Positions 1 through 64,000 of a stretch of DNA of 64,000 nt are shown in pieces; position 1 is the first letter of the stretch; each line of letters begins with the position of its first letter. The notes below the pieces were generated by a model. That model was not told where the DNA came from. It was given only the letters and a program-made list of their open reading frames with translations, and did not search any database. The stretch is from Acanthochlamys bracteata (taxonomy: Eukaryota > Streptophyta > Magnoliopsida > Pandanales > Velloziaceae), in the NCBI GenBank assembly GCA_019914995.1, contig CM034127.1, forward strand, positions 124,001-188,000, given 5' to 3'. Both the position numbers and the translations under genes were made by a program.

Positions 1-270
1 TATGATTCTGTAGATTTATCAACATTATCGATCCGGTAATTAATTATTTACTATAGCATGTGCTCAAATGCATATAGTGGTATCTGGAACGAGAGAGACA
101 AATAAATTTAAGGAATAGAATTTTGTTGTCAATGAAGTGGTTTTTCTTCCAGTTTCTGCTTTTGTTGTTTCAAACTGTCAGATTCATTCTTATCATTGAC
201 CCTGCGCCTTAGATCTGTAAACTTGTTTTGTATAAGTTAACTAACAATTGTTGTGACTTCATTGTTGCAG

Positions 271-1323
271 CTATACAGCTAGCGAGACTAATGTAACTCC
301 CAATAGAACTCCCGAGGAGAGAGTGCTGCTCATGGAAACTAAAAGGTTCAAACATTCTTCTCTGTGCTTCTCAGTGCTTTAGTTGTAATATGATTGTCAC
401 TTTGTGTACTGCTGCAAATCTGTTTCCATATCTTTGATATTTTTCTTCCCTGTTTCTTACTTCTTTGTGATTTCTGTGGTTTGATCTCATTAGTAATATG
501 GGCAACTCTGTTTGTTGAGCTGTCAACTGCTTTGTTCCCAATAACTTAGAAGCCTCTGTGCACGAGTATAGAACTTGGCTTGTATTATCTGTAGAGGAGT
601 CTAGAGATCATATCATGTTACACCTTGGAACCATTAGATCAGACCGATTGACACATGTGCACTAGGAAGTATGCTCATTCCAATTACAGCTTGAGTAGCC
701 CTTTATCTTTTTTCAAGTATTTCATTCTGCTTCAGTATCAGGACAACTGAGGTTTCTCATTTCCTGGGGCTGCTTAAATAAGAAATTATGATCATTTAAT
801 TCTTAGTTGTTTGCTTTTAGCAGACAAGAGGTCCTGCAACTGGAGAATGAGGTTATGTTCAATGAGGCCATTATTGAGGAGAGGGATCAAGGCATTAGGG
901 ATATCCAGAATCAGATCGGTGAGGTGAATGAAATATTCAAGGATCTAGCTGTCCTAGTTCATGAGCAAGGGATTATGATCGGTAAGTCATTCCTGGTTGC
1001 AGGATTCATGCCCTTTATATCTAGATAGTCTCTGTTTGTTTGATCTTCGGTTGATGTCACTTTGTTCTTGCAGATGATATTGATGCCAACATTGATAACT
1101 CTGAGGCAGCAACTGCACAGGCAAAAAGCCAACTGGTGAAAGCATCCAAAATGCAGAGGTCAAATTCTTCTCTGGTATGTTTTTAATCTACATATACATT
1201 AGGATTTATTTACTTTCTTTCTTTCTTCGATGAATGTGATCAATTTGGTTCGGGCAGGCATGCTTGCTCTTGGTAATTGTTGGAATCGTGATACTCATTG
1301 TTGTCATAATTCTGACGGCTTAG
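271..1323 (+). CDS. Syntaxin of the SYP2 type (Qa-SNARE), 3' part only
   Basis: Qa-SNAREs drive membrane fusion; the plant SYP2 group acts at prevacuolar and vacuolar membranes. Four exons are visible: 271-345, 824-981, 1074-1174 and 1258-1323, all with GT-AG borders and matching phases. The translation runs from ETNVTPNRTPEER through the SNARE helix (QLENEVMFNEAIIEERDQGI, then IGEVNEIFKDLAVLVHEQG, with the central Gln of the Q-SNARE layer) to DDIDANIDNSEAATAQ. It ends in a hydrophobic C-terminal anchor (ACLLLVIVGIVILIVVIIL) and stops at TAG 1321-1323. This is a tail-anchored SNARE. The N-terminal Habc part lies upstream of the window, and positions 1-270 look like intron. The assignment to SYP21/SYP22 rather than another SYP2 member rests on remembered family sequence and is less certain than the Qa-SNARE call. 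Confidence 0.93.
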
Positions 1324-1954
1324 CATTGGCAAGAAGGACAAGGTGCTTCGATTTACTTGATCTCTTTAATGGATGTTACTCAAGGAACAATTCCAGCTTG
1401 AAGTGAACTTCTGTTAACTACATTGGTGAATCACTCATGGCATTATTGACAGATAGTCTTCATTGAATTGGATTGTTGGTGCATATAATTTGTAGGAATT
1501 TCTTTTTTCTTTCTCTTTTTCTTGGCGCTTTTTGTACAGTTATTATTCTTTTGTTCTGTGCATGTGTGCTGGTTCAAAACTGAGGCTTGATTGTACCGTT
1601 TTGAGAGATTGTCACATAGACTAACAGACCGTTCTCTGAGTTTTTTAACATCACTGAAAATAAATCCTACATTTGTTGCTTTAAAGTTTTACTCTCCGCA
1701 AGCTAAAAGGTATTTGATTTTGGAAAGCAGAGGCTGTAACTCCTCTCAGGAGTTTGAACATGCAGTGATTAGGTAATCCAAAAAGATGGAAGAAAGGTTA
1801 TTTTCTTTTGTTGCGTATGCCTGAGTTGTATTTTACCCGTAAACTTTTCTTTGCAAAATTATTGTTGCCGTTCCCGTGCAACAGAAATTGAGAGAACAAA
1901 AACCAAAAGAAACCAAACCGAGGTATGAGAATCGCGTGATCTTATTTGGCTATC
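1324..1954. other. Syntaxin 3' UTR and spacer
   Basis: Downstream of the syntaxin stop the sequence is T-rich and non-coding, as expected of a plant 3' UTR followed by spacer. The short open frames here show no family resemblance. Nothing else is recognisable. Confidence 0.5.
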
Positions 1955-2192
1955 AGAGATCGTTTGAGATTATTTAAATAATATTTTTTAAAACTATTTA
2001 AAAATATTTTTGTAAATAAGTTTATTTTTAATTTAAAATCGAAATAACTATTAAAATTTAATAAGATAAATGTATTTATAAGTTTTAAATTTCTAATTTT
2101 TTTAATATAGTAATTTTTTATGAAAACTAAAATGTTAAAATAAAGATAAAAATAGAATCGAAAATTCGAAATCTGGAAACCAAACGACCTCT
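1955..2192. mobile_element. MITE-like AT-rich element with short inverted ends
   Basis: The left end reads agagatCGTTTGag and the right end, reverse complemented, reads agaggtCGTTTGgt. The interior is strongly AT-rich with no coding potential. Inverted ends plus an AT-rich core of about 240 bp fit a non-autonomous element. Target duplications are not clear, and the exact ends are approximate. Confidence 0.5.
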
Positions 2193-2202
2193 CCAACATG
2201 TT

Positions 2203-2990
2203 TTGTTTTGTTTGACGCCAGGTTCAACTCCACGACCGCAACGTGGCGCTTTTTGTTACTACAAGTCTACAACCCCAGAACTTCTCTCCTTTTCTGTCTC
2301 TCCAACATACCGCAAATCCTTCTCTCCTTTTCTTTTCCCAAAACTTCTTGTATCTGAACCAAGAAAACAGAAAGGAATTAATGAATACACGAACACTCCT
2401 TGTTGCCTGCTGCTATCAATCTATTCAGCTGCTCTGCTGCTGTTGCCGTAGGTGCTAAAGAGTCACTGAGTAAGTTGGATTTTTTTTCATTTTTCTAATG
2501 GTAAAAGATCGGTAGAGTTTTTACAGAAACATAAAGATTTCAACTTGTAGTGGTTTTTCCTTTTTTCTTCTTGATAATGTTTGTATTCGTTGAGTGGTGC
2601 TATATTTTAGACAAGTATCTTTACTTGATTTCTTTGTTTTCAATAAAAAAGCACTTCTTTTATGTCTCCCCTTCCAAATTTTGAATCCCAAATTTCCTTA
2701 ACTGTTTTTTGCTTCAATTTATTCGTAATTTTCTTGTTGCCAATATCGGTCTTGTCCTTCCAAAACTTAATTCTACTGGTAAGATATTTCAAACATTTTC
2801 CTGTTGATTTTACATGATTTTGCCTCTTATTTCTGCAATTTTCAAGCTTCTGGCTGACTGAGTCAACGGGGTAGCTATTATTAATTACTGGATGATCTTA
2901 TGAACTTGTGTTTTGCAGATAGAATGCGTACAGCTGAGTAGCTCACTTTAGCATTTGAGGGTTGATTTTATTGGATTCAGCTCTGAATTG
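2203..2990 (+). other. Putative 5' UTR exon and leader intron of the membrane protein gene
   Basis: A pyrimidine-rich leader around 2260-2469 ends in a good donor (CTGA/gtaagt). The intron up to 2918 ends in ttttgcag and is T-rich. The short open frames in the leader lack codon bias and are not considered coding. Confidence 0.45.
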
Positions 2991-5849
2991 ATGATGAAGG
3001 TGCTCTCTTTTATCATAGTCCCTTTCACATTTCCCATTCTAGCCGTCCATCATGGAGTGAAAACTGTTGCCGTAGCTATACTCTTGTGCTTCTCTGTGGT
3101 GAAGGCTATTGCCAATGTCTATGTGAATATATTCTGGAGGATCATGGTCTGCATCAGTGCATGCATCTCCTTTCCTGTCCTCATTTTAACTGCCCCGCAA
3201 CGGGAGAAAATGGTTAGCTTTCTCAGTGTTGCATCCCTGTTTATATTTCCTAGAAGTAAACAATTTTCAATTATGCTTGTCAGCATTATACTTTTTTGTG
3301 TGTGCGTTTGAAATCAATAGGAAGTCACATTTTCAACACTGCAGTAATTTTACTGCAACCAAATGGAAGGGTAAGGATGAGAAGGTATCACACATCATAG
3401 TTTAGTTCTCAGAACCATGGTGCTTGATAACCAGATTTAATCAATGAGGCAGGTTAACGTCATAATCACCAAAGTTGGTATTGTTTTAAGTTCTAAGTAG
3501 TTGCAACAAGTAAATGGTAATTCTCACTCTGTACAGAGTTTATTCTTAATAATATTTCCTTATTCCTTTACATATATCCTCTTCTTCACGGGAAATTGGC
3601 AACACTTATTGCCTCTTCTTATTCTTTGGTGTTTAGATCTAGCTAGTTAAGTGAAATTCAGATGGGATGTGCTGATTCAGTCTCCAAACTGGCCCAGATC
3701 ATGACTCGACATGACTCCAAACCCAAGTAGCACAAGCCTTGTACTTGTGCATGCAGCTTTCTCTGTCTGTGTTAGAATTTTCATGGACTTGGATTTTAAC
3801 TCCGCTAGTGCAAGTTGAAATCGTTGGAGAAACCTCATTAGGTGGACAACTGTTACGTTCTATGAATGGATTGTACGGAAAGGTTACTTGCTGGGAGATT
3901 TGTGCATTCTATGTTGTGTTTTGTCTTTTTCTTGGTGTATGTGGTAACTATAGAACACTACTTATCTGGAAGTTATAGCTGGCCTAGTCTACTTACTATG
4001 TTCGGCAGTGGGCTTGGAGAAGTTTATGCCTTCTATCACAAAATGCAGAATGAAAGTTACCTTTTCTGTAGCAGTGTTTGAAAGCTGATACATGGAAATC
4101 ATCTAGTTTGTTCTTACATTCAAAAATATTTGTCGAGATGCAGTTAGAGTTTCAGCTTCAGGATGTGCAAAGCCAATTGGGGAACCTTCTGTGGGAAAAC
4201 AAGGGACTTGAAGCACGGTTGCAGAATGAAATCAAGGAGCGGAAGGTTATTGAAACAGTGCTTGAAGATGTTGAAGAGGAGCATGAAAGGGCTCTTCAGA
4301 GGATTGAAATAGTAGAGGCTGAGGTAAACCCCATTCATATAACAATGGTTCTCCAGAAAGTGGAAGTCTTAAAACATAAGAAGCGGCTATCAATTATAGT
4401 TGTATTTTGCCTAATCCCACTAAAAAACGATGTAGAAAATGTGATGTTTATCAGTTATGCCAGTTTTATCTTAATGCTAATGTTTAGAAATAAGACTGCC
4501 TTTGAAGAGTTATAGTAGAATGACAATGGAAGGTTCCAGGTTCCTGTCTTGTTGTTCTTATACATGTTTGAAGTATGAAACGTTCTAAAGCGAGACATCA
4601 AAGCATTATATGCTGGTCAATTTCATAAATCGATTACGATTTCATCTATCCATTTGCTCATTACCAGTTCAAGTTAATAAAGTGAAACTAGCCTCTGGTT
4701 TTTCAGTTTCTATAATTGCTTCTTCAGTGAATTTGCTTGTAATCTGCACACCCTTTCTCTAACTCTCTCTTCTATCTTCTTTGATATATCATATTGGAAA
4801 TGCCACCAGTAAGCACTTTTTATTCCTATAGGAGGATTTTGCGCTTTTATAGGATTGTTATATGGAAAATTGGTAAGGCCTCTTCTGAGAGAATGGTAAA
4901 GACCTATATAAAAACTGCTGTATCCTAGTTTTGACCATTATAACTTGTTTCAAGGCACGTTATCTGATCTTTCTTCAACTGATCATCTATTCAGATAGTT
5001 CGGTGTGAAGCTTTTATTCAAGTAGGCTAGGTTTGTTTCTCAATGGGAGTCAGCTATGTGTGACTTCTCTCTTCTCTGAACTTGTTGCTGTCAGTGAATG
5101 GCTCCTAATAATTAATAAATGGATTCCTCCTCTGTGCATGTCAGTAAGATCATCATGCTGATGTATGTAAAAATATGAAACCATTAGTTGTCTATATCTT
5201 TGTGTGTCTTTTTGCGTGTATACGTTCCACCAGATTTAACATAACATAAACTCGTTATTCTAAACAGTTGCAGTGTCTCAAGGAAGAGAATCACAGGTTG
5301 AAGGAAGTTGAAGGGAAGACCTTTGCAGATTACAAAGTCCATGATGAAAAGGGTGTTGTCCATGATAGCAAGACTTTACTGTCAAGCAAATCAGGCACCT
5401 TGGAAGACATTCCAGTGCATGGAATTCCTTGGAGTAAAATTGGCAAGGACAGTCCAAAACACAAAAATATGGTAGAAATTGCCAGTCATTGTCCATTTCC
5501 CCCTAAAGTCATGGACAGTAGGATAGTCGATGAGGTACTGGAGAAGGAAAAGGTTGTGGCACTTTACAGGAGTTTCTTTAGTTCACTTTTCTCATTGTTG
5601 GTTGGCATGATCATTTGGAAGGCGGAAGACTCATGCTTGCCTCTGTTAGTTGCACTCTTTGCTGTTGTAGGAATGTCCTTGAGTAGTGTTGTTCAATTCT
5701 TCTCATCTATAAAGAATAAGCCGGCTTCTGATGCTGTCGCACTACTGAGTATTAACTGGTTCATACTCGGAACTTTAACCACTCCAACACTGCCAAGTAT
5801 TGCACATGCTTTGTGGTGTGCGCTGTCCGACTCGGTTGCTGGTTCTTGA
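2991..5849 (+). CDS. Uncharacterised multi-pass membrane protein with central coiled coil
   Basis: Three coding exons, 2991-3212, 4144-4323 and 5268-5849, join in phase 0 to give 327 residues. Exon 1 (74 aa) holds about three hydrophobic segments (for example VLSFIIVPFTFPILAVHHG and VAVAILLCFSVVKAIANVYV). Exon 2 encodes a 60-aa heptad-like coiled coil rich in Glu, Leu and Gln (LEFQLQDVQSQLGNLLWENK). Exon 3 continues the coil, passes through a polar linker and ends with about three more hydrophobic segments (for example SLFSLLVGMIIWKAED). I chose ATG 2991; ATG 2994 is equally possible. A 5' UTR exon ending at 2469 (donor gtaagt), spliced to 2919 (ttttgcag), fits the upstream sequence. I do not recognise the family. 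Topology suggests a membrane protein with a cytosolic coiled coil that could mediate oligomerisation, which is inference. Confidence 0.75.
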
Positions 5850-8530
5850 GCTGGCTTGGTTTTTTGGCTGTTGGTATGTTCAAACTACAGAGTAGAGCTT
5901 GTCTGAAATGCCTGAGTCCATCCTTTCCAGTTATATATCATTCAGAAAATACATCACCCGCTTTTTTATGAGAAAAGGTGTCAATTTGAGGTTTTCTTTT
6001 GGTGATTGTGTTGGATTTTGACTTGCAATAGCCAGGTAAATGCCTAGTTTCTGCTCTTTTGTTTTTGTGTTTTCCTTTCCTTTTCCTTTTTTTGGTTGCA
6101 GTTTGTATATTGCCCTACACGGCAAGCGTATCTAAGTTACCTTGTATAAAACATAGATAGTATTACCATTGTAAGTATGCTCTTTAAGTTTTAACAGTTA
6201 GGAGTTTGTTGAAAGGTAATGCATGATGAAGTTCCTTATAGTATGGTTTGTTTTCAGTTACAATACTCCTTAATGTCTGATTTTGTCGAGGCTTCTATAT
6301 TAGTCAACAGAATTTTGTAAAAGTTTTTTATACAACGAAAAAAGTATCGTAGTTAATATTGGATTCATTAATCTAATATTTGGATAACATTCTAATTTAT
6401 TAGTCAAAAAATATTTAAAAGAACAGAAGATATAAAAGAATAGGAAATTGAGAGTAGAGCGTTCCATGTAAAATAGAAGTATATGGCTAGACTTGAATCA
6501 TGTGCAAATGGTGCAATATGTTTGGAATGTGAACTCACAGCAACTGTGGATGCAGAGTGTAGGAGATGTTATGTGTCCCAGGTATGCTCTTAGGCCTCTG
6601 GAAACCTGTTTATGCTCTAGGAAGGAATACACACTGTAGATGCATATGTTTTGTCCATTATTATTATGGTATGCATGAATGTGATTGGCGGGTATGATTG
6701 ACGCATTAATTTATTTAATTGCTTGCTCTCGAATAAGATTGCCTTGGCAGTGTCTAAATCAAGGATGTTGATTGGAATATTAATTTGGACGAGTCTGTTA
6801 CCACCCCCCACAGAAAAGTTTTAGAAGCGGATAAGCATTTATGGTGCTTTTAGAAATTTTTGTTCTTTACCCAAAAGTTTGATTCTTATTCTTGCAAGCT
6901 ACAAAAAAAGAGAAGGGGAGAATCTCTTTAATTTACTTTACTGCTCTCCGCTTTCAATCGTCCAAGTATATGATAGATAGATAAATGTTATTGCTTCAAA
7001 TGTTTACAGCTATTTGAGGAAAATGTTCTTCTTTCAATAGACGTGGAGATTTTTGTAGGCTGCGTACTTTTTGTTATTGCCTTATTGTGGAAATTCATCT
7101 TTATATCTATCTATCTATAATATATGAACTTCTTCATGTTTCTGATATATACAGCCAGAAAAAAATGAAGGAAGAATTATTTTAATGTTGTCGGTGATAA
7201 TGAACGAATGAATGGTGCCAATATGGATTGGGATATGAACAGTTTAGAGATTCTCTTTGACCCCTCAACTAATAGCAGCTTCTGCTTATGGGAAACGAAC
7301 CAGCTTTTTCTGAACTGGCTTTTTTTGTTTGTGTTTGCCCCCTCCTTCGTTCATACGCCTCTCGTGATGGGTTGTAGATTCTGTTCCATTTCCGTTTCTA
7401 TTATTTCTACTTCTGCATCTTAGTATATTTTATAGGAAGGCTATTATTATTATTATTAGATCAATCAATGAAAAAACTATATATTTCTTTCCTTCTTTTC
7501 TTTTGCTTGCTGGCATGTGCACGCATTACTTACTTGATATATATTTTTCATTTGTTTGAAAGAATCGATGGATAATTAGAAACTATTTGTCCTAGGGATG
7601 GAAAGAATATATTTTGAACAGTACTAATAATGGAATATTTTTATTCATAAGCTATTGATTTTATTATCAGATAATTACGAGTGTTGAAGAAGCAGGCATG
7701 CGTCATCCACCCGTCATGTATTTTTATTTTTAGAGAGAGTTTAAACCAATTTCTTTATTATTTTCAAAACACATTATTATTATTATTTTTTTATATCATT
7801 AATTAATTGGTACCTACTTATTAAGAAAGCGGGTTATGAAGCTTTCTCGTTCCACCAATCGCTTTAATAAAAAATAGTAATTAACAATCTCTTTTGAATT
7901 CACCACCTAAGTTTACTTCGTCGTTTATTTTCATTAAAAAAGATCTACCATTTCATATTTACTTAACATGAAATTCTAAAGAATTTGTAAAGATCATGAA
8001 TGTAGTCGCACAAAAAAGACATAATTATAGCGTCTAAAAAAATTGCGCAAATCTAATAGCTTTGAAATCTTCCAGTTCAAGCGTACCGAAAGCTCCATAT
8101 TTAGGTGCTGCTAGAATTTCGTAATCAAATATTCTTTTTTCGTGTTCGATCATGCTTGTTCTTTGTAAAGATAAAACGAGTATATGTATGAAATGTATCA
8201 AATGTTATACAGCCTTACTATATTATGTATAAAATTTCGTATTTTCTTTCTCTACAATAACATTTATAAGAGTATATAATTGTTTATCAAATTATATAAC
8301 TATATATTTTCATACTCAATAAAAGTATATTACTATTAGGGGTCATGATTTTGCAAATTACAGTGGTTATTATAATTATTTTATAACTCTGAATCCTAAA
8401 CAGATTACTTCTATTTTTTATTTTAAAAAAATTATAATTATATATACTTGCGCACGCTACCTATTTCCTGTTTCCACTCATCTCCGTGTTGCGCCGCTGA
8501 TCAAATCATCTCCACTGTCCTTAATTAAAG
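5850..8530. other. Intergenic spacer without recognisable genes
   Basis: After the 3' UTR (to about 6250) the spacer becomes AT-rich. It contains simple ATT runs (7443-7458 and near 7772), scattered microsatellite-like stretches and no conserved frame. The last few hundred bases serve as the upstream region of MIR168. Confidence 0.5.
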
Positions 8531-8533
8531 TAG

Positions 8534-8543
8534 GACACGTGTC
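8534..8543 (+). promoter_or_regulatory. Palindromic G-box/ABRE upstream of MIR168
   Basis: GACACGTGTC is a perfect 10-bp palindrome containing the ACGT core of the ABA-responsive element and G-box. It lies 25 bp before the TATA box and about 216 bp before mature miR168. In Arabidopsis MIR168a has been reported as ABA-responsive through ABRE elements, so a conserved regulatory role is plausible but is inferred here. Confidence 0.6.
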
Positions 8544-8567
8544 AAAATCTTACACGTTTTTCCTTTT

Positions 8568-8575
8568 TATAAATA
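8568..8575 (+). promoter_or_regulatory. TATA box of MIR168
   Basis: TATAAATA sits in a suitable context upstream of a CT-rich leader (CT repeat at 8612-8629). Transcription would start around 8600, placing the miRNA hairpin about 140 bases into the primary transcript. Confidence 0.6.
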
Positions 8576-8734
8576 AAACCTTCTCCATTGCTCCTCCGCC
8601 TCATTGGAGCGCTCTCTCTCTCTCTCTCTTCATTTTTTGTTACTTCCATTCTTTCCTTACATTTTCTGTAGTTTGGGTGATCAATCGATGGCTTGATTGA
8701 TAAATTATAATCTTTTGGGTAAAAGATATGAACG

Positions 8735-8865
8735 CACACCGCCTCGGATTCGCTTGGTGCAGGTCGGGAACCGGCTGACGGTAATCACCTGAGAAGCAAG
8801 GTTTACCAGTTCGATCTGATCACGCCGGATCCCGCCTTGCATCAACTGAATCCGAGCCGGATCGC
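8735..8865 (+). ncRNA. MIR168: MIR168 precursor hairpin (targets AGO1)
   Basis: Positions 8750-8770 match the conserved 21-nt plant miR168, which begins TCGCTTGGTGC and ends AGGTCGGGAA. Positions 8831-8851 (starting CCCGCCTTGC, ending ATCAACTGAAT) match the known miR168* form. The two arms pair with about two mismatches plus G-U wobbles and leave the 2-nt 3' overhang typical of DCL1 products. The stem extends outward through CTCGGATTC on the 5' arm and GAATCCGAG on the 3' arm, and the loop is about 60 nt. miR168 guides cleavage of AGO1 mRNA and so sets the level of the main miRNA effector. The locus has its own TATA box and an ABRE upstream. This is a non-coding gene; the 61-codon frame on the opposite strand is incidental. 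Confidence 0.97.
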
Positions 8866-11690
8866 GCGCAGTAAACCCCCTATCACCCAAATGGCGCAGA
8901 GGTTATAGTTAGCTTTGTTGCCGATTAACTGTATGTTATGTTTTTGTTGATCTGCTTTGATCGAAAGCTGGTTGAATTCATTTGTTTGTTGTTTTCTGCT
9001 TTTTATTTATTTATTTAAACTTGCAACCGAATAGCTGATTAAGGAAGGAGCTTGGTGTAGCTTGCGGTAGATCTGACCTTATCGGTTGAGAAAATTCCAT
9101 TTAGAGCTCTAAGGGAAGTTAAGATTTTTAAATGATTTCAAAGATGCTTTCACTAACGATAGAATTTCGCTACTATATAATTGTAATTGTGTCATATCTT
9201 AAGACTAGTTTTCAAATCTTAAGACCTATATGGTTGCATTACGAATATCTGCATGTTGTCAAGAAGATTTCTCAAAGGCTGCTGAATTGTCATTGCGTTT
9301 TTTAGGTTTCCATCTATCTTGGAATTAGGTTAACTTTTGAATTTAATATTATATACTAGTTAAAGTTTAATTGTGGAGGAATAATGCTCAGTTACTTACC
9401 ACCACAAACATCTCAGTTTTTAACCATTACTTTCGGTTTATTGTTTAATTAATGCTTCTTTTAGGTCATTGGATTTGAATGTACTGCTGAATTACACGTT
9501 TATTTGATCACACCATATGGCGGATAATATATCTTAACTGCGTTCTGTGAATGTTTTTTTGATCGTGTAAAGTTAAGTTTTAGGACAATTCAGGTATGAG
9601 AATTCCCGTGCAAGAGTGATGCATGCTTAGATGCATAATCAAAATTTTAGATTATGTGCATAGTAGAGTTTCTACATGTGTGTATAGATGTACTTTTGGG
9701 AAATAGTACTTAGTCTACCATCTCTTCCTGTTGTCTGCCAAATTCATGAAAAAGTCCTACAAGTTGCATGGCGGAGAACTGACGTTCATGTCTCTGTATG
9801 GAATTTATTAGAGTAACCCGACTTCTGTGTGAAGTCTTGAAACTTGCAGATTACGTAGCCATTAATTAGTTGCTAGATATGACCTATAATGTTTACCAAT
9901 TTTAGCGTATATTCTCCTTTCGATGTTGCTATTTACTCTGTTCACATAAGTAGACGATGCCATATCTATTCCCTTTCATGAAAATGCTTTGCTACAATCA
10001 TTGAGCATTGCTTATCCATTTAACAAGCTGACACACACATGAGACAGTTGCAGTGTTATAATGTGGTTCTGTAGATGAAACATGACATGTGCTTTCAATT
10101 GCTCTTGCATTTTTCTGTAGATGAAACTCATAGTTCTGTTTTTGACGTCTGATACAATATGTGATGCTTCTTGTGTTCTTCTAAATCTTTTATTGAAGTG
10201 AATAACTTTTCTAACTCTTCTATTTATAGATAAGGCATTTCCAAGTTCCTTATAGTTTCGAGCTTTTGAATGTTTTGGTATGTTGCCAACGATTTTACTC
10301 TTCTAGATTTGGATGCTATTGCTTTTTGTTGCATGTTATTGTTTATGCCTCTACAGCCCATAACTAAGACTATTATTATTGCAATTGGCTGCATATTATG
10401 CTATCATAAGTTGTTACCCTAATTTTGGTTTGGTCAGCTTAGGTGTTACTAAGGATCAAGCAGTTTCCGAGGCGCCAAAAGGTCAAGTAGTTCAAGAATT
10501 CAAGTACTAATCTTCTTGCAAGTATGCTTCCTAGGATGTTAATACATAGTAAGACATAGAAGAATATGTTCTTTTGAGTGCGCAGCTAAGTAATTGGTTG
10601 AGTGGCCAGTTGACCTCAATTGGGATGCTTCTGTCCTGTGGTTGGATTGTTTCAGGCTTAATTGGTTAACTTTTAGTTGGACTTTGTTCAACCTAAATTT
10701 CCTCTTATTTTCCTGTTGTGTTACTGCAAAGACACTTAGACGATGACATCACAGCTTATATATCAAGAGTGAGCATTTCTTTTAGTTGATGGTTGTCTGG
10801 CTATTCAAAACATTTCATGAAAACTAAAATGCTTAGTTAAAATTCTAAGTGACCGTCTAACCAATAAAATGCTCTTCCAATGTATATGTGTATAAGCTGT
10901 CCTCCAAATATTAATACTGGAACCTGTTTGCTCTATGCTTTTTCATATATATATAAGCATAGCTGTGCGGGTTCTGGAATAAACATTTTCTTCTTTCCCT
11001 GCTTTATTTATAGAAGAAGGACAAGAAGATAAAAAAAGCTTCTCAGAAATTTTCCAGAGAGAAATTGGCAGACAATGGTGAGTTTGTAGTTAATACACTT
11101 TAGTAACTGTTGTCTGTTAGAAAAATGTAAACAAGGGTTATTCGTCTTTTGGCATTCCATCTATCTACCTGTTTCGTTCTTATTCGCCGATTCCATTGGA
11201 TTCAAATCAAAATCAGAAAATTGAAATTCCCTCCAACTCCAAACAAATCTCTTCCTCGGAACTCCTTTTTTGGACATTCTTGGGTTGATGGAGCCGCCCA
11301 GAGTCAGCGTTGCGTTCTTGGAGACGGGTGGAGTGGTCTGCGGCTAAATTTGGGAAGCCATGGCTGGCTCAGTAGTAGATCTCTCTTGCGGATGCCCGGG
11401 AAATCTCTGGCACCAGCTCTCCACGGGCTCCATCAGCTCATCGGACCTCTTAGGGGGTGTTTGGGATTGCGTTTCCCAAACGCTCATTCTCATGGACAGC
11501 TGATAGACATTGTTTTCCTCTTTTTATTCACAATGCTTTTATTTGACAGAAAGGAGTTCGCATACTGTTATAACGTTGTAGATCAACCTCATAAAAATCA
11601 GTCTAAGCATGCTCGCTTATCTTGCAAGCAATACATCATTCCTATTTTCAGATGCAGGAGCAATTACGTTCCTTGAATTGGTGCTGCCAA
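8866..11690 (+). other. Downstream of MIR168: possible pri-miRNA tail and non-coding spacer
   Basis: No conserved protein is detectable. The early part may belong to the MIR168 primary transcript. Around 11010-11080 there is a short Lys-rich frame flanked by splice-like signals. At 11270-11450 there is a GC-richer patch ending at a ggggtgtttggg motif typical of transposon ends. I cannot assign either of them. Confidence 0.4.
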
Positions 11691-13365
11691 TATATGTTAC
11701 ACAGTCGATGTGATGCTCTTGCTCACATCAAAGTCCAAGGCTGAACTCTTTTTATAAAGAAAATGCAAAGGAATGTAAGGAGCTTTTAGATGATTGGAAC
11801 TAGATGCCTTGCCAGATTGATAAATCTTATCTTCATGCTGCTTTTTACTATGTTTCATCTATGTACTATAACTACAGCTAAGAATTTGCACAACTCTACA
11901 AGCACATGCTTGTTTACTTGGATCGTGTTGAAGGCAAATATGTTCCAACACATTCCGGACTGGTAACTTCAGCAATTTCGGAGGTTATGGCGTTTAAGTT
12001 TTACTTTCTTGTGAACTCAATCTGCATAGAACAGAATTTTGAAGTTTATATAGTAGGCATTCAGATGGATGGTGATTTGACAGCAAAATGACGTATATAT
12101 TACAAACCTTGGATTAAAAAGCCACGGCAGCAGAAATTCCTTTTCTCTCGAAGGACGTTTTGATAGGGTGTTATGCCAGCCGTAGCTAGTGGTATATGGC
12201 AGATAACCTATGCAAGGCCTACTTATTAAAGGATCGCCAATATGCATATAGATTTGGGTTGTAATTTCATAGCGGTAAAGTGGATAGTTTTATCCTGAAG
12301 TAGGAGCATCTAGTTTTAAGGAGATTCCTTATCCAAGGAGATTGAAGGTTCAATGCAGGGCTGCGATGTGGTTTAACTATTGAAACATCACAAAGCTCCT
12401 GCATATCTGGTCTATGTTTGTTTGTGCTTGATTGTTTCTGATACAGTTTCTGATCCCTGCTCTAATGCTGGAGCACATTTGATCCCTGCTCTTTCTGATC
12501 CCTACTTCTTAGGGTATCACATTTGATCTTGCTGCTGGAGCATTACCTGGAGAGAATCTATATTGCTTCGCTGATCTGCTATGTCATCCCATAGTAAGCA
12601 GTATCTTTTTTCTGCATATAAATTTTATACTATTGCTTTCAGATTTTTATTATTGATGATAGACTAACCTTCATACATGAAGCCTATTTCTGCATAAACA
12701 TCAAGATGAAATTACAATCACTTTTCAGCTATGCTTATTATAATTGATTATTCCAGAAAACCAATGTCAAAGGGCATGTTTGTGCTTTTGATATCTTCGC
12801 ATTGTGCCTAACCTGCTCTCTGCAATAACTAGTCTACTTTGTTAATTGTGCTCTTCTCCTGATGTTGTTGTTAATTACCTGCTTCTTATCTACCTTTCTT
12901 CTAGGTGGATATTATTCTTTAAATGATCTTTCTAAGGTATAAAGAGGCTTACATATATCTTATTTGACAACTGTTAAATTGCCTGTATAACAAAACAATG
13001 GTTAATAGGATTTTTGGTTTGATTACATCGTCTTCTAAATACACCGCAAAAAATAAAAAGAAAGATTCTCAGAGATCGAAAGCATTTATAGAGTCCTCAC
13101 TATTAAGATTCAGGATATTTATTAAAGCCAATATCCTGATTTGTTTTGCAGATGAGTAGCCCTTTTGACAGCAGATGCGTTATGGTATATTCTTCAGAGT
13201 TCAGACAGTTGACACAGGACATCTGTCTTTCTATGAAGAAATATGTAGCAATCGCAGCGTAGATATCAATGCACGGCCAGATTTAGTTAAAAATGAGAAG
13301 AAGCTCAGAGAGAAGTTGAATGATATTCAGATGCAAATCAAGTTCAGGTAAACATGTCTCAGAAA
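11690..13365 (+). pseudogene. Decayed RPN9 (26S proteasome lid subunit, PSMD13) copy
   Basis: RPN9 is a PCI-domain subunit of the 19S regulatory particle. Here only the central part survives. From 11756 one frame reads KECKELLDD, then DKSYLHAAFYYVSSMYYN, then EFAQLYKHMLVYLDRVE. This matches the RPN9 order KECKKLLED, DPSVYASYYWVSSQYHK, EFAEFYKSALLYLAY. The frame holds two stops, TAG 11801-11803 and TAA 11879-11881. Around 12510-12590 FDLAAGALPGENLYCFADLL corresponds to FDLSLSALLGENIYNFGELL. At 13160-13350 DALWYILQ and, one frame over, TGHLSFYEEICS and RPDLVKNEKKLREKLNDIQ match EWLYYILQ, TGDLVRYQELCR and PALVQNEKKLLEKI. In-frame stops, a frameshift near 13205 and missing N- and C-terminal parts mark it as a pseudogene. 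Intron-like gaps remain, so it looks like a decayed genomic duplicate rather than a retrocopy. Confidence 0.85.
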
Positions 13366-13956
13366 CTCAGTGTTCGGATTAGTAACTGTTGTAGGCTGTC
13401 TTTTGGTAGGTAGTTGATGGAATTATTCTGTTGTTTTGTCTTCAGGTTTTGAGTTCTTCATAAAACACATATGGGTACAGTTTTAATTATACTTAACCTA
13501 CTGCAGCCGGCTTCCTGAAAATTCAAGTATTATACTTAACCTACTGTTCGTTCTGATCTTCAGGCTGTTCGGTATCTTCGGAGTCTGGCTGCTCTGAGTT
13601 CCACGATTTTTTTGTGTATCTTAACTATATCTGGAAATGCTTTATACAGGACGAAGAAATTCACTTCTCAAAATAAATGGGAACATTTTTTAGACTTTGA
13701 ATTCATTCTTACTATACTGGTGGCGCATATGCTATGATAAATATGAGATAAGATAAAAATGTACAAAAAAAATCATAGAGAAAAGACCTATTTTATTATA
13801 CTTTATTATTCTTTGTTTCCTAATTCATAATTTATTAATATTTTCTACGCTTTCGACACTCATCTAACGTGTGTAATCAATCAATTAATCAGTGAAAAAC
13901 AATTGCTTTGAGATCCAGAGCAAAATTCGTAACATATATGCATTACTAATTTCTTT

Positions 13957-16807
13957 TTAGAGTGTAGATAAAATCAAAGGTTTTCCGCTTCCAGAATGTT
14001 TGCTAGTAATCTTCTCCATCTCTTGAATAAACCTTTCCATCGCCTTCTCCGGCAACTTGACCGGAACAACTATCCTATCCTCTCCTTCTCTGTTTTTAAA
14101 CCTCACATAGTAACTCAGCACCTTCGCCGGAAGACAATCCGTTCCGCAAGTCCCCGGCGCACCAAATATCGCCTTCCCCCACCCGAAATCAGCATCATGG
14201 AACTTCGCCCGCGTCACGTCCGCTGCAACGTACGTGTTGTACTCCCCCACCATTGCAACTGCCGGCCTTCCACGGGCATCCAGCATCGCTGATAGCGACT
14301 GCATGTACTCCCGAGTCACCGGAAACTTAGCTTTAAGGATAAGTTCTAATGCGTAGCTCAGCGGCTCGTCCGAGAGTTTTCCGGCAATCGTGTCCATTGA
14401 GGTGAACACGAATGCGTTACCGTAGAACCCTGCAGGTATCCAGGAGTTGAGCTTGGTGTACGCCGTGAGAACGTTGAGTATGCGAACTCTCTCTTCCGGA
14501 TGAAATCCTAGAGCGATCGTCCTACTGCGCCAGACTGCAGCGGCCAGTATGTCGAACGTGGAGCTACGCCGTAAGATTTCAGGAGACAGTTTGCTACGTA
14601 GCGCTGAGATCTCTCTATCCCCAAAGAAGAAAGACCGCTGAACGGACATACCATTGTCTCCGTCGACTTTGTTGTTCGGCGTTAGTGATGAATGATTATC
14701 AGCTATGTACTCAGGGTGGACAAAGGTGTCGGGCGGCGGCTGCTGCTCAGAAATGAGAAGGTGTCGAGCCCACACCGGCAGCACGGAAGGGAAAGCGGCG
14801 CCACGGGCAATCTCTCCTACGGCGTTTAGGAATTGTACGAGACCTGGACCGTCACAGAGAGTGTGGTTGAACCGGACGGCGAAGACGAAGCCTCCGCATG
14901 CCAGTCTTGTTACCTGCATGCGCATATATGCCATTTGCCATCTTAACTAACTACATAACCAATTTGATTCAGTAATTAATTCTTTCTATAAATTAATAGA
15001 AGGATTATTTCTATAGACCGTACGTGCTAAATCTTACCATCGATACCAATCAAGTGTCAACTGATCAGAAAGTTTTAATAATAAAATTTTTTAGCAGTCT
15101 TCTTATATATCCATCGTTATCCATGAAGCTAGTGGTAATCGCTCAATGTTTTCTAAAGCTAAGTCAGCTTTTCTTATAGATAGATAGGTAGGGGAATTTT
15201 TCATGCTTGATAGCGAAAGGATTTCTTTTTAAATTTTATTGAGAGAAATAATAAGAGGACAAGTCATGTCAATGTGAACTGGTTCTTTTTTTCTTCTCCC
15301 GCAAATAATTATTATGTGACAAAACAAATCATCAACATTTAGTTTATATGATATTGATGATTTGCGTTCCATGTGATTTATTGTTGCTAAAGTAACATGG
15401 GGAGCGTCTTATGAAACTGTCCCAGCTTTTAAATTATTCATTCTAAGGAACATTACTTAATAACTTCATGTTTACTTAATTATAAATGAAATTCTTAAAA
15501 ACAATAAATAAAATGCGAGTTATAAAAAATACTTCATAAAATAAAAATGGAAAACTCACTCACAACATAAAAAAGACACTTTTATAACCATTTCAAGTGA
15601 CGTAAATAAATCCTAGATCAAAAGCGCGTATCTTCAAAAAATGAAGCAATCTTCTTTTGACATAAGGAAAAAAAAAGAACCAAACATATGAGTAGTAGAG
15701 TGTAAGCTGACCACGACCTTAACCGTTGAACAAAGGGAACAAACTTTTACCTTACCCTTTCTTCTCTTCATTCCTAAAACACAGCCATCTTTCTTTCGGT
15801 AGGGCAGGGGCAGCAAACAATTAAAGATTTCAAGTGAATGCTTTAGCACCTTAATTTAATTTTCTCTCAAACAGTCCCACCAGAAAACACTAGTAGTAGT
15901 AGTAGTAGAAATATCATCATAAGAATCTTGCTTGCAGTATTGTTTTTGATTGATTTTGGGATGTTATTAGAAATTGTTGAATATTTCAAGTAGAATCTTA
16001 CTGCACAAGAAAAACAAAATTATTCCGATGATTGGTCGAGATATTATGAGTGATTCATGTTATGTTTGCTTCTGCGTAAACATCACACTATACATAATTA
16101 AAAAAAAAGTTATCCAAGCAGTTCAAAGTCAAGTGATTATTAAAATTTACAGATAATAGCTTAAACTTTTAGATTCAAAAGTTGTCACAGTACAGCGCAC
16201 GATAGTACCGACTTTAATTAAAACAATTTATAAGTTAAATAAAATAATCATCATTGTTAGATTAGACTAATTCCTAACTCCTAATGATTAATTAATTAAC
16301 TAAAGTAAATTAGAAATAAAAAATTAAAGAAAGTACCTGGAAGAGAAGCAAGGGGCATCCAATGATTCTGCTGGAGCCGGGAACATCGAAGGCGAGCTCA
16401 TCGACGCAAGGAACAGGAGGCATTGGAACGTCCCTGAACTGCTCGAGCCGAATATCAGCTTCTGCCTCGATGAACAACACTCCTTCACCAGTGCAATCCA
16501 CAGCCAGCTTCCGTCCAGGACCGAGCTCAACTAGCCGGCCTGCGAGCGGGTAATAGTAAACCAACGCTTTCGCTATCGCGTCTGCGATAACCTTCGCCGG
16601 ATTGTTTCTCACTCTTTTGTTATTATTGGTCGAATTTGGGTAGAACATGATCATGGGTAGATGGAATCTTAGAGTTTCTTGGTCGTCCACGTCCGATAAC
16701 AGCTTCAGCTCTCGCGGCGAGTCAGCTGCTGGACGGATAAGGACGGGAGATTGTCGACGGACGGTGAATACCGATGCTGCCGAGGAAGAAGAAGAGAACG
16801 AAGCCAT
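13957..16807 (-). CDS. BAHD acyltransferase, two exons, intact
   Basis: BAHD enzymes move an acyl group from acyl-CoA to an alcohol or amine in the cytosol. Exon 1 is 16337-16807 (157 codons) and exon 2 is 13957-14913; they join between codons as Q/V to give 475 residues, normal for the family. The start is ATG 16807 (MASFSSSS); a TTG upstream in frame is not used. The catalytic motif HTLCDG (HxxxDG, His174 and Asp178) and the structural motif DFGWG (from residue 399) are both intact. The sequence pattern ([22 protein letters not shown]-like block, YYPLAGRL) places it with benzyl alcohol benzoyltransferase or alcohol acyltransferase-like members. The acceptor and acyl donor cannot be read from sequence. 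It is the 3'-most member of a minus-strand tandem cluster. The intron is 1.42 kb and AT-rich. Confidence 0.93.
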
Positions 16808-17344
16808 AGGATTAAGACGCAATTAAGAACGTTTCTGCTGGAGGGTGTTGCTTGCTTTGTTAATAAGGATAGGTATTTAAGGGGTAGTTCTACATGTTTA
16901 TTTGGGCACATTGAACACGTTTTTGGGAGTGTTTTGAGTTGTTCGACACTTCAACTTGCGCTAGACTTTTGTTTAACTTGGCTTATTTAGTTTGCTTGCT
17001 TACTTCATTATGTTTGACTTCCTGCATTCAAATTAGGTCCTCTTTAAAATAAATTCAAATTAAAAGACAAACAATTAGTAGTACGTGAAACTGTATATCG
17101 TTATGCAAGGCAAACAAAAAGCTCATCTACCGTGATAACAAACAAAAGATTAGCTGAAATTTACGAAAATTTGCGGATTCGTGATGTTGACTCAAGTATC
17201 TAATGTTGACAATATTCGATTAGCGAAGATAGTGCGTACATCGCTTTTGAAGCGTTGGTATTTCTTGGGAGATATTCCGCACGATGGAGTCGCTTACCCG
17301 AACCCGATTTGAAAAAATGGCTTCAGTGAGCCATCGAGCTCAGT

Positions 17345-19325
17345 ACTGAACTATTTAGGAGTGGGTCCATTGATCCATGATGCATGAACAAACAATGGGA
17401 AAGCTCGCATTCTTTTCAAAAACCTAAATAATTTTTCAAAAACCTTCCTTCCCATGTACTCTGAAGGCAAGCAAACACTCACAAAGAATGCCTTTCTCGC
17501 CTTTGCTTGTTCTTGGCTAATACATAGAAGCCGGACCTTCTTCACCAAAATCTGGCCGTAAATGATGGAACATAACTCCAGTTGCATCCGACGAGAAATA
17601 GGTGTGGACCATACATCACTCGGTCTCCCTCTTTGCACCAACTGACTTCAGGACTCGGAAACGGACGCCCTTTTTTGCCTGCATGACGAGCTCAACTGCA
17701 TAGGCAAGAGGTTTACTGCGAAGCACTCCGCGGTTGACACAGAAGCAACCATTGCAAATAAGTTGCTGTAGTATCCCTTAGGAAAGTTGAGCTTCCACTT
17801 TCCCTGGCCGGTCACTGTGAACATATTGTGCGGAACTTCTTGAGAAGGATGAAGTGCAAGGGCAAGGTTGCTGCGACTCCAATTGCATGCGATGATTACC
17901 TAGAATGAGGAGCAGCTATTTCAGCGATGAACTGGAAGGCGGGACCGGAGATTGGATATGTCAGAAGTGCTGAAGAAATGTAGCGGCGTTGTAGATCTCC
18001 AGTTGGAGGGAAAGCACATTGCCAGTCGACGATAGGCACTTCATCTTACTCCCGGTGAACACAGGTGATGTTTGGAGGATTACAGGAAGTGAGAAGCTCT
18101 CTAGTCCACACTGGGTGCACTGAAGGAAACAGGAGCTCCGTGAGTGAGCTTCCCTAACCCGAACCTGGCAAGCATAAACCAGCTTCCCTAACCCGAATCC
18201 ACGTGCTGGAACCTGATTCTACTTGCGTCTGATGCGAAATATGTGTGGACCATACAATGTTCTTGTCGACCTAGTTGCACCATCAAGTCTGCCGCCAATT
18301 GTCAATACTCAGCATCAACTCTGTTTTTCGCCTGCCTGACAAGCTCACTACATAGCCGAGTGGTTAGTGCATACTTCTCCTGCTGTTGACACAGCTGTAG
18401 GTATTGCAAAAGAGCTACAGTAGTTTCCCATTGGCAGGTTGAGCTTGGACTTGGCATGGGCAGTCATTGTGAATGTGGCATGAACTCGGCGGCTTTTCTT
18501 TAACAATTCCAGAATCTAACTGGTAAAAAAGGCAGCAACCACGTCGCACCATTTCTACTTAATGCTCCTAATAAAACAACTGCGCAGTGCTACACGCCAA
18601 ATTTGAACCACGACTATTTTCTTTCTATGCACACAGCTTTTACTGAGTCTTGCTATCTATTAAAACAGCATAACGGCTACTTTCTTTCTCAATTAATCAA
18701 AAAAAGTTCAAAGGCTACTTTTAACTTTTCCAATTTTCCAATCACTATTATTATTAAGGACTTAGAGCAACTATAATTTGAAATTGAATACTACTAAACA
18801 TCATAGTCTGGAAAATCTCAATATTTGGCTAATATTAATCACGGTTGATATTTATACACTACCATGCAAAAACTAAAAGTAATGACAAGTACCTGTATCA
18901 GTAGCAGGGGTGTTGCCACAATCCCATCGGTGTCTCGAATTTTCTGGCAGAAGCTCCGCCGCGCACTCCGGCGGGGCTATCGCAGCTCACCAATCAATCC
19001 TTCTATCAGCATCCGCCTCGACAAACAACAAACTCTCGCCGGTACAGTCGAAGGCGAGCTTATCTCCCTTCCCTGTCTCACGAAGTCCTCCGGGAACGGG
19101 TATTAGTAACTAAAGCTTTTGATATAAAAACCTTTCTGATAACAGAAACCGAATCGCTACAGAAGTTTCCATCGCGGCGGCAGAACTGGAGATTTGGAAT
19201 CGGTTGCCTTTCTGGTCATCACTGTTGGAGAGAAGCTTTAGTTCTCTAGGCGTTGGCTTTGCGGGAGTTATCAGCGCTGGCGATTGCCGCCGTACGATGA
19301 ACTCCGCCGTCGATGGAGAAGCCAT
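17345..19325 (-). pseudogene. Rearranged BAHD acyltransferase pseudogene block
   Basis: Exon 1 remnant 18893-19325 starts [19 protein letters not shown] and keeps [14 protein letters not shown]. After a deletion and frame change it continues as KLAFDCTGESLLFVEADAD, and it ends at the same donor context (ATACAG/gtac) as the intact two-exon gene. Downstream pieces are out of order and doubled. One fragment at 18230-18540 reads KLNLPMGNY and SFAIPTAVSTAGE. A second block at 17345-18190 reads SVHPVWTRELLTSCNPPN, then FPKGYYSNLFAMVASVSTAE, then a C-terminal stretch (KGEKGIL). The peptide around VSTA therefore occurs twice, near 17760 and near 18400. A short direct repeat, gcttccctaacccgaa, occurs at about 18148 and 18182 at the junction. 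HxxxDG and DFGWG are not seen. This is a dead gene, or parts of two dead genes. Confidence 0.85.
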
Positions 19326-22300
19326 TTTGGAGAGAGAGTAAGAGAAGTAACTTTTAATTGAAATGAAATGAAGTGGAGAATTGGAGATTCGACTTTTTTA
19401 GAATTACTTATCAAATAAAATTATTTATAATATAATTTTTTAAGTAATGATTTTTTTAATTAAAAATAAAATAAGTCTTAACAAATCTGATAATGTAACT
19501 AACTTTTAAATATTATAAAATTTTAAAAATATAAAATAATATGGTGGGATGAAAAAAGGCAGAAAATTATTCTCACACCTCAGAAGGAGAATGCTACTGT
19601 TATGCTATTTATCTTCATTCGTTATTAAAAATAATAAATAAGAATTGTGCAGCATAGAGTTCCATAATAGTGCCTATAAACATTCCGAAGAAAAATAATA
19701 ACTGTTAAAAACTTAAGTAGATTTTAATCGTTCAAAATTATAAAATATTATAAAAGTATAAAAGTATTAAATCATAAATTTTATACTATGATTTTATAAT
19801 AAAGCCAAGCCTAAAATAGTTATTTATTTATTTAAGGTCACTGAAAATTCATATATATTTTGAGACGGAATAAATCAGGTAATTAATTTGTAATCGTAAA
19901 ACAAGCTGGTACGTAAGTGTATATCTTTAAATAGATAAGAGAAAATTCAGAATTTTACATAGTAGTATAGATTTATATCATTAACTAATATAAACTTATT
20001 TTGTAATAGTTTAATATCTCCTACACGGGATAGAATTCTTTATGGACTGTTTAGATGGTAGTTACATATAGAGAGTGACAGTGAGAGTAAGGGTTTGTTT
20101 GAGAGTAGCGGAGAGTAACTGAAAATAAGTGAATTAATTATTTTTTATTATTTTTATTTGATAATAAATTTATAAAATTAATTAAAAAAATTTTATTTTT
20201 CCTTAATTTTTATTTGAGAATAATTTGTTACCCCCGATGTGTGGTGTAACCCGGTGAAGAGAAATTCTAATGACTATTGTTATTCTGAAGTTTCGATCTT
20301 ACCCATATTGTTTTGTTTTATTTACGCAATGGTGTTTTTTTCTTCTTGTTTCTCTCGATCAGACGTTCGCCCACACCGCTCGCCTCCGATCTTGTCGCGC
20401 CGCATCTCGTGGTACGTTCTAAATTTTTTTCTAACACTACGCTGTTGTATTTAGACACTGTTTCTTGATTTCGATTTCATTTGATTTCATCGATTTAATT
20501 TGGTGTGATTTCTTCGGTTTCGTCTGATTTCGTTTGTGATTTCTTCTATTTTGTTTGAATTTAGTTACACACGAATTCGATTTCATCTGAGCGGTGAGGC
20601 TCCAACGGTCTCTGTAAGTTTTACTATTTCACATATTACTGTTGGCGTTGGACTCATTTCATCTCTTGTCGAGCAAAGAAGAAGAACAACAAAAACTAAA
20701 AGTTTCATTTTTTCCTTTTTTTCTTTCCTTTCTTATCCAAAATTTGGCCTAATTGTCTGTTGTTTTTTCTCGTTTGTTGCTCTTCGACAGGATAATCGAA
20801 GGCAATATTTAATTTTATCTCTCTATTAATATTATCTCTCGTTTGTCTGTTCTTGAATATGATGAATTGCTCTAAGGCCAGAGATGCTTAAATGTGATTG
20901 GTTTTCCTGTATGTTTTCAGTTTGGTCTTGTCTACTTACAGACTTACCTATTTTCAGTCTATGTTATGAACAAAATATAATGAAAATATGAACATAATGA
21001 TAAATTAGTTTATTTGATTCTTAAGTTGGCTGAATTGTCGTCCTGCTGGCCAAAGCATTGGGCAATATCTTATTCCTTCTAAAGTTTCTCTAGATGAGTC
21101 TTACAATAATTTTGGTGTCCTCTGGCAGAAGATATTCATCAAAATAGCAATTGGTAAACAAAAGAAGCAAGGATGGTTTTCTGTTTTACAATTGACAGTC
21201 ACTCTCAACTAATTCCAATATAGAATTTTTTGTTTTTCAAATGGCTTAGTCTTCTTAAACTTTCTGGTTGTTTCAAATTGCCAAAAATTGTTTTATCATC
21301 TAGCACTTGTGATGAGTTTAGCATTTTGTCAAGTAAAGAAATTTCTCTGAAGTATATTAGCAGGTGGCATATTGTTTTAGTTTTCTAATTTGTAATCCAA
21401 AGCATATATATTTGAGACAGATTACTTATTAGTTTTTTATGAAACTCACAGATGTATCTAAGCAGTCAATCCTTATTAGCAATTTAGGAAGAAGCAATTA
21501 GCAATTCTTTATAAAATCGACTGATTTTTTTTTTTTTAATGCAGATTGGGCAATCAACACCAAAGTCCCTTGGTGTATGAACCCCTATGGCTTAGAGAGA
21601 TTTGTTCTAAGCTTAGATGTATTTATTAGAAGTAGTAGTGAGGATGTATCCACTGATGTATTAATATAGTTCTGGTTTTGAAGTTGTTCCAATTGGTTAT
21701 GCATTTGCAATGTTATGGATTGTTCCAATTGGTATGCAGTTAAGTAAGATTTGGTTATGCAGTTGCTGAACAAGATTTTGTTATGCAATTGTAGTGATAT
21801 TTTCTTGAGATGTCTTCTTTATTAGAAGAATGAACAATGTTGGAAAAGATTTATGTAGTTAAGCATTTGTGTTCTGATTCATGGTTTTCTATTCTACTGA
21901 TTCATAAGTTTTTTTACCAGTGAGATAAAAACCTTATACGAGTAAAACTCTTGTGTATGCAATAGTTAAGATCATTGATGTATGTAATAGCTAAATCATG
22001 ACACCAAGTCCCACCTTCTAACATAAATTTAGAAAGAAATTCCTGTCAGTGCTTGTCATATTATTGTATGTTTATTTCATAGCTGACACATATTTTGATC
22101 TGCAGAGTTTCGCTTGACGTTTCAAGTGTTGTTGCTGCAATGCTTGGTATATGCATTCTTCTGCTTACTAGTGTTTTGGAATGGAATGATTGCCTCAAAT
22201 CTCAATGAGAAGTTTGTATGGGACACATTCAGTCTGGTTTGAAGTTCTAGTTGGAATGGCTGCTTGCTTAATCAAAAAAATGCCTCAGTAGAAGTCCGCA

Positions 22301-25300
22301 TAGGACACACCTGCTTGCTTACAAAAAAACATAAACAAACACAAAAAGGTATTTCAATCTTTTTATAAAAATTATTCTTATTTACCTTCCGTTACTAAAC
22401 AAGAACAATTATGACTCTTTATTAATCTTATTGATATATCCAAATAAGACGAGATTAAATTATTATCTTACTTTCATCTCCACTCGAATAATCTATTCTT
22501 GTTTAATTTTACTCTTATTTTTTCTTATTTATTACTCCTATATCCATATAGACCCTAAAGCGACTTCCATGTCTATCTATGTTTATTTTGATTTTATTAA
22601 TAGAAAAAAATTTGTATACTCTCAAATTTGGTGGGTATATGATGACAAAGAAAAAAGTAAAATTTATTAATTTTATCCTTTTATTTTTTAATTTTTTAAT
22701 TTTTTAATATTTATTTTAATTAACTAATTTTTAATTAAATATTTAGTTTAATTAATATGTGTTATTTTTATCATATAATTTATAATTTTAATTGATTTTA
22801 GTTGGTAGAGAAAATAATAAAACTATATAATCAAATTTTTTAATTTAAAATTTATTTAATTTTGTTTAATTATATCAAACATTAATAAAAAAATTAAATT
22901 AATATAAAAAATTAATCTAAAAGTTATATTAATAAAGTTAGTTTAAGTTATATTACTTAAATTCGTTTAAAGTTATCTTTATAAAAATTATATTATATAA
23001 ATAAAAAAAATATTTGAGTTTTTTATAAAAAATTTACTTTCGTTACTAATTCATTTATCTATCTATTTAAACATTATTAGTTCGTTATCTTTACTGTATA
23101 TCTAAATATTGTAAAATTAAATAGTTATTTTTTTATATCTGTTCTCTTATTATTTTTTTAATCTATTTTTTTACTTTTATTTTTTAACCATGTATCCAAA
23201 CATATCCTTAGAAAGCATATACGAACCTCTTCCGCAAGGGTTGCCTCTAATATCATGTAAGAAAATCTAAACTCTAACTTATTATAAAGATGAACTCTTG
23301 GCTTTGGGGCATGTTTGAAATACATGTAACTAAACTTTGTAAAATTAAATATTGATAAAAATAAAATTTATGGAGAAAGTAGAATGAAGTTCATAGTGAC
23401 AATTAAAATATGTGAAGCGATCAAAATCAAAATTTAGAAAAAAAATGTATTCAAATTTGATGTATTTAAAAGTAAATTTTTATACAGCACTACCGAATTA
23501 TATGTGTAGACTATACAATAAGTTAATAGTCTCACTGTATGACACAAATATTTTGTGGACAGAGAGTTAGAAATCTCTAGATCTTTGCGGGGTCAGAAAT
23601 TTTCACACAAGAGTTCGTTTTGATAACATGTTAGAAAAAAGGGTGATTGAATTCTCTTTAGTCGGCAAAAATTTTCCTAATATCATGCTAGAATACGGGT
23701 TTATAATTTCAAAATAATGGTGATACCACTTGTTCGAAATAGCAAATGTGTTCGGTTGTCGATAACACAGCGAAAATATAAAATAAAATGAAGGATATTG
23801 CATGAGCAATACGAGAATTGAGATAAGAGTAAGACAATCACAAAGATAAGAGATTTATGTAGAAAAAAATAAAAAAAACTCTATGAAAAAGCAAACTAAC
23901 TTTTTAGAAAATTATTAAACAAAGCAATTAGGAACTCTTCTGTTATACTTTAAGTGAGAACTCTCATTAGAATGTTTTGTTTTTATCTCTCACGCTTGAT
24001 GTGGGAATGATTTTTTCTCATTATCTATCTTGTACTATTTTCCAAGCAAATAATTTTTATTCATATATATAATGCTTCAAAGAGATTCTTGAACTTTCAA
24101 ACGGTTGTCCTTTTATTTTCTCACTAATTGTTCAAATACTTTGGCTTTCTCTAAGAGATGTTTCAAGGTCTTTAACCATTAACTTTCCAACTTCTTGAGT
24201 GATAATTCTTCTTTCTTAATTTTTGACATTCTAATATGAATATATATTTAATTTATTGTATTCTAATAAATTACTAATTTATATAGTGATTTTATAATTT
24301 TTAATAATGAGGAGGCATTGAATTTTATAGACTTATGTTATTTATCATTCTAGCTTTAAATCCCCTTTACGAGGAAATTAATTTATATAAGTGGATTTAA
24401 ATTTTCTTAACGGGGTAAAATTCTCGAAAGGGTTGAACTCTTTTTTAACGAGCCAGAATTCTCCTCGCGAGATGTTTGAGATCCTTTTTAATAGCAGAGT
24501 TTCTCTCGCAGGAGATTCAGGGACCTTTGAAAGTGCATTCATTTCATTCAATAATTTTATTTTATTTTATATTTTAAAAAATTTATTTATATTTCAAAAG
24601 TATAAAAAATATATATTATAAATTTTATTATTATTAATTTTATAAATTAAAATAATAAAACTTATATTTTAAAATAAAAATAAAAATATTTTTATTTTAA
24701 AAAAATATTATTTTAAAAATACTTTCAAACGTTCTCTTTAATTTTTTTAATGTGCGTTTGGTGTGACATAAATTTCAAAAAATTTGATATTAGAAAATAT
24801 GATTCTCCCATTTGATTCATCAAAATTAAGGTTAAAGTGATTTTTAAAAAGGCATGTGATTTTCACATCTGCGGATAGATTTGTATTTTGTAGGACGCTG
24901 GAGGCTAATCTCTTTCTAATTTGGTTCTTGATTAGAGAGTTTTGAAAGTTCCTATAAAATAATTTTTTTAAATAAAAAATATTCTATTTATTTTATAAAA
25001 TGAATTTAATTTTTTTAAAATAAAAAATAATAAATTTGATCACGTATAATTTTTTATAGTTTTTAAAATTTTAAATAAATTATACAAAACATTATAAAAA
25101 TTTAATAAAAAATATGAAATAAATTTTTATTTTTTTTTTAATTGGAGCGAAGCAAAAAGCCAAACACCCCTTAGATATTTTGAATCTGTTGATTTTATGT
25201 TGCAAGCCTATTATGTGAACGTGAATCACAATATGAAATAGTTCTTTACATATGATAGAGACGCATGTTTGTTTCGTTTCAGGTTATGATTCACATGCGC

Positions 25301-25851
25301 TTATTTTTTCAGCCTTATTATCTACGCACATAAAAGAAATATGTGACCAAAAATGTTCCATGTCTACAAATACTTAACTAATGAACCTACACGTTTGACG
25401 CAATTCATATGATTAGTTAAAACTTGTACCTCAATTAAAAACAGGACAAGGCCGAAACTAATAAAAGAGCAACGCTTTAATTAGTTGATCAATCAATATT
25501 GCACGGGGACGATGGTCTGAGAAAGGTCCTTAATTGTACCATCCCATGCATGCACACATTCAAAAAGCTCTGCGATTTTGTGAATTCCGTCACCGGACGA
25601 CGATGTAGTGGCATTTCTTAATTGAAGTCGTCATCAATTATGTTGTTGCTTGGTCCATAACACTAGAGATGGAAATTAACAACGGACCCATTCCATTTCT
25701 TCATTTCTTTCTTAACTATATTAATATCTACAAACAAGCAAACTCATAACCTTGATTCATATGATTTAATTATAATTTTCTGAGCAGAATAATGTATATA
25801 AAGTTGATGATGATCAAATAATTAATATACTAAACGCAAACAATCTACATA
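19326..25851. other. Repeat-rich spacer within the BAHD cluster
   Basis: About 6.5 kb without a recognisable gene. AT-rich stretches (19390-20230, 22640-23200, 24200-25140) contain MITE-like ends. 20240-22330 is less AT-rich with intron/exon-like texture, but no frame matches a known family. 23600-24200 resembles a degraded transposon (a phrase like gagatttatgtagaaaa is common near plant repeats), though I cannot classify it. Confidence 0.45.
24752..25171. mobile_element. MITE-like element (gcgtttgg ends)
   Basis: The left end reads gtGCGTTTGGtgtg; the right end, reverse complemented, reads ggggTGTTTGGct. The interior is very AT-rich with long poly-A/T blocks. Ends are approximate and no target duplication is certain. 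Confidence 0.45.
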
Positions 25852-27246
25852 CTACAACGACGACATTAAGAGTGGAGTAGCATTTGTTGTTTCCTTCTGC
25901 TCACTTGTCAATCTCTCGATCTCTGCCGCGAACCTCTGCATCGCCGGTGCCGGCATAAACACCGGCACAACGACCCCACTAACTCCTTCGGAATTCTTAG
26001 ACGGCACGTAGAAGCTTGCCAACCCTGGAACGGGCCCAACACCTGCAGTTGCTGGACCGCCGTATACTCCCCGGCCCCAACCGAAGTCCAGTTTATGGAA
26101 TCCGGCTCTTGTTACGTCTGAGACAAGGTAAGCTCCGGTAACGTTGAAATGGGGACGCCCATGCAACACCATCGTGTCCGCGACCGACTGCATGTACTCC
26201 TGATTGACTTCACTCTTGGCTTTCTTGATCAGCTCCAACGCGTACCCAACTGGTTTGCTACAGAGTTCTCCAGCGTTCGATACGGCGGAGGGGAACACGA
26301 AGGTGTTGCCGTAGTATCCCTCCGGCACGGGAGGGTTTACTAGCTTTCCCCTTCCGCTTACGATGCAAATCATCCGGACATTTTCATTCGGGTTTATCTC
26401 CAAGGCGATCGTCCGGCTTCGCCATATGCATGCGGTGAGGATCTCGAATGTCGAACAGTTGTTACGAAGGTACGGCGGCAAGTGGCTCTTGAGAGCAGAA
26501 GTCTCCGCTGGACCGAAAAAGAAGGATCGGTGAACCATATCGACGGGGACAGGTGGAGGTGGCTGTAATGGAGTGCCGATGTTGTCGTACTCCTTCATGA
26601 TGCATGAAGGATTTGGTCGTGGAGGTGATCGAGCGAACAGGAATTCACGGGCCCATACGGGCATTATGGCTGGAACAGTTTCACCGCGTGCGAAATCGGC
26701 AATCGCAGACATGAACTGCACAAGACCTTGTGCGTCGGACATGGTGTGGTTGAGTCTTAAGGCGAAGATGAAGCCGCCGCAGAGCAATCGAGTAACCTGG
26801 ATGAGAACGAGAGGGCAGTCAGTGACGCCGTCCGATCCTTCGACGTTGAAGAGCAGTTCATCCAGACATGGGAACGGCGGCTGCAACGCGTCTCCGAATT
26901 GCTCGAGACGAACATTGGCATCGGCTTCGATGAACAACACACCTTCTCCGTTGCAGTCGACGACCAGCTTTCTGTCCGGCATGATTTCTCGAAGCCGTCC
27001 GGCCAAAGGGTAGTAGTGCACCAAAGCTTTCGCTAGCGCATCACGTATGACTTCAACCGGATTTCTTCCGAGCATGGACGGATTCTGGCGGTAGACGTGG
27101 ATCACCGGAATGTGAAACCGAAGACCCTCTTGGTCGTCGATGTCGGATAGAGGAAGAAACTCTCGGGGCCTCGGCTTCGCCGGAGTCACAAGTACAGGAT
27201 TCTTTCTTCGTACCGGGAAATTTAGCGGAGAAGCTGAAGCTGCCAT
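25852..27246 (-). CDS. BAHD acyltransferase, single exon, intact
   Basis: An uninterrupted 464-residue frame from ATG 27246 (MAASASPLNFPVRRKNP); an in-frame TTG five codons upstream is ignored. The motif order is that of the family: YYPLAGRL near residue 80, catalytic HTMSDA (His167 and Asp171, with Ala in place of the usual Gly after Asp), and DFGWGRG from residue 387. HTMSDA is common among benzyl-alcohol benzoyltransferase and fruit alcohol acyltransferase-like members, so volatile ester formation from an alcohol and acyl-CoA is a reasonable inference; the actual substrate is unknown. Unlike its neighbour at 13957-16807 it has no intron, although VLIQ/VTRL spans exactly the position of that intron. 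TATATAAATAG lies about 115 bp upstream. Confidence 0.95.
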   Translation of the reverse strand: MAASASPLNFPVRRKNPVLVTPAKPRPREFLPLSDIDDQEGLRFHIPVIHVYRQNPSMLGRNPVEVIRDALAKALVHYYPLAGRLREIMPDRKLVVDCNGEGVLFIEADANVRLEQFGDALQPPFPCLDELLFNVEGSDGVTDCPLVLIQVTRLLCGGFIFALRLNHTMSDAQGLVQFMSAIADFARGETVPAIMPVWAREFLFARSPPRPNPSCIMKEYDNIGTPLQPPPPVPVDMVHRSFFFGPAETSALKSHLPPYLRNNCSTFEILTACIWRSRTIALEINPNENVRMICIVSGRGKLVNPPVPEGYYGNTFVFPSAVSNAGELCSKPVGYALELIKKAKSEVNQEYMQSVADTMVLHGRPHFNVTGAYLVSDVTRAGFHKLDFGWGRGVYGGPATAGVGPVPGLASFYVPSKNSEGVSGVVVPVFMPAPAMQRFAAEIERLTSEQKETTNATPLLMSSL

Positions 27247-27357
27247 GGAATGATTGACCAAGTCTAGTCTTGTTCTTGTAGTTCTAATGCAACAACAAAG
27301 AAATAAATGCTTGTTAATTGTTGTTGTTGTATGAAGAATAAAGTGAATCGATTGGCG

Positions 27358-27370
27358 CTATTTATATAGA
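27358..27370 (-). promoter_or_regulatory. TATA box of the intronless BAHD gene
   Basis: On the minus strand the sequence reads TATATAAATAGC, 112-124 bp upstream of the ATG at 27246. It is the only strong TATA motif in the proximal upstream region. Confidence 0.6.
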
Positions 27371-27379
27371 TAGATATAG

Positions 27380-29620
27380 GGGATTGTAATTAATTGGTGG
27401 AGCAAGTGGATTAAGGGAATGCGGGTGAGCTGCAGAGGTAGCGGGGTCAAGTTGGTCGTTGGTCTTAAAATTTGAATCGGAATATTATTACTTGAGAGTT
27501 TGGTGAGAAGACAGAAGTGTAAGTTTCAAGCATAAACAAAAGACTGAAATCATAAACAATGAAGTCTTCCTCTTTCTACTATATTTTCTTCAGTGGTTAA
27601 ATTCTTGGAAATTAGACGGAAATATTAGTTTCATGTAAAAACAACTTGTTTTCTTAATTTAATTGGGTCGACGTTGAAATGGGTACAGAGAGGACCTTTT
27701 CTTGTTAAGTCTTTCACAAGTCTAACAGAGTTGATATGCTTTTACATGGAATCTACTTGGAAAATTTATCGGTCCAAAGTTTCAAATAATTTATTTACAA
27801 GTAATCGAGCGTTCAACGCTAAAATACTATTTTTTATTAAAAAACAATATCATGAAATATTTGCAACAGTTTCTTATTCGTATTAAACAAACTTTTTATA
27901 CTTTAAACTAATGTTAAAATTGTCAGCAATAAATATTCGGAGTATTGATAAATTTTATCCCAAAAATAAAGAAAACTGATGTTGAAAGTAAGAATAGATA
28001 GATTTTATTGGTTAGGCTTTTGAAATCTCAAAATTATAAAAAGACTAGGAACAGTTGGAAGAGTCTTACTGACTATTCAATACATTTCAGAATTGTCAAA
28101 ATTGCATGCATGTCAAAGTCAATGAGACTACTGTTTAATTAATGTATATTTTAAACACTTAACAGAAGATTAGGTTCTAATAATCTTCTGTTTGGCCCCA
28201 ACTCCAAAATTGTCAAAAACAGAAGATTAGGTTCTAATAATCTTCTGTTTGACCCCAACGCCAAAGTTGTCAAAAGTTAAAAAGAAACGAAGAGAAGAGG
28301 CACAACAAGAGTTCTACCATTTTCTGTTTATTAGTTTATGTGAGTTGATAAGCTTGCCTTCCACAATAGATGTAGGCCCACTAAAAATTTGAATTGCTCA
28401 ATTTTTTTGTGATCCTTCTTCTGCAGTTGTTCATCTCTCTAGTGCATAGTTATAAAATCCGATCCGACAATTGATCCGAATTTTTGTCCGAATTACGGAT
28501 CACGGGTAAGTAATATTGTTCAAAACATCAGTCCATACAACAATTTGTATAACACATACCAGCAGTTTAAAACTAAAAGGCAGCGCCAGAGATAACCAAC
28601 AACGTATTCCAAAATGTGGTCAATACTCAAATGAATTGTATTTTATACTAGCAGTCTACAACCACGTTCTCCACTCTCACTTTTTTATATAGCTATTATG
28701 CAGATTTTAATATTATGATATCCTAAGAAAACTAACAACAACATTCTCTATAATAAATGAGACAAATCCTACAGACTAAGCAAATCCTCATTCCAAGTTA
28801 GAATGCAATAAGAAAAAAAAGCCATGGCAAAAGATACCAACAGCCATGACTGAACTAATCACTAAAACACTTCCTGAGACAATGTTTCTTGAATTCAGCA
28901 ACGGTGAAGGAGCAGCACCTGAACCAGAGGTAATGGCAAATTCATAACTTCAATTATCAACCTTATTTCTTTCTTGCAGTGCTTTTAATCACTGCTAGCA
29001 AAGTAGCAGAATCCTGACCTGTCTAACAATAGCAAAGGCCTTCCATCTGTGAACACCGAATCGCTTCCACATTAATTGCAGTGATAGTAAACCGTTTTCT
29101 CAACTTTCACCATTGAATCATTCTTATATTCAAACACTGAAAACTTAAAATGTAAGTGATTAGAACAAGTATTTCATGCATGCAAATTATGGGAACATGT
29201 TAAAAAGACAGAGAAAAAAATTACTGGTGATAGTCTCCAATAAAAAAATTGATCTTGCTAGGCCACTATCGGTAGAAATCAACTTGATCCTTCTCAGGAA
29301 TCTTGCAACATTCTCTATCGTCGACATTATAAACGCTCGTTGTTCCTGTAGCATCATCGAACGACAGTGAAGAAAAAGAACAGAACCAGCACAGATAAAG
29401 ATGCCATAAAGGAGCAGAAAATTTTCCTTCTTCTTGATTTCAAGTAATGCAAACTCTGATCACATACAAAGAAAGAAATTGTTTGAAAATGGAAGTGTTG
29501 TAGTTCATGTATATAGAATTGCGAACGGATGTGTCGATTAATAAAACAGTTATTTTGAAGGTATAGTTTCGTCTCGAACAAAGAACACTGAGAGTGGAGG
29601 ACTTGCCGAATAAAGTATTA
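27380..29620. other. Spacer between BAHD cluster and dehydrin relic
   Basis: AT-rich spacer with no gene. It contains the tandem hairpin repeat at 28162-28275. Near 28450-28510 there is a stretch rich in gatccga motifs that partly recurs near 30170-30220, beyond the dehydrin relic. Confidence 0.5.
28162..28275. repeat. Two-unit 57-bp tandem repeat, each with a perfect hairpin
   Basis: Units 28162-28218 and 28219-28275 are nearly identical. Each starts with a palindrome: cagaagatta, an 8-nt loop, then taatcttctg, a perfect 10-bp stem (28163-28190 and 28220-28247). Each then continues with tttgRccccaacKccaaa and ttgtcaaa. Confidence 0.85.
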
Positions 29621-29625
29621 CAGAG

Positions 29626-29990
29626 TCATGTGGTCACTGGGTCCTTCTTCTTGCCCGGCATCTTCTTCTTGATCTTATCCTTTACGCCCTTCTTCCTCCT
29701 ATCTCCTTCTCCATCACTTTCCTGCATTATAGTCATTCATACACTAAAGTTCAGAATTTTGTCCTTTCCACCGATATCAAAATTTCAAAAAATGAAAAAA
29801 GATAAGAACTTATAGAGCTGCTAGAGATAGAGCTACTGGATCGGTGAAGCTTCCCACCAAGCTTCTCGTCTAGACCTTTCATCTCGGGATGATGTGAGCA
29901 CCGTAGCCAGCTTTGGCCGGAGCACCATAAGCTCCGTGCTGTTGCTGCTCGTACACATGGTTGTCGTACTCTAGTAGGGAGTGGTATCTA
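29626..29990 (-). pseudogene. Dehydrin (YSK-type) relic
   Basis: Dehydrins are disordered desiccation-stress proteins. On the minus strand a Y-segment-like EYDNHVYEQQQHGAYGAP leads to GYGAH. One frame over it continues HPEMKGLDEKLGGKLHRSS and the Ser run SSSISSSSI (S-segment). A second exon (29626-29721, acceptor gcag) reads ESDGEGDRRKKGVKDKIKKK and MPGKKK (one K-segment) and then stops. Breaks seen: a 1- or 2-nt frame disruption at CACATCATCCC (about 29887-29897); no ATG between the Y-segment and an upstream in-frame TAA; and the only nearby donor (ATAA/gttctt) does not keep the K-segment frame. Family and order of segments are clear; function is very unlikely. Confidence 0.82.
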
Positions 29991-30328
29991 GTCCGAGAAA
30001 AAATTTAGCCGTGAGAAGAGCTCGTCGGAAAACACGGACGAGCTCGTCGGAGCACCGGAGAGAAGAAGTACAACGAAATCGAATTAGGAATTTAGAATTC
30101 AATTGAACCGGAAAAGTATAAGGTTTAGATTTTTATTAAAACTTTTTTTATAATATCAAAGCAGTTTGACTCGGATCGGACGGATAATGTGGATCATAAT
30201 AGATCGGGATTGGTCGAAACGGATCGATAATCTAAATGATTTATTTGTAAATCTACAGTAGTCTGTCTTCTAAATTGACGATTTTTGAATTGATTACGGT
30301 TCGGTTCGAATTTGTTAATTATATTTTA

Positions 30329-30563
30329 GTGGCATTTGAAAGTACTTTTAAGATGAAATATTTTAAAATAAAAAATAGTTTTATTTATATTTTGAGAAAT
30401 AATTATAGTTTTTGATTAAAAAATAAATAATAATAAAATTTTATTACATAATTATATATTTTTAAAATTTTAAATAATTTTTATATAATATTATAAAAAT
30501 TTATTGACAAAGATAAAATAAAAATATTTTTTTTAGAACTTGAAAAAAAAATCCCAAATGCTC
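30329..30563. mobile_element. MITE-like AT-rich unit
   Basis: The ends tggcatttgaaag and, reverse complemented, gagcatttgggat flank an AT-rich core that resembles other cores in this window. Boundaries are approximate. Confidence 0.4.
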
Positions 30564-30610
30564 ATATTTATCAATCAAGTGTCATGTATATATAGATATT
30601 ATGTAAATTT

Positions 30611-30652
30611 CATATATATATATATATTATTATTATTATTATTATTATTATT
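30611..30652. repeat. (AT)n(ATT)n microsatellite
   Basis: About seven AT units run straight into about eight ATT units. Confidence 0.9.
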
Positions 30653-32393
30653 TTAGATGTATATTAGTACACATTAATTTATATAAAATAAGTAGAAATA
30701 CATAAATAAATATAAAAAATTAAATGAAATTTAAACTTTACATTTAAGTACTTTCTTTTTAATATTTTAATTCAATAAATTTGGTATAAAGTAAAAAAAA
30801 CAAGGACATAATGAATGACTCGATGTATATATTCCGTTTGAATTCCGACTTCAAATTCGAATACCCCAAAAAGTTTTTGAAGTCAAATTCTACTCAGATA
30901 CAGTTGAGTTGAATTGAAATTTAAAAAAGAAATTGAAAAGGGAAACAAGTGCACATGCAGGGCAACGCCAGGCCCAAATAATGGGCCTTCTAAGGAAACT
31001 TGTTGTGTAACAATTTTTTTTTAACACAAAAATCCACACACGCAACACCCCTACTTGATATATAGCTTATTATAGACTTGTCGTCAGTTATCCGACTGTA
31101 GAGCTACTCCATCAGTCGTGCATTTACTTCACTGAAATTACCACGGTCAGTGTTTTAATGCCGAAGTTTTTGCATTCACAAAAAAAAAAAAAGTTTACCG
31201 TATGTCTTTCTGCAATATTACATTATTTAAAAACATTACTCGCTAGCTAGTCGGTATGTACTCAAGATACCAACAAACACAGTAATAAAAGCGTGACAAA
31301 CGAACTCATCAACCATTGCAATTTACTAGTAAGTAATGCCTCTTTTCTTTCTCTTTTTCGAAAGAAAAATAAAAGACTCCATTTTCCGTTTCAAATTTTC
31401 TTCTTAACTTCTTTTTTGCGCTTTCAACACTTGCCTCGGATGTTCTGATTAGTAATCTTGTCTTATTCAAGCTAACTTCACTTCAATCCTCTCTCTATCT
31501 TTCTACTTCATTTCATTTTGATGTGAGTCGGGAGGAAAACACAGCCTGCTGGTAACTGAGCTTTCTTTCTTTTTGTCCTTTCCAATTTCAAATTTTATTT
31601 TTCTTTAATTCTCTCATAATTCCTTCCATTTCTTTCCAGTTCCAATTTTCTCATATTTCTTTCTAATTTCAATTTGTATTTCTGTTTAATTTTTAATTTG
31701 TAAATTTTTTTAGTTTTCTCATATTTGTATTGTTTTTCTTTCCAATTTCAATTTGTTGGAAAAAATCATTCTTTTGTGTTTCTGACTCTCTGCACTTGAA
31801 AAGATTTCAAGACATTGCTAGAGCATTTGGTTCGCTAACAAGTAGTAAATAAGATTTTTGTTTTTTCGTTGTTCTTGTTTCGTATGGAAATTTTCTGAGA
31901 AGATAAGTTTTTTGAGTTTGTGGGTTTGGTTGTGTTTTCTGATATTTTCTATTTGGAGATTCAAACGTTTTGTTTGAAACATTTTGAATGCTTCTTTTTA
32001 TTTTAAGAGCCTCCCCTTTTTGCTTTCCCTAGTTTAATTGTTTCCTTAGTAAATTTCATTTTTCTGTTCCTCAAAACTTTTTCTTTCTGTTTTAGAGCAC
32101 TTTCTGCAACTCATCCAGGCTCATTACATAGAGATTCCAAAAGATACACTGATAAATTCATGTTTTTAGTCTAGAGTTTCACACTTTGCCTTCGCTTTCT
32201 GAAAAGATCTTTATTTTTTCAAAAGTTAAAAATGAAATCTTTTCTTACTTTTTGAATCAAAACTGTTACCTTTTCCACTGCTCATATAACCTGTTTCAAA
32301 ATGCTTACTTTCTTTTGTTCTTCTACAGGAATATCTCAAAACTTCGAATTTTTTAAATAGATCGATTGATTGGTCAATCAAATAGAACCGATA

Positions 32394-35300
32394 ATGAGGA
32401 GATTGGTTTGCTGCCGCCGGCGAACAAAAGATTTCAGCGTCGATTTCGAGGAGAGCCAAAGTACGTGTTAGCAAATCATCGTCAATCTTTTTCTGCTTCA
32501 AAAGTTCTACTGCAAATTGAAATCTTTTTAAGGATCTGTTCTTGCAAAATGTGATACTTATAATAATGAAGTCAATTGAACTATTAGACTGAGATTTAAT
32601 GGAAGCGAATGCCTAATTCCAATGGGCAGCACATACCTTGTTTGTTGGAACAAGGGACAAGAGTTTCAGCTGAAAATAGGTCGCCGTTCGCAGTTTCTGT
32701 CCAGCATATATGGCGGATACTTTGTGTTCGACAGTAGCTGTTTGGTGGATGAGATAGACAAGTAAATTGAGTGATGAAGAATTCTGTAGGGACTTTCTGT
32801 AGGTGTGGTAGATGTAGAGGAGTAAATGCGTACAACGAGCGAGTCTTCGTTCCTTTTATTCAGACTTGTCAGAAAACACGTACATGAGTAATGGTGGTGC
32901 CATGTTGCTGCTGTGCGAATTGCAATAGTTTTTTATTTAATACTTTCTATTTATGTCTGTTCGTTTTTAGATGTAGAAACTTTGTTAATTGATTAAACAA
33001 GCTCTTAAATCGTTGACATCAAACACTGATTTTTGGTTAGCTTTAGGACTAAAGTTAATTGCTTTTCTTGATGCCTTTGCCAACTGTTGGAGAACTTTGA
33101 ATATCTGTCCAAATTGTGCAGATCTTTTGGTCCAGATCACAACCAATTTGAAACTTGGAAGCTGGTTTAAAATCCAATATGAGTAAATTCTGGTCTAGGA
33201 AAGATTAATCTGGTTGCATTTGGTGTCCTAGCAGCATCAAAATAATTGGTAGCAAGGTCTTCGAGCTTGAACAGACAAGTGTTTGTATTCACATATGTTG
33301 ATCTAGAAGCTTCTTGAATATTTAGATTGCATATGTTCCATTGAAATTAAAATCTTAGAAAATACTTATGGGGTAGGCTGCCATCTTGAAGTTTTGAAGT
33401 ACCACTGATAACTGTAAGCATTTGCAAGCAGGTTGTTTTTGTTTGTGGTGTCTAGGTTGTATGCCATACAACATAAACTAGCACTTCACTTTTTGGTCCA
33501 CCAAGGAAAACATAATGTGCGTCAATAATGCAGGGATTGTGTCATATAATGGCCTCGAGAGTCGTATACTCGACAGCTGCTCCTACGAAAATGCTAATAG
33601 AATTAGCATAGAAGCCGATGGTTGTGCAGCCACTGAGTCCATGGGGGAAGATGCGTCAAGCTGTTCTTCATCCAGCAAGGATGCCTTCGGTTCTTCTTTT
33701 TCCTCGCAATATATGGCGTCGAGCAAGCAGGAAGATGAACTACCACAGCTTGATGAATGGGAAACTCTGAACAGCCTTGGCCAATTATGTGCAAAGGGCA
33801 AGGCACCAATTGTATATACCATGGAAGCCTCTGACATTGAGTCAATGAAAGAGAAATTCGCAAGATTGTTGCTAGGTGATGATGTATCTGGTGGAGCCAG
33901 AGGGATGAGCACTGCTCTGGCACTGTCCAATGCTATCACAAACCTTTCTGGTAACTTCTCAATTTGAAGTTATGTGGTTGTTAGCTTATATCTAATCAGA
34001 AATTTCCTTGTGTGGTACTAGACATGGCTTATTTTATCAATTACTTCATGTTGTTCCAGCATCTGTGTTTGGTGAATTATGGAAGTTGGAACCTTTGTCT
34101 GATAATAAGAAGGGCAGATGGCGGAAGGAGATGGATTGGCTTCTCTATCCTACAAATTACATGATTGAATTGGTGCCTGCGAAACAAAGCGGTGCCAATG
34201 GCCGGACATTAGAGGTATAGGTTTGCAATGTCATCAATCTTCAGTAGCCAGCTTTCTCTTTGCTTCTTTTGCCTACCACTTTTTTCTTCCATTTTTCAAT
34301 TTGCAGATAATGACACCTAAAGCCCGTTGCGATGTTCACACTATTCTTCCTGCACTTCAAAAGCTTGATGCAATGCTTCTAGTGAGTTTTGTGATTTTCT
34401 TCCAATTCTGAAATTTCATGATTTCTTGCAGTTGCTAATAGGAAACTACATGGTACCTGAAAATCACTGCAGGAAGTATTAGATTCGATGGTAGAAACGG
34501 AGTTTTACTATGATGAAATGGGCAGCAGAGCTGAAGGCAGGAGTCGAGATGGCCCAAGGTTAAGTATGAAATGGTGGCTACCTTCTCCCCGTGTTCCTGA
34601 TGCAGGGCTTTCCACTGCCCAACGTAAAAGGCTCGGTTTCCAAGCGAGGCTGGTTCATCAAGTTCTGAAAGCTGCAAAATCTATCAATGAACAAATTCTT
34701 CTCCAAATGCAGATACCGCCTGCCGTAAAAGTTGCTCTTCCAAAGGTAAGCAGCTGTTCAAGGCGCGTATCAGTCACAACTCAATGTATTGTATTTGAGC
34801 GCAACGTGTTTGGCTATGATTTGTTGGTTGCAGACGGGGAAGACGAGCCTGGGCGAGGTAATGTACCATGCTCTAACTGCAGAATCCATAACAGTGGAGG
34901 AAATAATGCTCTCGCTTGATTTGAAAACCGAGCATTCTGTCCTCGAGACTGTGAACCGTTTGGAGGGTGCGGTTTTCGCTTGGAAACAGAAGTTAATGGA
35001 AGAAAGTGAAAAGAGATCACCGATCAGGTATCCTTGGTACTTCGTGAGAGACATTGGTGGGGATATTGAAAGAATAGAATTTGCTCTAGAAAAAGCAGAA
35101 GTTCTCTTAAGGCTTCTAAAGTATAGGTTCCCAAACCTTCCTCAAACGTTCATCGATGTCACTAAAGTCCAATACAACAAGGTAAATTATAGCATATCGA
35201 AGTATCATCTTGATCACCTCATTGATTTAGTGTTCATTGATTTTATGTTTGGATGAAGGATATCGGGCATTCGATTGTGGAAGCGTATTCGAGAGTCATT

Positions 35301-35627
35301 GTCAACCTGGCATTCAGCATACTGTCGAGGATAGGCGATATTCTCCAAGAAGATGACTTGAAGAAGCCTAGCACTCCAATTGCTAACCTTAAGTTTGATT
35401 TTTCCTCGGAAGTCTATCTTGCAGGGATTACGGAGACTCCACCAGGTCACATTAGGCGCTCTCTCATTGAGCAGATGAACATGGTCGATGGCCGGCATTG
35501 CAACTTCATTGCAGCCACCAAAAAGGAGCTGAAGCATTGCACTGAGGAAGCTAAGAAACTTGGGGCGCCAGGGTTGGTCAGCCCTCTTCGGTCTAGAGGA
35601 ATTATGCTGTGGAAAAGAAGAAGCTGA
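32394..35627 (+). CDS. Rop guanine nucleotide exchange factor (PRONE domain RopGEF)
   Basis: RopGEFs activate plant Rho (ROP) GTPases at the plasma membrane, controlling polar growth and receptor-kinase signalling. Seven exons join in frame: 32394-32460, 33534-33950, 34060-34214, 34307-34381, 34473-34745, 34834-35181, 35259-35627, giving 567 residues. The tiny first exon encodes [20 protein letters not shown], and codon 23 is split by the 1.07-kb intron. Exon 2 starts [14 protein letters not shown] and has a Ser-rich variable segment. The PRONE domain begins near residue 123 ([17 protein letters not shown]) and includes [48 protein letters not shown] and [20 protein letters not shown]. It ends around residue 500, followed by a short tail ([11 protein letters not shown]). 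The first-exon start is preferred over ATG 33515, which lies before the acceptor. The N-terminus resembles members with a basic, Cys-containing head. Upstream is a pyrimidine-rich leader. Confidence 0.95.
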
Positions 35628-37703
35628 CCATGTCTTTGTCAAAAATTTTTAAATTGCTCCTGTGTACTGAGCAAACAACTGATCTGGAGAAACTCAGTGA
35701 TGGCAAAATATGGTTGTTTTTTGGATCCTGTCGTGTAAGAAACATAATGCTCTCGACAACTATGAGAAACATCAACGCAACTTGGCGACAAATGTTTTCA
35801 CCGGGCAACTTGCCAGCGTTGCGATCAGACGCTTGATAGGCTTCAAAAAAAAAAGGATCGACTCTAAAGAAGATCACGAATAGCAAACTGCGGCCTCATA
35901 TGTTTTTCTTCGAATGACAAATCAACCAGATGAACGAATTGTAAACCAAAATTTCCGATAACTTCAGTTCGTTCAGACTTGGCAACCCGAATCATTCGAT
36001 AAGAATAATATGCGAATGAGCAAGAGTCTTCTGCCCTTCAAATTTTCCTGTAAAAGTAATCTATATGTAGCCATTTTAATCAAGAGGTCTGGGGTCAGCA
36101 GTCTCTAAAGCTAGACAAACGGCAACTCCAGTATGAGGTAATCTATGTCAACGGTCCTAACTTACCAACCCTCCCATGCACGACACTATATATACTTGCT
36201 CAGACTCGCGAGACAGAAAGCTCAGAACCCCAAACCGAAGAAGGTACTTTTAGAAACATGCGTGAGAACATACTTGCTCTATATTCCCACCAGCATTTTA
36301 AAGACCTCAAAAATAAAATAAGATGTGAAAAATGCCATTGGTAGGTGTTAATTCGAGAATAGAGACTATCACGTAATCTAATAAACAATAAAGCTCACAG
36401 AAGCACCAACATTATATATGTACTAACATACCAGAAGTGCTCACGGCATCCAAATTCTGCGGCTTCCACCTTGAGCATATAGAACTGCAAGCTAATACTT
36501 GGCAGATGTCAGGGTATCTTAATATATTCAAAAGGCAAACGACTCAAGAGGAATGAGCCTAATAATCGCACAACAAGCTGATGCCACACTCATCACAACG
36601 AGTCAACGTAAAGGATCAACAACCACATCCTGACTTTGGTGAAGAGTATAACCCTATCAAATGGTACCTTGTTGAGTACAATATCCTTCCCAAAAATAAA
36701 TGGGGCAACCCAGTTAGGGGGAAAGATGTTTCTGCTCATCGTATCCTTCCATATTACCTTGTTAATTATTATTATTATTATTATCATTATTATTATTTGA
36801 GATAAAAAGATATAGCTTATTTTTATAAAAAAAATTTAAATACACATCATTTAGAAAAGCTATTTTTTCAAAACCCCACCAAACATCACATAACTTTGGA
36901 TACCATCAACAACTAACCAAATCCTCCCTGTTTAAAAGCTTATGGCCTCTGTTAACATTCTTTCTCTTCTTATAATTTAGAGACCTTTGCATTATGGAAT
37001 TCAGGAAGTGTGTAGAAGGATGTTGGCTAATTTATCTTATGCGAATGATACATTGCACATAGCTGGGGTAGGAATTAACGCGGAAAAGAGCCCTGTAGGA
37101 AAAGCTAATTAATATGACCAATGAAGTTCTTTTTTTTTTTCCCTTATTTGAACCCTAGTTCTCATACTCAATGTAACTACAAGTTCAAGATTTGTTTTGA
37201 TTATTTATATCATTAGTCTTTTTCTACTCGAAGCGAGCTGTGAGTGCAAAAAAGATTAAATCATGTATAGGAAACAGTAGAATTGTTCTAAAAATAGTAA
37301 TGATGGTGATGATATATATATATATATATATTGTGAGAATATATGTATATTATCTTTTAAGTGTACATCAATGCAATTCTGGTGATACAGAACTTTAAAT
37401 GCGATTTCCGTCGTTGGATATGAAGAATTAATAGTTAAAAATATATTGATAAAATTTTAGCTCAATTGGATCACGGATCAACTTTCATGATCAAGATGAC
37501 AAAAATATGACAATATATATATTTTAAAAGTTTATTTTTTTATTATCTTGATCAATAAGCCAAATAAAAATTGATCTAAAATTTTAGCAATATATTTTCA
37601 ACTAATACTTTTTCATCTCAAACGATGAAAATCATATGTGGTGCTTTGTATTATTAAAACCGTATTGATGTACAATTAAAAAATAATGTATAATATATCA
37701 TCA

Positions 37704-37739
<36 letters not shown>

Positions 37740-38145
37740 CATTTTTCTGAACTGCGTTTTGGCGGTGGCTGCCGATCAAAAGAGATGGTGAAGAATTTAA
37801 TAGGCCATCCCAAAAGATTTAATGTGGAAGAATTAGTTAAAAAAAAAAACTCTAACGTAACTCTCTCTATATGTACATAAAAGATGTTCTTGTTTTTGAT
37901 AACATGTTCTTGTTCGGCATTGAAAATCTTCGGTAAGTAGTTTACTCCATCATTAATTTGAAATGAGGAATTATAATCTCAAGATTAATAATTACTAAAC
38001 ATGAGTTCCGTATTTAATATATTTTATTATTATTATTATTATTATATGTTTTACCACTAGATAAACAAATCAAACTGATCGATGAAACGACCAGATCGAT
38101 CTCAACTATAACAATTAAAGCAATTTTATCTGAAACAATTAATTA
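35628..38145. other. Spacer between RopGEF and GDSL gene
   Basis: No gene recognised. It contains (AT)n microsatellites at 37312-37331 and 37707-37737, ATT runs near 36763-36795 and 38022-38044, and AT-rich sequence. Confidence 0.5.
37707..37737. repeat. (AT)n microsatellite
   Basis: An uninterrupted AT run of about 15 units; a second one of about 10 units lies at 37312-37331. Confidence 0.9.
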
Positions 38146-39723
38146 ATGGCTGGTGTGATGTTGCCGGTGTTCTTCTTTCTGTTTGCCGTGGCCGCAACAG
38201 CCGTTCCGGTGAAGGCAGCTGATGAAATAAGAAGCTGCTACGACGCCATTTTCGCGTTCGGCGACTCGACGACTGACACAGGGAACTACCTTTCTTCTCT
38301 CCATGGGGGTTTTACGCATGTCGGCGAGTTACCTTATGGAGAATCCTTCTTCTACCATCCCACCGGCCGTTACTGCGACGGACGCATTATCGTCGACTTC
38401 ATAGGTATATACTCACGCGCGTCCATATTAACCATTCATTGATCTGTCTCATATATATAAATACTATATTCTCCGATTTCATCAATAATAATTATATATA
38501 GCGGAAGCGTTCCAATTGCCCTACTTGCCTCCATATCTAGCCGGACCAGAGCCGACTTTGCTTTTGCCGGTTCTACAGCCATAGATGCAAATTCTTCTAC
38601 GATAGAGGGGAGGTGGGCGTGTTCACAAACTGCTCTCTCCGAGTTCAAATGAAGTGGTTCAAGGATCTTCTCCCTTCCCTCTGCACTCCAGGACCAGGTG
38701 CGCATATATACGAAAATCCATGCCTATCTCATTTAATATGTATATGCACTCATGCATGAACCATACATTTTTTCGGCTGGTTTTTTCTTGCTGCATGCAT
38801 GCAGACTGCAAAAAATTTCTAAGTAGAGCCATTATATTGATGGGAGAGATCGGAGGAAATGATTACAGCCATCCGTTAAGAGATGGGCTACCGTTCGATG
38901 AGGTCACCACATTCGTACCGAAAGTTGTCAACGCCATCATTCTAGCTATCCAAGTACGTATATACATACGCTTCCATTATTATACACATCTTATTTCTTT
39001 GCACAAGTTAAGTATACTTAAAATTTTGTAATTCTCTCAAATGTATATATTTTGATGATGTATTATTTAATTTAGGAGCTGATTGAGTTTGGGGCAAGGA
39101 CGTTGGTCGTTCCAAACAGTCTGCCATTAGGATGCATGCCCGCCCATCTGACCAAGTTTCAGTCCAACAACGCCGGCTATTACTCAAAAATCGGCTGCAT
39201 AAAGAGGTCCAACAAATTTACTCGAGTCCATAACGACTACTTGAAGAAAGCACTAGCTAATGTTTCGAGTAACAACCCCCATGTCACAATAATCTTCGCC
39301 GACTACTACGGCGCAGCAATGAACATTTTGAATTCTCCGAACCGTTTCGGTTAGTTCTCATATATATATATAGACGTGTATTTAATTCATCACTTGGGGT
39401 CGGCTCTATGATTAATTAGGTTCTTCTTTTTGCACGCAGGCTTTTATGATATAAGGCCGCCGAGAGCGTGCTGCGGAGGAGGAGGTCCTTACAACTACAA
39501 CTTATCGGCGGACTGCGGATGTGTAGGAGCAAAAGCCTGTAAGGATCCGTCCAAGTATGTGTATTGGGATGGATACCACTTAACAGAAGCTGCTAACAGA
39601 TTGGTTGCGAGGAGCTTATTGAACGGACCGTTTGCTTCCCCTCCGATTGCTACCACTTGTAGTCCTACTGCATTGAGATCATCAACAGACAGTAATGACG
39701 ATGATGTTGTTATTGGAAATTAG
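38146..39723 (+). pseudogene. GDSL esterase/lipase, exon 2 frame-broken
   Basis: GDSL lipases are secreted serine hydrolases of the SGNH fold. Exons: 38146-38404, 38502-38697, 38805-38953, 39076-39349, 39440-39723. Exon 1 has a signal peptide (MAGVMLPVFFFLFAVAATAV) and block I with the nucleophile, FAFGDSTTDTGN. Exon 3 has GEIGGNDY (block III Gly/Asn). Exon 5 has DGYHLTEAA (block V His). Exon 2 is broken: it opens in frame as EAFQLPYLPPYLAG, the next conserved stretch ADFAFAGSTAIDAN is in another frame, and FYDRGEVGVFTNCSL is in a third. Its 196 nt do not restore phase between exons 1 and 3. Read literally, the product stops within exon 2 and lacks the rest of the catalytic core. All other exons and splice sites are clean, so the damage is recent or reflects base errors in the assembly. 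Confidence 0.85.
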
Positions 39724-40470
39724 CTGTTCATCTCAAGTTCATGAGTTGAAGATTTTTGCAGGAGAAGCTATATAGAAAGTATTTAACAAGAAGAAGAAAT
39801 TGTATCCCAGAAGGAAATGTCATGTGCTGCATGTGAACTATTAAATGGGATGATAAATATATGAATTGTAAGGATTACATTTGTTACATTATCAGACAAA
39901 GTTAGCTTTTTTTTTTTTTTGTTGGGTCAAACGAATAAATTATAAACTTCACTATCACATGTGGAGAAGTTTCTCTCCTCCTCTTCTCATTTCAACCCAT
40001 GGCAGACGACCTTTCGTTACGTTCTGCTGCTTGCTTGAGGTCATCACCATGCATGATCAAGATCAAGAAGAAGAAACCTAAACCCAAGCTGGTCCTGGAT
40101 CTAAAGACGGTGGTGAACAACAACGCAGCAACTGGCTTCTACTTTTGCCTCGGTTGAGGTGGCGGCGGCGGAGGTAGCGGTTGTACCAGTTCTGCAACTC
40201 CACCACTGCAGCAACAAACGCTGAGAGAGCTAACAGCAGTTAACCGCTGAGAGAACTAACGCAGAATTTAAATTCATGTCTGCAGAAGACAAGTGGGACC
40301 TAATAGTTTAAGCATAATTATTAAAATAATAACAAATGGGAGGCCAAGGCCACTGCATCAGCCGACTCATTCTCTTTGAAGGATGCCTTATGAATTATGA
40401 GCCTTTTAATAAGATGACATAAAAATCCAGCGCAAGGTGCGTAAACATTTCAAATTTTTTTCAAAAAGAA

Positions 40471-40694
40471 AAGCGTTTGGAATTAATTATAAAATAAATT
40501 TTTTTAAAATGGAAAATATTTTTATATTTTTTAAAAAATGAATTTTATTTTTTTTTATTTTTTTTAATTTTTATTATATAAATTTTTTTATACTATCTAA
40601 ATTTTTAAATAAATTTTTTAAATACTTATAAAATATATATTAAAAAATTTAAAATTAAAAAAGCAGCTTTTTAAAGTTACGCCAAACGCACCCT
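40471..40694. mobile_element. MITE-like element (gcgtttgg ends)
   Basis: The left end reads aaGCGTTTGGaatt; the right end, reverse complemented, reads gggtGCGTTTGGcg. The AT-rich core contains ataaaatatatattaaaaa, which also occurs in the unit at 57586-57832 and near 46760-46800. Confidence 0.55.
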
Positions 40695-41062
40695 AAGAGG
40701 AAGAAAACTCCTCTGTTGATGATGGCCTCAAACCCTCTGCTTCTGTCGGAAAGAAACATTCCAGCAAGATCGCCGGCGGTGCGACCCATGGTGCTTCTGG
40801 CCGAGCGTCTGTCGGTACCGGAGGTCCCACTACAACCTTGAGAGTAAGCCTCCCTCTTCTTTCCTCTTGTGACTTTAAAAAAAAAAGTTTTCACTCCTTT
40901 ATCAGATAGTCGTATTAATTTTGAAGTGAATGCTTGCAATGGCCTATTTGTTTCACACTTTGAAAATTTTATGAGATAATTATCTTTATTCTGTGGTTAT
41001 GCTAAGTTTTATCAGTTCTGGGTTTAATTATGTGCTGAAAAAAACATGAATGAATAAAATTA

Positions 41063-41375
41063 GGGAATTTTGGAAGATCATGACCTCAGAAGAATTTAAT
41101 CTCTGTCAAGAATTTGCTCTGAATTGTGAAGATTTGGTTGTGCGGACAAACCTGTTTGTCAAGATGTTAATGCCGATTGAGAGGCACAGGCAAGTAGGAT
41201 TTAAGGTGCGATATGAATTTTGCATGTAAATATAATAGATTAACTAAGGAATTTTATGAGATTGCGACCTTAATCAATAATTTGTTTTGGCAAGAATAGC
41301 TGCTATTCTTGTTGTTGGTTTGCTTTGAATTGTGAAGATGGAATTATGCTGACGGACCTGTTTGTGGAACTACTT
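41063..41375 (+). repeat. Imperfect tandem duplication
   Basis: Two diverged copies, about 41063-41173 and 41249-41375, share ggaattttRKgagat-like starts, the phrase tttgMWttgtgaagat and gaccaacctgtttgt-like ends. No coding potential was recognised. Confidence 0.5.
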
Positions 41376-42612
41376 GTTAAATGTGCAGGTGAGTACAGAG
41401 CAGACGAAGCGAAGTTGCGGCAAACTAAATTCGATTATTAAATAAATTAATTCAAAATTAATTTATTAATTTAAATTATTATATTTAAAATAAAAAAAAT
41501 TATTTAAAATTTTTTAAAAATATCTTTCATTATAAAAAGCTTCTTTCAAATCACTTCCAAACATTCACTTTTCTCGCAAGTTTACCGCAATTTTTTGGCG
41601 AATTGAAAACTGCGAGAAATTGTACCTGGTGCAGTATTTGCCAAAAAAAATCCTTGCAAAACCGGTTCACGAATCTCCAAATCAGCTAAAACAAAACCCT
41701 ACATCTCCGACTATTACATGCTTAAAAAACTTTCCGGAAGATGCGGTTAAGTTGATCCCATTTAGTTATTTTTGAAACTAATTTTAAATTTTTTTGTTTA
41801 TTTTTGAATTTATAAGTAAAATTTTTAGTTTTAAATTTGAATTTTAAAAAAAAATTTCGGTCAAAAATTGAGTTTAAATTTTGTGTTTATTTTATTTTGA
41901 AAATCAGTTAAAATTTTGAGAAACAAAACAATTTAAAAAAAAAGTGAATCAAAAAAATTAGTAAACGCACGCTAAGACATTATTTGAAATACGGTAAATA
42001 ATAGTGATGGTGAAGCATTTCACTATTTTAATTAAATTTGTTTTTATTTCATTAAAAAGGACGAAAAAAAATTGCTCCTTTTCTCTCGCTATGAAATATG
42101 TATCTATCAATTTACTAGGTGCACATAATAAATTTAATTTCTCTTTTATTTTTTATATTTTTTATATTTTTAATTATTTAATATTTATTTTATTTAGATA
42201 TTTTATTTAAATATAATTAATTTATTATTCTTACTATATATTTAAATATTCTAAAATTAAATAATTATTTTTTTATCTGTTATTTTATATTTTTAATCTA
42301 TTTTTTTACTTTTATTTTTTAATCATATATCTAAACATACGGTAAGACTTTTGCCTGCCTTGAGTTGTTACCGATTGATGTACAAGGGAACCGTGATCAA
42401 AACTAAAACGTTTTCAGTTTAATTGATTTTCTAGTAGGATCCCATTAGTTCAGAAAATAATAACAGGTGCATTCTCCGAAATAAAATCGTCCTGCTAGAG
42501 CATTAATAAAACTCACACACTGCATTAATATTTTACATTAGAACATTAATGCATACAATATTTTACGTTACACTACATTAAAACTAGTAATGTGTAACTG
42601 AGCACTGAGTTG

Positions 42613-45475
42613 CTATGCTTGTGAACTGTCTTCGAATACACGGTTATGGCAAGATGAATCGCATGGGTAAGGACAGTCGATCTTTTGGAACGAAGCTCTA
42701 CCATAATACCAATCTCCAACTGCCTTCGCAATTGGCTGCAAATGAGATGCAGAAAAGTAAATTATCAAAACAGGTTTAAAATTTCTCATGAATATGAGAA
42801 AGCCAGTTATGTTAAAATGAACATTGTGCAGTTGCACGTAACTCACCGTTTTATCGAGCGCGGGAGAATTGGTTTGCAACCATGTCTCCTGCATCCCAGT
42901 CTGGCAATGGGTATAGCAGGAGTTTATGAATAGACCTCTAGACGGTGAGGAACTGAGCCCCGATATAGCGTTTAGAAATTCGGTCCTGAAACCTGAACAG
43001 CAAAACCCCCAATGCTCGTTCACAAACTCATTAATAACCACAAAATAGTGTCTTACAGAATACACATTTTGCAATAGCAGAAGGAAATCCTACCTTGCAT
43101 GATCTGAAGTTGACCTGAGGAGCACTGCTTAATATCAAGCTTGCATTCATGCCAAGTCCCGTGAGGATCCGCAACTCCTGGTGCCAAAATATTCTTTATC
43201 TGCAATGAGCACAAAAAAGATGATACCAGACATAAATATATCGCAACTAATGCAAATTGACACAACACTATTAACATGCCACTCATCATAGTAGAAACAA
43301 TGGTGGAGAGAAACTTCCCGTGTCAAGGAATGATTCTCACCTGCCACGAATCATATGCTGCATTCAATACAAACAGAGGCGTCTGAATTTGCTGCGCCAT
43401 GTATTGAGGGAAGAAACACTGCGTTTCCCACAACACAAGGAGGATAGGAGACCAGATGTACTTATAAATTCAGAAGAACAGTTTTACATGTGAATTTACT
43501 TACCATGCCTGGGCTTAGCCTTGACATACACGAAGCTGGTAAATTCTTTGCCGAACCCTGAAAGATTATGAATCACCAACCATTTTTTCAGAAAGGAGAA
43601 AAACAATCACACCATATAATTATCCCAAAAAAAAAGGTCCCCAGAAAGCAATAAAAGATGTAAGATAGAAAGTTTCCCAAAAATCTTTTAGTGTAAAGGA
43701 CATACATGAGTGGTCACTACATCATTGTAAAAGGCCTTGATGTGTTCCGTTCCATTAATATCCTTCCTGTTACACGTCGATTATAAAATTGCTAAGTATA
43801 TGTATATGCACATTCCATAAAATTTGACAAGTAAAATGCTCATTATGTGTTTTATCTTACGCATTAATAAAATAACCAGCATCTGCAAGGCATTTGACTC
43901 TAGCACCTGCTGGTAAAAGTGAACGGAATTTGTCACAGTGTAGAATTGATGTCAGCCCACCAGCGGAACAACCAGAAAGAAGAGCCTGCAACCAATCTAT
44001 TGTTACCACATGTTATATACTAAAAATTACTACGAACCTGGTCATTTAAAAAAAAAATATACATTTTGTGCTTTGCTCATCCCCCTTCTAAGAAGATCTT
44101 CTATGACCGCAAGCCAAACTCTTGCTCCTCTATAATGTAGATTGGTCGCCTATTAAAGAAAAGACAAGGATCAGATCTGTACCTGAATAACCAATGTTCC
44201 ATTTTTTGTTATTAAAGACTTTTGCGTAACAGTTTCCTGCAAATGACCCTTCATTCATAAGTCATATCTTGGATTGTAGTGTGACTCACAGGGTCTATTC
44301 TCTCTACATCTCCTGTGAATGAGGAACCATCACAGTACCGAACCTTGACCTTGTTCCAATTATAGAAATCTGGATAAAACATCAACCAAGACAACTTAAT
44401 GAAAAGATGGTTATCTAAAACACTAAACATGTTAAAAGAATGCTTATATCTCGTCATTGCTTATAAAAATGAAACGGCAATATAACAGAAAATGCTATAG
44501 TTCCATATCAGAAAGTTTCTTGGTTTTATGTTAAGTCCGATTTACTTCCATGATATACGACAATTTGGAGTTGGAATTATCCCTGCTTTTTATTGCTTAA
44601 AATTAAACAAGGACACCAGTACCTGGATTCATTGTTTGTTTCTTACTTAAAATCCCCGAGAAAGCCAACTGCTTCACCATCCGTTTGGAAGAGCCTAAAC
44701 GTGTGTCTCTACGGGCAAGACAAGTTGTGGCGTTGTTACACCAGCCTCCGCCCTAATAGAGAAATTAAAACGTCATATATCAGTCAGAAAGAAATTAGAA
44801 AGAAATGAAACCAGAATTTGCTGAATGCAGAAATTGCTCATAAGAGCATCACAATAGAAGACCTTTGCTAGTGTGCAGCAAGAACAACCTAATAGACGAA
44901 GATTGACTAGGAACATTGTTTGCATAAAGAAAAACCTAAGAGAGCCATAATCGACGCAGATTGACTAGGAACACCATTTGCTTAAAGAGAGATCTAAGAG
45001 AGCTAATTGTAAATCATTGTGCAAAATATCAATCAACACTGTGCAGATACGATGGTGGGAGTAATTCTAAAAGAGATTCATAAAACGAACTTCAGGAGTA
45101 GGAATTGACACACGTTCTATATATGTGAAAAGAAATTATACGAATACATTAACCAACCTCAAACAGAACCAACCAGTTATTCACTCCTGAACCAAATCCA
45201 GGAGAAAAATGGTAAGCTGGGGGACTTCCATCCAAGCATACTGCAGAACAATATAACCAAAGGTACACCGTTAAATTGTTACTTTGTATTACAAATTTCA
45301 TTGATGTGTGAAATTGGCACCAAATACTATGTGTATTGCAAGCTTACAAATTAATATAGCTTGTACCTGCTCCTTTAGCTACAGCATCTTGTAGATAAGT
45401 AATGTCCACTAAGCAGCAATCTGCTGTTAACAAAACCAATGCATATATAACAAAGGGATGAATCCACCTTAGCAT
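42613..45475 (-). CDS. Pectin acetylesterase (Notum/PAE family), 12 coding exons
   Basis: Removes acetyl groups from cell-wall pectin in the apoplast. Coding exons in transcript order: 45367-45475, 45158-45240, 44623-44752, 44290-44369, 44063-44149, 43861-43985, 43706-43766, 43504-43557, 43341-43418, 43094-43199, 42847-42992, 42613-42735. All phases agree and yield 393 residues, the usual family length. The start [20 protein letters not shown] is a signal peptide, followed by [22 protein letters not shown] and [20 protein letters not shown]. The nucleophile is Ser170 in SGCSAGG. The likely acid is Asp266 (NAAYDSW) and the likely base His333 ([17 protein letters not shown]). The conserved ending is [11 protein letters not shown]. 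The many short introns match other plant PAE genes. Catalytic residues are intact, so it should be active. Confidence 0.95.
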
Positions 45476-47841
45476 TCTGTAGTCTTTCAACCTGATGAAG
45501 GACCAAGCATAGCATTAGCGAAAATATCGGTATAAATGAAAATCCACATACCATTAGTAACTGCAACAGTGTTAGTAAGAAAAAAAATCAAACATAATTC
45601 TTGGATACGAAATCTTCATGTAGAATTTTGGGAACGGAGATCAATAGAAACAATTTGACAGTAGAAAAAACAAATTTCTCCGTAAATAAAAAGAACGATC
45701 TTTCAAAAACGAAAATTTCAACTATCGTATGCAAGACTTTATAAACTGATACAAGAACCAAGCTCCACTTTTAATGAAAGCGCCAAAATTTAACTGGAAG
45801 GAAACACAATCGAGCAATCCATTGTTAGAGAAATACTAAACAGTAAAAAAGCTCTCTATTTTCTGCACACTCCAACAAAGAAACCGGTAGGCAGGTAGGT
45901 AGTACTCAAACAGAATGCGGAAAGAAAGAAAGATTCAGTCTTTGTTAGAGCAATTCACTCACATTGTTGCTGCTGCTAAAAGAAATTTTGAATCCAGAGA
46001 GAAACTCAGAAGAAGAAGAAAATAGAAAATTAAGAAAACCCACATTTATTATATCTACAGTCGAAGTCCGCAGCTGCTAACCACCGCTCCACTAATGTAA
46101 ATAAATGCTAACCCACATTTACTGACTGCTGAAGAGAGGAAGATATTGTCCTATAAGAATCCGTTCATTTTCGTTTCAGAAGACGACACAGCGAAAAATG
46201 GAATGAGGAAGAAACGAAAGAGACGCGCAACAGAGTCGCGTGAGCATCAAAAAACACAGGGAGAGAGAGAGAGAGAACAGCAGGCTCAGGCTGTCGCTGC
46301 TGTTGTTAATAACATATCTATTAAATTTATTAAAAAAAATTAATAAAAGCTCACGATGAGCTCTCGTGTGCTCCGACAATGATTCTTTTTCTTTTCTTTT
46401 TTGCTTCTTTACTGAACGAGCTTAAAATGCAATATAGAATCTGTCGATTTTAGATTATATTTTCGATCTGTAGATCACAATTATCTGAGAGAGAGACAGA
46501 GAGTTGGAGAAAGGTGTTGGTCGGAGAGAATAGAAAGAGAGACGGAAGAAAGATGCTTTCGTCAGTCGGTCACGGATTCATTTGCATGTCATGTGCAATT
46601 GGTCGGTTCCATTCATTCATTCTGAGTATTTAGTAAATAAATTTTTTTTTAAATAAAATATTTTTGTTTTTTTAAAAAATAAATTTTATTTTTTTACTTC
46701 TAAAAAAATAAAAATATATAATAAAATATTTTATAATTTAGAATTTTTATATTTTTTAAAATTTTAAATATTTATAAAATATATATTAAAAAATATGAAA
46801 AAAAATTTAAAAAAATGCTAAGCCAAAGGACTCAATCACTTAATAATAAGGCGTTTTGTAAGTATTTTTAAAAATAAAAAAGTTTTTATTTTTCTGAAAA
46901 AGCAGTTTTATTTTTTTAATTTTAAATAAATAATAATAAGATCTTATTCTGTTAAACTTGTTTATTTTTAAAATTTGAAGTAATATTATAAAAAACTTAA
47001 AATAAAAAATATTTAGAAAATTGAGAAAAGCAATCCCAAAATGCATATCAGAAGATATTCAAACTTTCTGATTTTACGGAGACTTGCGGTATAATATTAA
47101 TATCTTCATGGCAGACGATTTTCGAAGTTTTTTAAAAATATTTTTTAAATTTTAAGTTCATATTTTTATAAAATATTTTAGGAATTTATTTAAAAACTTA
47201 AAAATGTAAAATTTTTTATATAATAAATTTTTTAAATTATTTTAAATAAAAAAATATTTTTTTAAAAAAATTATTTTAAAAGTATTTCGAAACTTCAATA
47301 TCAAGCCATCAGCTTGCATTGCTTCAACTTCCAATGTTCCAAGTCCTGGATATAAATATTTCAGTTGCATCTGTTATATATATAAATTTTAAGATGTAAA
47401 ATTTATTTAATTTTAAAATCTTTTAAAAAATCTTTGTTTTGAATATAATTAAAAACTTTATTAAAAATAAATATTTATTTGAAATAAAAAAGTTAGTAAA
47501 AATAAACTGCTAAACGTGCTACATAAATATCTCAAACCGAATCTTCTCATTAATATTTAGTTGCATATCTTAGCTACTCTCTTATTTATTAAAGCTATAT
47601 TAATTTCTCTCCATGTCCTTAGAGTTATGGAAAGCCATCCTTAACAAATATGCTGGCAGCACTAAAGGCATGATCTCATCCTTGGTTTCTACTCTCTTTA
47701 GTTTTCTTTCTTGCAAAAGAAGTGTTTTTTCTTCTTCTATCCAGAAGAAGAAACAAAAAGAAAAAAACAAAAGGAGGGCGTTCATTTCATTCTTCATAAG
47801 AAAACAAATCTATATTTGCTTCTTTCCAGAAAACTTTTCCC
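45476..47841. other. PAE upstream region and AT-rich spacer
   Basis: 45476-46000 probably holds a 5' UTR intron or exon of the pectin acetylesterase. A GA-rich stretch lies at 46258-46280. 46630-47560 is a run of AT-rich repeat units, including a MITE-like unit at 46849-47045. 47580-47841 is the pyrimidine-rich leader of the desaturase gene. No other gene is recognised. Confidence 0.45.
46849..47045. mobile_element. MITE-like AT-rich unit
   Basis: The left end reads aagGCGTTTTGtaag; the right end, reverse complemented, reads tatGCATTTTGggat. The core is AT-rich and non-coding. Confidence 0.45.
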
Positions 47842-50150
47842 ATGTCTCACACAGTATCCATGGCTCAAAATCTGTCTTCTTCTTCCTGGAAACAAAAGCC
47901 TCACGCTTGCTTCATGGGCATGGTTCTTACTTTACCCAGGTAATAACTGACATCCGCTTCATGCATGCCTTCAACTATCAAACATGAAATTTTAAGTATA
48001 TCATTAATTTGAACTAATTCTTCCCGTCACTAACTTACTTCATTGGGACACAACTCCTATTAAAGACTTGTATATCAACCTCTCTACCTTCTTATGCTAT
48101 ATAACTGTTCTTCTAGGGCTTCTCCATTGTCTTCTTTGAATTAGTTAATCTCTTTGCATGCAGTTTATTCTTCTCAAAATCAAACTACGAACCTCTTGAG
48201 TTCTTCTTAAATAAGTACTATGGTTGCTCTACTTCCCCAATTCTGCTCTGCAACCTTTCTCTCTTCTACCTGGAAAACAAAGTCTAACTTGTTTCTCAGG
48301 TGATCATGCTGCCTCGTGTTTCTATCTTTCAAACAAAAATGAAACTTTAATAAACATCAACTAATTAATTAACTATGTTCAGGCTAGCTTATCTTTTCAA
48401 ATATTCAAGCTTAGCTTGTTGTAACATGCTTGTTGTTTCTGTGCATGTATATATGTCTGTTTGAACGAAAGAAGCAGAGATTTGAAGAAGAAAACTCAGC
48501 TGCTTAGCCTACGTAGAACAAGTCCAACTAAAACATCAAAGAAGAAGACAGCAGTAGTTATGATTGCCATGGCACCGGAGAAGCTTGAAATCTTCAAGTC
48601 CCTGGAGCCCTGGGCGGAAGAGAACATCCTGCCATTGCTGAAGCCCGTAGAAGAATCGTGGCAGCCTCAGGACTTCCTTCCTGATCCTTCCTCCACGGAT
48701 GAAGATGAGTACATTGAATCAGTGAAAGAGATACGAGCGCGGTCTTCTTCAGTGCCTGATGAGTTCTATGTCTGCCTAGCTGGAAACATGATCACGGAGG
48801 AGGCATTGCCGACATACCAGAATGTTTTCAACACGTTTGAAGGGGTGAGGGATGAGACCGGAGCGAGCCCAACACCGTGGGCTTGCTGGATCAGGCAGTG
48901 GTCAGCAGAGGAGAACCGGCACGGAGATCTGCTGAACAAGTACCTCTGGCTTACCGGACGCATTGATATGAGGCAGGTTGAGAAGACGGTACAGTACCTC
49001 ATCGGTGCAGGCATGGTATGTATGTTGTTTGTTTCCTGTTTTCTGTCTAGAAATTCTTGCAGGAACATTAAGTGGTTGTTCTGCGCTCGCAACGATGCTG
49101 ATCACATAATTAATTTAATGGGCACGTCTCATAATGCTACATATGGCGAATTTAGCTTCACCTTCGAATTTCAAACATTTAGGCCGCGTAGTGCGTTCTT
49201 TTTCAACTTATTTTGTTAATAATTTTAATAATTTTAATAATATTTTATAAAATTTATTAAAAATTTAAAAATTATAGATTGGTTTTTATAGCTTTAAAAC
49301 CTATTATCATTTATTATTATTATTATTTAAATAAAAAAAAATTAAATTTTTTTTAAATAAGATAAAATTATTTTTTTATTTTAAAAAATATTTTTTAAAC
49401 ACTCGCAAATAATCCCCCCTGATTTTGAAGGACTGAAACTCTATGAATTTAGCTTTTTTTTTTTTTCTTTTGTCTATACTTTGTATTTCAAATGAACTTT
49501 TCACTATATGGTAACATTACATTATTGATCACATCTTTCTTTAAATGTTTTGGCCGTGTATGTGTTCGTAGGACATCCATACAGAGAACAACCCTTACCT
49601 AGGCTTCATCTACACTTCATTCCAAGAGAGAGCAACCGCAATCTCCCATGGCAACACCGGCCGCCACGCCAAGCATCATGGAGATTCCACACTGGCCAGA
49701 ATCTGCGGAACAGTCGCAGCTGACGAGAAGCGTCACGAGGCTGCCTACTCTACCGTCGTCGCCAAACTCCTCGATCTCGATCCAGACACAACAATACTAG
49801 CCCTGGCAGACATGATGATGAAGCGCATCACGATGCCTGCCTTATTAATGTTCGACGGTAAAGACAGAAACTTGTTTGGGCACTACTCTGCTGTCGCGCA
49901 GAAAGCAGGAGTTTATACAACTAAAGATTATGCGGACATCATTGAGCATTTTGTTAAGAGATGGGGAATCGAGAAGCTTAGCTGCGGTTTAACTGGAGAG
50001 GGAAGGAGAGCTCAGGATTATGCTTGCAACCTTCCCCAGAGGATCAGGAAAGCTGAGGACAGACTTCAGGCCTTGATGAAGAAGAGCAATGCTGCAACAA
50101 CTACCATGGTGCCTTTCAGTTGGGTGTTCAACAGGAATGTTAGCATTTAA
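47842..50150 (+). CDS. Divergent plastid acyl-ACP desaturase (stearoyl-ACP desaturase family)
   Basis: Soluble diiron enzymes that put the first double bond into acyl-ACP in the plastid stroma, using ferredoxin. Exons 47842-47939, 48478-49015 and 49572-50150 give 404 residues (family about 395). The start is ATG 47842 or the in-frame ATG 47860 ([14 protein letters not shown]). The N-terminus is Ser/Lys-rich, as expected of a transit peptide. The mature part begins near [20 protein letters not shown]. All six iron ligands are present: Glu140 (MITEE), Glu178 and His181 (EENRHG), Glu231 (FQERAT), Glu264 and His267 (DEKRHE). Substrate-pocket positions differ from the castor 18:0 enzyme: 114 Val, 115 Phe, 118 Phe, 179 Ile, 200 Ala and 207 Gly (castor numbering; this protein is +35). 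An alternative first exon lies at 48220-48299. Chain length and regiospecificity may therefore differ from the standard delta-9 18:0 reaction. Confidence 0.95.
48094..48103 (+). promoter_or_regulatory. TATA-like box ahead of the second candidate first exon
   Basis: GCTATATAAC lies about 120 bp upstream of ATG 48220, inside what is otherwise intron 1 of the desaturase gene. Its position fits an internal promoter. Confidence 0.45.
48220..48299 (+). CDS. Candidate alternative first exon of the desaturase gene
   Basis: ATG 48220 opens [20 protein letters not shown] and runs 80 nt to a donor (TCTCAG/gtgatc). This leaves phase 2, exactly as the first exon at 47842-47939 (98 nt) does, so it can join the same exon 2 at 48478. 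The two exons are homologous: SSTWKTKS matches SSSWKQKP, and similarity continues past the donor (for example ctttcaaac/caactatcaaac). It would encode an alternative transit-peptide start. Whether it is expressed is unknown. Confidence 0.6.
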
Positions 50151-50643
50151 ATTTTGCAGCCTAAGTAGGTTTATTACATATGCTCTAGCTAGTTAACTAG
50201 TCTGCAATAATCATATATACCAACATTTTATTTTAAGCAACTTCAAATAATCCTTATGTTATGTCATTCTACGATCGATAGATTGAGGGACTAGCTAATT
50301 ATTTAGTGGTATATATGATAGGCTGTGCTTGCTGGGGAGTTTTCGCTGTTTATGAGTTTAATTAATTAGAGATATGATAATGAAAGAACATGAGAGCTGC
50401 TGTGTTGATGAAATCCCTCATCTTAATTTCGTTGCTCTAACTAGAGCACTCATGTTAATTTTCTATGATGCATAGAATTTCGAGTTAAAAATGAATAACT
50501 CGCAACGGTAATAGTAAATTTTCAGTGAAGATGTTGAGCAACAACCTTAGCAACTCCATAGCAGTTATATCCATGAGGAACTAATCTGTGTATTTACTGA
50601 AATTACAGCAACAATCTAGCTTCAGAGGAAAGATTAAAATTGT
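50151..50643. other. Convergent spacer after the desaturase gene
   Basis: Contains the 3' UTRs of the desaturase (+) and of the small minus-strand gene. Nothing else seen. Confidence 0.5.
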
Positions 50644-51069
50644 TCAAAATTCAGCAGGCGCAGGCACAACAGGTAGAGAGAAGTAGGGCTCAGTGCAAAC
50701 AGCTGCAGCCTTCTTCTTCTTCATCCCCTGATCATCTCTGCTAGACTCTGCAGCAGTGTTGCCTCTGTTGTTGAACCATCTCGCAACCTTTTGAATATTG
50801 AAATACGGGGAACAAGAACGGCTCCGAGCACTGGTATTGATCACTGCTGATCTGCTCCTTTTTTGTATTATTGAATTCCTTGAGACTTCTCTGTTGATGT
50901 GGAACTCTTCATGAAGATGATCATAAGTTTCAGGGTCCGACTTGGACTTGCCGTTTATGCGGTGGTAGTTCAACTTTCCGCGATTATTCTGATTAGAAGA
51001 TGAAGAAGAAGAAGAAAAAGAATAAGTAGAGAGGAAATCGTTGTTGTTGTTGTCGTCGTCGGAGGACAT
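50644..51069 (-). CDS. Small disordered protein of unknown function (141 aa)
   Basis: A single exon from ATG 51069 (MSSDDDNNNNDFLSTYSF) to a stop at 50644. The composition is low-complexity: an Asp/Asn run, a Ser run near residues 18-25, then a basic stretch with SRSCSPYFNIQKVARWF, a Lys run and a hydrophobic-Pro end (YFSLPVVPAPAEF). The block SPYFNIQKVARWF looks like a conserved short motif. No signal peptide or membrane segment is present. A TATA box lies about 100 bp upstream, which supports a real gene. I do not recognise the family. Confidence 0.7.
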   Translation of the reverse strand: MSSDDDNNNNDFLSTYSFSSSSSSSNQNNRGKLNYHRINGKSKSDPETYDHLHEEFHINREVSRNSIIQKRSRSAVINTSARSRSCSPYFNIQKVARWFNNRGNTAAESSRDDQGMKKKKAAAVCTEPYFSLPVVPAPAEF

Positions 51070-51165
51070 GGAGGGGGTTTCTCTTTGGTTTATTGCTTTA
51101 CAAGAGAAAGGTTAATTAATTGTGTTTCGCTCAATGTTGAAATAGTCGAGAGAGAATTGCTTGCG

Positions 51166-51176
51166 TTATTTATAGG
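51166..51176 (-). promoter_or_regulatory. TATA box of the 141-aa gene
   Basis: On the minus strand the sequence reads CTATAAATAAC, about 97-107 bp upstream of ATG 51069. Confidence 0.6.
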
Positions 51177-51179
51177 GCC

Positions 51180-52826
51180 GGAGAAGGAATTAATAATAAA
51201 AAAAAAAGACCGTACGGACCATCGGGATGAGAAGGGTCGATACGTAAACAACAGGGGCAGGTTTGTCATTATGCATGTACTAGGGAAAGGTGATAGATGG
51301 ATGCATTCCGTCGGTGGCCGTTCTGGGCTGAAAGAAGAAGTTGATCGAAGGAAACAGGGACGTGACGTGGACGTGGTTTTGTTTCCTTATCCAAAACAGA
51401 AACCATGCATAGATAACTTTTAAATTTTGCAAACACACTGCCATATTGTTTTGTTAATTTTTCTAATTACATATTAATTACTTCTACCATATATATGTGC
51501 AAGTACCTTCTTCAATTGTCTAGAACTCTATTAAGTTCATTATATGTGCTAGTTTTTATATATTAATTACGTTCACGTACAAAATAATAATCTGCTCCGT
51601 TACCTCTAAAATTAAAATAATGTGTTTCATTTTTTATAACCTTGCTTTCTGCTACTGCTAGTTATATATATATATATATTTATTTAGACTATTTAAATAA
51701 TTTATATATAATAAAATTTGTATACATTAGATAACTTATTCCTCACAAAATTCTAAAATAAAATTTTTCTAAAAGAATTATTTTTTTAAGTACTTTCAAA
51801 CGTCATTCTCATAATCATTCCGATTGAAAGAATAAAAAAGCGAAATTCCTAGAAATATTTGTGTTCATAAAAACATGAATGAAGAAAACAAATTCCTTAG
51901 AGCTTAGGAAAACTTGCCTGCTGCAGGTTGCAAGTGTGTAGATTTTCCCTTGATTGAATGGAATTATTATATATGTTTGCAGGAATTTCCTGACATCTAC
52001 AAAACATTCATTTCATGCGACCGCTGATATCGATTTGTACAAGCTCTTCTATGAAATTAAGTGCTTCTGTCTAGTCCAGTCTAGCTAAGGCAATTAATTT
52101 CATAAATGTTTGTTTTCTGCTTATCCAGGAATTGCAATGACGTCGAGAGAAAAACATTCCTTTTAGAGCTTTTCATTGAAAGCATTAGTAGCACAGTGAA
52201 GAGCCATGATGGTTCTGCTATCTTTGAAAATGATAGAAGAAAAAAAGAAACTGTTTCTGAAACCGATTGATGAAATTTATTAGCGGCTTATATATCTTCT
52301 GTTGATGTATTATTATTATTATTATTATTTTCTCTGGTTGAATCCGGATTCCTCACGTCTTTTAGATGATGTGAATGGATCGTGTTTAAGCTAGAGCAGC
52401 TTCAGAAAGCATACGATTGGACAAATTTCATTGAAATGTTTTTTTGTCACATTCGTTTCACTAGAAACAGCATAAAGTAGAAGAGCCTGTCTAGCTAGTT
52501 GTACAGAACTATCCAGGTTCAACTAGCATGTTACAGAAAAACTGATAATAAACAGATCAAATTCTAGAAATTGTTTAAATTAATTAGCCTAGAAAAATAA
52601 CACATGATTACTTTATAGAAATTATATAAAGATAACGGAGAAGTAAATTTTTTTACAAAAAATAAAATATAACTCTTACTAATTCAGTTACAGCATATAA
52701 TGACACAGTAGTAGATAATACACTACCAAAACTCCAGCTTCTGTACAACTGCTCTCTCTGGCAAAACAATAGCCTATTAGTATCCAGACATTTTGTTCTA
52801 ATACTAGTTTGTAACTTATCTCTTGC
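51180..52826. other. Spacer without genes
   Basis: AT-rich sequence with an (AT)n run near 51664-51680 and an ATT run at 52308-52328. No conserved frame. Confidence 0.5.
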
Positions 52827-53375
52827 TTATTCTTTCTTCTTTGCAGGCTTGATGACAGCTGGAATCCAGGAAAACCAAAACAGAGGTAAAACACTGAATC
52901 CTGCCTGAATAAGAATTGCTGTTGGTAATTTTTCAAGGTTGCTTCTGAAATGCCAACATCCCAAGCAAAGAGCAACCCCAAAATATCCGCTGATTATTGA
53001 TGCAAGTGCAACTGCTGACATGACAAATGCCATTACGGAACCCTCGCAACCGGCCGGGCAGATCTGCGCTATCAGCACAGTGGAAGGCAACATCTTAAAA
53101 TGAACAACGCCTCCAGCAAGCCCGAGAACATGACAACGTATATGGAGTCTGAAACTCCCATTGTTCTGTAAAATCCCTTCACGAACAGCATATGAGACAC
53201 CATAAACAAAGCAATGGTCACCTGGAGGGCTGACAAGATCTTCCTCACTGCAATCCCCTTTAGCGTATTGTTATTCGCCATACACCAAACGAGTATAGAT
53301 GCCTGACCTAAAACCTTGGATAGACCTATTACTGATGAATCAAGATTCAGGTGCTGGATCTGGTAAAAAAACATT

Positions 53376-55838
53376 TGTAATAACTATAACTCCGTGGGCT
53401 AAAGAAAACTATAGCTGAAATTAGTGGCCCTAACATGTAATGTTTTTTGTTTTTTTTTTTTCTTTCTTCTTCATTTCTCACTGCCCGAACCCATCAGCCC
53501 TCACTGCTCCGGCTCCTCTCTGACGTGAAATAAATCCTTCTCCGGCGATATTCATCTCATTTCATCTTCTCAAGCCATTCTTCTCCTCATTTCCGGTAGT
53601 CTTTATCAATTCTGGCGAGCTACGCCGTGCGGGACAAATTTTTAAAATTTGTCCGGCCATTTTACCGGCGTTCCTGCGAAGGTAAGTAGTTAGAAACGTT
53701 CCCCTTAACTTGCTAAGTTTTTTTCCTTATTTATTTGCATTGATTTTCAGCTCCGTCAATTGATTTCGTGTGAGTTCGCCGCCGGACGCTATTTCGTCAA
53801 TTCCGGCCGCCGGCGACAAAATTGAAGCTCGTCGTCTATTCCATTAGATTCTACTAGCAGTGTTGGTCATTTTTACTGCTTTGAACGCACTTGGCCGGAA
53901 CCCTAACTCGTCGGAATCCGGCGAACTTTTTCGGCGACTTGGTTAGGTGAGTTAAAAATACTTGCATCGCGTATTTGAGATTGTTGTTAGATGAACTATT
54001 AATTCGTTTCATTTTAGGAAATCGTTGGATTGAAAATACGTAAGTTGTTGCCGATTCAAGTCGTGTAGCATTCGATCGTCTCACCTCGTTGGTAAGTTTC
54101 TTGGATTCGTTAGTTAGTACTTATTGTGTAGTGGATTAGGAATCTGAATAAACCGTTGAACGAATGAAATTCTATAATGGTTCACTGTATGCTATTGAAC
54201 ATTGGACTCAAACTTAGTTAGATATTTATTACAAATATTTGATTTAGCTTTCATTAGCGTGCTTATTATTGAATATGCCCGTATGCACGTTAGGTGGTAC
54301 GAATGACTTAAGTTCGGAGGTGCGGTTTAGAGTTGACAGTTGATATAAATACTAGCTTGGACTACAGGTGAGGATTACCATGCCACCTTTTCTTCCTAGA
54401 TTAACGTTAGGCTTTCGGCACAGATAGCATTCACTTTGATTATATATTATGATTTATCCTTCATGCTACATATGTCTGTACATGTTTAGATTTATTTCAC
54501 ATTATGTTTATAGTTAGTACTAGCATGTTTGCATATGGTAAACTATATGACATAATTATGAGAATATGCTATATACATGTCAATATTTTTCTTTCGTATA
54601 TGCATAAGTATAATCACGATAGCATTGAAGGCATTAGGCATAGCATGTTCATTGAGTGAAAATCTATTATGTTGCATTTACTTGTTAGGGACTGCATTGG
54701 TATGAGACAATGTAGAACCTAACAGGTACTGTCATAACCTATTATATTATGTATGCTTGAATGAGATATTGATACGGTAGGTCTCAGGAGATACTGGTCA
54801 CCGAAATATATGGATAGCCGATGGATTCCAAAACATACTGGGCATTGAGTTATAAGATATGAATTATCGATGGGTCCCAGAACATACTGGGCATCGAGAT
54901 GTAATGATATTGCTTGCCGGTGGATCCCAGGACATACTGGGCACCGAGCTGTCTGTGGTTTGATATATATAAAAGTATTACGTATGTATGCTTGTATGAT
55001 ATACCCGATAGCGTGATGTGAGTTAAAGATGTGATCTCATTTGATCACCTATTTTGTATGATTGTTACACTTGATGCATCCGCATACATCATTACATATA
55101 TTTATTTGCATGGGTTCACTAGGTATATGTATATATATTATAGCTTTGAGAGTGTCGCATAACATTGTTTCATTATCGTATATCTCTGCTAAGAACTGAG
55201 TCGGTATGGGACGATTCAGGACTTAGTAGAACCTGATCTGATATATCGTTGCATCTACTTTTATGTAGATAGTACTATAATGCCTACTTAATGCATTATT
55301 TAAATTGGGCATTCTGCTGTTTTACCTCATTGAGACTGGGCTCACTCTTTTTTCTCTTCTTTGGCCTCCCCCAGATAGATCAGAAGCTAGCGGGCGCTGA
55401 TTAGACTCAATATTGCTGGACCAAGAGCGTACGAAGGGTATTTTATAAATCTTTTGGCATATAGTTAGCTCTGTATCCTCGAGGAACATAGACTTTTCTT
55501 GTACTTTATTGTATGTGGTATTGCGATGGTATTTGTTTTGGATTGTAATAGATATCGGTGGCTACCAGTAGCCCATAGATATTTTTTGCTGGTTTTAGTA
55601 TTTATACGATTTTGTTTATTTGTTCTGTTTTGTCGTTATTAAGTGACTTATTGCAGTACATAATTTTACTTGAAATTATAGGAAAAGTTTTGTCGAAATT
55701 TTATTTTTTTCTTTTGGAGATATTTGGTGAACCGTTTATGATATTTTTGGTCAGACTTATTGGATTGGGTCAAATTTGGGCCTTATCTAGATTCGATTTA
55801 GTTCAATACCGATCAGTATCTAATTTTGAATCTTGACA
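53376..55838. mobile_element. Solo LTR (2463 bp) inserted in the FBT pseudogene
   Basis: The element starts TGTAATAACTATAAC and ends AATCTTGACA, the TG...CA ends of an LTR, with the short inverted terminus TGT/ACA. It is flanked by acatt (53371-53375) and atatt (55839-55843), a 5-bp target duplication with one mismatch. No gag, protease, reverse transcriptase or integrase frame lies inside, and no internal primer-binding site is evident. A single LTR left by recombination is therefore the simplest reading. Superfamily is not determined. Confidence 0.72.
54787..54950. repeat. Short tandem array inside the LTR
   Basis: Four diverged units of about 44-50 bp share the core atactggKcaYYgag followed by cgRtggRtcccag. 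The cores start at about 54791, 54835, 54884 and 54934. Confidence 0.75.
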
Positions 55839-56657
55839 ATATTGTACCCAGCAGAATTGGCGTTCAGCATACGGAGCTGAAAACCATTGCCATGAAACCG
55901 CTTGCAAGAGAGCTGCAGAAAAGAACCATAAAAGCAACTCAATCAGGGTGTTCTATCTATATTCATCCTAAAATAGTTAAACGAACAAAAAAAAAGTTGT
56001 TCTATTTTATTCTGTACTAAGATAAAGAATTTTTAACTTCTGCAATGGGATTTGTGATTTATGTAGGGTGCAACAGATCATATAAAAACTTTAAGAGTTT
56101 GACAAAGAAACTATTTGCCCTGGAAACTTTTCTTCTGAAAATCGTTTTCATAAAGGAATCAAGTGTGATCCATCCAAGACCACCAGACACGGGTTTGGCG
56201 GCACTGCCACCTCACCTCTCAGAAATATATCCTCGAAGCCTTTAATCCTTTTACATTTTGGCATATAAAGGCCTAGCTCTCTGCTTATTATTAGAGAGTG
56301 TGTGATATCAGCTATCATTTTGTTACCAAATAAAAAATTATTCACTGAGTAAAAGCTAAATTACATAGCCCTTTTAAATTAGCAGCCTTGATAAGCACTA
56401 CTTGGCATGTTCTTTAAACACGCAATCCGTGTGCAATAAATGAATCGCACAAATACCATTTCTCTAATTTTTGCTTATGACAAATGTCAGAGTACATACG
56501 ACAACATGTATTCGGATGTTCAGCAATTAACTACTGTAATATGACCTCTTATTCAGAACAATTAACCAGATTTATTTCATAAATAAGCAACAATGATAGC
56601 ATTTTAGTCATGTTACGTGAAGACAAGCTGTAGAATTTAGCCAACTGCTATCTATAA

Positions 56658-56934
56658 GGGCGTGTTTATTTAGACTATGAACTGAATTTTTAAAAATAAG
56701 TTTTTAAAATGAGTTTTTTAAAAAATAGAATTTGATAGTGAATTTAGTTTTATGTTTACTTATTATTAAAAAAGAGTTTGAAAATAGAGTTTTGTTTATA
56801 AAATTTAAAATTTCAAAGTAGAGTTTTTGGCGCAAAAAAAAAAACGATTAACTGTTTACATTGTTTTGAAAAGTGAATGAGAAGTAAAAATTTTTGACTC
56901 AAAAAATGAGTTCAAATCCTAAGAACACACGCCC
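56658..56934. mobile_element. MITE with GGGCGTGTT inverted ends
   Basis: The left end reads GGGCGTGTTTATTTAG; the right end, reverse complemented, reads GGGCGTGTGTTCTTAG. The 277-bp element is non-coding and contains repeated aaaatgagttt/aaaaataagttttt motifs. The flanks taa and tag could be a 3-bp TWA-like duplication, which would suggest PIF/Harbinger, but this is weak. Confidence 0.65.
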
Positions 56935-57585
56935 TAGATATGTAATGGTTCATCTTAGACCATGTTTACCTGATCAGATGAGTATAGACCAAAGGCTACA
57001 CATGGGAACAACTAGCAAATCAACATTACATGGCAAATGGCACGCATACTGTGCAACCTAGAACAACCTTGTCCAGGTAAATTTAACGTAGACTGGATGA
57101 TCACAAGTAACTCATACCACATCAAACTTTTTGGTCCTTTCTCTCACTTACACAAACTTTAAATTCTCATCATTAACACATATATCAAACAAAATATAAA
57201 ATGTCAGATGATCCCTAATCTATCCAGAAAGTTTCAAAAGTATCTTGCTTATGCACGACATCACTGTTCTTTTGACTTTAAAAATAAAGTTTTTAAAAAT
57301 AAAATATTAAAAATAGTATTATTAAAAATAATATATTTTTATTAAAAAATAATATATTTTTATTAAAAAATAAATTAAAAGTAATATTTTGTATTTTTTT
57401 ATTAAAAAATAAATTAAAAATAATTTTTTAGTAGAGAAGAAGTGCTTTATATGTGCAAAAGTTTATGTATGAGGGCTATATAGGGCACCCACTTAGACAT
57501 CATCAGCTAGACTGATGGAATCACTCCACTCACTTAGTAGAATCCTTGAGATTATATGTTGTACCTAAATGTTGCTGGATGGATG

Positions 57586-57832
57586 TTAGGATCCGTTTAA
57601 AATTGCTTAGAAAATAATATTTTTTAAAATAAAAAATATTTTTATTATTTTTTAAAAATAATTTTATTTTTTTTATTTTTAAAAATAATAAAAATATAAT
57701 AAAAAGATAAAAAAAAATTTATATTTTTTAAATTTTTAAATAAATTTTTTATATACTTATAAAATATATATTAAAAAGTATGAAATTAAAATTTTAAAAA
57801 ACTTTGAAAAAATGCTCAACCAAACTGCCCTA
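57586..57832. mobile_element. MITE-like element with TTAGG ends
   Basis: The left end reads TTAGGatcCGTTTaaaa; the right end, reverse complemented, reads TTAGGgcaGTTTGGtt. The AT-rich core shares ataaaatatatattaaaaa with the unit at 40471-40694. Confidence 0.55.
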
Positions 57833-58247
57833 AGAACTCTTTAGAAGGTCCTAGAATTATGAAAAAAGTATATACTTTGCCACCAGCAGACTTCAGATAT
57901 CCATCTGTTCCAACTTCAAGAACAGCTTTATTTTCCTTAAATACAAAATTCTCATTTCAAAATCCTTAATTTGTATCTAGAAACTCGGAGCAACTATTTG
58001 TGATTCACCATTTCAACAATAAATAAAAGCTTATAATCTAAAACAAATCACTGCAACAAACTAAGAAGGAAAATTTTCTATAAACACTCCGAAACACCCT
58101 CTTGAAAGAGTCTAATACATATACTCGAATTCAAACAACAATACTGAAGATTATAAATAGCTATACACTACTACGATCGACCACTTGGACCTGCAACATG
58201 TTTATTAAACATTTTGAACTGAACTACCTTGAAGATACAGATGAAGT

Positions 58248-61200
58248 TCAAGAATGTTTTCTCTCCCATTTACCCTCGCGTCTCGCGTCCCTTTCCCTCC
58301 TATCCATAACAGTTCTTGATTTGGTGCCTCGGGACCCATGTCTAGGCCCAAAACCACCACCCATTCCCTCAAATGCTGAACCCAACTCTGGGTCGCCGAC
58401 ACTACTTGTGTCCCCATAATTACTATTTCCCTCGAGATTATCTTCATATACAGAGTTCCGATCTTCTGTGCGATCCCTTGATTGCAGGATTGTTGGGACA
58501 TGACCTGAAAATGCTCTCGAACTAGTATTTAGGACTATAGTGGGTGCTGAAGGAGAAACGCCTGGACCAGAACTTGCTGGCTGTGGACCACCACCTTCAC
58601 GGTCTCTGCTGCTAGACCTCAGGTTGCCCTCCTGTCCAGGCCTTCCGCTATCTCGTTCACGAGCTCTCTCTCTCATTCGACTGCATAGATACCCCGAAAA
58701 TCAGTCAATACACTTCCGAAAAAACAAAATGAGGTTACTAGCTCAGTTGTTCAGAGTTTATTATGTGGACAAATGTGAAACGATTGTTGTTGATATCCCT
58801 ATTTGCTCTGGAACAAACTGACCACTTCAATCAACATGTCCCACTGTTTATAGACTATACAAGTGCAACAGGTAACTTTCTTACACTAGATTGATATGTG
58901 ACTGGACCGTATACATTCGTACATCTCAAAGAAAGCTTGTAGAAGCATGTTTCTTTTAAGGGGACCAATCTCGGTTATTTACAACATTATGTTGGCCACC
59001 AAAGTACGGTAAAGAAACAGTAAAAGAAGGGAAGAATATGTCTAGGAATTTTGTTATCCTCTACTTTAAAAAGAGTTAAGGAGGTAAGATCACCTGTTAG
59101 GATTAGAGGAGAACTCCCTCCTTGATGACCGAACTCCTGATTCAACCTGCTCCAGCTCCCGTAGAAGCTCTCTCTGTGACAGAACAAAGTCAGTAATGGA
59201 ATCTTCTAGCATGTACTAATACCATGGCACTTAAGCTGTTAAGATACTGTGAGAACTCAAACAATGCCACCTTTTCCTATAATTATTGCAAACTGAAGAG
59301 CTCATCATTACTACGGCCTAAAAGAAATGGAATATTCTGAATCAACAATGAAAACCAAACTTCATTCCGTCATATGGATCAATAGCAAATAGGCACACAA
59401 AAATAAATTTACCCCAATTTACTAAGAATGTAGGAGTTGATGCTAGAGATGATACCAGCACAATACATTTTAATTCTTGTTTCCTCACAACAAAAAGATA
59501 ATTAAATTCATTCTCGATAAGCAACTACTAAGAAGCAGTGACATAAACGCCATCCTATACATTACAAAAGAAATTGTCACTGTTAGGGATCAAACTATAA
59601 TAATATGTTAATTATTTTATAATCCTTCTTCTTAAACAGTTGCCTTGGAAATCAAGAGTTACCTGACTTAACCTTTCTCTCTCCATATCCAGACTATATC
59701 TGAGTTCCCTTGTTTTTGCACGCTCAATCTCCAAAAGACGTTGTCTTTCAATTTCACGCTCTGCCTCAGAAGCTCTTTCTCTGAACGTAAATGAACCAAA
59801 TATATGAGGCAAAAAACTCCTGTATCTTCTAGAACGATATTGAGAAACATCAGATGAAACCTGTCAAGCTCTTGCAGAAGTTCCATTTCACGTGAAGCTG
59901 CATCATCTAAATGCTTTTGACGTGCCTTCATCATGACAAGCTTCTTCTCCCTCCTTGCTTTTATTTCTTCTGTGAGTCTAGCCTTCTCTCTGGCAATTAA
60001 GAGTAGGAAGCAAAAAATTAGAATAAGAAAATTGCCAAAATAAACTACAAGGAAAAGCGGCGCAAGATAATAAAAGGAAGCACTTTCAAAAGATTGGAAC
60101 TTTTACAAAGAAAAGAAAAGATTTCAAGAATGAAGACAAGATAATGTACACCTTGTTTCGACTACTTGCACGAGAGCATCTAGAGATACGAACTTTAAGT
60201 AGTTTCTTCAGAGCTGCCAAGGTGTCATTTTTAACGAACATTAAGGGTTCAAAATATTATCAGTAAGTATGTTAGCAGGAGATTTGTGAATATTAAGCAA
60301 TTCTACTTGCTCCTGATCTACAACAGTATGCGACTACACCAGAATGGGGTATGACTATATCATAGATAGTACAGTCGGTACAGATAATAGACTGGACCCG
60401 AATCATCAATTTGAGTATGAGCATAAGGATCAGTACACTTACAAGGATCTTATGTTGTCCTTAATTTGCTGAAGCCTACCACTCCCTTCATCTGGCATTA
60501 TAAAATACCAACTTAGAAAAACTGAAATTTCAAGAAAAAGGAAAATGTGTATATCATGGATTTACAATTTTATCACACACATGGGGCACCAGAAGAAAGA
60601 GGCATTTTATCATTGGAACTTTGCTGCAACACTCTTTCTTTCTGAAGAAGAGCCAGCTCGATCTCAGCTTCTTCCAATTCCTGGAAATTATTAAAGATAC
60701 AGCTCATACCAGAATACTAAAAGTTAAGTCAAAACAGTGCATATCACTCTGCAAATATACCTGTGTCTCCTGATCTATTCTCTTGGAGAAGAAGTCAAAG
60801 TAAGACTTAATGGAATCCAGTGAAGAAAAGACCTGAGATAAAAGCAAATAGTTACGTTCAAGAACCACAAATGCAATTGAACGTGAAGGTAATGATGCGT
60901 GTCATCACCGCATGGCAGAAGACCCAGAAAATGCAACGCATAATGAAGAATGTATGCACTATCCCACTTATAATGAAGCACGTCAGGTATTCTTTTATAT
61001 AGCTGGTATTATTTAGGTTCAGTGCACGTTAAATACCCACATTCACAAGAGAGAAATAAGTTTAAAAGAACTTTTGCTTATACCATAAACCCAACTAGTT
61101 TCTAGAATAGTACAAAATTGTTTTTTACCAAGCTGCCTAACTTTGACAACTATTTCAACAAATCACCACCCTCTATTAAGAGTTTGCATGTAAAATAGCA

Positions 61201-64000
61201 GATAATGATATCAAAAGAGAAAATATATTCATGGCTTCTTATCTCAATGTGACTTGGATAAAACCCAAATTTACCAACCTGAAGAATTGTTTCTCGAGTT
61301 CTTTTAAGATCTGGATCTAAGTCTTTGTTGGAGCAATCTAATAGCAGTGCTTCTTTCAAAACCTTCACAAAAAGACCAGTGGCAATTACTGAAGAATTAT
61401 GATGTGATCTTCTCAAGCAAAGGAAATCCAATATTAGTTATATTGAAAAAACATACTGAAAGACAGAAACTTATCTGTAGTACTTAGAGATACTGGTTTT
61501 ACTTCCAACAAATAACAACTACCTCTTTAGAGTCGGTCGAACTGATTCTTAATTTCCACAATGCTTGGCAAAGATTTTTCTCCGCGCCTAGCCCTTCTGC
61601 AGAAGAATAAGAGTACAATTCTCAAGAAACGTCCTAGAAAAGAATTTACTTGATTATTTAGCTAAGATGCTTGGGGAAGAAACAATCAACCAACAAAAGG
61701 AAAACAGCATGACTTACTTTTAGCTGATGATCCAATACGCTCCAGGTTGGTCCAAACAACTTCAGGTATCAAAGAAATATCCTCTCCAGGTGAATATAAG
61801 CATGCACTTGCAAGGAGAACCAATGAGAGGCGTGTCAATTGACTATCCTCCATGGATCGGAGCAACATTCCACTTGATATTAGCATTGTATCACTTGCAA
61901 CAAGAACTGATTGCACTTGGCTCCTCTTTGCAAATGGAATATAACCTGATAGCAACACCATAGCATGTGTCCTCAACAGCAGTGAAGGGTCAGAAAGAGC
62001 TATAGAGGTTACCCTGTCCCATGTACTTGAAATTAATACAGAGACCATAGATTCAGTTACATCAATAACTGAACCTGTTCGAACTAGACTTTTTCTAAAT
62101 GTTACAGTAAGTTCACTGAGACCACAATTTTTGTCGATGCCAACAATTCTTCCAAGGTGCTGTAACGCAATAGCTCGTTGTTCAGGTTCTGAATGAGCCA
62201 ACATTATACAGAATAAGTCACCCAACGAATCCTCACTTCCATCAACGTCGCTTATGCCCCTCATGAACAGAGAAGATAGCCACTTGTCAGTGCGAAGTCT
62301 CCAAGAAATTTTGGGAGCATGACAACAGTAATATTTAATCATGTAGCAAATACTACTGAAAATACTTCCAACAGAAATTTGTTCTGGCAACTTGAGCAGG
62401 TAATCGACAATAGCTGATGCCACTTGCCAACAGTGCTCCTGCTCTATCTTTATTGCTAATTCTGCAAGACCCTCAAGAGCATTCTTGCAAATTTGCCCTA
62501 AGCTATTAGTTGAATTGCAAGTTTCAGCTTCCTGAACTGAGCACATTAAACATCTTGAGAACAATAAGCATTGAGCCGAAGCAACCGTAAGCTTAAAAGA
62601 AAGATGCGGATGCAGCTTGCAGCTAGCCTCAACAGCAGGCAAAAGATTAAAAATTAACAGCTCCAAAACTCCAGAAAATTCTTTTAGTTCTTTCTCAGAT
62701 ATAGAACTTCTGGAGTTCGGTATCCCAACAGATTTGTTAGCCTGCTCGACTTCATTTGAATCCTCAGACGAACAAATCTCATTTGCAGTATAAGAAATAC
62801 TAAAAGGAGAACTAATGCAAGAATCAATCTTGACACCGCTAACAGATTCTGGCGATTCATGTCCCTCAAAATGGATGCCAACACCAAATCCTTTTAGATT
62901 TGCGACAAGAAATTTCTCAGAGCTCTCAATAACTTTCTGGAAAGCACAAAGGTAGCTGAAGAAAGATGGTGTTGGCTCTGTTGATGTAAAATCAGTCCAG
63001 CTTAACAAGGATTCTAATATTTCTTTCTTCTTCTTAATGGAGAGATAGGGGGTGATAGAACCAAAGACGAAGATCATCAAGGAACCTTGCAATCTTCTTT
63101 CAACATTACCTTCCAGATAATCTCTCCTGCTCTGAAGACATGAAAAAAGTTCTTCAAAACCTGAAAATTCAAAATTCTGGTAGGAGGATGCATCATCCAG
63201 TAGCTCCTCGACATTGGTAACTTTTCTCAGAAAGCATGAAATAAGTGGCTTCAAGAGACTCAATACTGAATCCATCAATGCAATGTCGCAGTAAGAAGCA
63301 CTACATAAGGATTTCAAAATAAGCACAACTCTAGGCATTTCAGGAATTATGACATCCATGTGTTCATCAACAATGGACTCAAGTAGGTAGAGTATAATGG
63401 CTTTTGCATTTGTAGCAGCAAATCCTTTCAACTCAGCAGTAACAAGTGAGAGATTATCCACTTCGCTTTCGAGATATGGTGCAAAACATAAATCACAATA
63501 CCAACAAAGAAGATCAGGTACAGCAAAAGATGGTAGGGACTTCAGCTGGAGCCCAACAGCCTCCAAAATTGTTCCTCCAAACTTTTGGAACTGCTTATTC
63601 AAGTTAGGAAGGACTTTATGCAAATCAGGGTGAACAATCCCAAATGATTCTTGCGTGTCTTTAGTGACTACTGTGTCTACACTGTATTCTGATCTTGAAT
63701 CCATGGATTCTTTGTTTGACAAATTCTCTACTCGAGCAAGTTCATCTCTAAATATAGAAAGCAATAAAGTCAGATGTGAGAAATCTGAGGCAAGGAACAG
63801 ACGTTCCTTCAAGTACTCTGCTGCAAAACGGGAGACAGCCATCCACCCGAGGAATCGAACAAGAGGAAATTGGCTCTTTGAAAATCTAGGTATCTGCTGC
63901 ATCCATGATACAGGAGGAACTAAGCATCTATATTGAAATCCATTTCTTGCATTTATCATAATGTCTACTCCACCATCAGTTCCAGAAGATGCGATTACCA
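58248..64000 (-). CDS. Large uncharacterised helical-repeat/coiled-coil protein, C-terminal part
   Basis: The gene runs off the window end. Exons in transcript order: 61718 to beyond 64000, 61523-61596, 61279-61362, 60761-60832, 60581-60680, 60443-60491, 59861-59989, 59663-59780, 59094-59173, 58248-58680. Phases agree throughout. The long exon encodes at least 760 residues of Leu-rich alpha-helical sequence (for example RFLGWMAVSRFAAEYLKERL and AVPDLLCWYCDLCFAPYLES), reminiscent of HEAT/ARM-like solenoids but without a motif I can assign. The following exons contain CQALWKLRISSTDSKE and SSLDSIKSYFDFFSKRIDQE, then a long charged coiled coil (LTEEIKARREKKLVMMKARQ, then EAEREIERQRLLEIERAKTR). 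The tail is Arg/Gly/Ser-rich and ends RREGKWERKHS. The protein appears plant-conserved, but I cannot name it. Confidence 0.85.

Follow-up and report, generated by a model that had tools for sequence, protein, structure and literature searches.

The castor stearoyl-ACP desaturase was reportedly redesigned in the 1990s by the pair of exchanges L118F/P179I, which moved its preference from 18:0-ACP to 16:0-ACP. Its Asp280 contacts ACP and steers regioselectivity, and we take Arg117 together with Lys280 to be the marks of the ivy-type delta-4 desaturase. The five-residue exchange between delta-6 and delta-9 enzymes (positions 181, 200, 205, 206 and 207; castor numbering throughout) is said to have run in the opposite direction to the account in a paper on cacao. 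That paper describes castor converted to delta-6.

Eight pocket positions set chain length and line the acyl tunnel at its lower end (PMC8002970; PMC6554319). Entrance residues control both regioselectivity and the mode in which ACP binds (PMC8002970), and T117R and D280K variants of castor yield unusual products (PMC4396352, PMC9795026). A bulky pocket-bottom residue has been reported for 16:0-ACP enzymes (PMC7772203; PMC8002970): the natural 16:0 enzyme of cat's claw carries Trp118 (PMC7772203), and orchid SAD5, also a natural 16:0 enzyme, carries L145F, although residue 145 may not equal castor 118 (PMC8002970). The natural 16:0-ACP enzymes identified by 2018 were limited in number, and their tunnels differ (PMC5790276). 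In cotton, GhA-SAD6 and GhD-SAD8 prefer 16:0, whereas GhA-SAD5 and GhA-SAD7, which have an altered pocket and had been put into the 16:0 group by their residues, prefer 18:0; four enzymes are named as assayed, and prediction from residues was wrong for two of them (PMC6554319). Delta-9 myristoyl-ACP desaturases occur in Pelargonium (PMC8002970; PMC9825965).

A three-exon desaturase gene

The stretch of DNA that we analysed, 64,000 nucleotides from Acanthochlamys bracteata (the window), holds on its plus strand a three-exon desaturase gene. Translation and a splice-site check gave a protein of 398 residues with the sole stop codon at its end; the introns lie in phases 2 and 0 and have GT/AG borders. 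This two-intron pattern is the one typical of the FAB2/AAD2 orthogroups, which usually have introns in phases 2 and 0 (PMC11859870). A sequence-only reading had placed the gene at 48478-50150, which covers exons 2 and 3 and leaves out exon 1. The features of the locus are as follows.

47842-47939, plus strand: candidate alternative first exon of 32 residues; phase-2 donor GTAATA, joins exon 2 in frame
48220-48299, plus strand: exon 1, with the start codon and the first part of the presumed plastid transit peptide; 80 coding bases, phase-2 donor GTGATC
48478-49015, plus strand: exon 2, with ligands E105, E143 and H146 and pocket residues V114, F115, T117 and F118; ends at a codon border (phase 0)
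48824-48829, plus strand: codons for V143 and F144 (castor M114 and L115)
48836-48838, plus strand: TTT codon for F147 (castor L118)
49572-50150, plus strand: exon 3, with I179, T181, A200, G207 and G280, ligands E196, E229 and H232, and the stop codon
49575-49577, plus strand: ATC codon for I208 (castor P179)
49638-49640, plus strand: GCA codon for A229 (castor F200; Ala in the Thunbergia delta-6 enzyme)
49659-49661, plus strand: GGC codon for G236 (castor A207), a residue that the C1 duplicate lacks
49878-49880, plus strand: GGG codon for G309 (castor D280; Lys in ivy, Val in the C1 duplicate)

In a profile search, residues 61-392 of the protein matched the Pfam family FA_desaturase_2 (PF03405) with 491.2 bits against a cut-off of 22.7, and the translation contains the EENRHG and DEKRHE boxes. 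Nine distinct PDB sequences matched it. Eight are plant-type acyl-ACP desaturases (castor and its variants, 7PP7, 7T63, ivy) and the ninth, 1ZA0, is a distant mycobacterial-type protein (E 2.7e-9). Since the protein is 67% identical to castor over 336 positions, its desaturase fold is beyond doubt. Its N-terminal 57 residues, the presumed transit region, contain 15 S/T and 12 K/R but a single D/E, and from family and N-terminus we infer a location in the plastid stroma. The gene appears to encode a functional plastid soluble acyl-ACP desaturase that has diverged from the housekeeping stearoyl-ACP type. A search for relatives in bacterial and archaeal genomes returned 28 stretches that fitted a pattern, none of which was confirmed.

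Exon 1 is conserved in a duplicate of the gene on contig C1 (local score 90; the highest of 300 shuffles was 33) and numbers the two central pocket residues F147 and I208. The upstream candidate would instead produce a 404-residue isoform in which they are F153 and I214, the numbers given in the sequence-only reading, which are exact for that isoform. It may provide an alternative transit peptide, and nothing in the 20 kb that we searched on C1 matches it convincingly. It weakly resembles the nearer first exon (local score 34, maximum 29 in 300 shuffles).

Pocket and active-site residues

We aligned nine rows: the window protein, castor (1OQ4), the Thunbergia delta-6 enzyme (7PP7), the ivy delta-4 enzyme (2UW1, a partial chain) and five genes of the same genome, the three PDB rows being taken from the PDB alignments of the window protein. 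All six iron ligands (E105, E143, H146, E196, E229, H232) are in place in every row, as had been claimed for the window protein. At positions 114, 115, 117, 118, 179, 181, 188 and 189 the window protein reads V F T F I T G F, compared with M L T L P T G F in castor, and so departs at four of eight positions from the pocket of the archetypal delta-9 stearoyl-ACP desaturase (M114, L115, T117, L118, P179, T181, G188, F189). The alignment with castor, Thunbergia and ivy bears out the earlier assignment of Phe118 and Ile179. It also agrees with that assignment at the five delta-6/delta-9 positions, which read T A N T G: Ala200 and Gly207 differ from castor, while Thr181, Asn205 and Thr206 match it. 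Three further changes, V114, F115 and G280 (castor M114, L115 and D280), had escaped notice. At position 280 the window protein has Gly and its duplicate Val, whereas castor and four other enzymes of the genome have Asp or Glu, ivy has Lys and Thunbergia Gln. T199 and D228 are retained.

The window protein shares with castor the family, the six iron ligands and residues T117, T181, G188, F189, N205 and T206, and differs from it by M114V, L115F, L118F, P179I, F200A, A207G and D280G. With F118, I179 and F115 it carries the bulky hydrophobic pocket bottom expected of a delta-9 palmitoyl-ACP desaturase. We summed assumed residue volumes over the eight pocket positions. The window set exceeds castor by 77.5 cubic angstrom, and the engineered L118F/P179I set exceeds castor by 77.2; the two coincide because M114V and L115F cancel. 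On the same volumes, the cat's claw set is larger than castor by 61.1 cubic angstrom, the Thunbergia pocket bottom is smaller rather than bulkier, and the set of Arabidopsis AAD2/3 is larger by only 3.3, though these enzymes are 16:0-specific, which makes volume alone a poor rule.

By its residues, the pair formed by the window gene and its C1 duplicate is a natural version of the reportedly engineered pocket in a known enzyme family. The window protein has the two engineered residues and the same summed volume, but it also carries V114, F115, A200 and G280 and departs from castor at roughly one in three aligned positions. Phe118 alone and Ile179 alone are already known in nature. The diatom 16:0-ACP desaturase PtAAD has Phe at 118 but, unlike the window protein with Val114, Thr181 and changes at 115 and 179, has Leu at 114 and Ala at 181 (PMC7772203). 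Ile179 is found in the multifunctional delta-4 desaturase of ivy (2UW1), which otherwise has R117, C118, S181 and K280, and in sesame SiSAD7, which has Cys118, Leu181 and Thr188 and whose function is predicted only (PMC9657858). The Thunbergia delta-6-16:0-ACP desaturase 7PP7 and its relative 7T63 share A200, Ala234 and, with the window copy, G207, and 7PP7 also Ser237; yet 7PP7, at 62% identity, has T118, P179, A181, S205, L206 and Q280, and 7T63 has A118.

Neither castor nor ivy, 7PP7 or 7T63 combines the two residues, and the combination is also missing from the other four unbroken desaturase genes that we detected in this genome. Phe118 is absent from all 29 entries of two published tables (17 cotton, 7 sesame and 5 reference enzymes; PMC6554319, PMC9657858), and a narrow survey of the accessible literature on L118 and P179 of acyl-ACP desaturases returned no description of an F118 and I179 pair.

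The duplicate and the desaturase family of the genome

Desaturase genes were sought in the genome (195.5 Mb in 557 contigs) with both large exons as queries; the best candidates were scored, so further genes may exist. The closest relative is the duplicate on C1 (L018):

6656-6741: first exon of the C1 duplicate
6845-7388: second exon
8166-8750: third exon

The proteins of the two copies are 82% identical. The duplicate has an unbroken frame, intact splice sites and the full diiron site. Coding stretches beside the window gene (about 50.6-51.1 kb and 52.7-53.4 kb) recur on C1 in the same order and orientation, and because of this collinearity the pair most likely stems from a segmental or whole-genome duplication. 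Over 397 codons (Nei-Gojobori) dN is 0.102 and dS 0.667; the resulting dN/dS of 0.153 shows purifying selection on the pair, a pairwise value that cannot show constraint on each copy alone.

Both copies carry V114, F115, F118, I179, T181 and A200, whereas the duplicate has A207 and V280, leaving Gly207 to the window copy. As both carry them, the changes V114, F115, F118, I179 and A200 would most simply predate the duplication. The retention of five such residues is unremarkable at 82% identity. A sequencing slip is an unlikely source of the pocket residues, since the gene is unbroken and shares them with a duplicate at a synonymous distance of 0.667.

The search also found three FAB2-type genes, on C4, C6 and C16, whose two main exons we modelled, and a second gene on C16 with a frame unbroken from Met to a phase-0 intron, as expected of the AAD1 type with its single intron (PMC11859870). 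All four have P179; three have L118 and the C6 gene V118, so that neither F118 nor I179 occurs in any of them. The C6 gene further has Cys and Asn in its LSGRVDM motif (LCGRVNM). The C4 and C6 genes (L020, L021) are 91% identical with a dS of 0.314, about half that of the window/C1 pair, which may point to gene conversion or to a more recent duplication. On C18 (L024, 6489953-6491127, minus strand) lies a FAB2-type copy that is disrupted by an in-frame stop and by breaks of the frame, and C1 has a weak desaturase fragment with three stops.

Divergence and tree placement

The window/C1 pair is divergent overall (67-68% identity to castor), and both copies are altered at 19 positions where, gaps disregarded, the other seven sequences do not vary. 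Enrichment of changes in the pocket was not significant. The same change from castor is found in both copies at 4 of 8 pocket positions and 75 of 328 others (one-sided Fisher test, p = 0.09). Among positions invariant in five 18:0-type sequences, a type shown for castor and assumed for the other four, 2 of 6 pocket positions and 23 of 200 others changed in both copies (p = 0.16). The pocket changes are real and shared, yet statistically do not rise above general divergence.

In a ten-row tree, the pair forms a long branch with support 100/100 and lies weakly beside the Thunbergia type (61/45). Groupings with the single-intron gene on C16 (p-AU 0.415) or with ivy (p-AU 0.097), alternatives chosen after a first tree, were not rejected. 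Nine positions are shared with Thunbergia only by at least one copy, five of them by both; the corresponding both-copy counts are four for the single-intron gene on C16 and three for ivy, whose row is shorter, which leaves Thunbergia a slight excess. Membership in the Thunbergia delta-6 type (A181, A200, S205, L206, G207) is rejected with two of five residues in the window protein and one of five in the duplicate. The window protein also lacks the ivy-type delta-4 residues (R117, K280), having T117 and G280.

Substrate and double-bond position

The sequence-only reading had proposed an altered substrate or double-bond position. The alignment supports an altered and bulkier pocket bottom. The hint at delta-6 activity in that reading is weak, with two of five residues in the window copy and one of five in the duplicate. 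The enzyme probably makes an uncommon fatty acid. Our leading reading, tentative and a little short of an even chance, is a neofunctionalised acyl-ACP desaturase with a shallower pocket that favours 16:0-ACP and makes 16:1 delta-9. This activity is predicted because Phe118 and Ile179 would shorten the tunnel: they would fill its end by about the volume of two to three methylenes, a 16-carbon chain would then sit with C9-C10 at the diiron centre, and 16:0-ACP would be converted to 16:1 delta-9 (omega-7) in preference to 18:0-ACP. Counting against it, the exchanges at 114 (Met to the smaller Val) and 200 (Phe to the much smaller Ala) could re-open space, and ivy and SiSAD7 pair I179 with Cys118, ivy being no simple delta-9 16:0 enzyme. 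That the changes compensate one another and 18:0-ACP stays the best substrate of an ordinary or broad delta-9 desaturase is doubtful, although a serious possibility. The volumes of M114V and L115F cancel, A200 frees space, T199 and D228 are kept, and the cotton enzymes GhA-SAD5 and GhA-SAD7 preferred 18:0-ACP despite altered pockets (PMC6554319); yet L118 and P179 are both replaced by larger residues in both copies, unlike in the four other unbroken genes found.

The position of the double bond is uncertain because Phe200, one of the five delta-6/delta-9 residues, has become Ala and the acid at 280 is lost. These changes could alter the docking of chain and ACP such that 16:0- or 18:0-ACP is desaturated at delta-6, delta-4 or elsewhere, an outcome that we consider unlikely. 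The Thunbergia delta-6 residues are present at 200 in both copies (Ala) and at 207 in the window copy (Gly), the Gly or Val at 280 sets the pair apart from the Asp or Glu of castor and the genome's four other enzymes, the Lys of ivy and the Gln of Thunbergia, regioselectivity and the way ACP binds depend on entrance residues (PMC8002970), and both the nine Thunbergia-only positions and the weak tree grouping (61/45) point the same way. However, T181, N205 and T206 stay delta-9-like, the duplicate lacks G207, the both-copy share of the nine exceeds those of ivy and the C16 gene only slightly, the tree neither shows nor excludes the grouping, and the Thunbergia pocket bottom is smaller than that of the castor type. 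A 14:0-ACP enzyme producing omega-5 monoenes, with the second aromatic residue F115 beside F118 deepening the blockage, would have a precedent in the myristoyl-ACP desaturases of Pelargonium (PMC8002970; PMC9825965), but the net pocket volume equals that of the engineered 16:0-type pair, and we regard it as very unlikely. Least credible of all is a decaying or non-catalytic paralogue: the 19 otherwise invariant positions changed in both copies and the broken copy on C18 would fit it, whereas the dN/dS of the pair, the intact frames and splice sites of both copies and the full diiron site speak against it.

The pair, with members that diverge at 207 and 280 and with standard-pocket relatives in one genome, would offer a clean system for separating chain-length from double-bond-position residues; it would also be a possible source of omega-7 oils. 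A bolder version, which we think improbable, is that a separate duplicated lineage naturally reached F118/I179, relaxed 280 and 200, and makes an unusual 16-carbon monoene, possibly not delta-9.

Other features of the window

Six further features were recorded elsewhere in the window. A 24% match to the BAHD frame at 25855-27357 lies on C1, roughly 10 kb past the duplicate desaturase, and the two BAHD frames at 13960-14946 and 16313-16822 jointly span the profile like two exons of one gene.

8732-8862, plus strand: MIR168 microRNA precursor (Rfam, 77 bits)
13960-14946, minus strand: open frame, Pfam Transferase (BAHD)
16313-16822, minus strand: open frame, Pfam Transferase (BAHD)
25855-27357, minus strand: long open frame, Pfam Transferase (BAHD acyltransferase)
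34461-34916, plus strand: open frame matching the PRONE (Rop exchange factor) family
52830-53270, minus strand: open frame matching the BT1 family
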